Source of the DNA: Sulfolobus sp. S-194
Lineage (GTDB): Archaea; Thermoproteota; Thermoprotei_A; Sulfolobales; Sulfolobaceae
Reading direction: 5' to 3'
Length of the DNA stretch: 64,000 nt
Assembly (NCBI RefSeq): GCF_012222305.1
Contig: NZ_CP035730.1
Span: 1,887,501-1,951,500 of the forward strand
Positions 1 to 64,000 of this stretch are shown in pieces. A program made the translations under genes and the position numbers. Numbering within the stretch: position 1 is the stretch's first letter; every line of letters starts with the position of its first letter. The notes under the pieces are model-generated. The model was not told where the DNA came from, made no database searches, and saw nothing but the letters and a program-made list of their open reading frames with translations.

Positions 1-3000
1 TAATCACTTGCTTTTGTTTTTGCCATGAATAGTATGTCTGATTCACTGAGTACCATGTTAGTCCTATCTCCTCTGGTGTCTTATATGCATTATACTGCAT
101 ATATGGTAAGTTCGGTGGCTGATTATACGGTGCTTGTGCAGGAGTCAGTACATAGGGATCTGATAATCCGTAGCTTACAGTGTAATTGCCTTTACCTAAT
201 ATAGAACTTATCTTAACCCTTAAATCTCCCCATGAGGTTTTTCCAGTAAACGGATCATAGTTTAATAGTGCTGGATTTGGTCCTTGTTTTCCTATTAATA
301 CATCTTTATTTAGGTTATTATAATCCGTTGGACTCGCCCCTCCTAGACTTGGAGGTAGTACCATAGAGTAGATGTCATTAAACATTATGGATATAGTAGC
401 TTCTGGGCTATTTGGCGGAATCGCTAATGTACCTGGACGTATATTCTTTGCCTTCCAATACCATATTACTCCAGGCCTTGTTGTTTCATCACAAATTACT
501 ATTGCTCTTGCTTTTTCTCCAGTCCAAGATTCAAACTCAACCCAATCGAAGTCTGTTATCCCGTATTTCTTGCAATCTTCGGTACTCATAAATACTGGTG
601 TGAATCTTAATAATGGTCTTAACCACGGGTTATGATTCTCCCAATGATGATAGAACCATGGTGTTACATGTCTGTGCTCAGTTAATAATGGATATTCGCT
701 TGGATTATCTCCGTCCGTAGTCCATGATAATGGTAGGTACCACTTAGGAATAGGCCAGAACGCTATCCTCTTAATCCTGGCTATATACTCTCCGTATTGG
801 TCATTTGGTACATTAGCATTGCTTTGAGCTAATTGTAAATAGTTTTGGTCTCCAGTCTTTTTATACACATAATAGAAGTAAGCATTATATCCATTCCACA
901 TTCTATATGCAGCTAATCTAAATCTAGCTATAACTTCTGAGTATATTTGTACAATTATAGGTTTAACATAAGGTATTAATCCCATACTATGGGCCCATTC
1001 AAGGTAGTACTTGTTTACATGACGATAATATCTTATGTTTATTGGCAATTCGTATTCTCCTTCTGCATGTCCTATTTTTTGGGTGCCTTTAGGTATAAAG
1101 GATGGTAGTTCACCGTTTGTTACTGGAAGCTCTTGCAAACCTGGATAAGACTTAGAATTTCCATATTTATATGCAAGTATCTTACCTGGGTATATGTATA
1201 GGTTTACTTGATTGGGATTAGGGTCTCCTTTACAACACTGAGTTCCATCTTTTCCTCTACCTGCTATTAACATTCCTACGCCTGGTGCTATTTGCCATTT
1301 CCATAAGAAATCTCCAAAACCATTAGGATATTTTGGACTTCCATCTGGATTAGCGAATGCTGACAATCCCAATAAGTAACCTATTTCTATTTCCACATCA
1401 CTAAATGGTCTTGAATCAAACAATGGTGGCAATATAGGATGCTCAATATTGTCTGCAACAATATCTGGAGTAGTTATAGGCCTGTCTAGAGTACTATGCT
1501 CACCGTATCTCTCTAGGAAAGTCGTATCTGGTAAAACTAGATCAGCAAAAGGCACACTATTTCCATAAAATGTATCAACTATAGCAATAAATGGTATTAC
1601 ATATGTTCCGTCAGAGTTTTTCATTAAAGCTAGCCTTATATCCTTATCTAAATCGTAACTATTGTCCCAATAAGGATTAGTAATGTGCCACAATAAGAAT
1701 TTAACTGGGTACGGGAACTGAAAACCAGCATCCCACATTGTCACATTATATGATCTGTGTTGAGCAAATGGAAACTCCCAGCTATAACCCCTATCTATTA
1801 ATAATGGTCTTCCATTTTCATCAATAACTAATTGATCTGGCGTATAAACGAACGGATTTGTTGTTGATGTAATTACTGTTGGATAGTGAACTTTAGCTAC
1901 ATTTAAAACCTCTACCGTCCCATCATTATAAACTCTTTCATTGATTAATATTCCACCTAATGTATTAACATAGCTCTCTCCATTAGGTCCTGTTGCCGGT
2001 ATCTCTCCATTTTCTATATCTTCTTGAGTTATTCTAGTTCTAGGATCAGGTACTGCTTCGTAAGCAGGCCAATAATCTCCATCTGGTATAGGTCTTGGAT
2101 ATGGATACTTGGCTCTATATCCACCGGGTGTATCAATAGCACCTAATAATGCCTCTAGAACCATGAATAATCTGGTCGTATTAAACCCATTAGTATGAGC
2201 ACTGATTCCTCTCATTATATAAGTCGCTACCGGTCTTCCTATGAACTCTTTATGCTTTCTTCCCAAATAATCTTCCCACTCTGCTTGTATTATCACAGGA
2301 CTCCTCATAGCAGTGTCTCCTAGTAATTTGGCCAAATTAGTAATCTCTTCCGCTGGATATCCAACTTCGTCTGCCACATTTTGTGGAGAATACTCATCAG
2401 AAAGGAATTGATCCTCCAATAATTTGAATGAAGTCTTTACATGAAGCGTTATAGTTTGAGCTGAGCCTGGTTTAACTGGTATTGTAATGTCCCCTTCATA
2501 TTCTAGAATTGGCTCTACTCCTTTCTGCCATGGTATCTCATCAAAAGGATAGATATTACCATCACTTCCCATAACCGCAGGAGTCCATTCACCTTTACTG
2601 TTCGTTACTCTTGCAAATAATCCTACATTAGAGGCTGTTGGAGGATCTATGGTACCATCTGGGTTTGTTATAACAAGCCATGGGGCATTTGTGTACCACT
2701 TTAAGTATTCTTCATCAACATATGGTTTTGGTGGTATTTCATTCATTCCTTCTTTATGTAACCTTAATAGTTCATGAATTATTGAACTGAGTAGTAAACC
2801 ATCATGCGCTGGTCTAATTGGTACCCATATATTTGATATTGGCCCTAAGTTTGGTTGCCTATCTGGTTGGAATAATATTATGGTTCCTCCATTTTCTTTT
2901 ATCATTGTTATCCTTCTTCTAAATCCTGTTGGGAAGTGGTCCTGTGTTACTCCGGATAATATTAGAACCTTTGCATGATGATCATCGAAGTAACCATATT

Positions 3001-3661
3001 CCCAATAAGTTGAACCCGCCACATATACGGCTCCAATAGCCACATTAGCCGCACAGAAACCTCCATGTTCATACTCATTTGGTGTTCCAAACATTGCCGC
3101 AAAATACCTATTTTCAGTTGGATTATATTGATCCCTGCCAGTCACCATTACAAACTTTTCTGGGCAGCATTGATAAATCTGCTTTAATCCTATAAATCCG
3201 TACTTCCATCCTCTCTCCTTTAAAAATTCAGCATTATCACCATTAAGCAAGATATCATATAGATCATCCCAACTGATTCTTACAAACTGTCCCTGACCTC
3301 TTTCAACGTTTGGTGGTCTAAGCAGTGGATATTTCATTCTAGCTGGACTTAAATAATGCATAGCAGCAGTAGGTCCTATAGGACATGTAGCTCCATTGTT
3401 AGTTCTTCCATATATATCTCCACCAGCATATCTTATTAAATTATTAGAGGTAATTTGATATTGCATTGTACACCTTCCTAAACACATATAGCATGTAGAA
3501 AATGCTATTACGTCGCCACTCTCTAAAGCTTCTTGTTCGCTAATTTGTGCTCTAGTAAATAGCTTAGAAATGAAAGAGGATTCTGATAGATATACTAATG
3601 TCGCTCCTACTGCACTTAACCCAGATATTTTTAGGAAATCTCTTCTAGTTAACTTGAGCAT
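1..3661 (-). CDS. Molybdopterin oxidoreductase catalytic subunit, DMSO-reductase family (sulfur/tetrathionate/polysulfide reductase-like), 3' end outside window
   Basis: The frame is open for more than 1,220 codons and runs off the left edge. It starts at an ATG two bases after the stop of the NrfD-like gene. Residues 6-7 are the RR of a Tat signal (TRRDFLK), so the enzyme is probably exported. Cys57-x2-Cys60-x3-Cys64-x28-Cys93 is the 4Fe-4S motif of this family, and Cys203 (GGFCAANVA) is the likely molybdenum ligand. Family members reduce or oxidise sulfur compounds through a bis-MGD cofactor. The length exceeds that of most relatives and is closer to tetrathionate-reductase-type subunits. 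The NrfD-like partner and nearby doxDA argue for sulfur respiration or oxidation. The iron-sulfur subunit is not seen and may lie left of the window. The substrate cannot be told from sequence. Confidence 0.88.
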   Translation of the reverse strand, partial: MLKLTRRDFLKISGLSAVGATLVYLSESSFISKLFTRAQISEQEALESGDVIAFSTCYMCLGRCTMQYQITSNNLIRYAGGDIYGRTNNGATCPIGPTAAMHYLSPARMKYPLLRPPNVERGQGQFVRISWDDLYDILLNGDNAEFLKERGWKYGFIGLKQIYQCCPEKFVMVTGRDQYNPTENRYFAAMFGTPNEYEHGGFCAANVAIGAVYVAGSTYWEYGYFDDHHAKVLILSGVTQDHFPTGFRRRITMIKENGGTIILFQPDRQPNLGPISNIWVPIRPAHDGLLLSSIIHELLRLHKEGMNEIPPKPYVDEEYLKWYTNAPWLVITNPDGTIDPPTASNVGLFARVTNSKGEWTPAVMGSDGNIYPFDEIPWQKGVEPILEYEGDITIPVKPGSAQTITLHVKTSFKLLEDQFLSDEYSPQNVADEVGYPAEEITNLAKLLGDTAMRSPVIIQAEWEDYLGRKHKEFIGRPVATYIMRGISAHTNGFNTTRLFMVLEALLGAIDTPGGYRAKYPYPRPIPDGDYWPAYEAVPDPRTRITQEDIENGEIPATGPNGESYVNTLGGILINERVYNDGTVEVLNVAKVHYPTVITSTTNPFVYTPDQLVIDENGRPLLIDRGYSWEFPFAQHRSYNVTMWDAGFQFPYPVKFLLWHITNPYWDNSYDLDKDIRLALMKNSDGTYVIPFIAIVDTFYGNSVPFADLVLPDTTFLERYGEHSTLDRPITTPDIVADNIEHPILPPLFDSRPFSDVEIEIGYLLGLSAFANPDGSPKYPNGFGDFLWKWQIAPGVGMLIAGRGKDGTQCCKGDPNPNQVNLYIYPGKILAYKYGNSKSYPGLQELPVTNGELPSFIPKGTQKIGHAEGEYELPINIRYYRHVNKYYLEWAHSMGLIPYVKPIIVQIYSEVIARFRLAAYRMWNGYNAYFYYVYKKTGDQNYLQLAQSNANVPNDQYGEYIARIKRIAFWPIPKWYLPLSWTTDGDNPSEYPLLTEHRHVTPWFYHHWENHNPWLRPLLRFTPVFMSTEDCKKYGITDFDWVEFESWTGEKARAIVICDETTRPGVIWYWKAKNIRPGTLAIPPNSPEATISIMFNDIYSMVLPPSLGGASPTDYNNLNKDVLIGKQGPNPALLNYDPFTGKTSWGDLRVKISSILGKGNYTVSYGLSDPYVLTPAQAPYNQPPNLPYMQYNAYKTPEEIGLTWYSVNQTYYSWQKQKQVI

Positions 3662-3663
3662 AT

Positions 3664-4743
3664 TTATTCACCCCAACAAGTACCCCATGGGAATTGTAAT
3701 TGAGTAGGAGTGAAAGGACTTAAAGGCGGATAGAAATATGCGGATGCTATCACTACATAGTATCTTAATGCTACTGCACCAACTATAACTAAGATCGTAA
3801 TAATAACAACAATATACTTATACATTGCGGGACTTAATCTATGTAATAATATCTCTAGAAGCATAGGTATTGTTAATCCTATAGTAACAACTAGAACCCA
3901 GAAGTAGACAGAATATCTCCCGAAGAGAACTTCATAAACCGAAGTTGATGCATAAGATGATAATACTCCTATATATAGGAATAGCACTATAAGAACTGCT
4001 TCAGATATTTCAGCAAATAGATCTATTTTTGACCATAATAAGAGATTATAGTCCCTAACACTTTTATCTTTTATTAGCAAGGTTAATGTTAATCCGAAAG
4101 CCGCAGCAGAACTTAATCCACTAACCGGGAAAAGTAATACAATAATTGGATTTCTCCATAGCCCAATATTCGTTTGGCTAAATAACACACCTCCATATGA
4201 GGCACTTAAGATTCCAAAAATAATTATTAAAGCAATTAAAACGTATCTAATTGAGAACATTTTAGTTTTAACAATATACCAAGAATTGATTCTCGAAAAG
4301 ATTTTTACAAAACTCCCTAACCATATTCCATCGTATATTAAAACTAGCAACAGTAATACTGATAAAAATATAGTACCTAGAAACATCCAACTTTCCCATC
4401 TTCCATATTCCAAGCCATATGTAAATATTTCCCATGCAGTAGCAGGCTTACCGGCATCTAAAACCAGAAATACTAAACCTAATATTAAGCTTACTAAAGA
4501 TGTCAAACCTATTCCTAGTTTAAACTTTGATATCTCTTTTATACTCATTTGTTCACCACCACTAGTTGGTATAGCAATTTTAGCATCATCTACACTAGAT
4601 ACTACACTTATCATACTTCCAAGACCTATTAGAAAATATGCTAAAGCAACTTTTACATTCCATACTGCTTGATGGGTTGGTGACATATCGGGACCCCAAG
4701 ATACTGGATAAGTAAATGGCGGTAATGGAGGTGTTATAGTCAT
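3664..4743 (-). CDS. NrfD/PsrC-type membrane anchor subunit
   Basis: A 359-residue protein with about nine hydrophobic segments, typical of the NrfD/PsrC family that anchors molybdenum oxidoreductases and exchanges electrons with the quinone pool. It lies just upstream of the catalytic-subunit gene with a 2-base gap, so the two form an operon. In characterised Acidianus sulfur reductase the membrane subunit follows the catalytic and iron-sulfur subunits, whereas here it comes first; this points to a related but different complex. The start ATG has a T/A-rich box about 25-30 bases upstream, which suggests a leaderless transcript. Confidence 0.82.
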   Translation of the reverse strand: MTITPPLPPFTYPVSWGPDMSPTHQAVWNVKVALAYFLIGLGSMISVVSSVDDAKIAIPTSGGEQMSIKEISKFKLGIGLTSLVSLILGLVFLVLDAGKPATAWEIFTYGLEYGRWESWMFLGTIFLSVLLLLVLIYDGIWLGSFVKIFSRINSWYIVKTKMFSIRYVLIALIIIFGILSASYGGVLFSQTNIGLWRNPIIVLLFPVSGLSSAAAFGLTLTLLIKDKSVRDYNLLLWSKIDLFAEISEAVLIVLFLYIGVLSSYASTSVYEVLFGRYSVYFWVLVVTIGLTIPMLLEILLHRLSPAMYKYIVVIITILVIVGAVALRYYVVIASAYFYPPLSPFTPTQLQFPWGTCWGE

Positions 4744-4895
4744 ACTTTCTCAAAAAATTATTATGATTTTAAAAAAATTAAGTATTTCTTTTCTAATTTG
4801 TGAAAATAGTACGAGGATAATTTAACATTGTTAATTATATTTCCCTTTGCTTTATTAAATGAGGGATTTTATTTTGAACGAGTATATTTATATAT
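4744..4895. promoter_or_regulatory. Divergent promoter region between the molybdoenzyme operon and an HTH regulator
   Basis: A 152-base AT-rich intergenic region between divergent starts. On the minus strand a TATA-like tract (around 4765-4777) lies about 25-30 bases from the ATG at 4743. On the plus strand a T-rich box at about 4867-4873 lies about 26 bases before the ATG at 4896. Both genes could be leaderless. The arrangement suits control by the adjacent regulator, but no operator was identified. Confidence 0.4.
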
Positions 4896-5546
4896 ATGAC
4901 TTTTATAAGTTTGGAAAAATATAAATGCAAAGAAATATTAGAAGACGAAGACGTGTTGATACTAAACAAACTGGCTTACTCTTCATATTCCTTATATAAA
5001 CTACAAAAATGTACAAAAGTTCCTCTTACATCTCTTTGGAGAATAATTAATAAACTGATTGAGAAAGAATATGTTTTACATCAAAGGAGAGGAATTTATG
5101 CACTTACATTAAAGGGTGCATTAGCCTTATACTTAACAGATAAGGAAGAATACAAAAACTCCGCCCTTTATTTTATCTCTTTTCTATTCCCTTACAAAAA
5201 CATAAAGAACGTAATAGACTGTACCATTAATTTATTACTGAAAAGAAATACATGTATCCTTAATTTAGTTTCTTTACACGGATTTGAGAACGTTTATCCC
5301 TATATAATTAACGCCTTACTGCAAGGAGAAAAATTGAAACCTTGTATGATAGAATTTATCTTGGATAATTACATAGATGAAATTCCGTATACAAGCCTGG
5401 ATGGATGTAAATTATTTATTGTTATCCATAATGGAGCAAAGAAAATTGTCTTAGGAAAGTGCAAGGTTTTAGGGAACCTGAGTAATGGTTATTGCTCTCA
5501 TATAGAAAAAATAGATGAGAAAAAAATGGTAAAGATATTTTTATAA
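4896..5546 (+). CDS. Winged-helix transcriptional regulator (MarR/ArsR-like N-terminus)
   Basis: 216 residues. The first 75 or so look like a winged helix: a helix pair with LYKLQKCTKVPLTSLWRII as recognition region, then a wing-like stretch ending YALTLKGALALYL. The remainder is unrecognised and may be a sensor or dimerisation domain; it holds several cysteines (for example near residues 102, 108 and 157), which would suit a redox or sulfur-compound sensor. It sits between the molybdoenzyme operon (divergent) and doxDA (downstream), so it may control one or both. That role is inferred from position only. Confidence 0.6.
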   Translation: MTFISLEKYKCKEILEDEDVLILNKLAYSSYSLYKLQKCTKVPLTSLWRIINKLIEKEYVLHQRRGIYALTLKGALALYLTDKEEYKNSALYFISFLFPYKNIKNVIDCTINLLLKRNTCILNLVSLHGFENVYPYIINALLQGEKLKPCMIEFILDNYIDEIPYTSLDGCKLFIVIHNGAKKIVLGKCKVLGNLSNGYCSHIEKIDEKKMVKIFL

Positions 5547-5611
5547 TTTTATTACCAAAAAAAAATAAAGGAGAGCATATTTAATCTTATCTATGTTTTT
5601 ATTATGGAAAA

Positions 5612-5619
5612 TTTTATAT
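5612..5619 (+). promoter_or_regulatory. TATA box of doxDA
   Basis: The octamer ttttatat lies about 36 bases before the doxD ATG (5652). Using the usual archaeal spacing of about 25 bases, transcription would start near 5641, giving a leader of about ten bases with no clear Shine-Dalgarno motif. Confidence 0.4.
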
Positions 5620-5651
5620 GGGCTAACTGAGAAAAATATCATTGATAAAGT

Positions 5652-6173
5652 ATGGCTCAAACTACTGTAGAAGAAACGCAGAAATACCTACCCATATTAA
5701 GGATTACACTTGGTTGGATGTTCTTTTCGGCATTTGTAAGAAGAGCTATTAATGTTCCAGCAAAGCTGAATCCTAATAGTTCAGCATATGTTGGTGGAAA
5801 ATTAATAACATTCTTGCCGCATGCATGGGCTCCAATTAAAGGGATGTTGGAAAGCGTATTGTTAAATCCATCATTACTTTATGACTTTATAATTATGTTT
5901 ACTGCACTTGAAGCAATATTCGGATTATTCATGATTATTGGGTTCCTAACCAGATTGTCAGGTCTCGTATTGGCTGGTCTTGCATGGGGTATAGGTCTTG
6001 CGGCTGGTTGGTTAGGTTCTACTTGCGTAGATGAGTGGCAGATAGCTGCAGTAGAAGGGGCTGCCGCTTTTATGTTCGTATTTACTGGAAGCAGATGGTT
6101 ATCAATTGATCAGTTGCTTGCTAAGAAATTTAAAGGGATAAAAATAGGAAAATACTATATTTCTCTATGGTGA
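5652..6173 (+). CDS. doxD: Thiosulfate:quinone oxidoreductase large subunit DoxD
   Basis: 173 residues with four hydrophobic segments, matching the DoxD family of Sulfolobales: an opening amphipathic stretch, a first membrane helix beginning [13 protein letters not shown], and the conserved [14 protein letters not shown] segment in the third. DoxD and DoxA form the membrane enzyme that oxidises thiosulfate to tetrathionate and reduces caldariellaquinone. The next gene, doxA, overlaps or abuts it, as in known doxDA operons. A molybdopterin oxidoreductase of possible tetrathionate-reductase type lies nearby, so a thiosulfate/tetrathionate cycle is plausible. Confidence 0.93.
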
Positions 6174-6178
6174 TATAT

Positions 6179-6694
6179 ATGAGTGGTAAGGGAATCCTTG
6201 CTATAATATTAATGTTATTTGCAACTGGTGTAACATTTGGTTTATATCAGATTAACTTCCAGGGATTTACTCATCTGACAAACTATTCTAAAACTCCAGC
6301 ATATTCATTAGCCGGTACAAGACTTTTTGAAAATGGAACCCTATTTCTGCAAATATCAAGAATTGCTGGACCGGACACTTATGGCGGTTTTATAGTTTTA
6401 GTGCAAATACTTTATCCTAATGGAACTGTAGCATATCAATGGACCGGGCAGCAATTAGGAAAAATCCCTTTAAATGATATAAAAAACGAATTCCCACTTC
6501 ATCCTACAAAACCAATAAAAATTGGTAATTACGGTGTAGGTTTACTAGTACCATTAGGGCAAAACTCGACTGTAATTTTGCAAGTACCTCATGCACTCCA
6601 ACCGGGAAATTATATTATTAGGGTTTGGGATGCTGATGGTCAAGATTCAGCGTATGGTATTAAGTTCCAAATAGAGGTTCAAGTAACCTCATAA
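6179..6694 (+). CDS. doxA: Thiosulfate:quinone oxidoreductase small subunit DoxA
   Basis: About 171 residues: one N-terminal membrane anchor ([19 protein letters not shown]) followed by an extracytoplasmic beta-rich domain ending in [19 protein letters not shown], as in DoxA. It is the partner of DoxD. An in-frame ATG at 6167 overlaps the doxD stop (ATGGTGA), while the ATG at 6179 lies just past it. I prefer 6179 because the membrane anchor follows directly, but 6167 with translational coupling is possible. Confidence 0.9.
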
Positions 6695-6718
6695 TTTTTT
6701 CATCTATTAAGTTAAAGT

Positions 6719-6725
6719 TTTATAT
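6719..6725 (+). promoter_or_regulatory. TATA box for a leaderless GTG-start gene
   Basis: tttatat is centred 24 bases before the GTG at 6746, the spacing expected when transcription starts at the start codon. It separates the methyltransferase from the doxDA transcript. Confidence 0.5.
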
Positions 6726-6745
6726 CCATATAGTAATTATTAAGA

Positions 6746-7429
6746 GTGTCTATTAAGGTTTCAGATGAAGAGTTAAGGGAGATTTATAACCATATTCCAT
6801 TATCTTATGATAGAGCTAATCGATATATATCCTTTAATCAAGATATAAAATGGAGAGCTGATCTTGTAAAGACTATCTTAAATTATTGCAAAAAACCAAG
6901 ATTAGTTTTAGATGTTGCAGCTGGAAAAGGAGAGTTAACTTATGTATTTAAAAAATTATATAAAGAGAGAATCTTTCCCGTAATAAGCGACTACGCTGAA
7001 AACATGTTAAAAATGGCTATAATTGAAGATGATAGAGTTTTAGCCTCCTTCGAAGCCTTGCCCTTTAGGGATGATGCTTTTGATATAGTAATGAGCAGTT
7101 TTGCTTTACATGCATCAGATAATATAGAGACTGTGATTAAAGAAATGAATAGAGTATCAAGAAAGATAATAGGATTTATAGCTATGGGAAAACCGGATAA
7201 TAAATTAAAAAGAATTTATCTGAGTTTTTACTTAAGGTTCGTAATGCCCTATATAACAATATTTGCTAAAGGTAAGCCAAAAGATTATAAATATATATAC
7301 TATATTTACAGAAGACTTAATACTAACTCATGGTATAAACAGTTATTTTTTAGATTGTTAGATGTTAAGATTTATGAGGAAAAAGCGTTGAACTTATTTT
7401 ACTTTGTAGTTGCATATAAAAGAGATTAA
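6746..7429 (+). CDS. SAM-dependent methyltransferase, UbiE/type-11-like
   Basis: 227 residues with a Rossmann-type methyltransferase core: motif [13 protein letters not shown] near residue 55, an acidic motif II region (ISDYAENML), and a post-I stretch [16 protein letters not shown]. The overall plan matches class I UbiE/COQ5-like enzymes; the substrate is unknown. In this quinone-dependent sulfur cluster, quinone methylation is a possibility but not shown. The start is GTG: a TATA box (tttatat, 6719-6725) lies 24 bases upstream, which fits a leaderless message and supports this codon. Confidence 0.75.
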
Positions 7430-7588
7430 GGATTAGATTTTTAATTTATACTATCCTTACAAATTTTTCGTACTACGATTCTACAAAAATCTCTTACTAA
7501 AATTAAAACCATAGTAAAATTATTTATTATTTGTCTTGAGAGCATTTGATATATATGCTTATATATATCGTTATTTTATGTTATTAAT

Positions 7589-8302
7589 GTGAATATTAAT
7601 AAGATTGTCGCTTTAATTACTCATTTAAATAATTTTGGGTACATAGATGAAATTGATGACCTTGATCTCCTTAATGCATTAAACTCTTTAAAACTTATTG
7701 AAACTCGTGATAAAATTTACGTAAATAAGAACTTTTATAAATATGAGTTTTTAGTCTTAGAATCAAATATAAAGGTTCGAATTATGAGAGGATATTATAG
7801 CAGAAGTGAGAAATATACTTTTTTAATTACAAAAAATGGTATAAAAGAGCTCAATTTCATTTATGATGTAACTCCAATAACTAAATTTAGGTTAATAAAA
7901 CTTAGAAGAAGCAATGAGCAAAACATAGATGCAAAAATTGAGAAAAATAATGATATAGTCAAATTTAAATTAATCTTTTCTCATCCAACTACTTTCGGTG
8001 AGCTCATAGAATTTGCTTACTACATCTACTCTAAAAAATATATACATAATAACGTGGAATACTTTTATATATTATCACCCACATTCTCTTCTTCTCTTCA
8101 TATTACTACCTCTTCTAGGATAAAATCAGTTAAAGGAATAAGATTAGTAAGAGGTCCATTCTCAGATCATTTTAAACCTCTTGATATAGAAAATTATTCT
8201 ATAGAGAAAAAAAGTGAAAATGAAATAGTTTTTAATGCAAAAAATGTAAATTATGGAATTTATGGAGTTGTGCTTGAATATGAAGAGAAAAGAACTACTT
8301 AA
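7589..8302 (+). CDS. Hypothetical protein, first of three related-looking genes
   Basis: 237 residues from a GTG start; not recognised. The first 55 residues are helical and could be a degenerate winged helix (LNNFGYIDEIDDLDLLNAL). The rest is predicted beta-rich and rich in Lys, Asn and Tyr, ending in a strand pattern (IYGVVLEY) that resembles the ends of the genes at 8280 and 9245. There is no membrane segment or signal peptide. It overlaps the next gene by 23 bases, so the two are cotranscribed. A role with that gene is inferred only from the overlap. Confidence 0.6.
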   Translation: MNINKIVALITHLNNFGYIDEIDDLDLLNALNSLKLIETRDKIYVNKNFYKYEFLVLESNIKVRIMRGYYSRSEKYTFLITKNGIKELNFIYDVTPITKFRLIKLRRSNEQNIDAKIEKNNDIVKFKLIFSHPTTFGELIEFAYYIYSKKYIHNNVEYFYILSPTFSSSLHITTSSRIKSVKGIRLVRGPFSDHFKPLDIENYSIEKKSENEIVFNAKNVNYGIYGVVLEYEEKRTT

Positions 8303-8945
8303 ATTAATAACTCATTTTAAAAACGTCGAGAATGGGATAGAAAAATTAAAACCAGAATTACAAGGAAGTAAATATTATCATGTATATGTAGAAAGGAAAG
8401 TTAGTGTTGATGAGGACGGTAATGCAAGGATAGTTAGCATTAGGGAGTTTTTACCAATCTACAGTGGTATTTCGGAAGAATATATCTCTTTTAAATATGA
8501 GGATGTTAAAGGTATATCATATAGTAAGATCAACTATATAAAAAGGGAGAATTTGTTATCTAGAGAAAAGTTAAATGCTGAGGCTGAACTTCAGCAGAGT
8601 AAAAACCAGTTATTAATCAGGATGAAATTTTTACCACCACTAAGAGTAGGAGACAAGGTAAAATTAAAATATACTGTGAGAATTAAAGGTTTTGTCTCAG
8701 ATGAAGAAAATATAGATACTGTACAAGTTGCATCTTTCACTCACTACTTTAAACTTCTCATATACCTTCCTAAGAGGCCTAAGAGAGCTGAAGTATATAA
8801 AGTGACTTTCGGAGATAATGATATTATCAGTAAGATTCCTTTAGGAGAAGATGAGGATTATAATTTTGTTGTTAATGATACTATGATAAAATTTGAAATT
8901 TATCGTATAGCATTTTCTGCTTATTCCGTTATCTGGGAGATTTAA
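8280..8945 (+). CDS. Hypothetical protein, second of three related-looking genes
   Basis: About 221 residues from ATG 8280 (an earlier in-frame ATG lies at 8253, deep inside the previous gene). A short helical N-terminus (KRKELLKLITHFKN) is followed by a beta-rich body of about 190 residues with the phrase LRVGDKVKLKYTVRIKGF and an ending IYRIAFSAYSVIWEI. The protein at 9245 has a similar pattern (IKPGETYSYKYEFYL, ending LSAIAVKFWFHF). No known domain was recognised. It is likely cytoplasmic, as it has no signal or membrane helix. Confidence 0.6.
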   Translation: MKRKELLKLITHFKNVENGIEKLKPELQGSKYYHVYVERKVSVDEDGNARIVSIREFLPIYSGISEEYISFKYEDVKGISYSKINYIKRENLLSREKLNAEAELQQSKNQLLIRMKFLPPLRVGDKVKLKYTVRIKGFVSDEENIDTVQVASFTHYFKLLIYLPKRPKRAEVYKVTFGDNDIISKIPLGEDEDYNFVVNDTMIKFEIYRIAFSAYSVIWEI

Positions 8946-9244
8946 CTCCTTACAAACATAATTTAATTCATTAATCAATCTGAATTTTAGAGAGTAGCGG
9001 TTAGGACAAACTTTCTATCCAACTGAGCTCGTCAAAAAACTTAATTTTTATTTTAGGAATTTTAATACAATTCATTCACATATGGGTTGTGTTCTTAAAC
9101 AAGGAGCTCCCCGGATAGCGCTTGATTTGGCTAGGGCTACTAATTCTGAGGACGGTTGGTACTCTCATTATAATATGAGTAATTTGCGATTAGAAAAATC
9201 TTAGTGACCGAAAAATTAAAATTATCTATTAAAAATTATTGTTT
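8946..9244. other. Intergenic region with a possible 40-codon reading frame
   Basis: 299 bases between two genes of the same apparent family. A frame 9082-9204 (+) of 40 codons, starting MGCVLKQGAPRIALDL and ending MSNLRLEKS, has higher GC and a less Lys/Asn-rich composition than its surroundings. It could be a small gene or a fragment of a lost or transferred one; I do not recognise it. Nothing else stands out. Confidence 0.3.
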
Positions 9245-10003
9245 ATGGGATATTCAAAGATTAATCGGGATTTGATAAGGGTTTTTAATGTAATTAACAA
9301 TTTGATTTATCGCTCCGGTTCTTTATGCGTGTCTTTCTCCGATATAAGGAGAGAGATGGGTCTTCATCCTCAAGCTCTTACGAACTTACTAAAGGCTGGG
9401 AGGACAGTTGGTTTGATAGCTGAATGTAGTGAATTGAATCTTGGAGAGAATGGTTATACAATATTACAGAATTATGTAATTTCTTTAGAATTTAATGTTG
9501 TAAATGAAATTGTTGAGGTCAGTGACAATTATGTTATAATGAAACACACGATTAGTAATAAGTTATATAATAATTCCCCGTTACCTTTTCGTGGTGTTAT
9601 AGTTAAGGTCTTTGGTGATTTGGTTTTAGATAAGCCCTTGATATACAGAGGTAAGGGTTATTACGAGATAAATTTAACCGAAAGTATCGACAAATATTAC
9701 TTGTTTCATCTGGACAGTGACGTTGACATTAAACCAGGAGAAACCTATAGTTATAAGTATGAGTTTTATTTAATGTATTTTCCTTCACTCGATTACTTTA
9801 TTGTGGAACCCTTTAATCCCGTTATTACATTTAACGCTAAAACTTATTTAACTAAAAGTGGAAAAAGAATAATAAAGTCTGTTAAGGTAGAATATCCACA
9901 AAACGTAATAGTAAGAGAAGAGGAAGGGAAAACTTACCATGAGATAACGATTATGAAATTATCAGCCATAGCAGTAAAATTCTGGTTCCACTTTATGGAA
10001 TGA
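9245..10003 (+). CDS. Hypothetical protein with N-terminal helix-turn-helix, third of three related-looking genes
   Basis: 252 residues from ATG 9245 (a TTG two codons earlier is less likely). Residues 1-65 look like a winged helix-turn-helix (SFSDIRREMGLHPQALTNLLKAGRTVGLI). The beta-rich C-terminal 180 residues resemble the bodies of the proteins at 7589 and 8280. It could be a regulator with a ligand-binding beta domain. No membrane segment is seen. The family is unrecognised; the DNA-binding call rests on the N-terminal helix pattern alone. Confidence 0.55.
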   Translation: MGYSKINRDLIRVFNVINNLIYRSGSLCVSFSDIRREMGLHPQALTNLLKAGRTVGLIAECSELNLGENGYTILQNYVISLEFNVVNEIVEVSDNYVIMKHTISNKLYNNSPLPFRGVIVKVFGDLVLDKPLIYRGKGYYEINLTESIDKYYLFHLDSDVDIKPGETYSYKYEFYLMYFPSLDYFIVEPFNPVITFNAKTYLTKSGKRIIKSVKVEYPQNVIVREEEGKTYHEITIMKLSAIAVKFWFHFME

Positions 10004-10394
10004 TTATACACAATCTTTTTCTTTATGATGAAAATTATTAAGAGGAATAGAATATATATACTAATATCTATAATAATTTAGTTATTTTTCACGGTTCAAA
10101 CTAATTAGGCTAAAAAGTAACACATAATTCTAGTCTTCACAGCATTTTAATGAATAAGGACTTCTTTTTGAAAGATCTCGATGAACCATAGTGTCATTAT
10201 TTTCAATAATTGAGTTAATCTCTATAAAAAGAGAATGCTAAGATAAAGTTATTGTACGTCTTATTTTAACGTAGAAATATAAATAGCTTAATGACGACAC
10301 TATGCGATGAATCTTGAAAATACATACTTTTCTAATTAAGTTTATTGTATATAATAATTGATAAAGTTTTTACTAAAGTTTTTACACGTAATTT
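10004..10394. other. Intergenic region containing a MITE
   Basis: 391 bases between convergent genes. The only structure seen is the miniature inverted-repeat element at 10188-10303. The rest is AT-rich and shows no gene. Confidence 0.6.
10188..10303 (-). repeat. MITE copy 1
   Basis: A 116-bp element with terminal inverted repeats (atagtgtc... / ...gacgacactat) and the internal sequence ataaagttattgta shared with five other copies in the window. Nearly identical flanks (cgatgaac on the left, cgatgaat on the right) look like an 8-bp target duplication with one mutation. Orientation is given relative to the copies at 48780 and 61834. Confidence 0.85.
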
Positions 10395-11393
10395 TTAAGT
10401 AAGTTTCCTCATAATTACATAGACTATTATACTTATTACTATACTTACTTCTATACTCTCTACAACAAGAGGTAGTATTGGATTTATCGAAAATAAAAAG
10501 TAAAGTATAATGGCAGGCAAAAATTCTGGTAGTATTTCTATGCTTATTGTTTCAGAATGTAAACCCGGAGAAGAAGTATAAAGAAGAAACGTGACATTCA
10601 TCAAAGAGTAATGTTGTAATTTTAGGCTAGAAGAATATAGAATTATCAGAGGTAATTTTAGTAGGAAAGGATGATAATTGAAACTTAAAGTTATTGGTAC
10701 CATTGAATTAGGAGGCACAGCTCCTAAATTATTACTAAATTGTTTAGATATAAAAGGAGCGTGTTGCACAGAATTCCACATTAAAGTCGTATATATAATA
10801 TGTGGAGAAAAGAGAATCATAAATGCTGTAAATGACAAGACTAAAAATACTAAAGCCATAGATTTAGGATCAACTATTTCCATCCTATTTCTTCTTCTCG
10901 GTTTTATAACTATTTGATTTCTGTCATATATTTCACTTATACCATATATTGCAAAAAGCAATATAAAAGCTACAATATAACCTAATGTCCCTCTTATCTG
11001 AGTTATAAGATAACCTACATAAGGAATAACTATAGGATGCCCGAATATCTCTGGTACAAATCCCTTAATCCATGAGGGTTTTACTATCCAAGGATCTGGA
11101 GTAGGATTATTTATTCCCTTGGTTATATATCCGTTTTTAGTAACATTAATAACTTCATGGACAACGTAAAAATTTAAGAAAGGTGGTTTATATGCAACTA
11201 TCTCATGAGGATAAGGCTTTCCTATGAGGGGCAGAATAAAGATTAAATCCCCTGGTTTTAATAAAGGGTACATTGAGTTTGTTGCCTCAATATTCCAACC
11301 ATAGGGTAAGTGAAATATAAATTGTGAAACTACAGAAAATAATACACTAAGAAGAAAAATAGAAGCTAAAAATATTCCTATTATCTTAAACAT
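10395..11393 (-). CDS. Signal peptidase I (S26B, SEC11-type) with extra C-terminal membrane domain
   Basis: 332 residues. An N-terminal membrane helix (residues 4-25) is followed by the S26 catalytic domain: NSMYPLLKPGD holds the Ser nucleophile (about residue 40), VVHEVI has the His used in place of Lys in archaeal/SEC11 enzymes, and KGINNPTPDPW carries the conserved Asp. The second half has several more membrane segments, which is unusual for SEC11. It removes signal peptides outside the membrane. It follows the small secreted protein gene at 11515 on the same strand, an arrangement reminiscent of dedicated peptidases such as bacterial SipW with TasA. A dedicated role is inferred. Confidence 0.85.
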   Translation of the reverse strand: MFKIIGIFLASIFLLSVLFSVVSQFIFHLPYGWNIEATNSMYPLLKPGDLIFILPLIGKPYPHEIVAYKPPFLNFYVVHEVINVTKNGYITKGINNPTPDPWIVKPSWIKGFVPEIFGHPIVIPYVGYLITQIRGTLGYIVAFILLFAIYGISEIYDRNQIVIKPRRRNRMEIVDPKSMALVFLVLSFTAFMILFSPHIIYTTLMWNSVQHAPFISKQFSNNLGAVPPNSMVPITLSFNYHPFLLKLPLIILYSSSLKLQHYSLMNVTFLLYTSSPGLHSETISIEILPEFLPAIILYFLFSINPILPLVVESIEVSIVISIIVYVIMRKLT

Positions 11394-11514
11394 ATATTCT
11401 CACCTTTTATTTGATATTTTCGTTCAAGATCCGTTTATGAAGAGTATAGACATTAAAGATAAAAAACAAATGCCTTGAAACATATACTGTTTATCGAGAT
11501 CTTTTATACTGTTA

Positions 11515-12036
11515 TCATGAGGATGAGCTATAGGGTACTTCTGCAGTAACTGTCATCTGGAAGTAAGCATTACCTTGAGTATTACCAGTCATTAGCTCTA
11601 AGCTGATTGCTTGTTCTGCTCCAGCACCTAACGTGAACGTGTAGGTAGTTGATGGACCTTGAGGTGTTAGTATGTATACTTGAGTCCCTGATGGAGCACT
11701 ACTAGTAGTTATTGTTATTGTTACTTGAACTGTTTGATTTAAGTTGTTCTCTACATCAAACACATATTTTAGTATTTCTTGTGCGTTTGTGGCTACATTA
11801 CCAAAGTTTATTTGCAGATCTCCAGCACGATTATAACTTACGAATGGGTTACCGGTTGAACTGTATCCTATAGCTGAATCATTTGCTATTAAAGCTATAT
11901 TAGCAGATGCGTCTCCTACTACTGTTGCATTTACGTCTCTTGTTGCTGTGTATACGAATGTTAGTGACGCTACGAACGATATTAGTAAGATTCCCGCTAT
12001 TATTCCTACTATTAGGGCTTTAGTGGGGCTTTGCAT
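11515..12036 (-). CDS. Small secreted beta-rich protein, candidate surface-filament subunit
   Basis: 173 residues. An N-terminal hydrophobic segment (residues 8-31, LIVGIIAGILLISFVASLTF) is followed by a Thr/Ser/Ala/Asn-rich, lysine-free, beta-prone body typical of acid-stable exported proteins. It resembles the camelysin/TasA-like or DUF1102-like class in size and pattern, and its neighbour is a signal peptidase. In archaea, proteins of this kind build extracellular filaments (bundling pili of Pyrobaculum, threads of Sulfolobus). The start ATG has a ggag motif about 12 bases upstream and a TATA-like tract near 12074, so it has its own promoter. The filament role is an inference. Confidence 0.6.
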   Translation of the reverse strand: MQSPTKALIVGIIAGILLISFVASLTFVYTATRDVNATVVGDASANIALIANDSAIGYSSTGNPFVSYNRAGDLQINFGNVATNAQEILKYVFDVENNLNQTVQVTITITTSSAPSGTQVYILTPQGPSTTYTFTLGAGAEQAISLELMTGNTQGNAYFQMTVTAEVPYSSSS

Positions 12037-12231
12037 GGTTCTTCTCTAAACTCCTATATGGAATGGAGATTTTTAAATATTTCTCTTAATTAAGCTATTT
12101 TTAAAATCAAATTAAAAACAATTACATAGTCAATTTATACGAATTTATGTTTAAAAGAGGGCTTATTTCATATACTATTTATGCAAATTGTAGAGTTAGA
12201 TTAAAGTATCTATATAAAGCATATTAGTAAT

Positions 12232-12552
12232 ATGAAAGCATATTATGTGATTGCGTTAGTATTTCTTTTAACTTTAATATTCTATAACATAATATATTCT
12301 CTGAATTTTTCGTTAACTAAAAGCATTTCAATTAATGCTAACATAGTTAATGACGTTATCCGTGTTAATGGAAATTGTATCACTATAAGCAACGTCTATA
12401 ATTTACCTGTAATCGTTAATTACGGGGATTATACTCCTATAATTCTATATCCTGGTGGTTCTGCGTCTTTTCATTATCAATCTGCTTTTAATTATGTTAT
12501 TTTAAAGGCTAATGGCTTTGAGGAGATAATCGAGGTGAATGAAAATGTATAA
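12232..12552 (+). CDS. Small membrane-anchored extracellular protein
   Basis: 106 residues: an N-terminal hydrophobic segment (residues 3-24) and a beta-rich tail with the phrase IILYPGGSASFHY. It is not recognised as a named family. It is divergent from the secreted-protein gene and overlaps the next gene by a few bases, so it is part of the same surface-protein locus. A TATA-like tatataaag lies about 20 bases upstream. It may be a minor subunit or assembly partner; this is only suggested by position. Confidence 0.6.
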   Translation: MKAYYVIALVFLLTLIFYNIIYSLNFSLTKSISINANIVNDVIRVNGNCITISNVYNLPVIVNYGDYTPIILYPGGSASFHYQSAFNYVILKANGFEEIIEVNENV

Positions 12553-13846
12553 AATTAAGCTTAATAGAAATTTAAGATTAGGAAGTATTTTTCTTTTAGT
12601 TATTTTGATTGCTGCAGCATCGTATTTTAATTATAGTAATAGCATTCCACACACTGTTTTAGCTGGTTATCAACTTAAAAGTGAAATGAGTATTGCAACC
12701 CAAGGTTTTTTACATTCTTATCCGATAGGTGAAAGTAAGCTTTTAGGCTATGCTAACGTTTCTAAATCTGTTACTTACTTAGGTCTTTCCACTTATGCTT
12801 ATGTAAAGAGTTCTATTTTATATAATAACGCTACTGTGGTTTATAATCAGACTTATTATTTCTTAAAATTAACTAAAATGCTTTTTCTAAAGTTTAACGT
12901 GTCTAATATTAGTTATAAAGTGTATATAACGACACCTTATTATAATGTGTTAGTTATTCAGAATCTATCAAATAATGGAGTAATACCGCTTAATCTAACA
13001 AGGCTTTTTAACTTATATAATATCTTGGAAAACGAGTCTGGTGTATATGTGCAACCCACTTTTAATGTTGTGATAAATGATTCGGCAAGCGTTAATTTAA
13101 ATTTAAACGGAAATGTTATTTCTGTTCAATTTACTAAGAATATTATTATAAAAACCGTAAAAATACCAGTTTACGGCAAATTAGTTAGCTTAGGCGAGTA
13201 TCCTTTATCTCAGCTTATTACCCTTTATTTATATCCAACTTTCTATCCTAAACCATTATCTATAAATTACTCATTAATATTACAAATTGACGATTTTAAT
13301 TTTACCATAGAACAAAGTAAGTATAGCAGCCCTATTATGTTAAATATCACAAAATTGTATTTTATTGCTTCAAATTTTACGTCAATTTATAACTTAACTC
13401 CTGTTACACCTATAATTTATTTAAATTTTACTGCGAAATATAGTAACTTTACCTTTAAACCTTATATTGAAATAGTAGATAATAATGGTATGATTCAAGT
13501 TCTAGAATATAATAATTCAATAATTTACCCTGTTTATGAAACAACTGATAGTGACTTTAACTACTTTAACTTAATTTACATTTTATTGCCGCTGACAGTA
13601 CTAGTATACTTAATACTATTTACTCAAGGAATATCTCCATCTTCTCTAGATATTATTATGAAGAAATATAAGAAAGTAATAATAAAAGTTAATGATCCGC
13701 CTCCGCCAGAAAAGAAAATAATAAAGGTTAACAATTTTAGTGAATTGCTTAAATTATCGCAGATTTTAGCTAAACCTATTATGGCAAATGGGAATAAGTT
13801 ATGGATATATGACGAGAATTTAGCCTATATGTATGAGTTATCTTAA
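12545..13846 (+). CDS. DUF5305-like membrane protein with large extracellular domain
   Basis: About 433 residues. One membrane helix near residues 15-30, an extracellular beta-rich region of about 320 residues with many N-glycosylation sites (NxS/T), a second membrane helix near residue 350 (IYILLPLTVLVYLILFTQG), and a cytoplasmic tail of about 70 residues with PPPPEKK. This plan matches the DUF5305 family, which often sits near signal peptidase genes. A gaggtga motif fits the ATG at 12545 better than the ATG at 12539. It may anchor or assemble the product of the 11515 gene. Confidence 0.6.
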   Translation: MYKIKLNRNLRLGSIFLLVILIAAASYFNYSNSIPHTVLAGYQLKSEMSIATQGFLHSYPIGESKLLGYANVSKSVTYLGLSTYAYVKSSILYNNATVVYNQTYYFLKLTKMLFLKFNVSNISYKVYITTPYYNVLVIQNLSNNGVIPLNLTRLFNLYNILENESGVYVQPTFNVVINDSASVNLNLNGNVISVQFTKNIIIKTVKIPVYGKLVSLGEYPLSQLITLYLYPTFYPKPLSINYSLILQIDDFNFTIEQSKYSSPIMLNITKLYFIASNFTSIYNLTPVTPIIYLNFTAKYSNFTFKPYIEIVDNNGMIQVLEYNNSIIYPVYETTDSDFNYFNLIYILLPLTVLVYLILFTQGISPSSLDIIMKKYKKVIIKVNDPPPPEKKIIKVNNFSELLKLSQILAKPIMANGNKLWIYDENLAYMYELS

Positions 13847-14642
13847 GAAACGTTTTTTACTGTTAATTCATCTATGAAATCTATTAAATTCATAGATGAT
13901 AATTCTCATGGCTTGTAAATTAAATAAATTTTATTAGGTAAAGACAACGGGAGCTCTTCTAGTTCCTAATTGCAGCCATTATGAAAAAGACTATAGATAT
14001 TCTCTAGTCTATGACTACTCCTAGATCGGATGACTATTTGAAAATCTGTGATTTTGATAGAATATTACTGCGAACTATTGAATTTCATGATTATTTGAGA
14101 ACATACCCAGAATAGTGTAATATGAGTTTCTTCTATATAATTTAATTTATTAAGTATTTCATAGATTCTTCTATTCTTATATCCATAATAAATATAAGTA
14201 AAATAGTAATTAATTCTAGTTAAAAATACTACTCAGAGATATAATATTCTGCTACATTTATTCAAAAATACCAAAAAACTGCAATTTATAAATTATACAT
14301 GAGGGTTATCTTTCCTTAAAGCTGAAAAATTATGAATTGTTTTTCCTTGAGAACATTAAAAAGTTGAATTTCATAGTATTTTTAACTATATTAGTTTATA
14401 TAAGGGCAAGCCGTAATCTTTTAGGTTGAAAAGAAAGTCTGGATACATTTTTTATCTATATCATATTCTATTTTAGATAGTTATAATTTTATCTCTGTTT
14501 TTATCTATATAAGCATTTCTATGAATATAAAGGATTATAAATAATACTTAAGGTTCTATTTCTATCTTAGATAATCAGAATAAATATTAAATTACCTAAT
14601 TTAAGGGGAAAGAGTTATAAAAATAAAAGAATAATACTTTCT
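13847..14642. other. 796-base intergenic region, no gene recognised
   Basis: AT-rich sequence with stop codons in all frames. A 34-codon frame at 14011-14115 (+) is no longer than expected by chance. No inverted repeat, IS end or RNA gene was recognised. The last 60 bases presumably hold the promoter of the winged-helix gene at 14643. Confidence 0.4.
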
Positions 14643-15005
14643 ATGCGAATTAGTTTTAACAAAAGAAAAAGAACAGAGTATCAAATTATGTTTCAAATTT
14701 TAGACGCTCTCTCAAAGGGTCCCTTACCAAAGACTAAATTGATGTATAAGGCTGACCTTACTTACGTTGTTTCGGAAAAGTATCTCCCGTATCTTCAGAA
14801 TATAGGCGCCATAAAAAAGGATAAAGAGTTATACTATATAACAGAAAAGGGTTATGAAATTCGCAATTTGCTAGAAACATATATAAGAAAGGCGGAAGAA
14901 ATAAAGAAAGTTTTAGAAGAGCTTAAACGTACGATTAAGATGAAAAGCGGAGATGAAGGTGTTAAGATCAAGAAAGAAAATAAAGTGATAAAAAGTGATA
15001 GATGA
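14643..15005 (+). CDS. Winged-helix protein, first copy of a duplicated module
   Basis: 120 residues. Residues 1-75 form a winged helix: KRKRTEYQIMFQILDAL, a glycine-proline turn (KGPLPKTKLMYKADL), a recognition helix region and a wing ending YYITEKGYEI. A charged helix of about 40 residues follows. It is clearly paralogous to the protein at 16418 (shared FNK-KRT-Y, KGPLPKT/DGPIPKT, YLPYL/YIPYL, ITEKG). It overlaps the next gene by 11 bases. Proteins of this shape in Sulfolobales are small regulators; the target is unknown. Confidence 0.75.
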   Translation: MRISFNKRKRTEYQIMFQILDALSKGPLPKTKLMYKADLTYVVSEKYLPYLQNIGAIKKDKELYYITEKGYEIRNLLETYIRKAEEIKKVLEELKRTIKMKSGDEGVKIKKENKVIKSDR

Positions 15006-15255
15006 AACTGAGATCGAAGAATTTGAAGATGTACTTAAACTCTTTAAATTTGATAAAAAAGTAGAAATTCCATTAAAAATTATAAGTGATGAAAGAAAAT
15101 TTTTTAATTTTATATTACCTAAAGATAAACTGTTTTGTATAATTAAACCAGAGGACTACAAAATTGAAGAAATAGTAAGGGAAATAAGGAAAGATACTCC
15201 TTTTTTTATATTTAATTCAGAAAAATTAAAAGATAAAATTATACTACTATTGTAA
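14995..15255 (+). CDS. Small conserved protein of the winged-helix module
   Basis: 86 residues from a GTG inside the end of the previous gene. It has an alternating helix-strand pattern and no membrane segment or Cys pair. It is strongly paralogous to the 85-residue protein at 34927 (shared phrases include KIISD-R-FFN, CII-P-DY-IE and FI-SEKLKD). Tight coupling to the winged-helix gene suggests the products work together. The family is not recognised. Confidence 0.7.
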   Translation: MIDETEIEEFEDVLKLFKFDKKVEIPLKIISDERKFFNFILPKDKLFCIIKPEDYKIEEIVREIRKDTPFFIFNSEKLKDKIILLL

Positions 15256-15751
15256 AAAAGAAATCTTAAATATATTAAATATATAAGCTATCAACATTAG
15301 CAATAGTGTCGTTATTTTCAATAACTAAGCTAATCTCTAGGAAGAGAAGATACTAAGATAAAGTTATTGTACACTTTATTTTAATGTAGAAATATAAGTA
15401 GCTCGACAACAATATTATGACATTGGTCAACTTTCAAATAACTATGCACTATCTTTAGTGGAATCTCGATCTTATAATTCATATAAATAGTTACGAAAAG
15501 ATTTAATCCTTATATTAAGATAGATTATAAGATTTTACTGGTTTAGAATAAAAATTTTATAATATTTATCGTTATCATTTAAAAATTATTTCTCGTTAGA
15601 TGTTACATAAAAATGTTATTCCTTGACTATAATAAATTTTATGATAAAATATGTTTATATAAATCCTTTACTAGAAATTTTACTTTAATCTACCATATAA
15701 TCTAACCTTATTTAAGCAATTCTTTTTTACTTAAAAATAATAACGATATTT
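15256..15751. other. Intergenic region with a decayed MITE
   Basis: About 500 bases, AT-rich. The MITE copy lies at about 15303-15418; the remainder shows no gene. Short T-rich tracts upstream of 15752 may be promoter sequence of the membrane-protein gene. Confidence 0.5.
15303..15418 (-). repeat. MITE copy 2, degenerate right end
   Basis: It matches the other copies from atagtgtcgttatt through the internal ataaagttattgta. The right terminal repeat is altered (ctcgacaacaatattat instead of atgacgacactat), so this copy is older or damaged. Confidence 0.75.
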
Positions 15752-16366
15752 ATGATTACTCTCACTTTAGCCTTTAGCACTATATTACACTTGCCGAGTA
15801 TCCTATTTCCGCTGATAATTCTAGCGTTTACTATCTTTTATGCTCTATTTCTTTTTATGACCGCTAGTGGAATGAAGAACAAAGCTAAATTGTTAAGAGA
15901 AGAAGTTAAGGGAAAGTTAGCTATTTTATTTTTAGAAAAAAGTGTTAACTTTCTTACTGAGAGTGAATTTGCTGAATTAATGAGAGAAGTTTCTTTCATA
16001 ACTAACCTTAAATCTATAGATAAGGATAATCTGATTGATAATGTTTACCAAAGATCATCTAAAATTGAAGAAGAACTAAAGGACTTATTGATAAAAGCTG
16101 CTCTTGTAAATAATTTAAATAGATTAGTAATTAATTTAGAAAGATGGTCAAAAATATTAAAAATCACAAGTATTCTTTTAGGTGTTTTCATTCTTTTACT
16201 CATATTTTTTATCTTTATGTTTCCCTCTTACGCTTTGATTTTAGGATATATAACTTTAGGAATAATGTTAGGCTTTTTTGCAGCAATTATTGAGGCGTTA
16301 AAAGTTTATTCTGATAGTGATAAATACTTGAAGCTTTATGAGCATGATCCTCTTAAAGGAGAATAA
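15752..16366 (+). CDS. Membrane protein of the duplicated winged-helix module, first copy
   Basis: 204 residues: one N-terminal hydrophobic segment (residues 10-40), a cytoplasmic helical region of about 100 residues with the phrases LTESEFAELMREVSF and TNLKSIDKDNL, then two C-terminal membrane helices (near 143-160 and 165-188). The paralogue at 16769 keeps the same plan and the SEFAELMEEVSFLTNL phrase. The conserved motif is soluble and acidic, so it may contact a partner such as the neighbouring winged-helix protein. The family is unrecognised. Confidence 0.7.
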   Translation: MITLTLAFSTILHLPSILFPLIILAFTIFYALFLFMTASGMKNKAKLLREEVKGKLAILFLEKSVNFLTESEFAELMREVSFITNLKSIDKDNLIDNVYQRSSKIEEELKDLLIKAALVNNLNRLVINLERWSKILKITSILLGVFILLLIFFIFMFPSYALILGYITLGIMLGFFAAIIEALKVYSDSDKYLKLYEHDPLKGE

Positions 16367-16417
16367 ATGTTGATATTTAGAGTAAAATATTTTAAGTTGT
16401 AAGATAGACTATCTAAT

Positions 16418-16732
16418 ATGAAAGTTAAATTTAATAAGAAAAAAAGAACCGATTATGAAATTATTTACGACATACTTAATGCGCTTAAGGATGGTCCAAT
16501 ACCAAAGACTAGATTAATATATAGAGCTGGATTGACATATTTAACAGCTACAAGATACATTCCATATCTAGAAAAACAAAATCTGATAAAGAAGGAAGGG
16601 GACTTATATCATATAACTGAAAAAGGAGAAGAAGTGAGAAAACTGCTAGAGGTTTATAAGGTTAAGGCTAATGAAATAAAAGAGATTGTTAGTAAATTAG
16701 AGAAAGAAATAGGACCGGAAGAAGAACTCTGA
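16418..16732 (+). CDS. Winged-helix protein, second copy of the module
   Basis: 104 residues, paralogous to 14643 throughout its winged helix, with a shorter C-terminal helix. It starts 51 bases after the first membrane-protein gene and is followed 36 bases later by the second membrane-protein gene. The module is thus repeated as regulator plus membrane protein, although the small third partner is absent from this copy. Confidence 0.75.
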   Translation: MKVKFNKKKRTDYEIIYDILNALKDGPIPKTRLIYRAGLTYLTATRYIPYLEKQNLIKKEGDLYHITEKGEEVRKLLEVYKVKANEIKEIVSKLEKEIGPEEEL

Positions 16733-16768
16733 GAAAGTATTTAAATGGGTTAACAACATTTTTTATAA

Positions 16769-17332
16769 ATGAATTTTGTTTCTTGGCTTCTAGTTATTAT
16801 ATCCTTTGCCTATTCATCTTCGCTATGTGTAGTATCCAAAATAATGAAAAGTAAAAGTAGATTGTTAGGGACAAAAATAAAGAAATTAATAGCATTAAAA
16901 TTTATAGAAATGAGTGCGGATTTATTATCTACCAGTGAATTTGCTGAATTAATGGAGGAGGTTTCCTTTCTAACCAATTTAGAAGTAATTGATAAGGATA
17001 GTTTATTTCATGAACTTTATCAAAAATTTCCGCGTATTGAGAAGGAGTTAAAGGAAGTATTTATTAGGGTTAGTCTAGTCAATAAAATTGACTACCTTGC
17101 TAAAGACCTAGAAAGAAAAGCGTTTGTCCTAAGAATAGTCGCAGGTTTAATGTTCATCTCAGTATTAGGTTTAGTTGCGTATTTTGATTTTTGCCCTTAT
17201 ATTTCAATTTTATCTATAGTGCAATACACAACAACTGGCTTAATGATAATATTACCTTTAATAGTATTTGACTCCTTAAAAACCCTTTATCGGTCGGATA
17301 AAATAATTAGAGACTTTTTAAGGGAAAAATGA
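16769..17332 (+). CDS. Membrane protein of the duplicated winged-helix module, second copy
   Basis: 187 residues with the same plan as 15752: an N-terminal membrane segment, a helical soluble region carrying LSTSEFAELMEEVSF and TNLEVIDKDSLF, and two C-terminal membrane segments. The soluble region is the best conserved part of the pair. An upstream tttataaatg precedes the start directly. No catalytic motif is visible. It lies in the same direction as the NCS1 permease 13 bases downstream, so read-through is possible. Confidence 0.7.
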   Translation: MNFVSWLLVIISFAYSSSLCVVSKIMKSKSRLLGTKIKKLIALKFIEMSADLLSTSEFAELMEEVSFLTNLEVIDKDSLFHELYQKFPRIEKELKEVFIRVSLVNKIDYLAKDLERKAFVLRIVAGLMFISVLGLVAYFDFCPYISILSIVQYTTTGLMIILPLIVFDSLKTLYRSDKIIRDFLREK

Positions 17333-17345
17333 TTTTTAGTTTTTG

Positions 17346-18917
17346 ATGGTTGAAATAGAGAGAGCGTCGATAGTAAAATATTATAAAGATAGAGGGCAAG
17401 TAGAATTAACTAGTGTTTTCCCAGATGAGAAACTGTTATGGAACGCTGATATTCATCCAGTACCCGTGAAAGGTAGAAATTGGGGGGCCTTAACTTATTT
17501 CTGGATTTGGGTCTCAATGGCTTTCATTGTCCCTTCATGGACTTTAGCAAGTGTTGGTTTGGTTCTAGGTTTATCTGTTATTCAATCAATTTTTACAGTA
17601 TTTTTAGGGAATTTAATTGTTTTGATCCCAATGGTTATTCAATCTCACGGAGGAGCTAGATATGGTTTAGCGGAGCCACAGCTAACAAGAACTAGATGGG
17701 GTATTTACGGAGCCATTCTCCCTAGTTGGATTAGGGCTATAATAGGTGCTGGTTGGTGGGGAATTGAGAGTTATATTATTACTGAAGCAGCAACTGCAAT
17801 TTATACTATTCTAACTGGAAAAGTTAGCATTGTAGCATATACTGCAACCCACTATTCTAATTATCCATTTATATTAGCTATTGATTTCCCTACAGTATTT
17901 TGGGGAGTTTTTGCTGGAGTTATTTTAGCTCAGATTTTGGTATTTTACTTTTCTCCCATAAATAAAGGGCAGCCTGCTTTAAAATGGCTAGCAAGAATTG
18001 GTGGTCCAGTAATACTTTTAACTTACCTAGTTACGTGGATCTATTTCATGGATAGAGCGAATTGGTCTATTAACATTTTTTCTTTATCAGCTTCTTCCTC
18101 TACTTCAGTGTTATCTTTCTTAATATTCTTAAATGCGAATATTGCATTTTGGGCTACCATGGCACTTACAATGCCAGATTATACTAGGTTTGCTAAAAAT
18201 CAATTTTCTCAAACCATGGGTCAAATTCCCATGCCCCTTTTAATGCTATTTATTGCTATAATGTCTGTCATGACAACAGCAGCATCACTAAGGCTTTATG
18301 GAGAACCTATTTGGGATCCAATAATCCTAATTACACTTCATACAAGTTTTGCTATCCCATTACTTTTAGGAATAATTTTAGGAACTTTTCTTGTTAATGT
18401 TTACGCTAATGCTGTTGGTCCAGCTTACGACTTTGCTAATACCTTTCCTAAATATTTATCATGGTTTAGAGGATCTTTGATTTTAATAATAGTAGGCTTA
18501 GTGATAGGTGCATGGAGCTATTATGGTAATGCTTATAGTTACATACAAAACTGGTTATTAACTTATGGCGGTCTTTTAGGGAGTATTGAGGGTATAATTA
18601 TATTTGATTATGCAGTAATTAGAAGATTTAAGATTGACCTACCAGATGTGTTTTTAAGTAGAGGGAGATATAGATATTGGAAGGGAATTAATCCAGCTGC
18701 ATTAATAACTTTCATACTTATATCGTTGTTACTCTATCTTCAATATCCAGGTGAGAATATAATGTTAGATAACTCGTGGATTTTATCGTTCCTATTATCT
18801 GGGGCAATTTATGTTCCTCTAATGATATTTTGGGTTATTCCAAAATATCAACCATTCCTAAAAGGTTCTTTAAGAGAAGGATATATTTCAGAAGAATCTA
18901 GGAAAATCTTTAGTTAA
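17346..18917 (+). CDS. NCS1 family nucleobase/hydantoin/allantoin transporter
   Basis: 523 residues and about twelve membrane segments. The N-terminal region with WNADIHPVPVKGRNWGALTYFWIW and the later GARYGLAEPQLTRTRWG and ANAVGPAYDFANTFPKYLS are typical of NCS1 cation symporters for purines, pyrimidines, allantoin or hydantoins. The ATG at 17346 follows an in-frame TTG; ATG is the likely start. No purine or pyrimidine catabolic genes lie beside it, so the substrate is open. Confidence 0.88.
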   Translation: MVEIERASIVKYYKDRGQVELTSVFPDEKLLWNADIHPVPVKGRNWGALTYFWIWVSMAFIVPSWTLASVGLVLGLSVIQSIFTVFLGNLIVLIPMVIQSHGGARYGLAEPQLTRTRWGIYGAILPSWIRAIIGAGWWGIESYIITEAATAIYTILTGKVSIVAYTATHYSNYPFILAIDFPTVFWGVFAGVILAQILVFYFSPINKGQPALKWLARIGGPVILLTYLVTWIYFMDRANWSINIFSLSASSSTSVLSFLIFLNANIAFWATMALTMPDYTRFAKNQFSQTMGQIPMPLLMLFIAIMSVMTTAASLRLYGEPIWDPIILITLHTSFAIPLLLGIILGTFLVNVYANAVGPAYDFANTFPKYLSWFRGSLILIIVGLVIGAWSYYGNAYSYIQNWLLTYGGLLGSIEGIIIFDYAVIRRFKIDLPDVFLSRGRYRYWKGINPAALITFILISLLLYLQYPGENIMLDNSWILSFLLSGAIYVPLMIFWVIPKYQPFLKGSLREGYISEESRKIFS

Positions 18918-20203
18918 CAAGAAAATCTTTTTAATCCTTCTATTACTTGTAAGATACTAGGTCTTTTTCTATAATCGGGATATACTAAAGAAAGTAAATA
19001 TTTCTGGAATTTTGATGAAGTTAAGGAGTAGAGTTTTAGGTAATAATTTACATATTTCGAATAAACTGAGTTTACATCATTTGTGAACACTATTTCATCT
19101 GGATTGAAACCTCTCCTACCCCAGCTTAATGCAAGCAAGGAAGCACCAAGCGAAAATATATCCATTACTGGAATTGAAGGATAAGCCATATATTGTTCTG
19201 GCGGTGCATATTCTGAAGTTAGATGACTTGGTATTTCTCTTATTCTTTTTACTGAACCTAAATCTCCTAACTTTACTTTTATATTACAAATCTCTTCTGG
19301 GTTCATGACATCTTTTGGAAGTAAAAAGTTACTCGGTTTAACATCTAAGTGAACGTAGCCGGCAGTGTGAAGTGTTTTTAGTGCATATGCTATATCTAAA
19401 CCAATTTTTGCAACTATTTTCTCCCAATTAGAGGAGTAATTAAACCCTTTAGACAATAAAGAAAGTACTGATCCTCCAGCCATATATTCCATAATAATAG
19501 CTGGTGGCGATGAGAGGTATAGAAATATATCCCCTCTCATTATATCCTTTATATTTGTTAGGTCATTGTATACAGCATAAACGCGGACTAGGTATTCAGA
19601 TTTAGAAGTAATTTCAACTAAGTTGATCGCTTCTTTAGATAACTCTCTGAAGAGATTTAAACTAGAGACTGTTACTGATATACTAGTATTGTCTATTTTA
19701 GGTATTTTGATTGCATAATTAATTCCGTTTTTAACTCCTCTGAGTACAAAGGAATTTCCGCCTTCTCCTATAATCCCTACAATTTTGTATCCGTAAATTT
19801 CTTTCCCAAGCCAAGAGTTTGGAAAAGTTGGCAAGATCTTGTTTTTATATTTTTCATAAGTTTGTTGTAAATTAGTGGAGTGGAATAAGTCTTTTAGATA
19901 ATCACAAATCTCATATTCTGATAAACAATCAATAGGAACTAGCGAAGGTATTTTTATTACTACGTATGCTGTGGTAGGAGATGGGGTGTAAAAAGATAAA
20001 AGATAAGAATCTTGAGTTCTAGAAATAGAAAAAGTTTTATCATTGACTGAAGTTGAGGGGAATAAAGTCTTTTTCATTATAGGCTCTAGTGCAGGTCCAA
20101 GGAAGATAACCTCAATGGGAGAAATAACTAAGGGAATTTTCTTTTCAATAAATATTGTTGATAATGAAGAAAAATCCTTTTGTAGCTTGCTAAAAATTAT
20201 CAT
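18914..20203 (-). CDS. Eukaryotic-type Ser/Thr protein kinase
   Basis: 429 residues. After an N-terminal region of about 140 residues of unknown fold comes a complete Hanks-type kinase domain: glycine loop GIIGEGGNSFVLRG, catalytic Lys in YAIKIPK, catalytic loop HLDVKPSNFLL, DLG in place of DFG (KLGDLGSVKR), and APPEQY in the activation segment. It should be active. Its gene follows DUF973 and trpB2 on the same strand with short gaps, and its end overlaps that of the convergent permease by four bases. No membrane helix is seen, so it is cytoplasmic. Substrates are unknown. Confidence 0.92.
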   Translation of the reverse strand: MIIFSKLQKDFSSLSTIFIEKKIPLVISPIEVIFLGPALEPIMKKTLFPSTSVNDKTFSISRTQDSYLLSFYTPSPTTAYVVIKIPSLVPIDCLSEYEICDYLKDLFHSTNLQQTYEKYKNKILPTFPNSWLGKEIYGYKIVGIIGEGGNSFVLRGVKNGINYAIKIPKIDNTSISVTVSSLNLFRELSKEAINLVEITSKSEYLVRVYAVYNDLTNIKDIMRGDIFLYLSSPPAIIMEYMAGGSVLSLLSKGFNYSSNWEKIVAKIGLDIAYALKTLHTAGYVHLDVKPSNFLLPKDVMNPEEICNIKVKLGDLGSVKRIREIPSHLTSEYAPPEQYMAYPSIPVMDIFSLGASLLALSWGRRGFNPDEIVFTNDVNSVYSKYVNYYLKLYSLTSSKFQKYLLSLVYPDYRKRPSILQVIEGLKRFSC

Positions 20204-20218
20204 AAAATAAATCTTTCG

Positions 20219-21040
20219 TTAGGGGTTATATATTGCTTGTAGTGTTTCTGTGTAAGTCGAGTAGCCTGTTGCTATAACCAATGTCACTGTATATATTGCT
20301 GGGGTTAAAGAAATTGGTGTTCCGATATTAATCACAATGTTATTTATACCTATAGTAAGTGGAATTGAAAGTAATGCTGTATAACGTGTTCCTTCAATTT
20401 TTGCACTCACTATTGTACCAATAATTTTAGAATCAAGTGTTAGGTAAATATATCCGTTAGCTCTAATCGTTCCTAGTCCAATTTCTTCTACTTGTCTATT
20501 ACCAGAAGTAATAGTTAACTGTTTATTCCTAATTCTATTTAATCCTATTGCTGTTATTATAAAGCCTATAATCGAGATTACCGGAAAAATGTTAAGAACT
20601 GCACCATGTTTTATCAAGTCTTCGTTGTAAGTACTAGCGATTTTATCGAGTCCTCCTCTAATTAACGCAAACCCTATAATAAAAAGTATGATGGAGATAA
20701 TTGCGAATATAGGGATAAACACTGAAGCTATGATAACTAACAAAGAGCCAGTATCTGCACTACTCTTATAAGCAGTTAAATTTCTGAAGCCGGAATAAAG
20801 AAAGATACCACTAATTAAGCCTAATATTAAGGCTAAAATTTGGAGAAATAAAGAGGCAAATAAACCACTCAGAGAAGTCAAGTTACCAGTAGTAGTAAGA
20901 GCTTGTAGAAGTGCTGTAGTTTCAATTATTATTGAGGAAAAATAAACAATTTCTGTTACTGTAAGCAATATAAAAGCATTCCTTAGTTTAGAAAACTCTC
21001 TGGTCTCATTAGCTATCATAAAAATTAGTTTAGCATTCAT
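20219..21040 (-). CDS. DUF973 family membrane protein
   Basis: 273 residues with five or six membrane segments in the first 170, then a soluble beta-rich region of about 90 residues without Cys. The pattern matches DUF973, a Sulfolobales family of unknown function. It lies between trpB2 (4-base gap) and the protein kinase (15-base gap), so the three are probably cotranscribed; a kinase-membrane protein partnership is possible. Confidence 0.7.
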   Translation of the reverse strand: MNAKLIFMIANETREFSKLRNAFILLTVTEIVYFSSIIIETTALLQALTTTGNLTSLSGLFASLFLQILALILGLISGIFLYSGFRNLTAYKSSADTGSLLVIIASVFIPIFAIISIILFIIGFALIRGGLDKIASTYNEDLIKHGAVLNIFPVISIIGFIITAIGLNRIRNKQLTITSGNRQVEEIGLGTIRANGYIYLTLDSKIIGTIVSAKIEGTRYTALLSIPLTIGINNIVINIGTPISLTPAIYTVTLVIATGYSTYTETLQAIYNP

Positions 21041-21044
21041 GTAT

Positions 21045-22352
<1,308 letters not shown>

Positions 22353-22383
22353 TCATTTCTCTTTATTAGCGTTTTCTAAATTC

Positions 22384-22389
22384 TTTTAT
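22384..22389 (+). promoter_or_regulatory. TATA box of the coiled-coil protein gene
   Basis: tttata is positioned so that transcription would start at or just before the ATG at 22415. Confidence 0.4.
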
Positions 22390-22414
22390 ATTGCCTTTAA
22401 TAGTAATTTCATTG

Positions 22415-22711
22415 ATGGAAGACTTTATTGATAAGTTAAGCAATGTATTAGTGAAACTTTATAAAGGTGAACCTTTAACAGAAGAAGAAAGGACTTATGC
22501 TATCGCTATATTTGAAACTGTAGCCAAATATCTTAAAACCTGGAATGATTTAACTAAAAAGATAGAGGAGCTAAAGAAGAAAGTAGAAATACAAGAAGAG
22601 GAGATAAATAGAATGATCGAATATGAGAGAGAATTGAAAAAGAAATTACAGATTACTGAGAATAAATTAGCAATTTTAGAAAAGAATGTTTTTCTACTAC
22701 CTAAAAATTAG
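22415..22711 (+). CDS. Small coiled-coil protein
   Basis: 98 residues from ATG 22415, mostly helical: a short acidic N-terminal helix, then a coiled coil from about residue 45 to 90 rich in Lys and Glu heptads. The family is not recognised. A TATA-like tttata at 22384-22389 lies 26-28 bases before the ATG, so the message is probably leaderless and the upstream TTG at 22391 is not the start. It is divergent from trpB2. Confidence 0.55.
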   Translation: MEDFIDKLSNVLVKLYKGEPLTEEERTYAIAIFETVAKYLKTWNDLTKKIEELKKKVEIQEEEINRMIEYERELKKKLQITENKLAILEKNVFLLPKN

Positions 22712-23447
22712 GCTTTTTATAGAGGAATCGAATTCTTTTCATATTGATAGAAATCTTTTATATCTGTTTATAACAAAAATTTTCTTGGTAAAGAATTATA
22801 AAAGAGCTATTCTTCTCTTTCATTAGGCTCTCTTCTCTTAACTATGGCTTTATAATTACAAAATTGTTACTAAAGTAAAATAAAGAATTTTAGACTTAGT
22901 CTTTTAGTAAGAATATATGTTATACAGCAAATAAAAATAATCATCTATTTAATATCGACTAAAACGAGTAGCTCATAAATGAAAAAAGGAAATAACTAAA
23001 CCAGGCTCAATTAATGAATCTATTAGTGCATGAGATATAATGCACGGTACAATACTTTTACCTGAATTAAATACGTATGCTAGGCCTAATCCTAGCAAAA
23101 AAGTACCTAAGATACCTCCAAGTCCCCATGTTATATGGTAAACTCCAAATAGAGAGGCTGAAAGAAGGGATGATTTTAGTGTACCATAGGTTCTTGATTG
23201 AGTAATTATAAATCCTCTGAAGACTACTTCTTCAGAAAAACCTGCAATAATTGCTGTGGTAATGGCTATATATTTTAGGAAGTTAATTTCAAAAGCATAT
23301 TGTAGCACTTGTGGGATTTGTAGTTCAATAAAGGAATAAATTGTTGCTATGAGTATGGCTAAGATTATTGAGGTTATAGAAGTAGGTTTGTGAAATCCTA
23401 AATCTGCTAAAGTTATTCCTAATCGCCTTATTAAAAATAAAAAGATT

Positions 23448-23455
23448 AATATTCC
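23448..23455. repeat. 8-bp target-site duplication, left copy (aatattcc)
   Basis: It is identical to 24180-24187 and borders the IS6-type element. Confidence 0.92.
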
Positions 23456-24179
23456 GTGTGTGTCCAACAATTTTATTCACCTTGTTGTAATAGGTTGTAT
23501 AAAGTAAAGAACGTCTTAATCCACCTCATTATGGATTCCTTGCTTGCATTATAAGGGAAGTGTTTATCCATGCTTGCAAGCCTCAACTTGAGGCTCCTAA
23601 AAACATGTTCAACCAAATTCCTCTTTCCGAAAGTAACGTGCTCGTGGTTTACCCCCAGTGCTGATAATATTTTATACCAAGGGCCACCATCGTGCAGAAC
23701 CTCTCTAGTCTCTTTTAATTTAATCCCACCACCCTCTAAGAGGAGTATTAAGTCTAAACCGCTCCTCGTTTCTGAAAGCCTAACTGCTACAACCCTACCC
23801 GTGTTCAAGTCCCTAACAACCCATAACCAGTAAATTCTTCCTTTAACAACCCTTACCCCGGTCTCATCTACGGCATAAGAACCGCTTCGTGAAAGCGGTA
23901 GTGAATAATTTGCCAACTTCCTCCAGTAGTAAAGTAATGTACTCCTAGGAATGTGAAATAAAGCCTCAACCCTCCTTAGGGAGAGGCCCAAATAATAGGC
24001 TGACAATGCATTAGCAAGGGAATTAAAACTGTGAAAACGGGGAGAAAGGTTTAAAGACGAAAAAACATAAGGGCGGTGAGGGACCTTAACTTACTCTTGC
24101 TAACCATATTCCCTCAATAATACAACCTCACCGCCCTACTAAAATTTTATACAAAAAACAAAAATAATTGGACACACAC
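23456..24179 (-). mobile_element. IS6-family insertion sequence (ISC735/ISC774-like), complete
   Basis: 724 bp with perfect 12-bp terminal inverted repeats gtgtgtgtccaa at 23456-23467 and 24168-24179. It is flanked by a perfect 8-bp target duplication, aatattcc, at 23448-23455 and 24180-24187. IS6 elements make 8-bp duplications. The element lies within the CPBP protease gene and carries one transposase gene. Confidence 0.93.
23473..24006 (-). CDS. IS6-family DDE transposase
   Basis: 177 residues from a TTG codon. The DDE motifs are VDETGVRV (first Asp), LHDGGPWY (second Asp) and KRNLVEHVFRSLKLR (Glu). An upstream helix-turn-helix (LRRVEALFHIPRSTLLYYW) is present. The same frame continues about 80 bases further upstream (to about 24090) with plausible protein sequence (NLSPRFHSFNSLANAL) but no ATG, GTG or TTG, so the native N-terminus may need an unusual start or a frameshift from the ATG-led frame at about 24105. 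Confidence 0.85.
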   Translation of the reverse strand: MSAYYLGLSLRRVEALFHIPRSTLLYYWRKLANYSLPLSRSGSYAVDETGVRVVKGRIYWLWVVRDLNTGRVVAVRLSETRSGLDLILLLEGGGIKLKETREVLHDGGPWYKILSALGVNHEHVTFGKRNLVEHVFRSLKLRLASMDKHFPYNASKESIMRWIKTFFTLYNLLQQGE

Positions 24180-24187
24180 AATATTCC
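24180..24187. repeat. 8-bp target-site duplication, right copy (aatattcc)
   Basis: It is the second copy of the duplication made by the IS6-type insertion. Confidence 0.92.
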
Positions 24188-24435
24188 GACAAGTTCACTT
24201 ATACTTATTGTTACTAGAAAAAATTCTATTCTAGAAGTACTTCCCATCACTAACGGATACATTACAAACATAATCCCTATAACTACAAGAAAAAAGACGG
24301 ATACATATTTTATAATTGAAATAATATTCATAAGTATTGTTTAACTTAGGCTTTATAAAATTTACCATGGGAACTGAGAGTGTGGCGTTCAGTAATAAAC
24401 CTTTCGGTCAAACTTCAAGCATAGTACTAGCTAAC

Positions 24436-24470
24436 ATTGCCACGTGGGTCCTTTCAACCCACGTGGCAAT
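24436..24470. ncRNA. Perfect hairpin in the 3' end of the IS110 element
   Basis: Two 14-bp arms, attgccacgtgggt and acccacgtggcaat, with a 7-base loop. The second copy has the same hairpin at 60116-60150 with two changes in the stem. It may be part of the element's guide RNA or a transcription terminator. Confidence 0.45.
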
Positions 24471-24489
24471 CAAGGGGAAGGTTCTTTAA

Positions 24490-25540
24490 TCACTTGGCCT
24501 CATAAGGCTTATTATTATACCAAACACTCCAAACAACCCTAGCCAACTTTCTAGCCAAAGCAGTGAATAACTTCTTACCCTTAAACCTATCCTTATGAGA
24601 CTCATAAAACCTCAACAAGGTTAGATTCCTAGAATAATTCACCTCAACCAAAAACAAACTACGCAAATACTTACTACCCCTCTTAGAAATTCCTTTACTT
24701 ATTACAGCCCCACCACTCCTCTCAACACCACAATAAGCAACAAAAGACTCTGGTTTAGGAAAACGCTTAACCAACAATACCAATAATAACCCCAGCTGCA
24801 AGCCTCCCAACACCTGGTATCGTTAATAGGACGTGGTCTTGAGGAACTTGCCCTTCAATCATCCTCCTAACCTCCTTCAACCTCTCTTGAATCTCAAGGA
24901 GGTTTTTAGCCAAGATTTTGATCTCCTCAAGCACTATTGGCGTGTATTCAAGTTGGTAGAGCTCTTCTCGTGTAAAATCTCCTTTCGCAAGTCTTTCCAA
25001 CCTATCCTTGTTTACCTTATCGTTATCACTTACTAAGAATAATGCCCTCTTTAACCTATTCTTGTATTTCGTCTCTATGTCCTTTAGGAAGAGGTAGAGT
25101 GTTACCAGTTCTCTTAAGGGGTTATACTCATATTCCTTTGCCTTATCAACCATGTTTTCTAATTTTTCAGCATCGTAAAAATCTGTTTTCTTTCCCCTAA
25201 ACTCCTTTTCCCTCGATAACACGTTTGGAGGAACTTGTAGTACTCTTACACCCTTCTCCTTGAAGTATTGACTAGGTCTTATTGAGTAAACTCCAGTTGG
25301 CTCTAGGACTATTGTGCAAGGTTTCATCTTGAGGATTTCCTCATAACCCTTCTTACTGTTCTCGTATCTTCTCACCCTCCCCCTACTTGTAATTAAATGG
25401 TCCTTTGATACATCTATCCCTATTACCCCTACCTCTTTATCACACCTATATGCGTGAATTTTATCACAATGTTCAGTCCGATGGTAGGGGTTTGTCACGC
25501 CACACTCTAAAGACTGTGCTTCAGATATTGCCTCGACCAT
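24490..25540 (-). CDS. IS110-family DEDD transposase, read in two overlapping frames (+1 shift)
   Basis: The N-terminal frame (24767-25540) holds the RuvC-like DEDD residues: GIDVSKDH (Asp), LEPTGVY (Glu) and KTDFYDAEKL (two Asp). The C-terminal frame (24490-24813) holds the transposase-20 domain with KRFPKPESFVAYCGVE and the catalytic-serine region SKRGSKYLRS. They are joined by a +1 shift near 24767, where the first frame ends GIVG-stop (ggt taa) and the second continues LVKRFPKP. The decayed copy at 59 kb has the same stop and shift, so this is either an inherited defect or a programmed frameshift. The protein would otherwise be full length, about 350 residues. Confidence 0.8.
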
Positions 25541-25551
25541 GTTTCCTCAGC

Positions 25552-25574
25552 CGAGGAGAGTATTACTCTCCTCG
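25552..25574. repeat. Palindrome in the 5' end of the IS110 element
   Basis: Arms of 11 bp, cgaggagagta and tactctcctcg, around one base. The copy at about 59038-59060 keeps a similar palindrome. In IS110 proper the guide RNA is made upstream of the transposase, so this region is a candidate. Confidence 0.5.
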
Positions 25575-25595
25575 ACTAATAAACCTATATAGGAC

Positions 25596-26230
25596 ATAGT
25601 GTCGTCATTAAGCTACAAATTCAGGGATTAGCCTTCTCTCCCATAAGACTGGCGCTATGGAGTACTTCATCATGTTTATGCTCCTATTTACAGCCTTCGT
25701 TGCCCTCTTAAACCTAACAAGCCTATCCCTTAATGAGGAGTGCAAGGACTCATTGGGGTTAACTGGCGAGACAACAGTGTGGTCCCTCAACCAGAAGTAC
25801 AAGTTATAATCATCACTAACCCACCTACCATCATCTGGCACATAACGCTTAACCTCACTAAAAGCCCTCTCATCCCTATCACCAACAGAGTAGACTAAGT
25901 AAAAACCAAGACTAGTGTAAACAAACTGTAAAAACCCACTTATAAAAAGCCTTAATATTCTTGTACAAGCAAGTCCACATCTCATCAACAATCTTAGTAA
26001 CAACTTTACCTTCAACAAGCCCCTTAGCCTTACCCCACAACAAGCTTCTCATACCTCCCCTTACCATACCTCTTAACCTAAGAAAACACAGTACCCAAGG
26101 GGACATTCAAAACCCTAGAAATAGCCCCTATCAACAACCTTATAACCACTCATACCAAAACCAACCTTATTATCGGGAAAGTTGGTCAACTCAACCTGAA
26201 TTGCGTGAAGAATCATGGTTGGGGAGGAAA
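25596..26230 (-). pseudogene. IS1-family transposase remnant with intact right end
   Basis: The C-terminal piece (25608-26018) includes NPNESLHSSLRDRLVRFKRAT, the characteristic IS1 InsB ending. A second frame (25912-26106) holds the IS1 phrase VDEMWTCLYKN before a frameshift. Upstream coding is broken by stops, and no left end was found near 26.2-26.5 kb. The outer end at 25596, atagtgtcgtcattaagcta, is identical to the ends of the MITEs in this window, so this element is their likely parent. Confidence 0.75.
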
Positions 26231-26519
26231 TAGCGTACAAAACCTTGAAGCTAAAGAAACTCTTACCTCAAAGCTTCGTTTTCCCCAACTTTTTAAGCTC
26301 TGATAAATCCTTTATATGAAATCTAGAATTAAAAATATAAGAAGGCATAAGAAAGATAATAGAAAGTCTATAAAAGTACGACCCCTAAATCAAGGTTATC
26401 TTACTGACACACTTTTTTACACAGCCACAGTTATGTTAAGCCTTTTTCTCTTTCATAAATAATTGAACGCATTTATATTGTGTGTTAGCTTTTTATATGT
26501 GGGAATAATAGTGGAATTT

Positions 26520-26774
26520 ATGAAAAAAGAGTATTTACTTAGCGTAGACGAGAAAGGGAGAATAGTGATCCCTAAAGAGGTGAGGGAAGGGTTAAATATC
26601 ACCGGTAAAGTAAGGCTCGTAGTTGAAGACGACAAAATAGAACTCCTACCTTATACAAAAAAGAATTATAGGGGATTATTTAAAGCCAGTTTGAAGTCAA
26701 AGGACGTAGACGAGATATTGAGGGAAGCTTTAGAAGAGAGGAGTAAAAAGTGGTTAAGAGGTATTTCGACGTAA
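26520..26774 (+). CDS. vapB: VapB-type antitoxin (AbrB/SpoVT fold)
   Basis: 84 residues from ATG 26520. The N-terminal AbrB-type DNA-binding fold reads LSVDEKGRIVIPKEVREGLNI; a helical C-terminus of about 35 residues binds the toxin. It overlaps the vapC start by 25 bases. VapB represses its own operon and neutralises VapC. Confidence 0.88.
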   Translation: MKKEYLLSVDEKGRIVIPKEVREGLNITGKVRLVVEDDKIELLPYTKKNYRGLFKASLKSKDVDEILREALEERSKKWLRGIST

Positions 26775-27133
26775 ACGTGTTCGTGTACTACTTAATTGAC
26801 GACCAAGAGTTCGGTGATAGGGCGGAATACTGGATAAATAATACTGATGAGATTTACACTTCTGAAATTACGTTCTTTCAACTCATCGTAATCCTCAAAT
26901 ATTTAACGAGAGAAGATGAAAAGGAAATTGTGAGAAAGCTATCCGAGGCGTTTGAAGGACTAAATGTTAAGTTCGTACACTTGGAACCTTATGAATTAAA
27001 AGAGGTATATAAAACGGCTAGTAAGAACGATCTGGACTTTGAAGATGCAATACATTACTACTGTTCACGTAAGATTAACGCTGAAATGATAAGTAATGAC
27101 TCAGATTTAAAGAAGCTAGGAGCTAAATTTTAA
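26750..27133 (+). CDS. vapC: VapC-type PIN-domain toxin ribonuclease
   Basis: 127 residues from a GTG (VKRYFDVNVFVYYL). The PIN acidic residues are visible: Asp in YFDVN, Glu in TSEITFFQL, Asp in DLDFEDAIHYY and Asp in SNDSDLKKLG. It should cleave RNA. It is translated together with the antitoxin gene through the overlap. Confidence 0.88.
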   Translation: MVKRYFDVNVFVYYLIDDQEFGDRAEYWINNTDEIYTSEITFFQLIVILKYLTREDEKEIVRKLSEAFEGLNVKFVHLEPYELKEVYKTASKNDLDFEDAIHYYCSRKINAEMISNDSDLKKLGAKF

Positions 27134-27336
27134 CCCTAGGCACAAATTATTAGCTTATTAATTTGGATAACTTTTTGCTTAGAACTTTCTTATTCTTCTA
27201 ATATATTGAATTTTTATCGCATAAAGAAAATGATTCTTAGCCCATCTAAAGACGCTGAATATGCGTATTTGTTTTAGAATAAAGTGTTTACTCATGGTGT
27301 AACTTCTCTGCTTGTTATCTTATGATAAACTTGGTC

Positions 27337-27797
27337 TTAAATCAAGTATTTGCTTGCATCTTCTAACATTTCCTTTACTGCATTTACGTAAGACGTAATG
27401 TCATTAATTCCCAGTTTTGCCTCATAAAAGCCCCAAACGTGTAATAAGTAAGCACTACCCCAACCTTTGATAATCTTATCACCTAACTTAAAGGAAAGTG
27501 TATTTGCAGCTTTACTGAGTAAGTAAATGTACCATCTACCTTCCTTTAACGCTACTTGATACTCTTGGGTATTAAATTTCTCGGCTAATGTTTTCACAAC
27601 TTCTTCAGCTACCTTATAAGCCTTCTCTGAAGCTTGAACGGCATCTCCTTTCTTCACATACTCCTCTACCTCGTTCATATATTTCTTAGCCAATTCAATC
27701 CTTATTCTTACGCTTTCGAGGGATCTTCTGTAGCTAAGATTATCAAGTCTTCAACATCAATTCCTTTCTCCTCAGCTTTCTTTATTAGTTCCTCCAC
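27337..27797 (-). pseudogene. PaREP1-family gene with a frameshift
   Basis: The N-terminal part from GTG 27797 reads EELIKKAEEKGIDVEDLIIL...EDPS; the C-terminal part from about 27717 reads ESVRIRIELAKKYMNEVEEYV and continues to the stop at 27337. A one-base loss near 27717-27724 breaks the frame. PaREP1 proteins are small helical proteins, common and repetitive in crenarchaea, of unknown function. The C-terminal 118 residues remain open from an internal ATG and could still be made. Confidence 0.7.
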
Positions 27798-28348
27798 GAT
27801 TTTGCATTAAACATGACAAGCTTAAAAACCTTTTTAAGTAGATTCGTCGTCTTAGTTTCTTTCGAGCGTGTACAGAGTCTCATTTACTTATTATAAAAAG
27901 TCACATAAAGTACAGGTTCCTCAAAGGATTGAACTAAAGCATCAAGGAGAGTTAATTTATAAAAGAAGCGAGGAAAACACATATCGATAAAACTTCTAAA
28001 CCTTTTGAAGATAGTGAAAGAGCCCAAAAAGAAACCGCATTCTGATTATGATCTTTTAAAAAGAGACAATCATTGTTAAAGACTACGAGCAAAGTGTTTA
28101 CTCTTTATTTATTAAAAATTTTTCTATCAGAGTTAGGCATAAATAAACTTTTTTAACTAGATAAAAACTCGGCTGATAAGAATATATGAATGAGAAGATA
28201 TATATAGACCATTTATTAGAAAACGAAAAAATCTTACTTTACGGTAGATCCAAAATCGTTTTACAAAAAAATCTGACTGGATAATATCGAGTTAAAAGAA
28301 GTTAATGGAATTTATAACTATATTAGGAGTTCGATAAATTGGAGAAAG
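27798..28348. other. Intergenic region between PaREP1 remnant and ISH3-type element
   Basis: About 550 bases, AT-rich. A 33-codon frame at 28186-28287 (+, starting MNEKIYIDHLL) may be a broken N-terminus. No IS end, RNA gene or repeat was recognised. Confidence 0.35.
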
Positions 28349-29470
28349 GTTTAAGGTGAGGGAGATGTGGTATTACCACGTGAGTAAGTGAGATGGTAAC
28401 ACCAGTTCTCCCTCACCAACAACAAATAGGATATAAATTACTTTCCATGCTGAACTTCAAGGGAAAGAAGGCAGAGGAGGTAGCAAAAACTCTCATCTCC
28501 GCGTGCTTGTGGAACGACTCTGTAGAGAACAAGTCCAGAGCGTATGACGTATCCCCACAGACCGTGAGGAATTACGTAGAGAAGCAAGGGATGGAAGTGA
28601 TTGAAAAGCTCTTGGAAAGAGCTAGGAAAATATCCTTGGAGATATTAAAGGGAGTAAAGGAGATAGATCTTTCAATAGACTGGACAACCAAGACGTGGTA
28701 CGGGAGACCAGTGAAAGGGAGCTCTGAAAAAGGAAACTCGTGGAACTACGCAACAACCAAGTATAAGGGGAAAGTACTTTTACTTGCCTTTATTCCGCAA
28801 GTGAACGGTATGACTAAGGACGAGATAGTGAAGGTTCTTGTGGAGCAAGTAATGGCAATGGGATTCAAGATAAGGTTGATAACTCTTGACGCTGGTTTCT
28901 ATACAGTTGATGTGCTCAATTTCGTTTCACAGTTTAAGTATATAATTGCTGTGCTTGTTGGGGATGTTAAGGTGTATGAGGAGTTTGACGGGGATTACAC
29001 AACTAATAGTAAGAGGCATAGGAGGGATGAGCAGGTCAAGTTCAGGCTTCTCGTGTACAGCAAGGAAAAAGTGAGGAGGAAGAGTCTTGTTTATTTTGCT
29101 AGGGCTACTAACCTAGACCTATCCAAGAGGGAAGTGCTGAAGTTGTACAATAAGGTAAGGAGTCCCATAGAGACGTCTTATAGGAACATTAAGGCTTTTC
29201 TTCCATTTACTGGTTCTACTAAGTTTGTTTTTCGCACGTTGATCTTCGTGCTGGCCCTTGTACTCTACTCCTTATATACCATATTCAAGGGTACCGTGCG
29301 GAGGGAAAAGTTCAGATTGCTCCTAATACTCTTGTTTTCTGATGATTTATTCTATCTAAAAGATTTTCTATTTAAATCAATAGAACTGCTTATTAATAAT
29401 ATAGATTTATTTTCAAGGAGGTGATTTTGGGTCTACCGAGAAGGGGCGAGGCTTGCTATTCATTTTGTCA
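28349..29470 (+). mobile_element. ISH3-family (ISC1225/ISC1439-like) insertion sequence
   Basis: The left end carries an inverted repeat around the transposase start (ggtgaggga ... tccctcacc). The transposase is open throughout. After it, a stretch 29423-29470 (gattttgggtctac...) recurs at 30612-30660, and the left end recurs inverted at about 30455-30530, which marks both as element ends. Exact boundaries and a target duplication could not be fixed by eye. Confidence 0.65.
28393..29424 (+). CDS. ISH3-family DDE transposase
   Basis: 343 residues, full length for the family. The N-terminal helix-turn-helix region includes YDVSPQTVRNYVEKQ. The DDE residues are in LSIDWTTKTWYG, LITLDAGFYTVDVLNFV and RSPIETSYRNIKAF. 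It appears intact. The remnant at 56.6-57.2 kb is a relative with the same phrases (SPQTVRNYV, LDAGFYSVDVINYL). Confidence 0.85.
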   Translation: MVTPVLPHQQQIGYKLLSMLNFKGKKAEEVAKTLISACLWNDSVENKSRAYDVSPQTVRNYVEKQGMEVIEKLLERARKISLEILKGVKEIDLSIDWTTKTWYGRPVKGSSEKGNSWNYATTKYKGKVLLLAFIPQVNGMTKDEIVKVLVEQVMAMGFKIRLITLDAGFYTVDVLNFVSQFKYIIAVLVGDVKVYEEFDGDYTTNSKRHRRDEQVKFRLLVYSKEKVRRKSLVYFARATNLDLSKREVLKLYNKVRSPIETSYRNIKAFLPFTGSTKFVFRTLIFVLALVLYSLYTIFKGTVRREKFRLLLILLFSDDLFYLKDFLFKSIELLINNIDLFSRR

Positions 29471-29551
29471 TACTTCTAACGTTATAGCCAGAGTTGAGAT
29501 TATTAAGTGTGGTGTAAATACATTAAATATCTCAGTTAAGGATATTTAATT

Positions 29552-29899
29552 ATGACTGAACTTATTGAGAAGGGTAAACAGAGCTTTCACTTAGCTGAAG
29601 ACGCTTTAGCTAAAGGCTATTACTGGCTATCATGTTTTCTCTTTCATCAGTCCGTGGAGTTAAGCTTGAAGGGAATTTTAGAGGCCACAAAGAACACTCA
29701 TCCATTTTCACACAACCTTACTGAACTGATCAAGGAGCTCGGCCTACCAGTTCCTCCTGACATATTGCAAGCTTGTGTGAACTTAAACCCACATTACATC
29801 TCTGCGAGGTACGCTATGTTCTCCTACTACCAAAGAGAGGACGCTGAAAACTGTAAGAAGAACGCCGAGGTGATCCTTAAGTGGTTGAAGATCTTCTAA
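29552..29899 (+). CDS. HEPN-domain protein
   Basis: 115 residues with the four-helix HEPN pattern: AKGYYWLSCFLFHQSVELSLKGILE, then HPFSHNLTELIKEL and RYAMFSYYQREDAENC. HEPN proteins paired with minimal nucleotidyltransferases act as toxin or substrate partners. A clear RNase motif (Arg-x4-6-His) is not visible. Its gene overlaps the nucleotidyltransferase gene by 19 bases. The surrounding region is a mobile-element graveyard. Confidence 0.85.
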   Translation: MTELIEKGKQSFHLAEDALAKGYYWLSCFLFHQSVELSLKGILEATKNTHPFSHNLTELIKELGLPVPPDILQACVNLNPHYISARYAMFSYYQREDAENCKKNAEVILKWLKIF

Positions 29900-30300
29900 G
29901 AAGTATTAACCAAAGGCTTGAGTCGCAGTTTTCAGAGTTCCTAAATGAGTTAATCAAACTCTACCCTTCTTCTACTATTGTGCTCTTCGGTAGCAGAGCT
30001 AGCGGAAAAAATAGGCCTAACAGTGATTTCGATGTAATACTCTTTATAGAATGTGATAACCCTTTACATAAGATGATAGAAATTTACTCAAAAACACAGC
30101 CAACATTCCCGATAGATATTATAGTCATAAGACCTAGTGAAGTAAATGAGAACAATGTGCACTTATCCCATATGTTATATTACGGTTACAAAGTCCTTCA
30201 CGACGGTTTAGGTCTAAAGACGAAAATAGAAGAAATGGTTATAAAGAACTTGGAAAGAGTTAGAGAAATAGCAAAATACGATGATAAGAAAAAACAATAG
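29881..30300 (+). CDS. Minimal nucleotidyltransferase (MNT, KNTase-like)
   Basis: 139 residues from a GTG. The DNA polymerase beta-like motif reads LFGSRASGKNRPNSDFDVILF with the GS and DxD residues, and a third acidic residue lies in FPIDIIVI. MNT antitoxins modify HEPN toxins by adding nucleotides, so this pair is a likely toxin-antitoxin module. The start lies within the end of the HEPN gene. Confidence 0.87.
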   Translation: MVEDLLRSINQRLESQFSEFLNELIKLYPSSTIVLFGSRASGKNRPNSDFDVILFIECDNPLHKMIEIYSKTQPTFPIDIIVIRPSEVNENNVHLSHMLYYGYKVLHDGLGLKTKIEEMVIKNLERVREIAKYDDKKKQ

Positions 30301-30657
30301 TTCCTCTATTACCCACTATCTAAGCACAGTATTCAACAGTAAACTTTTTGGTCAGACCTCAGCCGTAATCTGGCACGTTATATAAAATATATTAGTCAGC
30401 GCTGTGTAATACAAAGCTTCTTTCCCTTGAAGTTTAGTATGGGAAGTGATTTATATTTGTTGTTGGTGGGGGAGAGCTGGTGTTATTATCTTTCCTCTTC
30501 ACGTGGTGATCTTCCTCACCTTAACTTTAATTTATTGAGCTCTTAATAGTTATAAATTCCGATATTTTTTATGAATTCAATATTATCTTGTAAGAGTTAT
30601 TTTTGTAATATGATTTTGGGTCTACTGAGAAGGGGCGGGACTTGTCCTTCGTTTTTG
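30301..30657. other. Remnants of ISH3-type and IS110-like ends
   Basis: The stretch 30333-30390 resembles the 3' end of the IS110 elements (aacagtaaactttttggtca versus agtaataaacctttcggtca). From 30455 to 30530 lies an inverted left end of the ISH3-type element (ttgttgttggtggggga... cttcctcacctta), and 30612-30660 matches that element's right flank. No gene is present. Confidence 0.5.
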
Positions 30658-31092
30658 TCAGTATAGATCATATTCGCTTAATCCAGTAAACTCAAAATAC
30701 CCTGTGAAGTTCTTCATATCAATAATAATATTCTTTAATATTTCACTGTCTATTTCTCTGGGAAATATTTTCTCTTCATTAAGATTATGATCAATAACTA
30801 TACGAATGTACCTTTCAGCCCAGTCCTTTCTTTTTTCCTTCAATACAGAATTTCCATATTTTTCTATAAGTAAATGATCATTAGATAGAGGTTTAATGTT
30901 AATTCCCATTTTATCTAAAATCGGAAATACGTATTTGTCCTCGATTTTTGCATGCCAATTGACAATAAAATAATGAGTATTTTCTAGTATCTTCCATCCT
31001 AACTCTAAATTTAAGCACTCCCTAATCATTTGAAACCTTACTCTCAACACCGCATGCTCAAATTTTAATAGTGAAATTGGATCAGTTATCAT
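30658..31092 (-). CDS. Hemerythrin-like (HHE) protein
   Basis: 144 residues, a four-helix HHE cation-binding protein: LKFEHAVLR, NWHAKIEDKYVFP, SNDHLLIEKYG and IVIDHNLNEEKIFPRE supply the His/Glu iron ligands. Such proteins bind O2 or NO at a di-iron centre or repair iron-sulfur clusters. It lies near DUF488, a regulator and an NnrS-like gene, which would suit a nitrosative or oxidative stress role. It is cytoplasmic. Confidence 0.82.
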   Translation of the reverse strand: MITDPISLLKFEHAVLRVRFQMIRECLNLELGWKILENTHYFIVNWHAKIEDKYVFPILDKMGINIKPLSNDHLLIEKYGNSVLKEKRKDWAERYIRIVIDHNLNEEKIFPREIDSEILKNIIIDMKNFTGYFEFTGLSEYDLY

Positions 31093-31927
31093 AATAAAAG
31101 TTTATTCTAATATCTTATATACTTTATGAAGAAAACGAGAGATGTTTACCTTTTAAGTATTTAATTTTGTATCTCAAATAATTTTAAAGAAAGGAAACTT
31201 TTCTTATCTTATTCATAAAGTCAGATGCCTATATGGAGAGAATGAAGAGAAAGGATCAAAGAACAACCTGAATTATTACATTATCTAGTACAAACTCATA
31301 TATTGTCAATCATTTTACATTCTGAGACAAGTATGTTTTAAAAACTAGAAACAAATATTTTGACCATATTTATATAGATGATATTACTATTGATTTTCTT
31401 AAATCAAAAATTGTTATGGCCCATATAGGTAGATCCAACTATGTCCTTATAGCATTCCAATTAGTAGAAGGAGTGAGGCATAATATTATCATCAAGTTGT
31501 TCATATTTCTATAATTTTTAGTACATAGTAATGCATAAGTTTAATATTTGTCCTTGTTATTAAGAAAAAAAGGACATTTGTGGAGTTTCGGCAAGTCCCA
31601 TTCTACGTGGAGGATTTTACAAATTATACGGGCTATTGCAATGGAGTATAACCTATTCACTAATTGTCTCATAACTGTAATATTATTACAGCTATCCTTA
31701 TTTTTATCTTTATTCAGTATATAATTGGATTATTTCTTCATAGAATTATATTAATTCTAAGAGAAAATTACAATTGGCAAAGGAAACGTGAATCGTCCTC
31801 TGAAAGAGACTAGTAAGCTGAAGATTGTGTAGCAAGATTAATTATAATGTTTTATTCCTATACCCAGAAACACTACCTAATCTATTAGGGTTGCAATTTT
31901 AATGTCCTTTTAGACAAAAGAAAATAT
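31093..31927. other. 835-base intergenic region with no clear gene
   Basis: AT-rich. A stretch 31381-31515 (+) can be read as 44 codons (DITIDFLKSKIVMAHIG...) ending in a stop, perhaps the tail of a decayed gene. No IS ends or RNA genes were recognised. Confidence 0.35.
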
Positions 31928-32275
31928 ATGATAAAAATAAAGAGAATTTATGATCCCGTAGAAAAAGATGATGGAATTAGGATATTAGTTGATAGATTAT
32001 GGCCTAGGGGCGTTACGAAAGATAAAGTAGATGTATGGCTTAAGGATATAGCTCCTAGCGATGAATTAAGGACATGGTTCAATCATGATCCTAATAAGTG
32101 GGAAGACTTTAAGAAAAAATATTTTGAGGAACTTAGTAAGAATCCTAAGATCGATATTTTATTACAGCTAGTTAAAAAAGGGGGAAATGTGACCTTGCTT
32201 TATGCGTCTAAGTCACCGTATAATAATGCAGTAGCGTTAAAGGAATTTCTAGATAAGATATTTAAAGTAAGTTGA
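31928..32275 (+). CDS. DUF488 family protein
   Basis: 115 residues with the family hallmarks [23 protein letters not shown] near the start, [19 protein letters not shown], and TLLYASKS near the end. The structures known have a small alpha/beta fold; function is unknown. It is followed 13 bases later by the Bat-like regulator, so they are probably cotranscribed. Confidence 0.88.
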
Positions 32276-32288
32276 CTAGTTATAATAT

Positions 32289-32903
32289 ATGTCTAAATCA
32301 CCGTTTGAAGTTACAATATTAATAGAGGATCATCCTTGTGAGGTAATGAAGCTTATATCTACTATGGGTCTCAAGGCAAGCGTAGAAAACGTTAAGCTAG
32401 GAGACAATGTAACTGATCATATAGTGTTATTCGATAACAAGGTTAAAAATGAAGATGTGCTAAAACTTAAATCGGGTAATGGTAAGGTATTAAGGCTCTC
32501 AGAAAGCAGAATATGGGTTAGAACAAATGGTTGTTCTGTATGTAAAGTGCTTTATACCTCGGACGTTGTTGTAGAAAAGATAAAAGTTGTGAAAGAAAGA
32601 ACTTTACTCTATACTCTTCTAATTCCAAATACCTCTTCATTAAAGGAGTTCTTATCAAGGCTAACAAGTCAAGGAGTTAAGGTTACGGTAATAAGTACAA
32701 ATGAGATACCTGGTAATGAGTTAACTGAGAGACAAATGGAAATACTAAAATTAGCTTATAGATTAGGCTATTTCGATGACGATAGAGGCATAACTTTAAC
32801 TGAATTGGCTAATAGATTAAACGTTTCCGCACCAACTTTGGAGGAAATACTACGGAGGGCCTTAAGAAAAGTAGTCAAATATTATCTTGATAAAGTAGGA
32901 TAA
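32289..32903 (+). CDS. HTH_10 (bacterio-opsin-activator-like) regulator
   Basis: 204 residues. The C-terminal 55 residues match the HTH_10 domain: [42 protein letters not shown]. The N-terminal 140 residues form an alpha/beta sensor-like region with two Cys (CSVC, near residue 79) that could bind a metal or sense redox state. It lies between DUF488 and an NnrS-like gene and may regulate them. Confidence 0.8.
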
Positions 32904-33099
32904 AGCCCCTAGTTAGAGTAAATCTAGATAACTCGTTGATAGTTTAATGAAACTTTTCGAATAATATTATCAAAATTACTTAAATAGTAATCATGATAAT
33001 AGTTTCAAAAATTGATAGAAGTTAAAATGGCTCTATGGAAATTTTACACCTAATCTCTTAGGTATACTATATTAAACTCACTTAAACAAATCGAAACAT

Positions 33100-34137
33100 A
33101 TGAAGTTACCGTTATTACTTATGATTTCTGGAATCATACTTTTACTACTTGGAGGTATACCGGCAGTATTCGAATTTATGAATATGCAAGGATTCTTTAT
33201 GGATCCAACGAGTAGTTTATTTCCAGCACACTGGTTTATAATGATATATGGTTTCTTTGGTTCACTAATTGGGAATGAAATATTCGTAGCACTAAGCATA
33301 GAATGGAGTGGGAAATCTGCAGATAACCGAATGATAGCATCTTATCTAATATTTATAATCTTGGGTATAATCTCATTTTTATATAATCAACAGTTTGGGT
33401 TTATTTTTATCCTTATCGCAATGGCTATTTTGCTTTACTACTCACAAGAGTATCTTGGAAAATCAAGAATAGGATTAAACCCCACTGTTTATAATTGGCT
33501 GCTTTTCTATTCTCTAATGATAACAATTGCTGTGATCTCAATCCAAATTGGATTAGGTTATGCAATACCTTATTTGAATCTGATATTCCCAACAAGTATG
33601 ATATTTGCAGTCATGACTAGAGATATAGGATTAGTAACTAGAATTAAAATATCCAGTTCAAGAAATTGGGAAAACATATTAGCCTTTATTTTACTGGTTA
33701 TAGGGATGGGATTTAGGGAAAGTGTATTAATGGTCCTTGCTTGGGTTTTATCATTTCATGCTGCAGGACTTTACAGACCAAAGGGAAGAAGATACCCAAT
33801 ATTGCACCTAACTACTGCATGGATTTATTTACTGATTGGTTCTATTTTCATTTCGAACTATGATGTCTTCATCCACTCAATAGCAGTAGGTTTCCTTTTC
33901 AATACAGTTTTTGGGGTAGATGTCGTTTTAATGGATCTATTTGTTAATGCTTTTCAAAAGAGAGTTTCTGTAAAGCCTTCATATATCCCATTTTTCTTAC
34001 TTAATGTGGGATTAATCATGAGATTACTTTATGATTTCGGCTTTACCACACCAATTTTCATATTTGCCTCACCATTGCAGGGAATAGGAATTTTATCATT
34101 CTTTATTCTTACCTTAAGACAAGTGATCATTAGATGA
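33100..34137 (+). CDS. NnrS-like multi-pass membrane protein
   Basis: 345 residues and about ten membrane helices. FPAHWFIMIYGFFGSLIGNEI early on, FHAAGLYRP and HLTTAWIYLLIG in the middle, and IHSIAVGFLFNTVFGVDV later place membrane His residues as in NnrS, a heme/copper membrane protein tied to nitric oxide stress in bacteria. Assignment is moderate. With the hemerythrin-like gene it hints at NO or O2 handling. Confidence 0.55.
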   Translation: MKLPLLLMISGIILLLLGGIPAVFEFMNMQGFFMDPTSSLFPAHWFIMIYGFFGSLIGNEIFVALSIEWSGKSADNRMIASYLIFIILGIISFLYNQQFGFIFILIAMAILLYYSQEYLGKSRIGLNPTVYNWLLFYSLMITIAVISIQIGLGYAIPYLNLIFPTSMIFAVMTRDIGLVTRIKISSSRNWENILAFILLVIGMGFRESVLMVLAWVLSFHAAGLYRPKGRRYPILHLTTAWIYLLIGSIFISNYDVFIHSIAVGFLFNTVFGVDVVLMDLFVNAFQKRVSVKPSYIPFFLLNVGLIMRLLYDFGFTTPIFIFASPLQGIGILSFFILTLRQVIIR

Positions 34138-34379
34138 AATTATGTATTCTACTTCTTAGGAATATATCTTCCTATGCTGTTACATTAATACCCTTAATAG
34201 AGCTAAGTGTGTCCAATTATTTTATTTATTTCAAATTTAGTTAAAAAATTAGAAAGTCTCATCTTGTTAGTATCTTTTTTAACAAAAATTATTTATTAAC
34301 ATGATTTTCATAAAATCTTACGTTAAACTGAAAGCATTTTCTTTAATTTATATGATAAATATTACATTAACAATATAGG
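34138..34379. other. Intergenic region with a solitary IS6-type end
   Basis: At 34207-34223 gtgtgtccaattatttt matches the 24168-24179 end and the adjacent inner bases of the IS6-type element for 17 bases. It is a relic of another copy. Nothing else is seen. Confidence 0.45.
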
Positions 34380-34690
34380 AGTGGGTTGTTGAAATTGCTG
34401 AGGATTTTGGTGCTAACGTCATTAAGCCTGAGAACCTAACGAATCTTATTAAGAATGTTGATAAACCGCCAAAGGAGTATCGTGATAAGCTTTATCTGAT
34501 GCAGTATAGTAGGATTTAATATTAGATTGATTGGCAGGCTAAAAAGCATGGAATAATTGTCAAGTTTGTTAATCCCGGTTATTCTTCTGTGTCTTGTCCT
34601 AAGTGGGGTCCCTGACCCTCTCTACTTCCCCCCAGATGTATTCCAGAATCGATGAGGAAACTCTCGCCCTTCCAAGGCGATAATGAAGTC
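34380..34690 (+). pseudogene. TnpB (IS200/IS605-type) C-terminal remnant and right end
   Basis: Reading 34380-34612 gives [19 protein letters not shown], then stops, then DWQAKKHGIIVKFVNPGYSS and CPKWG, the Zn-finger region typical of TnpB. After that comes gtggggtccctgacc... cgaggaaactctcgccc, which looks like the right end of such an element. Several stops show it is dead. Confidence 0.65.
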
Positions 34691-34926
34691 AACATAAATT
34701 AAGATACTCTTAGAAGTTTCTAAGTTCTCTTCATAAATCTTATAATCTATCTAGTAGAGTGAATTTTTAATTATAATATAATTTACTAATACGATAATAA
34801 AGCTAGCCAAAAAAATAATGATTTTGGGAATATTATAGATTTATTAATAAAAGAAAATAAACTCTGTTAAAAGAAATTTAAGCAAAGCTTATAAAGATGT
34901 AATCCGTTGATTATAAAGGTGTCTAC
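34691..34926. other. Intergenic region before the solo module partner
   Basis: AT-rich, no gene recognised; it presumably holds the promoter of the next gene. Confidence 0.35.
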
Positions 34927-35184
34927 ATGGTTGAATTAGTAGATGTTAATGATGTAGAATCGCTTATGAAATTCTTTAATTTCTCTAAAAAGCTTATAAT
35001 TCCTATTAAAATCATTTCGGATAGAGAGAAGTTCTTTAATTATGTTCTTCCTAGGCAGGAGGCATTTTGCATTATAAGACCTAAGGATTACGAAATAGAG
35101 AGTGTGATTAAAGAGATAAGAAAAAATCCATTTTATATATTTATTTCTGAAAAGCTTAAGGACGAGTTAATATTACTTTACTGA
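34927..35184 (+). CDS. Paralogue of the small winged-helix-module partner
   Basis: 85 residues, strongly similar along its whole length to the protein at 14995 (about half of residues shared by eye, with KIISD-R-FFN, CII-P-DY-IE and SEKLKD). Here it stands alone, without a winged-helix or membrane partner, beside a dead TnpB element. It may be a stray copy of the module. Family unrecognised. Confidence 0.65.
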   Translation: MVELVDVNDVESLMKFFNFSKKLIIPIKIISDREKFFNYVLPRQEAFCIIRPKDYEIESVIKEIRKNPFYIFISEKLKDELILLY

Positions 35185-35641
35185 GAGAAAATATTTAGTT
35201 ATCACATTAGGAGGTATTTGATAGAAATCGAATAAATAGAAGCGTAAAAGCCCATGCGAGAACCGAAATGTAAGTTAGAGTTTAACTAATTAGAAATTGA
35301 AACATAACTTCATCTTGAGTATATAGAGTTAATTTCATATAGTTACAATGAATGCATAGAGGTAGCTAAAGTCCACAAAAACAACTCTCCAGCTTGAGGA
35401 AAAGCTTACATAACAACTTTCCTTGAGAACTAAACAAGAGATTAGGAAAACTTTCACAACTCCACCTTAAAATCCTCTTCATAATAATTAAAAATAATTT
35501 AGAAGTATTTAAAAGCTATGAGTAGGTATAACGAATATGAAAGTTAAAATATTCCAGTGTTATAAAAAGAATATTAAAGAATAAAATAAACATTTCATCA
35601 TTTAGATCTTTCATTGCATTTAACATATACAGTGTGTAATA
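35185..35641. other. 457-base intergenic region, nothing recognised
   Basis: AT-rich sequence with no open frame of note, IS end, or RNA gene seen. Confidence 0.35.
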
Positions 35642-37093
35642 CTAACGTAATTTAATAGAATCTTTGATTTTACCTTTTCTATTCAACTTTGATCTAATCC
35701 AAGATCTGAAATCGTAAAATATTATGTTATTATAAGGACAAGCTTCCACACAATCTCCGACACCTATGCATTTGAATGATTTGAATTCTCCATTCTTTAT
35801 GAAAGAAGCCCTCATATTTGTTAAACCTACTGGACAAGCAGATGCACAATCTACTGTTTTACAATTTAAGCACTGTTTTAGATCTCTAACTTTAAGTTTA
35901 AAAAACCCTAAATAACCGAAAAGTTGATTAAAAGATCCCCATGCGCATATTCCACTATTTACACACGCGTAATTTCCTAAAAACGGCATTAACATAAATT
36001 GGACATACCAAATTACGTTAAAATACAGGCTTGCATAAAATACTGTAGGATCATTGCCTAAAATTGAAAAATTTATAATACTCTCATAATTTAAGTACGA
36101 AAGAACGGCAAATACCAATAAAGAAGACCATGTTAAAATCATTACCCATTTATACCACGAGTTTAATCTTGAAGTCAAAGTTTTTCTTCCGATTTTTGAA
36201 GATCTGTTATACTTTTTCATAGAATCTAGAAATGTTCCCTGTAGCATATATGGTGCTGTACATGTTACAGAGCATATTTGCCTTGAACCAAACATAAATG
36301 ATAATATTGCAGTAACTACAAAAGTGCCTATTATACCATCAAATAAGTACGAAGGCTCTACGGGGCCATAAGTCCCAAGTCCGTTAAACCACATATAAGG
36401 AATATATTGCACTTCATTAGAAATTGGTGAGAATGATGGTAGGTAAATACTATAGAACGCATAAGCAAACATCATTAACAAATATCTTATCTTATTTTCC
36501 AGTTTGTTATACTCAATAACCCTAAATATTCCAAGTATTCCTAACCAGACTCCCATGTTTATCATAAACCATGAGCTTGCAGTTACTGAGGCAAATATGG
36601 ATAATGCTTCTAACAGTATAAAGGAGGAGCCGAATTGACTGAACAGTGAGAAAGTTGTTGTTAAATCTAGGAATCCACTTGCGAACCAGACTAATATGAA
36701 GGCTAAAAACAAAAGAAGAAAAGATACTTTTGAATTTTCTAAATAACTGATCTTTACCTTAATTTCCCTTTTAAGCCTAAAAATGCAGAATGAAAGTGGA
36801 ATTATGTAGGATAAAAGGACCAAGTTAGTTAGATTATATAATTCCTTAAAGAATAGTACAGCATATATAAACGATAGGATAATAAGAATTTCGATAAGTG
36901 TGTAAGGTTTATTCGTTGGCATAAGTCTCTGTAAATAAAGCCCTTGAAAGAGTAAGCCTATAAATATTAAAGTGAATATTACTGAGTATATTGGAAAGAA
37001 TATAATAATAGGAATTATAATTAAAGTCAAAATATATGATTTATTTAAAATTTTTAATGGAAAAGAAAAAATTAACTTATTTATCTTGTTCAT
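35642..37093 (-). CDS. Membrane-bound polyferredoxin-like protein
   Basis: 483 residues with about ten membrane segments in the first 390 and an iron-sulfur C-terminus: CLNCKTVDCASACPVGL and CIGVGDCVEACPYNN, two 4Fe-4S-type motifs. Additional Cys pairs in the membrane part (ICSVTCTAP and CVNSGICAWGS) recall NapH/CcoG-type proteins. It should carry electrons between quinones and the cell or its envelope. Its gene follows that of the secreted protein by 13 bases. SreD, a polyferredoxin from the sulfur reductase cluster, is a possible relative. Confidence 0.75.
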   Translation of the reverse strand: MNKINKLIFSFPLKILNKSYILTLIIIPIIIFFPIYSVIFTLIFIGLLFQGLYLQRLMPTNKPYTLIEILIILSFIYAVLFFKELYNLTNLVLLSYIIPLSFCIFRLKREIKVKISYLENSKVSFLLLFLAFILVWFASGFLDLTTTFSLFSQFGSSFILLEALSIFASVTASSWFMINMGVWLGILGIFRVIEYNKLENKIRYLLMMFAYAFYSIYLPSFSPISNEVQYIPYMWFNGLGTYGPVEPSYLFDGIIGTFVVTAILSFMFGSRQICSVTCTAPYMLQGTFLDSMKKYNRSSKIGRKTLTSRLNSWYKWVMILTWSSLLVFAVLSYLNYESIINFSILGNDPTVFYASLYFNVIWYVQFMLMPFLGNYACVNSGICAWGSFNQLFGYLGFFKLKVRDLKQCLNCKTVDCASACPVGLTNMRASFIKNGEFKSFKCIGVGDCVEACPYNNIIFYDFRSWIRSKLNRKGKIKDSIKLR

Positions 37094-37106
37094 AACTCAT
37101 CATCCT

Positions 37107-38153
37107 TTAAATAGGATATGGATATACATCTGGGTCGCTAAAGAATAATACCATGTTAGAGTTTGTAGCACTAAATAATTGTGATGGTGATGTTATTCCA
37201 GGTATAACAACATCTAATCCAGGCTTACCTAATGCCTCCCAAATTGGATTGTTAGCATTTGCAGCTTCAACAGCACTATCATAAGTCTGCATTGCTTGTT
37301 CTAATGCACTAATACTATTTAGGCAATACTGTGTAGGATCAGTTTGGTTTGATGGAACTATTTGTTGACATTGACCAGTTATGGGATTAGGGAATATATT
37401 AGGGTTGAACACTAAGACTACTACAATATACCATGGTATAGAAGTATTAGTTGTAAATGTTACTAAGTGATCGTGCGCTGGTGTAGGTAAAACTCCTTCT
37501 GGTAGTCCGAAAACACCATTCTTTATTCCTAAATATTGCTCGACTACAGTAAAAGCTGGAGAGTAAATTAAGCTCATATGGTCTGGACAAGCTGTAAGAG
37601 TAAGAGCGGCACCGCATTGAGTATAAATTGTATAGTTTTCTCCGTTATACTTAAATACTGGGAATCCTTGAGGTGTAGCACCTAAGCTTTGTACTCCAAA
37701 TATGGATAAGCCAGCAAATGCTGGTACTAATACAAACACTGGTGCTGCTCCCTTAGGGAAGGCTGATATATTACCTGCACCTACTTCGCAACCCATAGCT
37801 ACCTTACTTTGATTTACAGCATTAGGGAAGAATACTGTTGCATTGGGAGTACACATAAATTGTGCAGTGTATAAGAATGTTATTACATGTCCATCATAGA
37901 AAGCACCACTTGCATTTACAGTTATTGGTCTTACAACAGTGGTAGTCTGGGTAACAGTTTGTGTTGTAGTCTGGGTAACTGTTGAAGTAGTGGTGCTGGT
38001 CTGAGTAACAGTTAAACTGCTTATTGAAGTAGTAGTCACTGTAGATGACTTTTTAGTAGCATATAATGCAAATCCAATAGCTGCTATTATTATTAATACT
38101 ATTACTACTCCTGCAAAAACTATATTAGATACAGCCTTTTTTTCTTTTTTCAT
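37107..38153 (-). CDS. Secreted protein with Thr/Ser-rich stalk
   Basis: 348 residues. The N-terminus KKEKKAVSNIVFAGVVIVLIII resembles a class III (pilin-like) signal followed by a helix. Next comes a Thr/Ser/Val-rich stalk (residues 33-75, repeats of TVTQTTT), then a globular domain of about 270 residues with several Cys that could form disulfides. The family is not recognised. Co-expression with the membrane ferredoxin and proximity to a thioredoxin-like protein and VKOR suggest an extracytoplasmic redox or binding role. Its promoter faces that of the DUF929 gene. Confidence 0.6.
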   Translation of the reverse strand: MKKEKKAVSNIVFAGVVIVLIIIAAIGFALYATKKSSTVTTTSISSLTVTQTSTTTSTVTQTTTQTVTQTTTVVRPITVNASGAFYDGHVITFLYTAQFMCTPNATVFFPNAVNQSKVAMGCEVGAGNISAFPKGAAPVFVLVPAFAGLSIFGVQSLGATPQGFPVFKYNGENYTIYTQCGAALTLTACPDHMSLIYSPAFTVVEQYLGIKNGVFGLPEGVLPTPAHDHLVTFTTNTSIPWYIVVVLVFNPNIFPNPITGQCQQIVPSNQTDPTQYCLNSISALEQAMQTYDSAVEAANANNPIWEALGKPGLDVVIPGITSPSQLFSATNSNMVLFFSDPDVYPYPI

Positions 38154-38254
38154 TTTTTCAAATCACTAATATCAAAGCACTTTTAACTAACTTTAAGCAT
38201 GTGTTTAAAATTTTCTAACGTAAACTAATATAAGATATTATATTCCGTAAATTT

Positions 38255-39046
38255 ATGATAAGAAGAAAATTAAGATACTTCCTCTTAGCCATTATATTAA
38301 TAATTGTAATTGTAGGAGTAAGTATTTTCTCTTCAACAAAAATTACAACAACTTCCACAATAGGAAAAACTATACCTAATAATTTGTATAATCAATTGAT
38401 AGAGTTAAGCGACCAAGGTTATAATATAACTGCATTACCTACGTACTATTTTAAAGTATCTCCTTTTAATTTCTCTTCAAATGGTAAAACAGCAGTAATC
38501 TTTGTAGGTGCAGAGTGGTGCCCCTATTGTGGAGCTGAGAGATGGGCTCTAATCATAGCTCTTCTTAGATTTGGCAATTTTTCTGGCTTACAATATATGC
38601 TTTCAAGCTCTACTGATGTTTACCCTAATACTCCTACTTTTACTTTTGTTAATGCTACTTACACAAGTCCCTATATATCATTCTATGGGATTGAATATCA
38701 AGATAGGAATTATCAACCACTTCAAAAAGTTCCTAATCAAGTATATTACGTTTGGAGTAATTATGCGAACTTATCGATTCCATTTATTATAATAGGGTAT
38801 TATTATAAAGTTGGAACTAGTATTGATCCAGGCTTACTATCTAATCATAACTGGACTTATGTAATAGAGCAGCTTCATAACCCTAATAGCCAAATTTACA
38901 AAGAAATTTATGCAGAGGCCAATCTAATAACAGAAATGATATGTAAAGTAGATGGAGGTCAACCTTACACTGTATGTTGGCATTTTATGCAAAATGAATA
39001 CATACCTAGCATATATATAGGTGAGGAATTACGCATAGAAAAATAG
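38255..39046 (+). CDS. DUF929 family secreted thioredoxin-like protein
   Basis: 263 residues. An N-terminal membrane anchor (residues 7-26) precedes a thioredoxin-like region with the active-site-like FVGAEWCPYCGAERWALIIAL (near residue 87), the hallmark of DUF929. It probably acts outside the membrane as a thiol-disulfide oxidoreductase. The following VKOR gene overlaps its end by about 19 bases; a VKOR would re-oxidise such a protein. Confidence 0.8.
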   Translation: MIRRKLRYFLLAIILIIVIVGVSIFSSTKITTTSTIGKTIPNNLYNQLIELSDQGYNITALPTYYFKVSPFNFSSNGKTAVIFVGAEWCPYCGAERWALIIALLRFGNFSGLQYMLSSSTDVYPNTPTFTFVNATYTSPYISFYGIEYQDRNYQPLQKVPNQVYYVWSNYANLSIPFIIIGYYYKVGTSIDPGLLSNHNWTYVIEQLHNPNSQIYKEIYAEANLITEMICKVDGGQPYTVCWHFMQNEYIPSIYIGEELRIEK

Positions 39047-39408
39047 GCTTAGGATTTTCCATAATAGGAGTTATAGATTTTTTATATCTATATTTACATA
39101 TAATATCGGAAAAGATACAAACATATTGCAATGTGTCCTCTATAATAGATTGCCATAGAGTTGAGTTAAGTGTATATTCGCATTTTCTAGGGATACCTGA
39201 CTCCTTACTAGGATTAATATACTTTTCAATTATAGCAGTTTTTTGGCTTATTGGCATAGAAGAGATACTTAGATATTTATGGATTGTAGGTGCTATATTC
39301 TCAATATATCTAATTTATACAGAAATATTAATAGGAAGTTTATGTATTTATTGTACTTTAGCACACTTATGTTGTCTTATTCAAGGGATAATACTATATA
39401 AAAAATAA
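39028..39408 (+). CDS. Vitamin K epoxide reductase (VKOR) family protein, non-standard start
   Basis: About 126 residues and four membrane helices. The VKOR motifs are C-x8-C (TYCNVSSIIDCHR), ELSVYSHFLGIPDSLLG and CXXC in GSLCIYCTLAHL. The family makes disulfides in exported proteins by passing electrons to quinone. The frame is open from 39025, yet contains no ATG, GTG or TTG until a GTG at 39133, which would discard the first helix and the first catalytic Cys. The likely start is ATT at 39028, preceded by ggtgagg, which is a good Shine-Dalgarno sequence. It overlaps the DUF929 gene. Confidence 0.75.
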   Translation: MTHRKIGLGFSIIGVIDFLYLYLHIISEKIQTYCNVSSIIDCHRVELSVYSHFLGIPDSLLGLIYFSIIAVFWLIGIEEILRYLWIVGAIFSIYLIYTEILIGSLCIYCTLAHLCCLIQGIILYKK

Positions 39409-39440
39409 TTAAGACTAAACAAAAAGAAGATGATTTCTAG

Positions 39441-39962
39441 TTACAACGATTTAATATTATTTACTAACTTTTCAACAAGAATTTCTGGCGTGACAATGTT
39501 TTGTAATGCTTTAATAACTTCACCTGGCAAAATCCTACCCAAAATTCCTATGTTTACAGACATAGACGATAATATATAAACTTCAGTTTGATCTTCATTT
39601 AATCTTTTTAATCTAAATGATATATCGTAGATTAATTTATCTGAATTAAACTTATACTCTAGCATATCAAAATCGAGTTTTGGTCCTTCTAAATCACCTA
39701 TTATGGCCCGCTTTAATATAGTGCCCGTTCTTATCCTCTTAAAAGGTAAATATAATATGGCCTTCTTCCCATCTATTGGAATTATCAAATTACTTATTCC
39801 GAAAATTAGTTTAGGATTCTTTATTATATTGAAAACCTCATCTCTATTTAACAATACTTTAGCATTAGTTGAATAGTTAATTCTGTGCCAATATCTACTC
39901 CTAATATGCTTTTTAAATTCTTTTTCTACCTCAAATTTTTCTCCACAACATTCGTAAACCAT
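39441..39962 (-). CDS. C2H2-finger plus SRPBCC-like (STK_08120-type) protein
   Basis: 173 residues. Residues 1-30 read YECCGEKFEVEKEFKKHIRSRYWH, a CC-x12-H-x4-6-H finger-like motif. The rest has the alternating strand pattern of the SRPBCC/START fold, close to a Sulfolobales family (DUF3211/STK_08120). SRPBCC domains bind lipids or other hydrophobic ligands. Pairing with a zinc finger is unusual and suggests a ligand-responsive nucleic-acid-binding protein. Assignment is moderate. Confidence 0.5.
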   Translation of the reverse strand: MVYECCGEKFEVEKEFKKHIRSRYWHRINYSTNAKVLLNRDEVFNIIKNPKLIFGISNLIIPIDGKKAILYLPFKRIRTGTILKRAIIGDLEGPKLDFDMLEYKFNSDKLIYDISFRLKRLNEDQTEVYILSSMSVNIGILGRILPGEVIKALQNIVTPEILVEKLVNNIKSL

Positions 39963-40021
39963 AATGCCTTGTTTCTCAGTACAATATAAATAATTTCGTT
40001 AAAATTATTCTAACGAAAAGT

Positions 40022-40792
40022 CTATTTAAAAATATAATCATAAATTATCATAACATCAGCATCCTTATCTACTTCCCTAGCTGCACTTATGTATTTTCTC
40101 GCCCTTTCCATATTATCAGCATAGCATACTGTTATACCGGCATAACCATCAGTAAATTGCCAGATTTTACAATCTTGTAAAACTATTGAAATGTCTTCGA
40201 TTTTATTAGAAAACATAGAGAATATTACAATATCAGTTTTTCCTAGCTCTATTTCTGGTACAACGAGGATTAAACCTCTGTGTCTTAGATATCTTATATG
40301 TTTTTCCACTATTTTACTACTAACTCCCAACTTTTCCGCTATATCAACTGGTTGAATTCTTGAATCTTTTTTTAATTCTTCTACAATTTTAATATCTAAA
40401 TTTGAGGGCTTAAAAAGAGATTGAAGTGGAAAATATGAAAGTACTGGATCACCTAATTGTTTGGCCATATAACTTAACCTATCCTTAAGTTCAATATTAT
40501 CCTTCGCTTGAACACCATATACGTTTAGCCATTCAAGACATTTTAACTTAAACGAGATAAATTCGCCATCCAGATCATTATAATTTTTGAACGCAATATA
40601 AATCTGTATTTTCCCATAAAAATTAGGATTTACATATAGCTTAAATCCTTTTAATATTCCATCATCCATTAACTTCTTAAAACGATAATTTAGACTTGCT
40701 GGAGTAAGGCCTAAAAGTGAAGCTATTTGTCTTTGTGATATTCTACCGTCTCTCAAAAAGTAAAAAAGAATTCTCTTATCTATTAAATCCAT
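40022..40792 (-). CDS. Lrp/AsnC-type regulator with two helix-turn-helix domains
   Basis: 256 residues. An N-terminal AsnC-type HTH (ISQRQIASLLGLTPASLNYRFKKL) and a second HTH near residue 140 (IQPVDIAEKLGVSSKIVEKHIRYL), each followed by an RAM-like or linker part. Two-HTH Lrp-like proteins are known in Sulfolobales. It lies 4 bases after a DUF1059 gene, so both form one transcript. The ligand is unknown. Confidence 0.8.
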   Translation of the reverse strand: MDLIDKRILFYFLRDGRISQRQIASLLGLTPASLNYRFKKLMDDGILKGFKLYVNPNFYGKIQIYIAFKNYNDLDGEFISFKLKCLEWLNVYGVQAKDNIELKDRLSYMAKQLGDPVLSYFPLQSLFKPSNLDIKIVEELKKDSRIQPVDIAEKLGVSSKIVEKHIRYLRHRGLILVVPEIELGKTDIVIFSMFSNKIEDISIVLQDCKIWQFTDGYAGITVCYADNMERARKYISAAREVDKDADVMIIYDYIFK

Positions 40793-40796
40793 ATTT

Positions 40797-41009
40797 TCAC
40801 ACTTTCTTTATGTTTTGCTTAATTTTATTTATTACGTCTTGTGGAATTTCATTAAGTCCATGAGCTTTTTTAGCATGAATCTTTAAAATTTCCATAACTT
40901 CATCCTCTGTAGAAGCATTTTTTATCTCGAATCCGCAGTTCATTCCCACGCTAGAACATTGGAACTCGAACTTCTTTTTCCTTCCGAACCCAAATACCAT
41001 ACCAAACAT
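40797..41009 (-). CDS. DUF1059 family small protein
   Basis: 70 residues with the DUF1059 pattern: FQCSSVGMNCGFEIKNASTEDEVMEIL and HAKKAHGL. Two Cys and two His may bind metal. Its sequence is close to each half of the tandem protein at 41087, whose gene is divergent. It precedes the Lrp-type regulator in an operon. Function is unknown. Confidence 0.82.
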   Translation of the reverse strand: MFGMVFGFGRKKKFEFQCSSVGMNCGFEIKNASTEDEVMEILKIHAKKAHGLNEIPQDVINKIKQNIKKV

Positions 41010-41086
41010 GCTGATAAGATAGTTTTAAGGATTAATTAGAAACATTTTAACGCTTTTTTATATAACCCGTAAAGAAAAAAAGAAAT

Positions 41087-41446
41087 ATGCCTAAGTATTC
41101 GTTTAGTTGTGCGAGTGTGGGAATGAACTGTGGATTCGAGATAGTTAATGCAGACTCTGAAGAAGAATTATTAGAAATGCTAAAAATTCATGCTAAATCC
41201 AGTCATGGAGTAACCTCAATACCGCCCGAATTACTCGCAAAGATAAAGCAAAATATAAAGAAAGCAGGAAAATACTCATTTAGTTGTGCGAGTGTGGGAA
41301 TGAACTGTGGATTCGAGATAGTTAATGCAGACTCTGAAGAAGAATTATTAGATGAATTAATGGTTCATGCTAAAATGTCTCATAATTTATCTTCTATACC
41401 TCCAGATACTCTGAACAAAATTAAGCAGAATATTAAAGTAATGTAA
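41087..41446 (+). CDS. Tandem DUF1059 protein (two domains)
   Basis: 119 residues built from two DUF1059 units. The DNA of the first half (about 41103-41175) and second half (about 41282-41354) is identical over roughly 70 bases, with later parts diverged (LLEMLKIHAKSSHGV versus LLDELMVHAKMSHNL). The duplication is therefore recent or maintained by conversion. Each unit keeps the C-x6-C and His residues of the family. It is divergent from the single-domain gene. Confidence 0.85.
   Translation: MPKYSFSCASVGMNCGFEIVNADSEEELLEMLKIHAKSSHGVTSIPPELLAKIKQNIKKAGKYSFSCASVGMNCGFEIVNADSEEELLDELMVHAKMSHNLSSIPPDTLNKIKQNIKVM
41103..41354 (+). repeat. Near-identical direct repeat within the tandem DUF1059 gene
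   Basis: Two copies of about 70 bases (ttagttgtgcgagtgtggga...), 179 bases apart, identical except at their edges. The identity includes synonymous positions, so it reflects recent duplication or gene conversion rather than only protein-level selection. Confidence 0.85.
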
Positions 41447-41655
41447 TTTAAGATACTTTTTCTTTTTTATTATTAGTTAAATTCATTTAATATTTAGAAA
41501 TATATATTCAAATTTACAAAATGAGCTATGACGTAAAGCCCTTATTGTTCATAGTAAATAAGAGAAACATATGCGAAGACCAAAATTATCTTAATCTGTA
41601 TAGGCTGTTTTTAACATAATTAATCTATAAATTTTTGCTTAATTCTTAAATAATA

Positions 41656-42495
41656 CTAAATAGACCTCTTACTTTCCTTTAATCCTCTTAAGTTAACTTC
41701 TATTTGTTTCCTCAATACTTCTTCAGCTATCCCTCCAATATCGGCATTTAATTGTATTTCTCCTTCACTTAACATTTGTTTTAGATGCTCTTCCATTATT
41801 TTAGGAGAAACTAAACCACCATGTGCTAATCCTACAACTTTTGGTTTTAGCTCTATTTGTTTCTTTAGACTTTCTATATACATTTGGTAATCAATTACTG
41901 GTGGTGTTGTTGGGATTACGATTCCGTTAAAATAAGCTCCAGCACTATCCCCACTAAACAGAAAGTCATCAATAAGAACGGATATATGATGTTTTGCATG
42001 ACCTGGAGTATAAATTAGTTTCATCTTATATCCTCCTAAGTCAAATTCCTCATTACCTTCAACTTCTATAACCTTATCTTGGTCTAATTTCTTCTCTAGT
42101 CCACCATAAATGTGATAAAGATCTCCTAGAACTTTTTCAGCAGATTCATTTAATTTCTTAAGACCTTCATCAGTAGTTAAATATTTCTTAAAACCGCTTT
42201 TTACCAGAATCTTAGCTTTATAAACTTGCAAAAGCTCTGGTAGTAAACCTATGTGATCTATGTGAAGGTGAGTAAGAATAATATAGTCAAGTTTATCTAA
42301 AAATGAGAAGTCAGCTATTGAGTTACTAACTCCAGCATCTATCATTACCGTAATTTTTTCACCACACATAACATAAACCGTGGTAATTTCCGGGAATTCT
42401 ACCGGTCCTGCGGGAATAGAATGTAAACCTCTACAAGGCATAGTGCTATAGTATCTAACAAGATATTTAAAACTAATCTTTGACGTTATAGTCAA
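41656..42495 (-). CDS. Metallo-beta-lactamase-fold hydrolase
   Basis: 279 residues with the MBL motif THLHIDHIGLLPE, the third ligand region YTPGHAKHHISVLI and FSGDSAG, plus the downstream His in LAHGGLVS. It should be a di-metal hydrolase of glyoxalase II/lactonase type; the substrate is open. An alternative start at ATG 42438 (MPCRGLH) would remove 19 residues. It is divergent from the Csa3 gene. Confidence 0.85.
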   Translation of the reverse strand: MTITSKISFKYLVRYYSTMPCRGLHSIPAGPVEFPEITTVYVMCGEKITVMIDAGVSNSIADFSFLDKLDYIILTHLHIDHIGLLPELLQVYKAKILVKSGFKKYLTTDEGLKKLNESAEKVLGDLYHIYGGLEKKLDQDKVIEVEGNEEFDLGGYKMKLIYTPGHAKHHISVLIDDFLFSGDSAGAYFNGIVIPTTPPVIDYQMYIESLKKQIELKPKVVGLAHGGLVSPKIMEEHLKQMLSEGEIQLNADIGGIAEEVLRKQIEVNLRGLKESKRSI

Positions 42496-42527
42496 ACTTT
42501 AATTTATGCTTTACTTTGATTATATAT

Positions 42528-43211
42528 ATGGAAGAGAAGGTAACACTTGTCTTTGGTGTAGGTTTTACCGCTGATTACGTAATTAGGACTATCTCGGAAA
42601 GAGGAATTAAAGATGTATCTACAGTAGCTGTATTCTCTGTATCGTCTGAAGAAGAATATAGGAAAAGACAGGCCCAAGAAACCATGGATACAATTATTAA
42701 ATACTTATCAGCTATTAAAGTAACGAGTTATCCTAAGTATATCTCGATTAAACAACCTTTTGACTACATAATTTATCAGATCTCTGATGTTTTGTGGACT
42801 AAAAATAATTTAGAATTCTATATAATCGGCGGCATGAGAATACTTAACTTGGCACTTTATTATTATGCAATGCTCGCAAAGGCTTTAGGAAAAAGAGTTA
42901 AAGCCTACTCCTACACAGAAGACATGAGCTATAAGTACGAGTTACCAGTAATAATTCCAGCTAAACCTTCAGATGCTGAGTTTGAAATCTTGGCGTATTT
43001 GGGTTCAAAATATGGAGAAGCATATATGAATGATATAGCAAAGATTCTGAATAAATCCTTACCTACTATTTCTAAGCAAATAAACTTTCTTGAAAGCCAA
43101 GGATATGTGGAATGTGAAGAGACCAAGCCTAAGCCGTGTAAAATTACTGATCTAGGGAAGGTGTGTTTGCAAACACTAAGAGGATTAAAAAACAAATTAA
43201 ATGAGTTCTAA
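42528..43211 (+). CDS. csa3: Csa3-like CARF-HTH transcriptional regulator
   Basis: 227 residues from ATG 42528 (an in-frame TTG at 42516 is less likely). An N-terminal CARF domain (FGVGFTADYVIRTIS; GGMRILNLALYYYAM motif) and a C-terminal winged helix (YMNDIAKILNKSLPTISKQINFLESQGYV) match Csa3, which senses cyclic tetra-adenylate and controls CRISPR adaptation and repeats in Sulfolobales. No cas gene or CRISPR array is in the window. Confidence 0.8.
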   Translation: MEEKVTLVFGVGFTADYVIRTISERGIKDVSTVAVFSVSSEEEYRKRQAQETMDTIIKYLSAIKVTSYPKYISIKQPFDYIIYQISDVLWTKNNLEFYIIGGMRILNLALYYYAMLAKALGKRVKAYSYTEDMSYKYELPVIIPAKPSDAEFEILAYLGSKYGEAYMNDIAKILNKSLPTISKQINFLESQGYVECEETKPKPCKITDLGKVCLQTLRGLKNKLNEF

Positions 43212-43345
43212 CACTTTCACTCTTGCTTTATCTGAATGCTAGAAGCTACTAAGTTAAAGAGAAGGAGACAAAATTTGAATTATCTGCAGAAGTAATTATA
43301 ATATTCTTTATAAATTCTAGAATGATTATGCAATGTGCTAAGAAT

Positions 43346-44059
43346 TTACGTTGATTTTAGTATTCTAGTGTTTATTATCATCAATACGATACCATAAATT
43401 AGGCAACCTAAATTCCATAATAAAGACACAGGATTCCCTAGAAATGAATTATAAATTGCTTCCGATATATATGTAGTAGGCTCTAAGTATGTTAAATATC
43501 TAAATGGAACTGGTATAAAATTCATCGGATAGTAAACTGGGGCAAAAAAGGTTAATGCAAATCCTAAAATTTGAGAATATTGAACAACTGCATAATAATT
43601 CTTAATCCCTAAACCTAAAGTTATTCCTAACATAGAAAAGGTAAAAATTCCTATTATAACACTTAGCAATAGGTAAACTAAAGATTTTAACATAACATGT
43701 AAGATGTAATCCCCTAAGATGACTATTACAGGAATCATAATTAGCGTTGAAATGCCTTGAGTTATTGCAATACTTATTGCATACAATTCCCTTGATATAC
43801 CAGAAGCAATAATGAGAGAAAACCTTCCTTCTCTTCTCTCACTAGATAAAGTTTGAGTAGTGCTAACAAAAACACCAATTGATATGTAAAAAGTTATTGT
43901 ACCAGAGATAAAATAAACAAGGTATTTTGAGAAAGTGATTAATCCGAAAGAAAACATGAAGGCTAATGGGAAAAAGATTGAGTAGAAGATTACAGCTGGT
44001 AAATATGCTCTAGTCATCTTAAATTGCATAATTATTAATTCAAAGAATTCACGTAACAT
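43346..44059 (-). CDS. ABC-2 type transporter permease
   Basis: 237 residues with six membrane helices in the ABC-2 arrangement; typical features are the ERREGRF cytoplasmic loop motif and the terminal FAPVYYPMNFIPVPFRYLTYLEPTTY. Its gene overlaps the ATPase gene by about 11 bases. Together they form an exporter of unknown substrate. Confidence 0.85.
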   Translation of the reverse strand: MLREFFELIIMQFKMTRAYLPAVIFYSIFFPLAFMFSFGLITFSKYLVYFISGTITFYISIGVFVSTTQTLSSERREGRFSLIIASGISRELYAISIAITQGISTLIMIPVIVILGDYILHVMLKSLVYLLLSVIIGIFTFSMLGITLGLGIKNYYAVVQYSQILGFALTFFAPVYYPMNFIPVPFRYLTYLEPTTYISEAIYNSFLGNPVSLLWNLGCLIYGIVLMIINTRILKST

Positions 44060-44873
44060 CTCTTATTACCTCCAAGTAAATTTCCTCTAATGAAGGCAAC
44101 CTAACTTCAAACTTTCCTTGAATATTCATAACAACTTTCTTCAACTCTTCTTCTCCTTTCACTTTCAGAATTTTTCCAGATGAATAATCTATAACTTCAT
44201 ACCACGTAGAGAATTTCTCTTTTAAACTAGAAGGGGTTCCCTCGAGTATAACTTTTCTATTGACTAGATAAATTCTATCTGCAAGTCTCTCAGCTTCGTC
44301 TAAATAATGAGTTGTGAGTAACATACTCTTTCCCTCTTTCTTAAGACTAAGTAGTAAATCCCATACCTCTCTTCTAGCTTCGGGGTCTAAACCAGTTGTT
44401 GGTTCGTCCAAAATTAAAAGTTTAGGATTATTTACCAAAGCCATTGCAATTAACGTTCTTCTCTTTAAACCTCCAGATAAATCTCTTACAAGTTTTTTCC
44501 TTTCGTCCACAAGGTCCAATCTTTCTATCAATTTTTCAGTGTTTTTCATGGCTTGAAACTTGTCTAATCCCTTTATCCTACCCATGTAGTATATATTATC
44601 CCAAACTGTTAAATCACCGAAAGGTTCAGTATCTTGTGGTACAACCCCCATTAACTTCTTTACTTTTCTATCAGTAGCCTTTTTTCCAAATACTTTTATC
44701 TCACCCTTATCTGGCGTTAACTCCCCATAAATCTGTTTTACTAAAGTTGTTTTTCCGGCACCATTAGGACCTAAAAGCGAAACAATTTCTCCCTCATTTA
44801 TATACATTGAAATACTCTCATTGGCAATAAGCTTTCCATAAAATTTCCAAACATTACTTACCTCAACAATCAT
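44049..44873 (-). CDS. ABC transporter ATP-binding protein
   Basis: 274 residues from ATG 44873 (a GTG five codons earlier is possible). Walker A GPNGAGKTTLVK, Q-loop VPQDTEPFG, signature LSGGLKRR, Walker B LLILDEPTTGLDP and H-loop TTHYLDEAE are all present. It belongs to the CcmA/DRR class of exporters (drug, lipid or polysaccharide) and pairs with the ABC-2 permease. Confidence 0.93.
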   Translation of the reverse strand: MIVEVSNVWKFYGKLIANESISMYINEGEIVSLLGPNGAGKTTLVKQIYGELTPDKGEIKVFGKKATDRKVKKLMGVVPQDTEPFGDLTVWDNIYYMGRIKGLDKFQAMKNTEKLIERLDLVDERKKLVRDLSGGLKRRTLIAMALVNNPKLLILDEPTTGLDPEARREVWDLLLSLKKEGKSMLLTTHYLDEAERLADRIYLVNRKVILEGTPSSLKEKFSTWYEVIDYSSGKILKVKGEEELKKVVMNIQGKFEVRLPSLEEIYLEVIRDVT

Positions 44874-44992
44874 AAATATTAAGATCACAGAGAAAATAAA
44901 AAACTATTACATGATAAAAATATTAATCAAAACTTTTTTTGATCTTCACTAAACAGCATAAGCTAAATATTTTCTCTTTACTTTAATATTTT

Positions 44993-46180
44993 ATGATAAG
45001 TTTAATCGGAAAGATTTTTGATGGAGAGAAAACAATTGAGAAGGGAACAGTTGTTATAGATGGAGAAAAAATAGTTAAAGTCGTAGAAGGAGAGGAGAGA
45101 AAAGAAGGAGAAGTAATATACGGAAATTTCATAATGCCAGGCTTAATTGATACCCATATACATTTCTTTGGTGTAGATGAAGACAACCTCTTATCATGGA
45201 ATCTAGCTAACGAAATTGACGTTGCAATAAGAAGTACGAGGGATATGGAAAGGCTTCTTAGATCGGGGTTTACAGTAGTTAGGGATTTAGGAAGTAAAGT
45301 AGCAGTTAATTTAGCCAAATTACAGAGAAAAGGTGAGATTATAGGACCTACTGTTCTTGCTTCTGGATATTCGTTATCAATAACTGGAGGTAATGATGAT
45401 CCTAAATCTTTACCTATTGATATAGCCCAAAGGCTTTCATATTCCTTCTATTGTGATTACCCGAATGAATGCAGAAAGGCTGTAAGAATGGCAATAAGAC
45501 AAGGTGCAACTGTAATAAAAGTTTATGCTTCTGGTGCATTTTCTCAAGGAGGAAAGATAATGCCAGGTTTTTCATTAGATGAATTAAAAGCAATCGTTGA
45601 AGAGGCTCATAGAAACGGACTTAAAGTTGCTTCACATGCTTATGGTAAGGAAGCTATAATGAACTCAATCCTAGCTGGAGTTGATACAATAGAACATGGT
45701 CTAGGCTTAGATGATGAGACTGCTACTTTAATTAAAGAAAAAGGAATATGTTATATACCTACATTAGCGACTTACGAAATACCATTTGAAGTAGACCCAA
45801 CAGTTAGACCATTTAGAGAAGAACTAGTCAAAAGGCACTTTACCGAAGATATGAAAATTGCAGTATCTCAAGGTTTGAAAATTGCATTGGGAACTGATTA
45901 TGTGGGATCTAAACAAAGACCTCACGGAAAGAACTATAGAGAAGCTGTATTACTTTCAAGTTATATGCCAAAGGTAGAAGTATTAAAATCTGCAACTTCC
46001 ATAGCTAGTGAATGCTTAGGATTAACCAATGTTGGTAGAATAAAAGAAGGTTACAACGCTGATTTAATTGTATTAAACGCTGATCCATTAAATGACATAG
46101 AAAACTTATCACCACAGCATGTAATGTATGTGATAAAAGCCGGGAAAAAGTACAAAGGTTATGCTCTTTTTAATGATTAA
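44993..46180 (+). CDS. Metal-dependent amidohydrolase (imidazolonepropionase/prolidase-like)
   Basis: 395 residues. GLIDTHIHFFG carries the first metal ligands, VIKVYASG the metal-bridging Lys, ASHAYG and TIEHG further His ligands, and ALGTDYVG the catalytic Asp. The last 50 residues form the small beta domain (GRIKEGYNADLIVLNADPL). It probably hydrolyses an amide or a dipeptide. Its end overlaps a convergent gene. Confidence 0.9.
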   Translation: MISLIGKIFDGEKTIEKGTVVIDGEKIVKVVEGEERKEGEVIYGNFIMPGLIDTHIHFFGVDEDNLLSWNLANEIDVAIRSTRDMERLLRSGFTVVRDLGSKVAVNLAKLQRKGEIIGPTVLASGYSLSITGGNDDPKSLPIDIAQRLSYSFYCDYPNECRKAVRMAIRQGATVIKVYASGAFSQGGKIMPGFSLDELKAIVEEAHRNGLKVASHAYGKEAIMNSILAGVDTIEHGLGLDDETATLIKEKGICYIPTLATYEIPFEVDPTVRPFREELVKRHFTEDMKIAVSQGLKIALGTDYVGSKQRPHGKNYREAVLLSSYMPKVEVLKSATSIASECLGLTNVGRIKEGYNADLIVLNADPLNDIENLSPQHVMYVIKAGKKYKGYALFND

Positions 46181-46868
46181 TTTCAGTAGCAGTAACAGTA
46201 TATGTTACATTTTCTAACTGAGAAAAAAGCTGTAACAGAGATTGTGTTGAAGAGAAAAACCCAGACGTTTCTATTACATAAGCCTGATCTTCCTTAATAA
46301 GTACTATTCCGCTTTCTGGATATATTGCCTCTCCGTAAAGCGAGTTTTCTAATTCATACTCGTTATTAGAATAATAGTATTTGAAACCGTTATAAGTACC
46401 ATTTATAGTTACGTTGGAATATGGTAAGATCGAAAGAGAAACATTCACAAATCGCGTGTTATTATAATTAATTTCCGCTATAATGAGTACCGACTGATTT
46501 TGAGTTAAAACCTCTAGAGTTCCATTGTTTGAAAAAGTAGAAATTACTTCGAGTGCTGGATAAATTGCGCTTAATGGTGAATCAAAAGGGATAGTTGGAA
46601 TTGTTAAATTCTTCTTGAAAGTAAGATTGAAAAAAGTGTAACCAAACCCACGATAATACGTGAAGGAAAGATTTTTATCTATAGTCCAGTTACTTAAGGA
46701 ATATAGTATCTGAATTTTTGATTTTATTATTTTATGTGGCTGATTAACATAAAAATAAAGTCCAACAGCAATAATTAATAGAACTACAAGAACTATCGTT
46801 AGTTTTGATACCACTTGATACACTCCTTTTTTGATATATATAAGCATTCGCTTCACATTTGTGAACAT
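46170..46868 (-). CDS. Hypothetical membrane-anchored extracellular protein
   Basis: 232 residues: an N-terminal membrane segment (residues 22-45, LTIVLVVLLIIAVGLYFYV) and an Asn/Thr/Tyr-rich outer domain with many NxS/T glycosylation sites. The family is unrecognised. It overlaps the amidohydrolase end by 11 bases (convergent). Confidence 0.6.
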   Translation of the reverse strand: MFTNVKRMLIYIKKGVYQVVSKLTIVLVVLLIIAVGLYFYVNQPHKIIKSKIQILYSLSNWTIDKNLSFTYYRGFGYTFFNLTFKKNLTIPTIPFDSPLSAIYPALEVISTFSNNGTLEVLTQNQSVLIIAEINYNNTRFVNVSLSILPYSNVTINGTYNGFKYYYSNNEYELENSLYGEAIYPESGIVLIKEDQAYVIETSGFFSSTQSLLQLFSQLENVTYTVTATEINH

Positions 46869-46963
46869 ACAGTTACTAACCTAAAATATTATCATTCTCT
46901 AAATATATAAGTAACTCACATTAAGAAAAAGCTGTGCCTCTCAGATTTATCACTGTCTTAGGG

Positions 46964-47230
46964 CTAAACATATCCAGCCTCAGCCATTCTATTAATTACT
47001 TTAGATATCATCTTCTCTTGTAGTAAATAAATGGACAGCACTGCTAACACAAGGATACTGATCCCTAAGACAAGGAGAGGAGCAAATATTGCAAATATTA
47101 TTGGTATTACAATAATGCCGAATACAAAACCCACTAAGAAATTCCTTCCCTTGATTTCTACGTTAATTGGATTAAATTCGTCCTTTAATTGTATAGGAAC
47201 CGTCGAAGCTAATAGGTAAGAATATAGCAT
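46964..47230 (-). CDS. Small membrane protein, hypothetical
   Basis: 88 residues with two hydrophobic segments (about 32-53 and 54-70) and a short charged C-terminus. No motif is recognised. It is plausible as a gene because of its hydrophobic pattern and length, but nothing else supports it. Confidence 0.5.
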   Translation of the reverse strand: MLYSYLLASTVPIQLKDEFNPINVEIKGRNFLVGFVFGIIVIPIIFAIFAPLLVLGISILVLAVLSIYLLQEKMISKVINRMAEAGYV

Positions 47231-47494
47231 ACATATTAGTGGAGTATAGAGTAATAAGGGGTCGGACTTTCATTGAGGTTTCATGAATTTGTATTCAACC
47301 CCTCGTCCTCATACCCCTTGTCCGGCTCCCCACGCCTAGGTTAGGGAGTATGGACTCCCAGCCATGACATGGAGAGCCTCATCAAACCCATCCTCCCCCT
47401 CACATTGCTCACAGAGTTCATTGTAGGGTGTTCTCTTCTACATTATTAACTTGTAACAACAAAGTATATAAACTTTGTGATTACTTATAATCAT
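47231..47494 (+). other. Left end of a TnpB-like element
   Basis: A GC-richer stretch (47260-47440) with hairpin potential (gggagtatggactccc at 47345-47360) lies before the element's genes. A TATA box (tatataaa, about 47465-47472) sits 25 bases before the ATG at 47495. Confidence 0.45.
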
Positions 47495-47659
47495 ATGGAA
47501 CAGATTGTTTTCCGTGGAGTTATATCTTCAGCTGGTAGGGATAAGTATGGGGTTCAAAGGTATACAATAAACGTACCTAAAAGTGTGAGGGACAAGGTTA
47601 GTAAAATCGCTGGTAAGGAGGTGATTGTAATTGTTATCCTACCAGATGATGAGGAGTAA
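47495..47659 (+). CDS. AbrB-like small protein of the TnpB element
   Basis: 54 residues from ATG 47495 (leaderless by TATA spacing). KYGVQRYTINVPKSVRDKV looks like an AbrB/SpoVT strand-loop-helix, a DNA-binding fold. It is associated with TnpB-like genes in Sulfolobales. A short frame follows (47646-47747, starting MMRSKLIGSKEAL), overlapping it and the TnpB frame. Confidence 0.55.
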   Translation: MEQIVFRGVISSAGRDKYGVQRYTINVPKSVRDKVSKIAGKEVIVIVILPDDEE

Positions 47660-47721
47660 ATTAATAGGGTCTAAGGAAGCACTTGATAACTTTCAATTCG
47701 TCACAATAAACGGTAAAGTGA

Positions 47722-48738
47722 TTTTCAACGAGAAAGACAATTGTTAGGATTGCTAGGGTTTACTCACAAGTTGTTAAGAGTGCTATTAAACCGTTGTTTG
47801 ATGGGAAGAGTGTTGATGAGTTAACTAAGGAGTTTTATAATGTTTTACCTAACTATGTTTATCTTGAAACTGCTTTAAAGCAAGCTAAGACAATTGTTGA
47901 GGGTTTGTTAGAAAGGGAGGAAGAGAGGGGTGAGATAATTCATGCAAGGATTAGAAAGTTCTGGTTTGGGAGTAGGGGTAATAAAAGTGATAGGGGTAAT
48001 AGGAATATGAAGTTCCGCGTTTTAGAAGACCGCGTGTTAATTAAGGTTAGAGACCCGTGGAATAAGGAGTGGATTTTTGGGAAAGCTTATTTCGGTAAGG
48101 AGTACTTACCACTGCTTAAGGAGTTGGAGGATTTAGCTCAAAGGAAGGAGGAGGGTTACGGTGCTGTAATTAGTTTCAAGCACTGTCCTATGATCCACCT
48201 CCAAGTACCGCTTTGGTTGTACTTGAAACACTTCTCTTTACCAAAACCCAATGGCTATAATTTAGTTGCTGGTTTTGATTTAAATAGTGACAGACTGAAC
48301 GTTGTTGTGATTAACAAAGATGGTAAAGTTATTACTTTTAAAACGTGGTGGTATTCTGAGGGTGTTTCTCACGGTTTTCCTAAGGATAAGGCTAGAGCTT
48401 TAAGATTAAACGCTTTATCTAACTCCCTGGAGTTCCTATCAAGGATTGGTGTTGATTACGTCGTTTTTGAGGATTTATTCCTAGTTAAGAGGAGGAAGTT
48501 TATCAAGAGTAAAAGTGGTAATAGGAAGATTAGCAAATTTGCTAAGAAGCAGTTACTAATTCACGGTGTTATTAAATCTTTAAGGTTTGGTTTTAACGTC
48601 GTGTTGGTCAATCCTAAGGGTACTACTAACTCTGGGGAGCATGATAGGGTAATGAGGGAAAAAGGGTTTGACAAGCATACGGCATCAGCTTACTTAATAG
48701 CATTAAAAGGGTTAGGAATGTTGAATGATATCAAATAG
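47722..48738 (+). CDS. TnpB-like RuvC-nuclease protein without zinc finger
   Basis: The frame is open from 47722; the first standard codon is a TTG at 47794 (314 residues), yet the family-like sequence begins at about 47734 (KTIVRIARVYSQVV), so the start is uncertain, perhaps a frameshift from the preceding small frame. RuvC residues are visible: AGFDLNSDRLNVVV (Asp), YVVFEDLFL (Glu) and FDKHTASAYLIAL (Asp). The usual TnpB zinc finger CxxC pair is missing. TnpB proteins are RNA-guided DNA nucleases that keep their element in place. Confidence 0.7.
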   Translation, partial: FSTRKTIVRIARVYSQVVKSAIKPLFDGKSVDELTKEFYNVLPNYVYLETALKQAKTIVEGLLEREEERGEIIHARIRKFWFGSRGNKSDRGNRNMKFRVLEDRVLIKVRDPWNKEWIFGKAYFGKEYLPLLKELEDLAQRKEEGYGAVISFKHCPMIHLQVPLWLYLKHFSLPKPNGYNLVAGFDLNSDRLNVVVINKDGKVITFKTWWYSEGVSHGFPKDKARALRLNALSNSLEFLSRIGVDYVVFEDLFLVKRRKFIKSKSGNRKISKFAKKQLLIHGVIKSLRFGFNVVLVNPKGTTNSGEHDRVMREKGFDKHTASAYLIALKGLGMLNDIK

Positions 48739-48779
48739 TATAAAATTCATGGTTTATAGGAAAACTGTTGGCAACGGCG

Positions 48780-48905
48780 ATAGTGTCGTCATTAAGCTAT
48801 TTATATTTCTATATTAAAATAAGGTTTACAATAACTTTATCTTAGTATCTTCTCTTCCTAGAGATTAACTCAATTAATGAAATTATATGCAAATGACGAC
48901 ACTAT
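48780..48905 (+). repeat. MITE copy 3
   Basis: 126 bp with ends atagtgtcgtcattaagcta and its inverted form (atgacgacactat). The first 20 bases are identical to the end of the IS1-like remnant at 25596. It lies just after the TnpB-like element. Confidence 0.88.
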
Positions 48906-48993
48906 CCCATGACCCATGGTTGAAGGGCTAATTCCCTACACTCGATCATGAATAAAATGGTTAAAATGAAAGTGTAGGGACAAACGGAAAATC

Positions 48994-49410
48994 CTAATGG
49001 CGTTGGCTCTCATTTAGGTTTTGTATGATAATATTCTCTTTATCAATCTCTTTTAACTTGAGATCTAAAGAGAGTAACTTGAGATTATAAGTTTTTGCCG
49101 TATAATATAAGATCAAATCTATCAAATCATTATGCCTTTTATCATTTAGAGCCTTTATGTAAGCTGATATGGGTATTTTTAGTAAACGATAAGTTTTATT
49201 TATACTTTTCAGGCCAGTTTTCACTACATTAAAATCTACTTCAATTCCTTGTTTTATTAGTCTCTTAATTACCCACATAGCTTCTAGCAGTGATAACTCT
49301 GAGAAATAAACTTCATGATTATAGAACTCTTTTATGATGCTTATTATTTCCTCACCTACATCTATGCCAAGAGCGGGAAGAATAAAACTTGTATCAATGA
49401 GGATTCTCAT
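48994..49410 (-). CDS. vapC: PIN-domain (VapC-like) toxin
   Basis: 138 residues. PIN-type acidic residues: LIDTSFILP (Asp), SELSLLEAMW (Glu), RHNDLIDLILYY (Asp) and LSLDLKLKE (Asp). It overlaps the antitoxin gene upstream by 17 bases, so the two form a second VapBC pair of the window. Confidence 0.83.
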   Translation of the reverse strand: MRILIDTSFILPALGIDVGEEIISIIKEFYNHEVYFSELSLLEAMWVIKRLIKQGIEVDFNVVKTGLKSINKTYRLLKIPISAYIKALNDKRHNDLIDLILYYTAKTYNLKLLSLDLKLKEIDKENIIIQNLNESQRH

Positions 49411-49636
49411 AACTATTTTGCTCCTCTTCGCTTATTTTTTCTATCTCATCCAATGTGATCTTTGCAAACTTCTTACCTTTTATTGAAAGCAGTATAGCAT
49501 CATTATATTCTAAAATTATCTTATTATCTTTAACCTTTAAGGACAATATATCACCCTCTTTTATGTTAAGCTCTTCAGCAACAGCTTTGGGAATATGAAT
49601 TGTTAGCTTTTTACCTACACGTACTTTGGTCTTCAT
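49394..49636 (-). CDS. vapB: AbrB-type antitoxin (VapB-like)
   Basis: 80 residues with the AbrB/SpoVT N-terminus (VRVGKKLTIHIPKAVAEELNIKEGD) and an acidic C-terminal tail for toxin binding. Gene order and overlap match a VapBC operon on the minus strand. Confidence 0.85.
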   Translation of the reverse strand: MKTKVRVGKKLTIHIPKAVAEELNIKEGDILSLKVKDNKIILEYNDAILLSIKGKKFAKITLDEIEKISEEEQNSYENPH

Positions 49637-50025
49637 AATTTAAAATAAGTTATACCATTATAAAAATATTCTTACTTATTTATGAAGAGTCTAATTTAGA
49701 TAAAGAATGTAGTATTCATATTGCAGTTTACGTAAAATCCTTACGATAAGATAGTTTTTAAACAAAACAGCTTCAGAAACAAACATCTTCACTAAAAGAA
49801 AGTTAAAAACCTATCCTATTTACCAAAATTAGATATAAATATTCAAAAATCCTTTATAATAATTAATGTAATGATTTTCCGATAAATGCTATTCTTAGTT
49901 TAAATTCCTTAACACCTATCCTTTTATATAGATACTCTTCTAGAATTAAACAAAATCTTTCCTATAAATATAAAGTTAAGGCTTATTAAAAATAGGGAAG
50001 TATATTGACCAATAATTAAACAAAT
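49637..50025. other. 389-base intergenic region, nothing recognised
   Basis: AT-rich; it contains the promoter of the antitoxin gene on its left and the end of the oxidoreductase gene on its right. No repeat or RNA gene is visible. Confidence 0.35.
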
Positions 50026-52107
50026 TTAAAAATCATCTAACCTTATGGGTACTTTTTTAACCCTTCTCTTTAAAACATCTTCTACAGCACTGGTCACAGC
50101 TGCTGCAGCAACACCAACTGGTATCTCACCAATTCCCTTTACACCTCCTGGTGTAGTTGGAGAAGGTGTTGGAACAATATTAACCTCAATTTCTGGTAAA
50201 TCTGATGCTGTTGGTAAACCATAATCTGCTAGACTTGTAGTTAATAAATTACCCTGATCATCATAAACGTAAGATTCATAAAGTGCAATAGAAATTCCTA
50301 TTGCCGTACCACCAATAACTTGTTCCTTTACAAGATCTTCATCTATCGGGTTCCCTGGATCTATGTAAACAACATGCTTTATTGGTCTAATTTTACCATC
50401 TTCGATTCTAACTACAGCTAAATCACAAGCAAACGGATATGCGTTAAATCTATACTTCCCTTGAAGAGAGAAAGTAAAAGTTATTTCTTCTCCCTCAAAT
50501 TGCGTAATCCCTATTTTACCGTGTTCACCTATGAAGTATCCGTCTTTATACTCGGCATTTCCTATAAGACTTTCAGCTTCCCTTTTTAGTTTAGCCTTTA
50601 GCTCTTCTACAGCACCAGCTATTGCTCCATAAGTGTAAGCAGCCATTCTACTTCCACCGGGACCAAAGGATGAGGTTAGTTCGTTATTGTCTAAAATTTC
50701 ATACGTCACTTGCTCCGTGGGGATTCCGAGAAGTTTTGAGACTAACAGAACAGCCGTATGTTCATTTCCTTGTCCTTCTGGTCCGAAACCTAAACCTACC
50801 ACGATTTTACCATTCTTTATTTTTAACCTGACTTTTTCACTCCCAGAAGGTGTGCTAGGATCTGTGGATAACGCTAAACCAACTCCAGTCTTTTCATCCC
50901 TCATAGAGAATATATCCTTCCTTGATAAAGCCATCTCAAGTAACCCACTAGGATTGCCGGAGTCATAATAAGCAAATCCGCTATCATATGGGAAGGAGTC
51001 TATCACATTAGCTCTTCTAATCTCAGCCTTATCTAAACCTAATTCGTCAGCTATTGTGTCCATAACTCTTTCTAGCGCCCAAGTATGAGGCGGAGTGCCA
51101 GCACCTCTAAATGCTCCAGCTGGGTTCTTATTAGTGGTCACTAAGGTTGCAGTGTATCTAATCCCAGGTATCTTATATGGACCGGTCAAATGCCCTAATG
51201 GTTTAAATGGTTGTCCGGCTTCTAATGATGCCCCTATATCTTCCCAAATATGAATATCTAAGAAATTCACTTTACCTCGAGAATCATAATAGGCTTTAAT
51301 TTTGAATTTTCTTTCCGGTCCGCTACTATTTGAAGCTAATAAATGCTCAGCCCTAGTTTCTATCCACTTTATTGGTACTTTAAATTTAAGAGATGCGAAA
51401 GCCAATACTGATAAATATCTAACTAAAGAAAATTTAGAACCGAAACTACCACCTTGTCTAGCATTCTTATGTATTACCTTAACTCCTAGGGCTTTTTCTA
51501 ACTCAGAAATAACAAAATTTCCAGCTTGCTGATTTGAAATTATTTGTAAACCTTGATTAGTGGGAATAACTATTGCTCCAAAAGTTTCAATCGGATTTCC
51601 ACTACTCCTAGACCAGTATAAGTCTAACTCTAACTCTTTTCCTTGAGTAGATATTTTACCAAACTCAAACGTCTGTTCCCTTACAACGTTACTCTTTAAT
51701 TCATCAAATACATACACTTCACCCTTTAAAGCTTTCTCTATATTAGGTATTGGTTCCAAAGGCTCATAATCTACTTGTACTAACTCTGCTAAATCTGATG
51801 CTTCATAAGGGTCGTTAGCAATTACTAAAGCTACTGGTTGACCAGCGTATAAAGCCTTATTTGTAGCCATTAACATTGTTGATAATCCTGCACCTTCTCT
51901 TTCACCAGCTTCTACTCTTCTTGCAATAATATCTTTACCGGTTAGGACTAAAGCACCATTTTTCTCAGCTTCAGCAGTATCTATTCTCTTTATTCTTGCG
52001 TGAGGATAAGGGCTCCTCACAAATACAGCGTATTTCCCCTTGAAAGGATAATCATCTATGTAATTTCCCTTCCCTTTAATTAAATCTACTACATCTAACC
52101 TTTTCAT
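50026..52107 (-). CDS. Xanthine dehydrogenase-family molybdenum hydroxylase, large subunit
   Basis: 693 residues, slightly shorter than the usual 700-770. The typical N-terminal half (GKGNYIDDYPFKGKYAVFVRSPYPHARI), cofactor-binding phrases (QGGSFGSKFSLVRYL, GAFRGAGTPPHTWALERVMD, GFGPEGQGNEHTAVL) and the catalytic Glu near the end (GGVKGIGEIPVGVAAAAV) are present. In Sulfolobales such enzymes oxidise aldehydes, e.g. glyceraldehyde. The medium (FAD) and small (2Fe-2S) subunits are absent here, so they must be encoded elsewhere. Confidence 0.88.
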   Translation of the reverse strand: MKRLDVVDLIKGKGNYIDDYPFKGKYAVFVRSPYPHARIKRIDTAEAEKNGALVLTGKDIIARRVEAGEREGAGLSTMLMATNKALYAGQPVALVIANDPYEASDLAELVQVDYEPLEPIPNIEKALKGEVYVFDELKSNVVREQTFEFGKISTQGKELELDLYWSRSSGNPIETFGAIVIPTNQGLQIISNQQAGNFVISELEKALGVKVIHKNARQGGSFGSKFSLVRYLSVLAFASLKFKVPIKWIETRAEHLLASNSSGPERKFKIKAYYDSRGKVNFLDIHIWEDIGASLEAGQPFKPLGHLTGPYKIPGIRYTATLVTTNKNPAGAFRGAGTPPHTWALERVMDTIADELGLDKAEIRRANVIDSFPYDSGFAYYDSGNPSGLLEMALSRKDIFSMRDEKTGVGLALSTDPSTPSGSEKVRLKIKNGKIVVGLGFGPEGQGNEHTAVLLVSKLLGIPTEQVTYEILDNNELTSSFGPGGSRMAAYTYGAIAGAVEELKAKLKREAESLIGNAEYKDGYFIGEHGKIGITQFEGEEITFTFSLQGKYRFNAYPFACDLAVVRIEDGKIRPIKHVVYIDPGNPIDEDLVKEQVIGGTAIGISIALYESYVYDDQGNLLTTSLADYGLPTASDLPEIEVNIVPTPSPTTPGGVKGIGEIPVGVAAAAVTSAVEDVLKRRVKKVPIRLDDF

Positions 52108-52757
52108 TAGAAGTTGATAACGCTAAAAAGTATTAAAGTTTATTTCCGAACAATTCCGCCCCTTCTCCTCTTGAGCTCTTATCCTTAGTTCCTAATTTGA
52201 TTTAACAAAAAAAGATCTCTAATAATTGAGCTTGTTAACGTCGTTCAAAATTCTAATCTTCTAAATCATTCTGGATAGATCTGAAAAACCTAAGCTATTA
52301 GCCTTGTATTTAATTTGAAAAATCTTTATAAAATGAGAGAGGTTTTGCGTGTCTATTTAACATAAAATTCTCAACTAGATGAAAAGACAAGGAATCTATA
52401 CTAGATATAACTAAACCATAATCTAACTAAGCAACATATTAAGATTACGAACAATTTGATCGAATAGTAATATTATATTTCCTAAGACTGTAACTCTTTT
52501 ACGTAACTTAAAGTGTCGTCATTATGTTATAAATTCATTAGCATAGTTTATCTCTAGCTAGAGATGACGCTAAGATAAAGTTATTGTATACATTGTTTTA
52601 ATATAGAAATATAAATACCATTATGACGACACTATGTACGTAACTACTCATTATTTTTAATTACTTCTAAATATTATTTTGGTCTGAGTTATGTTTATTA
52701 TATTCAACTAGCTTTCAAAATATTTTAAAAACCTCCTAAGAAGAAAATATATAAAAT
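52108..52757. other. 650-base intergenic region with a MITE
   Basis: AT-rich, with the MITE at 52509-52637. Near 52148 ccgccccttct matches, in reverse, part of the repeat at 29423 and 30612. The start region before 52758 has a TATA-like tract. No gene was recognised. Confidence 0.45.
52509..52637 (-). repeat. MITE copy 4 with perfect target duplication
   Basis: About 129 bp. It is flanked by the perfect 8-bp direct repeat acgtaact at 52501-52508 and 52638-52645, which shows that it moved by DDE-type transposition. The end repeat here is acatagtgtcgtcat. Confidence 0.9.
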
Positions 52758-53657
52758 ATGCATATAAGTGAGATCAACGTAGAGAGTTTTAGAGGGCTTA
52801 AAATTGCTACTAAGCTTAAGAGGGTTAATATTGTCGTTGGGGAGAACGGTAGCGGTAAGACCTCTTTTCTTGAATCGATTTTTATGTCAGCTCTTTTCCA
52901 ATCGGATATAAACGATAATGACATAAACACTTCTCTTATTTATGTACTTAGCAGTAGGGGAGATATTCTTTCTGCATTTTCCACTCTCTCTGACTCTAAA
53001 GTTAGACTTGATGATGTAACAACACAATTTAAGAAGATCGACCCTTACAGTATTGATGTTGAAATAAATAATGAAAAAATAGCTGAAATTAGGGTAAAAT
53101 CTGGAATCTTAACAACTGAGACTTTATCTGGACAGTTGTTTTTGCCAATTACAAGGATTATAAAAAGAATCGGTATTAGATATTCCCCTCTCTACATTTC
53201 TACTTTCTTTGATTCTTCGAGGAATCCAGAAAGAGTCTATAGTATAGCTAAAAGAAAAAATAGAAAAATAGAATCTAATTTTGAAATATTACAAGACGAA
53301 TATGGACAATTTAAGCTATATTACGATAGGCTACCTGCCTATTTTATGGGCAGAGGACTCCTAAAGAGGGAATTAATAAGACTAGCCCTAATGTCATCTG
53401 ATATTCTCTTGATCGATGAAATTGAAGATTCCCTTCATCCCGATCTTGTAATGGAAGTATTGAATGATATAAAGAGTGAAAAAGGAGTTCAAGTAATTTT
53501 CACTACTCACGTAAATGAAGTTGTAAAAATGGCGGTAAAAGTACTTGATGATTCTGAGGCTCAAGTAATTTATTTATCTAAAGCTGGATATAAAACGTAT
53601 AAGATTTCGGAAATTTCTGAGTTAGGGAAACCTCTTAGTTGGTTAGGATATGTGTGA
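52758..53657 (+). CDS. AAA-family ATPase (AAA_15/21, OLD-like) of a two-gene system
   Basis: 299 residues. Walker A VVGENGSGKTSFLESIF follows the opening ISEINVESFRGLK typical of OLD/RecF-like ATPases; Walker B LLIDEIEDSLHPDLV and the H-loop IFTTHVNEVV lie near the end. The coiled-coil arms are very short. It overlaps the TOPRIM gene by four bases (gtga). Such pairs of ATPase and TOPRIM nuclease are found in anti-phage systems (OLD, PARIS, Gabija). No database match could be run. Confidence 0.8.
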   Translation: MHISEINVESFRGLKIATKLKRVNIVVGENGSGKTSFLESIFMSALFQSDINDNDINTSLIYVLSSRGDILSAFSTLSDSKVRLDDVTTQFKKIDPYSIDVEINNEKIAEIRVKSGILTTETLSGQLFLPITRIIKRIGIRYSPLYISTFFDSSRNPERVYSIAKRKNRKIESNFEILQDEYGQFKLYYDRLPAYFMGRGLLKRELIRLALMSSDILLIDEIEDSLHPDLVMEVLNDIKSEKGVQVIFTTHVNEVVKMAVKVLDDSEAQVIYLSKAGYKTYKISEISELGKPLSWLGYV

Positions 53658-54208
53658 AACATATGGCTATAAGTTGTGATAGAATATTCGTAGAAGGTAC
53701 TACTGAAAAGATTATTCTTAGTAAGCTAGGATTTAACGAAGATAATATAGAAATAAAATTTGGAAAGGAAGAAGTGATTAAGGAATTTAAAAAGCACTTG
53801 TCTTTTCCTATCTTGAAAAAGGGAAATGTATGTTTCATAGTAGATGGAGACGAGGAAGGATATAAAGGTGTTTATGATAGGCTTAAGAAGGATATAATTG
53901 TGCTAGATTATTCTCCACCGTATATAAAAATGTGTAAGGATAACTTATGTTATGTTTTAATAGTCATAGGTAATAAAAATGATGATTTTAAAGGTTGTAT
54001 TGAAACAATATTATTGGAAAAACTTAAGATAGATGAGAAAATTAATGATATAATACACAGAGTATTAGAATATGAACAACAGAAGGTAGAGCATCTTTCA
54101 ACATGTGATAAAGATAAAATACGTTTTTATTTATCAATTTTTTGCTTTCTAGCGAACCAACATTGCTTTATCTATCTAGAAAGTTTACAGAAGAATTATT
54201 TAGAATAG
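53654..54208 (+). CDS. TOPRIM-domain nuclease-like protein, partner of the AAA ATPase
   Basis: About 184 residues from GTG 53654 (ATG 53663 is also possible). The TOPRIM residues are visible: Glu in RIFVEGTTEKIIL and DxD in VCFIVDGDEEG. The fold matches the DUF3226/DUF4435-like TOPRIM group used with ATPases as effector nucleases. The GTGA overlap with the ATPase gene implies translational coupling. The C-terminal half is helical and unrecognised. Confidence 0.7.
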   Translation: MKHMAISCDRIFVEGTTEKIILSKLGFNEDNIEIKFGKEEVIKEFKKHLSFPILKKGNVCFIVDGDEEGYKGVYDRLKKDIIVLDYSPPYIKMCKDNLCYVLIVIGNKNDDFKGCIETILLEKLKIDEKINDIIHRVLEYEQQKVEHLSTCDKDKIRFYLSIFCFLANQHCFIYLESLQKNYLE

Positions 54209-54283
54209 TTGTGGAGGATATTATGCGAAATATTATCGCTGATTTTATAAAAATTAAATAACGTTACCAAAAAGTTCTATTAC

Positions 54284-54460
54284 TTAAGAATTATACCCTA
54301 AACCCTTAGAAAGATATTCTTCAGCTTCAGACATATACTTAATAGCTAATTCTAACCTAATCCTAATTCCGGCTTGAGGATCTACTTTAGATAATGCTGA
54401 AAGTATAAGATTTTCAACATCAATGCCCATCTCTTCAGCCTTTCTTATTAACTCTTCCAT
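54284..54460 (-). pseudogene. PaREP1-family fragment
   Basis: 58 codons from ATG 54460: MEELIRKAEEMGIDVENL, then IRIRLELAIKYMSEAEEYLSKG and a stop. It matches the N-terminal half of the PaREP1 gene at 27.3-27.8 kb and then ends abruptly, so it is a truncated relic. Confidence 0.65.
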
Positions 54461-54996
54461 AAGGGATACTTAACTTAAAGCTTTAAAAAACATTGAAAAA
54501 GAGTTCACTATGACCGCTTATAGCTTAAAAGCTTCTATCTCTGATCTTATAATATCAAGATACTGTTGGTAAATTAACTTCTTAAAAACATTATTAAAAA
54601 CTAGTGGAGTTTCATAATAAAATAACTAGCGACGGAAAAGTTTCTCTAGAGCCTAAATTGCAAACTCGTCACAGAAAAAGCATTACGGTACTAAGTTTGA
54701 TTCTTAATTCTTCAAAAAAGAAATATAAATGAATGAAGGATTTTTTAGTAGACGCGGATTTACATCAGTAATAATTTTGGTTAATCTTCTATTAAACTTT
54801 TCGCTTTATAATATTTATCCGTGGCTTATCTGAACCCGCCATTGCTTAAGAGATCATACATACTCGTTGTCGAGAGAAACACCTATATAGGTGCCCTTGG
54901 TGGAATTAAAAGTAAGGAGAAGTTACGCCATGGGTTAAACACTCATAAGAATTTCTAACTAATTAGGTTTTTAAATAGTCATACTAAAAAATAATT
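54461..54996. other. Intergenic region before the protease gene
   Basis: AT-rich, no gene recognised. A TATA box (ttttaaata, about 54969-54977) lies roughly 25 bases before the ATG at 54997, so that gene is probably leaderless. Confidence 0.4.
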
Positions 54997-55353
54997 ATGG
55001 GCTTAATTTACATTGATGGGATAGTGAAAAATGAACGAGGAGAAAGTGAGAAAGTAAGGTTCTTAATTGACTCCGGTGCTTATTATACCGTTTTAAAGAA
55101 AGAAATATGGCAAAAATTGGGCTTAAAGGAAATTTCTCGCGTATCGTTAATCTTAGCTGATGGGACAGCCATAGAGAGGGGAGTTTCTGAAGCCATAATA
55201 GAATTGCCACCTTACGGTGAAAGGCACTCACCAGTAATCCTAGGTGAGAGTGAAGACGAGAATCTATTAGGCGTAGTAACTCTCGAAATATTCGGATTAG
55301 TTTTAGATCCTTTAAAGAGGGAGATAAGACAAGGTAGGATAATAATGAAATAA
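54997..55353 (+). CDS. Retropepsin-like aspartic protease
   Basis: 118 residues, one retropepsin-type domain: the active-site motif FLIDSGAYYTVL (DSGA, near residue 29) and the later hydrophobic-hydrophobic-Gly phrase NLLGVVTLEIFGL. As in retroviral proteases, one domain would pair with a second copy to form the site. The predicted enzyme is cytoplasmic, as no signal peptide is present. Function is unknown. Confidence 0.72.
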   Translation: MGLIYIDGIVKNERGESEKVRFLIDSGAYYTVLKKEIWQKLGLKEISRVSLILADGTAIERGVSEAIIELPPYGERHSPVILGESEDENLLGVVTLEIFGLVLDPLKREIRQGRIIMK

Positions 55354-55513
55354 AGAGCAAATCCTTTTGGGTTCAACTCTCATAATTTATTACTTAAATG
55401 TATAAGTTTTTGACAAATTAAAATAAATCCATTATTTATCATCTTATTCAACCTTTTCCACGGGTACTCCGATGATGAAGTTAAACCTTGATAAGTATAG
55501 CAGTTGTTCTACT

Positions 55514-56608
55514 TTAACGCAGCTTAAAGATTTTCATCAAACCAAGAGCACCCCCTAAACGAATTTCAACGAACCGGAGAAACTCCTCCACACTCCTCAA
55601 GTTAAGGGAACTAATCAAATCCCTAACCGTGTTAACCACCATCACGAAGAGGAGTAGATAACCTTGAAGCCTCCTTCTCTTGAGGAAAGAGGAATCTTGC
55701 ATACCCAAGGCCTTCACGTCCCTATGCAACTTCTCTATCTCCCACCTGATCTTCCAAGTCCTCTCTATCTCCTCATCCCTCAAGTTAAGGTCAGTAGTGT
55801 ACAAGTTCAGCCTATTATCTTTATATACCAGTATTAACAACTTTATAGTAATAACTTGGTCTCCTAGGGTCAAATCAGCCAAGTAAGACCCAGGAGGGAG
55901 ATCTCCGACGTGGGGGTGCCCCTCCACCCCCAACGTCCCCTCCAAAGGCCTAACCCTTAGAAGCCTCCTATTAGACTTCAACTCAGAAACCACACCACCC
56001 CCCACCAACTTCTCAGACCAATACCAAGAGTCGAAAACAACCCTACATACGGGGAATAGTCCTTTGAGGGTCTCGATAATTTCCGCAGCCATCTCGATCT
56101 TGGTCTTGAATTCACTCACCATCCCGCTCTCCCACATCTTTCTTGTTGCGTAGGGGAATGCGCCGACTAAGTGGCTTTTTCCCGTGGCTAAGTCGTATAA
56201 GGCTATTGTGAGGACTTGTATGCCTGGTTCGAATCTCTTGTGTGTGGAGCACCATGCGAAGTAGTTACCATGCTTGCTTGCTATGCCCTCTATTCTGGAA
56301 TAGGGTTTGTGGTCGAAGGTATCATCAATTATTACTACCACGGGCCCAACTATCACTTTTCTTAACGTCTCGAGGTAGTCTCTCCATGTGTTCTCTAAGT
56401 CCTCTAGTGCTTTTAGTAGGTTGGCGTAGTTTAATCCGAATGTGATGGATGTGTTTCTGATGCTTGCCCTCCCTCCTATCAAGGCCATGAGTGTTAAACC
56501 TAGTGATACTTTCCTGCTTAACCCGTTCATTCTCAGTATTCCGACTAAGGAATTGAAGGACTTGATGAACTCACTCCTCGCAATGTCGAGCTTTTTCTCG
56601 GACTTCAC
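55514..56608 (-). CDS. IS4/IS701-like DDE transposase (ISC1217-type)
   Basis: 364 residues. The DDE residues are in VVIIDDTFDHKPYS, VVFDSWYWSEKL and WKIRWEIEKLHRDVKALG. It matches the archaeal ISC1217 transposase type and is open throughout. The element lies inside a decayed ISH3-type gene (56614-57245), so it inserted later. Its terminal repeats were not identified. Confidence 0.75.
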   Translation of the reverse strand: MKSEKKLDIARSEFIKSFNSLVGILRMNGLSRKVSLGLTLMALIGGRASIRNTSITFGLNYANLLKALEDLENTWRDYLETLRKVIVGPVVVIIDDTFDHKPYSRIEGIASKHGNYFAWCSTHKRFEPGIQVLTIALYDLATGKSHLVGAFPYATRKMWESGMVSEFKTKIEMAAEIIETLKGLFPVCRVVFDSWYWSEKLVGGGVVSELKSNRRLLRVRPLEGTLGVEGHPHVGDLPPGSYLADLTLGDQVITIKLLILVYKDNRLNLYTTDLNLRDEEIERTWKIRWEIEKLHRDVKALGMQDSSFLKRRRLQGYLLLFVMVVNTVRDLISSLNLRSVEEFLRFVEIRLGGALGLMKIFKLR

Positions 56609-56613
56609 AGTTT

Positions 56614-57245
56614 TTAATCAACCAGATGCGAAATTAAAAACTTTATCGATAATACCGTGAACTTTGTATTACCAAGGGAAATTAGAATAACTGCTAATAA
56701 GTAGTTGATTACGTCTACTGAGTAGAATCCGGCATCTAGTGCTACTAGTCCTAATGCTAGTATTTGTTTTATTAGGTTTTCAACTATCTTTAGTCTAGTC
56801 ATTCTATGCGTGTGAATGCTAGTATTAGTGTTTTTCCCTTGTTGTCGTGTAATTCTACGCGTGGCCTTTTTCTGATCCGCTTAGTCCTTCTTCTGGTTTT
56901 CCATTGTTATTGATGTCCAGTCTATTGATATGTTTACTCTTTTTCTTCCGCTTAGCTAATTGATTGTTTTTGATCACGTTTAGTATTTGTTCTATTATTT
57001 GTGGTTGTTCTTTCACGTAGTTTCTTACTGTTTGTGGTGATATGCTAAACTCTTTTGCCTTGTTTTCCACGGAATCTTTTGCTAGTGCTGCTGTTACAAG
57101 TGTTTTCTTGACTTCTTCCCTTGAAGTTTCTGATGGAAAATAATTTTTCCTCGATTTGTACACGTAGTTTAGGGTAGATGTAGTCTGGTATTACTTTAGG
57201 GGAGAAACACTTGACAAAGCCAGATTACATCTACCTTAACTTTTT
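56614..57245 (-). pseudogene. ISH3-type transposase remnant interrupted by another IS
   Basis: The N-terminal part (56855-57163) contains ISPQTVRNYVKEQ; a second piece (56614-56802) contains LVALDAGFYSVDVINYL, the second Asp region. It then ends at the ISC1217-type element. The subterminal hairpin of the element's left end (gtagatgtagtctgg ... ccagattacatctac) lies at about 57174-57238. The C-terminal part was not found on the other side. Confidence 0.7.
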
Positions 57246-57539
57246 CTCTGATTACAAAATTTTCTGGGCTAGAAAGAATTATTCCTTGTAATTATTTTTG
57301 TAAAATGAATTTGGAGTCTAGGGAAAACGTTACATTTTTACGTTAAAAAGATATAAGAAAGATCCTTCTACTGACTAAAAAACTATATGATAAGTAATAA
57401 GAATAAGAGAGTAAATTCAAAGTATTTATTATCTCATAGCGAATATTATAATTTTTTATGGTAAGGAAATTTCCGTGAACTACTGTTCATTTACTATTCT
57501 TAGACGTTAAGCATAATTTTAAATATCATATTTTAGAAT
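57246..57539. other. Intergenic region, AT-rich
   Basis: About 294 bases with no gene, holding the promoter region of the ATPase gene; a TATA-like ttttaaatat lies about 25 bases before 57540. Confidence 0.4.
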
Positions 57540-58802
57540 ATGATATTTATGAATATGGTAAATAGAGAAAGAGAGTTACAAGCCTTGAAGAAAAGGCTTT
57601 CATCAAATGATTTAGAGCTTATAATAATTTACGGAAGGAGAAGAATAGGAAAGACTTTCCTCATCATAAACGCTGTTAATGGTTATGATTTCATATATTA
57701 TTTAGCTACAGAAAAAAACAATTTAAGAAAATTCAAGGAATTGACGGAAAGTAAATACGAAGACATAAAATACGTAAAGGAAGATTGGGAGGCAATTTTT
57801 CACTATTTGAGAGATAAGATTATCATAATAGATGAATTTCCGTATATGATAAAAGAGGATGAGAGCATATTATCAACCTTCCAAAAAATTGTTGATGAGA
57901 CTCTAAAAGGTAGTAAAACTAAGCTAATTTTACTTGGCTCTTCCATTTCCATGATGGAAGACGCAATATCCTATAAAAGCCCTCTTTACGGTAGGAGGAC
58001 TGCGTCTATCGAATTAAAAGAGCTCAAATTTAAAGATCTGAAAGGATTTAATTTCTCTCTAATTGATGCGATACACGTTTACGGTTTTGCCGGTGGAGTG
58101 CCTTTTTACCTCACAAAGGCTAAAACTCCATTCTTAAAGTGGATCAATGCAGAATTAAAAGAAGTTGACTCTTTTATAAAAGATGAGATAGACTTTATGT
58201 TAAGATACGAGTTTTCTGAGATTGGTACGTATAAGGAAATATTGCACGCAATTTCTTCTGGCAAAAATACGTTAGGGGAAATAAAGGACTTTGTTAGAAT
58301 AAGTGGAGACGTTTCTTCATATTTAAATAAACTTGAGAAAATAGGAATAATAGGAAAGGAGTTCCCCTATAAGATGAAGAAGGGTGCTAGGTATTATATT
58401 AAGGATAATTTTACACTGTTCTGGTTCACATTCATTTATCCAAACTTAAGCTTAATAGAGGAAGGAATTTATGAGATAAAAGAGGACGAGTATAACGTAT
58501 ACTTAGGGAGAATTTTTGAGAAAATAGCTAGAGAGTACGTGGAGGACGTATATAAGGTTAAGGTAGAAAGGCTCTGGTTTAAGGATGTGGAAATAGATAT
58601 ATATGGAGATGGAATAGCTGGTGAATGTAAGTGGAGTGAAGGAATAAATGGGGAGAAAGTACTTTACGAATTAAAAAGAAAAGTTGAAGATTTAGGACTA
58701 GACGTTAAAAAATACATAATATTTGCAAAAAGCTTTTCAAAAACTAATGAAGAGGCTGAGTTTATAGATCTCAAAAAGCTAGAACAATGGTATAGAACTT
58801 AA
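57540..58802 (+). CDS. Archaeal ATPase with DUF234 (PD-(D/E)xK-like) C-terminus
   Basis: 420 residues. Walker A IIYGRRRIGKTFLI and Walker B IIIDEFPYMI belong to the archaeal ATPase family (PF01637). A winged-helix region follows (GEIKDFVRISGDVSSYLNKLEKIG), and the C-terminal DUF234 part contains the nuclease-like pattern VEIDIYGDGIAGECKWSEG. The start may be ATG 57540 or 57552. These proteins are common in archaeal genomic islands; function is unknown, but the nuclease-like end suggests a mobile or defence role. Confidence 0.8.
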   Translation: MIFMNMVNRERELQALKKRLSSNDLELIIIYGRRRIGKTFLIINAVNGYDFIYYLATEKNNLRKFKELTESKYEDIKYVKEDWEAIFHYLRDKIIIIDEFPYMIKEDESILSTFQKIVDETLKGSKTKLILLGSSISMMEDAISYKSPLYGRRTASIELKELKFKDLKGFNFSLIDAIHVYGFAGGVPFYLTKAKTPFLKWINAELKEVDSFIKDEIDFMLRYEFSEIGTYKEILHAISSGKNTLGEIKDFVRISGDVSSYLNKLEKIGIIGKEFPYKMKKGARYYIKDNFTLFWFTFIYPNLSLIEEGIYEIKEDEYNVYLGRIFEKIAREYVEDVYKVKVERLWFKDVEIDIYGDGIAGECKWSEGINGEKVLYELKRKVEDLGLDVKKYIIFAKSFSKTNEEAEFIDLKKLEQWYRT

Positions 58803-58889
58803 AATGAAAAGATATATTATAAAACGTATAAGATTCTTAATACTTAGAAAGGAAAAAAAAATTCAGATATATTAATCTAGAGTATGATG

Positions 58890-59015
58890 ATAGTGTCGTC
58901 ATTTGTATACACTTTCATTAATGGAGTTAATCTCTCACTAGAGAAGATGCTAACATAAAGTTATTGTATACATTGTTTTAATATAGAAATATAAATAGGT
59001 TAATAACGACACTAT
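58890..59015 (-). repeat. MITE copy 5
   Basis: 126 bp, ends atagtgtcgtcattt / taataacgacactat, with the shared internal sequence ataaagttattgtatacattg. It ends two bases before the cctatatagg that starts the IS110 copy. Confidence 0.88.
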
Positions 59016-59024
59016 CTCCTATAT

Positions 59025-60207
59025 AGGTATATTAGCCGGGGAGAGTAATATTCTCCTCAGCTGGGGAAACATGGTCGAATGGGAAATTGAAGCAAAGTCT
59101 TCGGGCACAGGCGTGACGAGCCCCTACCGTCGGACTGAACATTGTGATAAAATTCACGAATATAGGTGTGATAAAGAGGTAGGGGTAATAGGAATAGATG
59201 TATCAAAAGATCATTTAATTACAAGCAGGGGGAGGGTGAGAAAATACGAGAACAATATGAAGGGTTATGAAGAAATCCTCAAGATGAAACCTTGCACAAT
59301 AGTCCTAGAGCCCACTGGAGTATACGCAATAAGGCCTTCACAATACTTCAAGGAGAGGGGGATAAGAGTACTACAAGTTAGTCCAAACGTGTTATCAAGG
59401 GAAAAGGAGTTTAGGGGGAAAGAAAACAGATTTTTACGACGCAGAAAAATTAGAAAACATGGTCGACAAGGCAAAGGAGTACGAGTATAACCCCTTAAGA
59501 GAACTAGTAACACTTTACCTCTTCCTCAAGGACATAGAGACGAAATACAAGAATAGGCTAAAGAGGGCACTATTCCTAGTAAGTGACAATGATAAGATAA
59601 GTAAGGATAGGCTGGAGATTTTACATAAGAAGAACTCTACAACTTGGAATACACACAAATAGTGCTTGAAGAAATCAGAGTATTGGCAAAAACACTTCTA
59701 GAAACGCAAGAGAGGTTAGGAGGATGATTGAGGGGCAAGTCCCTCAAGACCACGTCCTATTAACGATCCCGGGTGTTGGGAGGCTTGCAGCTGGTATTAT
59801 TATTGGTATTGTTGGTTAAGCGTTTTCCTAAACCAGAGTCTTTTGTTGCTTATTGTGGTGTTGAGAGGCGTGGTGGGGCTGTAATAAGTAAAGGAATTTC
59901 TAAGAGGGGTAGTAAGTATTTGCGTAGTTTGTTTTTGATTTAGGTGAATTATTCTAGGAATCTAACCTTGTTGAGGTTTTATGAGTCTCATAAGGATAGG
60001 TTTAAGGGTAAGAAGTTGTACACTGCCTTAGCTAGGAAGTTGGCTAGGGTTGTTTGGAGTGTTTGGTATAATAATAAGCCTTATGAGGCTAAGTGATTAA
60101 AGAGGCCTCCCCTTGATTACCACGTGGGTTGAAAGGACTCACGTGGCAATGTTAGCTAACACTATGTTTGAAGTATGACCGAAAGGTTTATACTGAACGC
60201 CACACTC
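59025..60207 (+). pseudogene. Decayed IS110-family element, copy 2
   Basis: It matches copy 1 end to end. Defects by comparison: an extra G in a run (agggggaaag versus aggggaaag) near 59412 shifts the frame; about 15 bases are missing near 59615; an in-frame stop (ttgatttag) replaces ttggttgag near 59940. It shares with copy 1 the GIVG stop followed by a +1 shift (near 59815). The 3' hairpin (60116-60150) and the end acgccacactc (60197-60207) are kept. Confidence 0.85.
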
Positions 60208-60534
60208 AAGAATATTTAGTTAAAATATTTTATCCACTTTTTAATTCACTTGAATTATTTTCGGGTTGATGAATTTGGAGTCTAGGGAATAAATGCCACT
60301 ACTAAAAACAATTTTTCTTCAAACCTCAAGTTACTTAAGGTTAATTCTAAAAGGCAATTAATAAATAATCTATGATAAAAATTGAAGCAAATTGCTAAAA
60401 ATGCTCATCTTGCTTCTTATAGACTAATTTAAGTGGAGGAAACAGAGAGTTTCAAACCTCACAGTACGTTACCTAATTGGGAATTTCAAAACGTGTCAGA
60501 AAGGCTTATTTTATATAACATCTATCACAAAATT

Positions 60535-61356
60535 ATGTATTTAGTTTACATTGATGAGAGTAGAAGAGATTATGAAAATAGAGTAGTTCTAGGTGGGATA
60601 GTAATTTATGAGAAATACATTCAGCATGTGAATAGCATATTCGCAAATGTGATTTTAAATGAGATCAGTAGTATAATCGATAAGCATATGATAAGCTCTG
60701 ATGATTTAACAATACACATGAAGGATTTTGTGAATGAGAAGGATACGCTAAGGAAATTATTGAGAAGAATTGGCATTAAACATAGTCAAATTGTAGAAAT
60801 TAAAAGGCGCATCATATTTAACATTGCGAGAGAGCTTAGTGGGATGAAGAAGGAAGAAGTTTTCGCAGCAGCTGCTAGGGTAGAAAAACGTTTAACGCTG
60901 AATTTAAAATACAAATTAGCTTTTAAGTTCATTCTTGAAAGAATAGCAATGAACGTTAAGTATGATGAACCTATTCTGGTGGTTTTTGACACACCGGGGA
61001 AGGATTTTAAAGCTAGTGAAATTTATGAGACGTATAGGAAATGACTAGATGAAGGTGTCGTAGATGAGGGTGATAAGAGTCCTTCATTTATTGATTTAAG
61101 ATCGAGGTACTTTAACGAAATCCTTATGTCAAGAGAAGGGGATAGAATACACAGAGGTTTGCAACTAGCGGATGTCATAGCATGGATTATAAATAGAATG
61201 GACAATATAGATATCAAGAATATTACTTCTCCTTGCATATTAAGAAATGAAAGTAAAAAAGATCGTGAATATATGACAGTTGAACTATGCAATACTATTT
61301 TAAATAGTCTCTTTATAAGAGATAAGGACAAGATATTGACACTCAAGATTTACTAG
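60535..61356 (+). pseudogene. DUF3800 family gene with one in-frame TGA
   Basis: The frame starts at ATG 60535 (MYLVYIDESRR, the DUF3800 opening with its acidic residues) and ends at 61356, with RIHRGLQLADVIAWIINRM near the end as in the family's RNase H-like fold. One TGA at 61042-61044 (TYRK-stop-LDEGVVDEG) interrupts it; both sides are in the same frame and otherwise intact. DUF3800 proteins are thought to be nucleases of mobile or defence islands. A sequencing error cannot be excluded. Confidence 0.75.
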
Positions 61357-61407
61357 GCACGGGTTTGGGCCTTATGACCCGCACCCGTGCCCCCCGCGTT
61401 ACGCGGG
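61357..61407. repeat. GC-rich double hairpin after the DUF3800 gene
   Basis: Two inverted repeats in an AT-rich area: gcacgggt (61357-61364) with acccgtgc (61383-61390), and cccgcgt (61393-61399) with acgcggg (61401-61407). They could be a terminator, an RNA element or the end of a single-strand-type transposon. They begin directly after the stop codon. Confidence 0.55.
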
Positions 61408-61833
61408 TTTAATAACATCAATTAATTTATTGGTTAAATTCTCTATTAAACTTTCTGCTCAATTAATATCTACTTAAGCTATTACGGCCTAAGAGATCAT
61501 ATATACTTAATTTCGTTCTTGGAAAGATCTTACGATTTTAAAACAAAATATTTAAATAATTTTTGCCCTCCATCACATAATTATGGTGAGACAGAATAAC
61601 GTCAGTATGGGAATCTCTTTTATTGCAAGATAAATTAAAATTTAGAATAAATTGAATTTAACACAACAATTTAAGATAAAATATCATATATTTCGGCCTA
61701 TTGTAGCTAATAAATAATATTTTCCTTGAATATATTAGAAATATACAATTTATCCAACGTTGACAGAAGAGGAAGCATAGAATCAGCCGGACTTAAGGGA
61801 AAAACACTTCCGTGATAACACCCGAGAGTGGAC
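61408..61833. other. Intergenic region with a short broken frame
   Basis: AT-rich. A TATA-like region precedes an ATG at about 61583 (MVRQNNVSMGISFIAR, then stop). It may be the start of the gene whose tail lies beyond the MITE. Confidence 0.35.
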
Positions 61834-61959
61834 ATAGTGTCGTCATTAACCTATTTATATTTCTATATTAAAACAATGTATACAATAACTTTATCTTAGC
61901 GTTATCTCTCGCTAGAGATCAACTCAATTAATGAAATTATAACATAATGATGACACTAT
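61834..61959 (+). repeat. MITE copy 6 with extended inverted flanks
   Basis: 126 bp, ends atagtgtcgtcatta / taatgatgacactat by complement. The flanks gagagtggac (left) and gtccactctc (right) are inverted copies, so the inverted repeat extends to about 25 bp here. No direct target duplication is evident. Confidence 0.85.
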
Positions 61960-61971
61960 GTCCACTCTCAG

Positions 61972-62211
61972 GCGTCTAAGGAAATACCATCAATTTTTAC
62001 ATATGCAGAACAATTACTGGAAAATGAGAAAAATTCTGATTCTAAACTAAAAACATATCTAGTTATGTACTTGTTTAAGAAATATATAGCACAAAACGAA
62101 ACATGGACTGATTTAAGCTCATTTTCATTCTACGTAGCAGTTAATTTTAAACGGTACGTATTATTGATTGATCAAAATTTATGTAGATTAATTAAGTTAC
62201 TCGAGGCGTAA
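61972..62211 (+). pseudogene. C-terminal remnant of an unrecognised gene
   Basis: 79 codons are open from the MITE edge to TAA 62209-62211, including YAEQLLENEKNSDSKLKTYL and WTDLSSFSFYVAVNFKRYVL, without a start codon near the left edge. The composition is like real protein. The MITE insertion, or earlier decay, removed the rest. Confidence 0.5.
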
Positions 62212-62292
62212 GATACTAAGGAGAACAATAGATATTATGTATTAAGTAGTATACCAACTATAAGATTTACTAACTTAATGTTTTAAATTATC

Positions 62293-62631
62293 ATGAAACT
62301 TAAATTCTCTTATTTTGATATTCTAAGTATGAAAGCTAAAACAATTGCAGTTACATTCGCAGGTGTGCTAACAGGATTATTATGGATAATTCCCTCCTTT
62401 TTTATCTCAATGATAACAATATTATATATTTTAGGGGGTACCAAGTTATTTTTCCTATTCCCTATTGTATCTTATATTGTATCAGAAGCTGTTACTTTGC
62501 TTCTCTCCATGATATTATATAAATTCGTATCCAGAACTTATGCAATAGCTTTTCTAGTTACTGCATCAATAATTTCATTCATTACTCCTTTTTTAGCATT
62601 CTTAATGATTGTATTAATAGGAGCGTCTTAG
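62293..62631 (+). CDS. Small membrane protein, hypothetical
   Basis: 112 residues with three or four hydrophobic segments covering nearly the whole chain. No family recognised. It lies 81 bases before the MscS-type gene on the same strand. Confidence 0.6.
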   Translation: MKLKFSYFDILSMKAKTIAVTFAGVLTGLLWIIPSFFISMITILYILGGTKLFFLFPIVSYIVSEAVTLLLSMILYKFVSRTYAIAFLVTASIISFITPFLAFLMIVLIGAS

Positions 62632-62712
62632 GAGAACGTTTTTACGTTATAATCAACTCTTCCTTCAAGTTCTTTAGAGAAGAAATAAATTGCACAAAAT
62701 AAAGTATATTTC

Positions 62713-63618
62713 ATGCTGAAGTTTTACCAAAAGTTTCTACTCGGTATTTTATTGGCATTCTTACTTTTTGTTATAAACGCCTTTGTACAGACATTAAAAC
62801 CTTCTAGCTTTACTTTACTAGCTTTAAGGGCTTTTAGCATAGTAGCAGGAGGCATATATTTTACCATAATATTCTCCGATGGAGTAAGGGAAGTCCTAGA
62901 AAGGAGAAAAACTGGTACCTTACCTGCAGGTGCTATAATAATTCCTAGTATTATAAAATATATAGGTTATATTCTGGTTTTCATAGGAGTGTTAGCAACT
63001 TTTGGAGTGACATCTGCAGAAGCGTTAGCAGGAGGTACTTTTGCAGGCTTAGTTTTCGGTTTAGCTTTACAGCCTGTTTTGGAAAATTTCTTTGCAGGTA
63101 TTCTTATAATTTCCACTGGATTTATTTCAATAGGAGACCATATAAGGGTTTTAAATTCTCAAATACCTTACATGGCTGCAAATTTGCCTCCTTATAAGTA
63201 CTTCTCAAGGGAGTATTTTGAACAAGGTTTGGAAGGCACAGTTGTTGAAATAGATTTGTTCTATTCAAGACTTATACTTGAAAACGGAAGGGAGTACAGA
63301 ATTCCTAATTCTATATTACTAAAGTCTTCTGTAATAGACTACACTTCAAAATTCTCTAAGAAACTGTATGTTAGCATAAGGGTAGAATTTCCTTTAGATA
63401 AAATAAACTTGAATACTATTGAAGAAGAAGTCAAGGAGGCATTAAAAGGCTTTGAAATTGAGGAAGGTCCTTATTTAAGTGAGCAAAGTGATAAAGAACA
63501 CATTATAATATTGCTAAGAATAGCAACCGACGTAGATAATTGGAAAAAGACTAAGTCTGAGGCATTAAAGAGAATTTTAGCTTTAAGGTATAAGATAGTT
63601 AAAGGGCAAACAGTGTAA
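62713..63618 (+). CDS. MscS-type mechanosensitive ion channel
   Basis: 301 residues. Three or four membrane helices; the pore helix is Gly/Ala-rich (ALAGGTFAGLVFGLALQPVLENFFAG, about residues 102-128), followed by the MscS beta domain beginning ISIGDHIRVL. It opens under membrane tension to release solutes during osmotic downshock. The start ATG is preceded by an AT-rich tract. Confidence 0.9.
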   Translation: MLKFYQKFLLGILLAFLLFVINAFVQTLKPSSFTLLALRAFSIVAGGIYFTIIFSDGVREVLERRKTGTLPAGAIIIPSIIKYIGYILVFIGVLATFGVTSAEALAGGTFAGLVFGLALQPVLENFFAGILIISTGFISIGDHIRVLNSQIPYMAANLPPYKYFSREYFEQGLEGTVVEIDLFYSRLILENGREYRIPNSILLKSSVIDYTSKFSKKLYVSIRVEFPLDKINLNTIEEEVKEALKGFEIEEGPYLSEQSDKEHIIILLRIATDVDNWKKTKSEALKRILALRYKIVKGQTV

Positions 63619-63776
63619 AAATTATTGTAGCTCACGAATCATCGTGAAGTTAGTTTTATTTTATACTTTATTTTATCTTTTTACTTGTTTTAAACATCTA
63701 GGTAAAAATAACTAAAAGTCGCTGATCATAAATTGTCAGTAAAACGTATTATTAGGAGAATTAGAATAATAATATT

Positions 63777-64000
63777 GTGTATGAGGTATTAGATTATAAG
63801 GGAAATCCAAAATCTTATATCCATATGAAAGTTATGGAAAGTTTAGTCGAAAGTAGGTTGGCATTAGAAATGTTGAAAAGAGGACTTTTAACTAACGCGT
63901 CGTCTAAAGCTTTTATTTCCATAAAGGCATTTATAAGTGCATTAATTGTAAAGGATTTTGATAAAATAATTCAGAATAAGCCTGAAAAGGAAAAAGAGTG
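63777..64000 (+). CDS. PaREP8/PaREP1-like protein, cut by right edge
   Basis: 74 codons from GTG 63777 with no stop before the window ends. ESLVESRLALEMLKRGLLTNASSKAFISIKAFISAL resembles the helical repeat-associated PaREP8/PaREP1 families of crenarchaea, likely HEPN-like. Function unknown. A downstream ATG at 63826 could be the start instead. Confidence 0.55.
   Translation, partial: MYEVLDYKGNPKSYIHMKVMESLVESRLALEMLKRGLLTNASSKAFISIKAFISALIVKDFDKIIQNKPEKEKE

Follow-up and report, generated by a model that had tools for sequence, protein, structure and literature searches.

A Sso10a-family winged-helix gene paired with a membrane-protein gene in Sulfolobaceae: a candidate two-gene membrane-linked regulator

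Results

Two copies of a gene pair

The window, by which we mean the whole 64,000-nucleotide stretch that was analyzed, sits in a 2.79-Mb Sulfolobaceae chromosome. Between positions 14643 and 17332, five genes follow one another on the forward strand (Table 1): a winged-helix gene (wH1), a DUF4898 gene, a membrane-protein gene (MP1), a second winged-helix gene (wH2), and a second membrane-protein gene (MP2). A sequence-only reading of this DNA had described two adjacent copies of a winged-helix/membrane-protein pair, and our comparison bears this out: the ORFs lie where that reading had placed them, wH1 and wH2 are 52% identical (E 2e-37), and MP1 and MP2 share 38% identity across 176 residues (E 1e-34).

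The second pair is compact, with MP2 starting 36 nt past wH2. The first is interrupted: the DUF4898 gene, which overlaps wH1 by 11 nt, and a gap of 496 nt that holds a MITE-like element separate wH1 from MP1. Other copies of the element have terminal inverted repeats (ATAGTGTCGTCAT/ATGACGACACTAT), and six of its genome copies fall inside the window; no match to it was found in the homologous gap of the wH1-MP1 region of L076. Downstream, the permease gene begins 10 nt past MP2 and is probably on one transcript with it. This gene order is kept in L076 and L077 and absent in L078, the arrangement being limited to part of the genus.

Table 1. Coordinates of the features discussed, in the window and at other loci.
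Feature	Locus	Coordinates	Strand	Evidence and remarks
Extended SipW-like S26 signal peptidase, 332 aa	window	10395..11393	-	TIGR02228 E 6e-13, below curated cut-off; conserved type B neighbor
Secreted DUF1102-like protein of peptidase cluster (possibly TasA/camelysin-type)	window	11515..12036	-	weak DUF1102 match, E 0.01; recurrent neighbor c17
Small one-TM protein of peptidase cluster	window	12232..12552	+	recurrent neighbor c33
DUF5305-like protein of peptidase cluster	window	12539..13846	+	PF17231 E 0.002; L088 relative E 1e-6; recurrent neighbor c24/c15
wH1, Sso10a-family winged helix, 120 aa, copy 1	window	14643..15005	+	NF053610 70.9 bits (cut-off 60); PF14947 E 3.9e-24; groups with L076 copy 1
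DUF4898 protein, 86 aa, occasional companion, not regular partner	window	14995..15255	+	PF16239 E 2.9e-22
Degenerate MITE between DUF4898 gene and MP1	window	15304..15420	.	~40 genome copies
MP1, partner membrane protein, 204 aa, copy 1	window	15752..16366	+	identity to MP2; family profile
wH2, Sso10a-family winged helix, 104 aa, copy 2	window	16418..16732	+	NF053610 78.8 bits; PDB 1r7j E 3e-12
MP2, partner membrane protein, 187 aa, copy 2	window	16769..17332	+	hydropathy, charge distribution, conservation, all-helical model
NCS1-type nucleobase/allantoin permease	window	17343..18917	+	PF02133 E 2e-63
Further MITE copies	window	about 10188-10288, 48795-48882, 52550-52614, 58913-58998, 61851-61936
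Peptidase/secreted-protein cluster	window	10395-13846
Peptidase/secreted-protein cluster	L137	5258-7679
Convergent winged-helix gene by type A MP	L139	6852-7175
Convergent winged-helix gene by type A MP	L141	8197-8529
Convergent winged-helix gene by type A MP	L072	14154-14477
ArnR/ArnR1 genes	L134	4087-4896, 11943-12752
ArnR/ArnR1 gene	L135	12496-13305
ArnR/ArnR1 gene	L136	4628-5482

The winged helix belongs to the Sso10a family

Both winged helices score above the curated NCBIfam cut-off for Sso10a (Table 1). The solved structures nearest to wH2 are Sso10a (chain 1r7j) and Sso10a-2 (chain 4hw0), and the alignment to 1r7j extends over the C-terminal helix, the winged helix itself being recognized by PF14947. 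By these matches, wH is a divergent branch of the described Sso10a family and not a new family. The suggestion that the module had not been described before thus stands for the membrane protein, which falls in no family searched, but not for the winged helix.

Sso10a-family genes occur in 31 of 31 Sulfolobaceae genomes. In the tree, the paired winged helices lie outside the Sso10a1 and Sso10a2 clades; Sso10a1 (L198, which matches 1r7j) and Sso10a2 (L209, which matches 4hw0) are unpaired members of other clades, and the family search found no MP neighbor for the Sso10a1/Sso10a2 proteins (L197-L202, L209). Those two proteins bend, bridge or stiffen DNA (PMC4941522). The same paper, the main one on Sso10a, mentions neither an operon nor a membrane partner, and the AbfR1 paper names Sso10a solely as a chromatin protein.

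A sister family within the order carries Sso10a-type domains joined to an additional soluble domain of ~120-130 residues (L213 and L217; possibly L215, L221 and L224). We examined the loci around Sso10a genes there and found no MP, and an Sso10a-MP pairing outside Sulfolobaceae was rejected on this ground.

The partner is a membrane protein with a conserved soluble motif

Neither MP1 nor MP2 matched anything above threshold in Pfam, NCBIfam or PHROGs, and MP1 had no significant match among PDB sequences, which places MP, as far as sequence comparison goes, outside every family searched. By hydropathy, MP has a single N-terminal membrane helix and a hairpin close to its C terminus, so that MP2 reads as TM1, a helical part with the SEFAELM-EVSF motif, a TM2-TM3 hairpin, and a basic tail (three predicted membrane helices). 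Basic residues follow TM1, precede TM2 and populate the tail, with few in the TM2-TM3 loop; because basic charges flank the middle and fill the tail, both are probably cytosolic.

Conservation within the family is greatest at residues 41-70 of MP2, around S-SE--ELLEE, where mean conservation reaches 0.54, compared with 0.24-0.42 in the membrane-helix blocks. The soluble motif is indeed the best-kept part of the protein, as the sequence-only reading had remarked. Structure prediction gave a model made up entirely of helices (H2-55, H57-70, H76-141, H148-186), of moderate confidence (pLDDT 77, pTM 0.56); in it two long helices enclose the short motif helix, and there is a break at the motif. A Foldseek comparison of this model with the PDB returned generic helical matches alone (E above 0.3) and was uninformative. 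From these patterns we infer both the topology of MP and its likely contact site, the motif.

The first MP profile, built from two sequences, matched in 12 of 22 sampled Sulfolobaceae; widened with the relatives found, it matched in 28 of 31 Sulfolobaceae genomes, with 0 to 4 copies per genome. Beyond the family, 4 of 166 other genomes of the order and 5 of the 300 genomes of a phylum sample gave matches, all of them partial and with E above 1e-4. Judged by these profiles, MP is found nowhere convincingly outside Sulfolobaceae. No relatives of MP were found on plasmids, phages or viral contigs, which gives no support to a mobile or defence module.

Two classes of membrane protein in different neighborhoods

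The MPs fall into two classes: type A lies beside mevalonate-pathway genes, and type B, which includes both window copies, lies near an extended SipW-like signal peptidase. Type A adjoins a GHMP-kinase gene and a diphosphomevalonate-decarboxylase-like gene, and in many cases a 200-aa gene (c22) that gives a weak winged-helix-type match comes before it. Type A occupies one syntenic chromosomal site in most genera and follows vertical descent. At several genera's loci a second winged-helix gene (c6) converges on the type A MP, in some cases overlapping its end (Table 1).

Saccharolobus and Sulfurisphaera are the genus names that we take to apply to genomes in this set. In Saccharolobus, the type A winged helix and MP lie one on each side of the two mevalonate genes and MP is encoded on the opposite strand, a separation produced by what looks like an inversion of that block. 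Both genes persist in four of six Saccharolobus genomes; in the other two the winged helix remains and a type A MP was not found.

Type B MPs are mostly near the extended peptidase, a DUF5305-like protein, and small secreted proteins, one group of which has a weak DUF1102 match. This cluster is seen in the window and at L137 (Table 1), as well as at other type B loci; L137, a locus of what we take to be S. acidocaldarius, holds that genome's one intact type B pair, at 7885-8777. The extended peptidase is present once per genome in 17 of 31 Sulfolobaceae, 15 of these 17 copies have an MP no more than 8 kb away, and its serine, histidine and aspartate positions (SM-P, H and D) are invariant or nearly so. 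A short peptidase of ~140 residues, presumably the housekeeping one, is located elsewhere. The cluster could make an undescribed surface filament of the TasA/thread-like kind. Since the neighbors of type A and type B are unrelated, no single regulon is indicated.

Pairing, parallel divergence and duplication

To quantify the association between the two genes, we counted the Sso10a genes around 51 MPs. In 31 cases an Sso10a gene lies directly upstream, on the same strand and within 250 bp; another four MPs have one within 1 kb in some other arrangement and ten more within 8 kb, making 45 with an Sso10a gene within 8 kb and six without. The 20 MPs that lack a winged helix in the directly upstream position are mostly type B. 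Assuming ten Sso10a genes in 2.4 Mb, the chance expectation for upstream pairing is ~0.05% per gene (about one in two thousand), and the binomial P of 1e-88 is overstated, because the genomes are related and the counts are not independent events. Pairs are present in at least seven genera and the two classes are found at different chromosomal sites, so the association is not one inherited accident. The two ORFs commonly touch or overlap, with several overlaps of 1 nt and most gaps under 70 nt. At many type A loci a TATA-like sequence stands shortly before the winged-helix start; inspection by eye of the winged-helix and neighbor promoters showed TATA-like elements alone and no common operator motif. 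The co-occurrence and adjacency of winged helix and MP across Sulfolobaceae thus strongly support the module that had been proposed: the two are not rare companions, and the membrane protein falls in none of the families searched.

The two proteins diverge in parallel. In a Mantel comparison of winged-helix and MP distances over 30 intact pairs, the correlation was 0.64 overall, 0.74 within type A and 0.78 within type B (0 of 5000 permutations in each case), part of which is explained by shared species history. The MP tree splits type A from type B (support 93/93), and the type A winged helices form one group (100/96), while the type B winged helices form two or three groups among solo Sso10a proteins, one branch also including two solo proteins (L205 and L208).

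The two window copies part at one and the same node in the winged-helix and MP trees. Both trees put the window's first copy beside the first copy of L076 and its second copy beside the second copies of L076 and L077; therefore the pair was duplicated as a unit in this genus. L076 retains a stub of the MP1 end just before wH2, and similar sequence visible in L077 suggests that copy 1 was formerly present ahead of wH2 there as well.

DUF4898 is an occasional companion

The 86-residue protein that overlaps wH1 is a clear member of Pfam DUF4898 (PF16239), scoring 79.0 bits against a cut-off of 25 bits. Its paralogue at 34927, already pointed out by the sequence-only reading together with the overlap, scores 55.7 bits and is 54% identical (E 1e-26). 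The family is present in 17 of 22 sampled Sulfolobaceae genomes, with up to six copies in each, but its contexts are many and varied: 40 of 46 copies lie at a distance from winged helix and MP alike, and 5 of 46 are within 1 kb of an Sso10a gene, where ~0.4 would be expected. On these counts we rejected DUF4898 as a regular third partner and class it as an occasional companion of Sso10a genes.

DUF4898 is predicted to adopt a small alpha/beta fold (pLDDT 86), for which comparison with PDB folds gave no close solved relative and nothing informative. It has a weak relative in the filamentous Sulfolobus virus SIFV2 (E 0.06) and a PHROG match (E 2e-5), and it was not mentioned in the literature searched. 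Among DUF4898 neighborhoods, a recurrent arrangement consists of two opposite-strand DUF4898 genes, 2-3 kb apart, flanking an 11-TM membrane protein (c6 of these neighborhoods; L089, L090, L068 and L069).

Discussion

It is instructive to compare the pair with known regulators that link DNA to the membrane. In the bacterial HAAS-PadR dyad, a stand-alone winged-helix gene is coupled to one for a membrane protein whose cytosolic signaling part is alpha-helical (PMC11237479). The two-gene logic is the same, but MP differs in having a membrane helix ahead of its helical part, and we found no relation in sequence: at E 0.1 the Pfam matches of the winged helix include HTH_45 and no PadR family, MP1 and MP2 have no HAAS/DUF1700 match, the GxP motif is absent from MP2, and no PDB fold matches. 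ArnR and ArnR1, membrane-bound winged-helix regulators of Sulfolobus with a C-terminal pair of membrane helices (PMC6396743), likewise link a winged-helix DNA-binding part to membrane helices, and do so in the same organisms; they are, however, single polypeptides, whereas wH and MP are two separate genes. We considered whether ArnR might be a fusion of the pair, as an over-iterated winged-helix profile pulled in ArnR/ArnR1, and rejected this: its membrane part is unrelated to MP (hhalign probability 1.2%, no homology), leaving ArnR as an analogue only. By analogy, the pair may work like the HAAS-PadR dyad and like an ArnR split in two, while being homologous to neither.

One observation concerns ArnR itself. 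Inspected by eye, the part of ArnR/ArnR1 to which a HAMP domain and a sensor have been ascribed resembles a second winged helix, with the pattern LGISKQTLKYYIE (genes in Table 1), and ArnR may hold two DNA-binding-type domains.

A DNA-binding gene followed by a membrane-protein gene, a conserved and predicted cytosolic motif, parallel divergence, duplication as a pair, and attachment to a surface-protein cluster lead us to read wH and MP as probably the two components of one membrane-linked transcriptional regulator that Sulfolobaceae alone have put to use and diversified. In the mechanism we propose, MP would be a membrane-embedded protein whose conserved helical part and basic tail face the cytosol. 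The motif helix would bind the cognate Sso10a-type winged helix, holding it at the membrane or changing its shape, and a membrane or envelope cue would alter MP, so that the winged helix is freed or re-set on nearby promoters. Type B pairs, including both window copies, would control the adjacent cluster of SipW-like peptidase and secreted proteins, and type A pairs, with mevalonate genes next to them, may sense the membrane itself. The pairing with its conservation, the paired duplication, the parallel divergence and the neighbor clusters are observed; that the two proteins touch, which cue they respond to, which promoters they act on and in which direction is what we infer here.

Since Sso10a1 and Sso10a2 shape DNA and the paired winged helices are members of the same family, these could instead be architectural, bending or bridging DNA, with MP as the anchor that tethers chromosomal DNA to the membrane and no gene-specific regulation. 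This is possible, but we regard it as unlikely: the paired proteins lie outside both of those clades, type B goes with one particular surface-protein cluster, and 0 to 4 MPs per genome fit local regulators better than a tether. It is likewise possible, though distinctly improbable, that the winged helix autoregulates an MP of some other role, such as membrane stress buffering or assistance to the signal peptidase, the two proteins never touching. The operon order of winged helix then MP behind one promoter region would suit such an arrangement, as would the position of type B MPs beside a membrane peptidase, but the most conserved part of MP is the cytosolic motif and not the membrane part, and the two proteins diverge in parallel within each class, in part through shared descent. 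Least likely, and very improbable, is the immunity-like role raised by the sequence-only reading, or a toxin-antitoxin module with MP as effector and the winged helix as regulator or antitoxin: small adjacent genes with tight or overlapping ORFs, lineages such as L187 and L188 that keep the winged helix where MP was not found, and the viral relative of DUF4898 are set against vertical descent of type A at one syntenic site in nearly all genera, the lack of MP relatives among plasmids, phages and viral contigs, and the lack of any Pfam, NCBIfam or PHROG family match above threshold.

Returning to the membrane-linked regulator, a broader picture can be offered tentatively, as one that we think less likely than not: one branch of the Sso10a "chromatin" proteins would have no chromatin role and would supply the DNA-binding halves of a two-protein membrane signaling system that arose in Sulfolobaceae and has two branches, type A watching the membrane by genes for lipid precursors (mevalonate) and type B governing the surface-protein cluster with the SipW-like peptidase, whose product may be a donor-strand filament like those of TasA or thread.

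Many small winged-helix proteins of the Sulfolobus family are filed as chromatin proteins, and a conserved pair of this kind would reassign part of the Sso10a family. Few routes by which signals pass from membrane to DNA are recognized in these archaea, ArnR being the best known; the wH-MP pair would add a second one, built from two genes and leading from membrane to promoter. Its conservation in the genetically tractable S. acidocaldarius offers a handle on an unstudied cluster of signal-peptidase and surface-protein genes.
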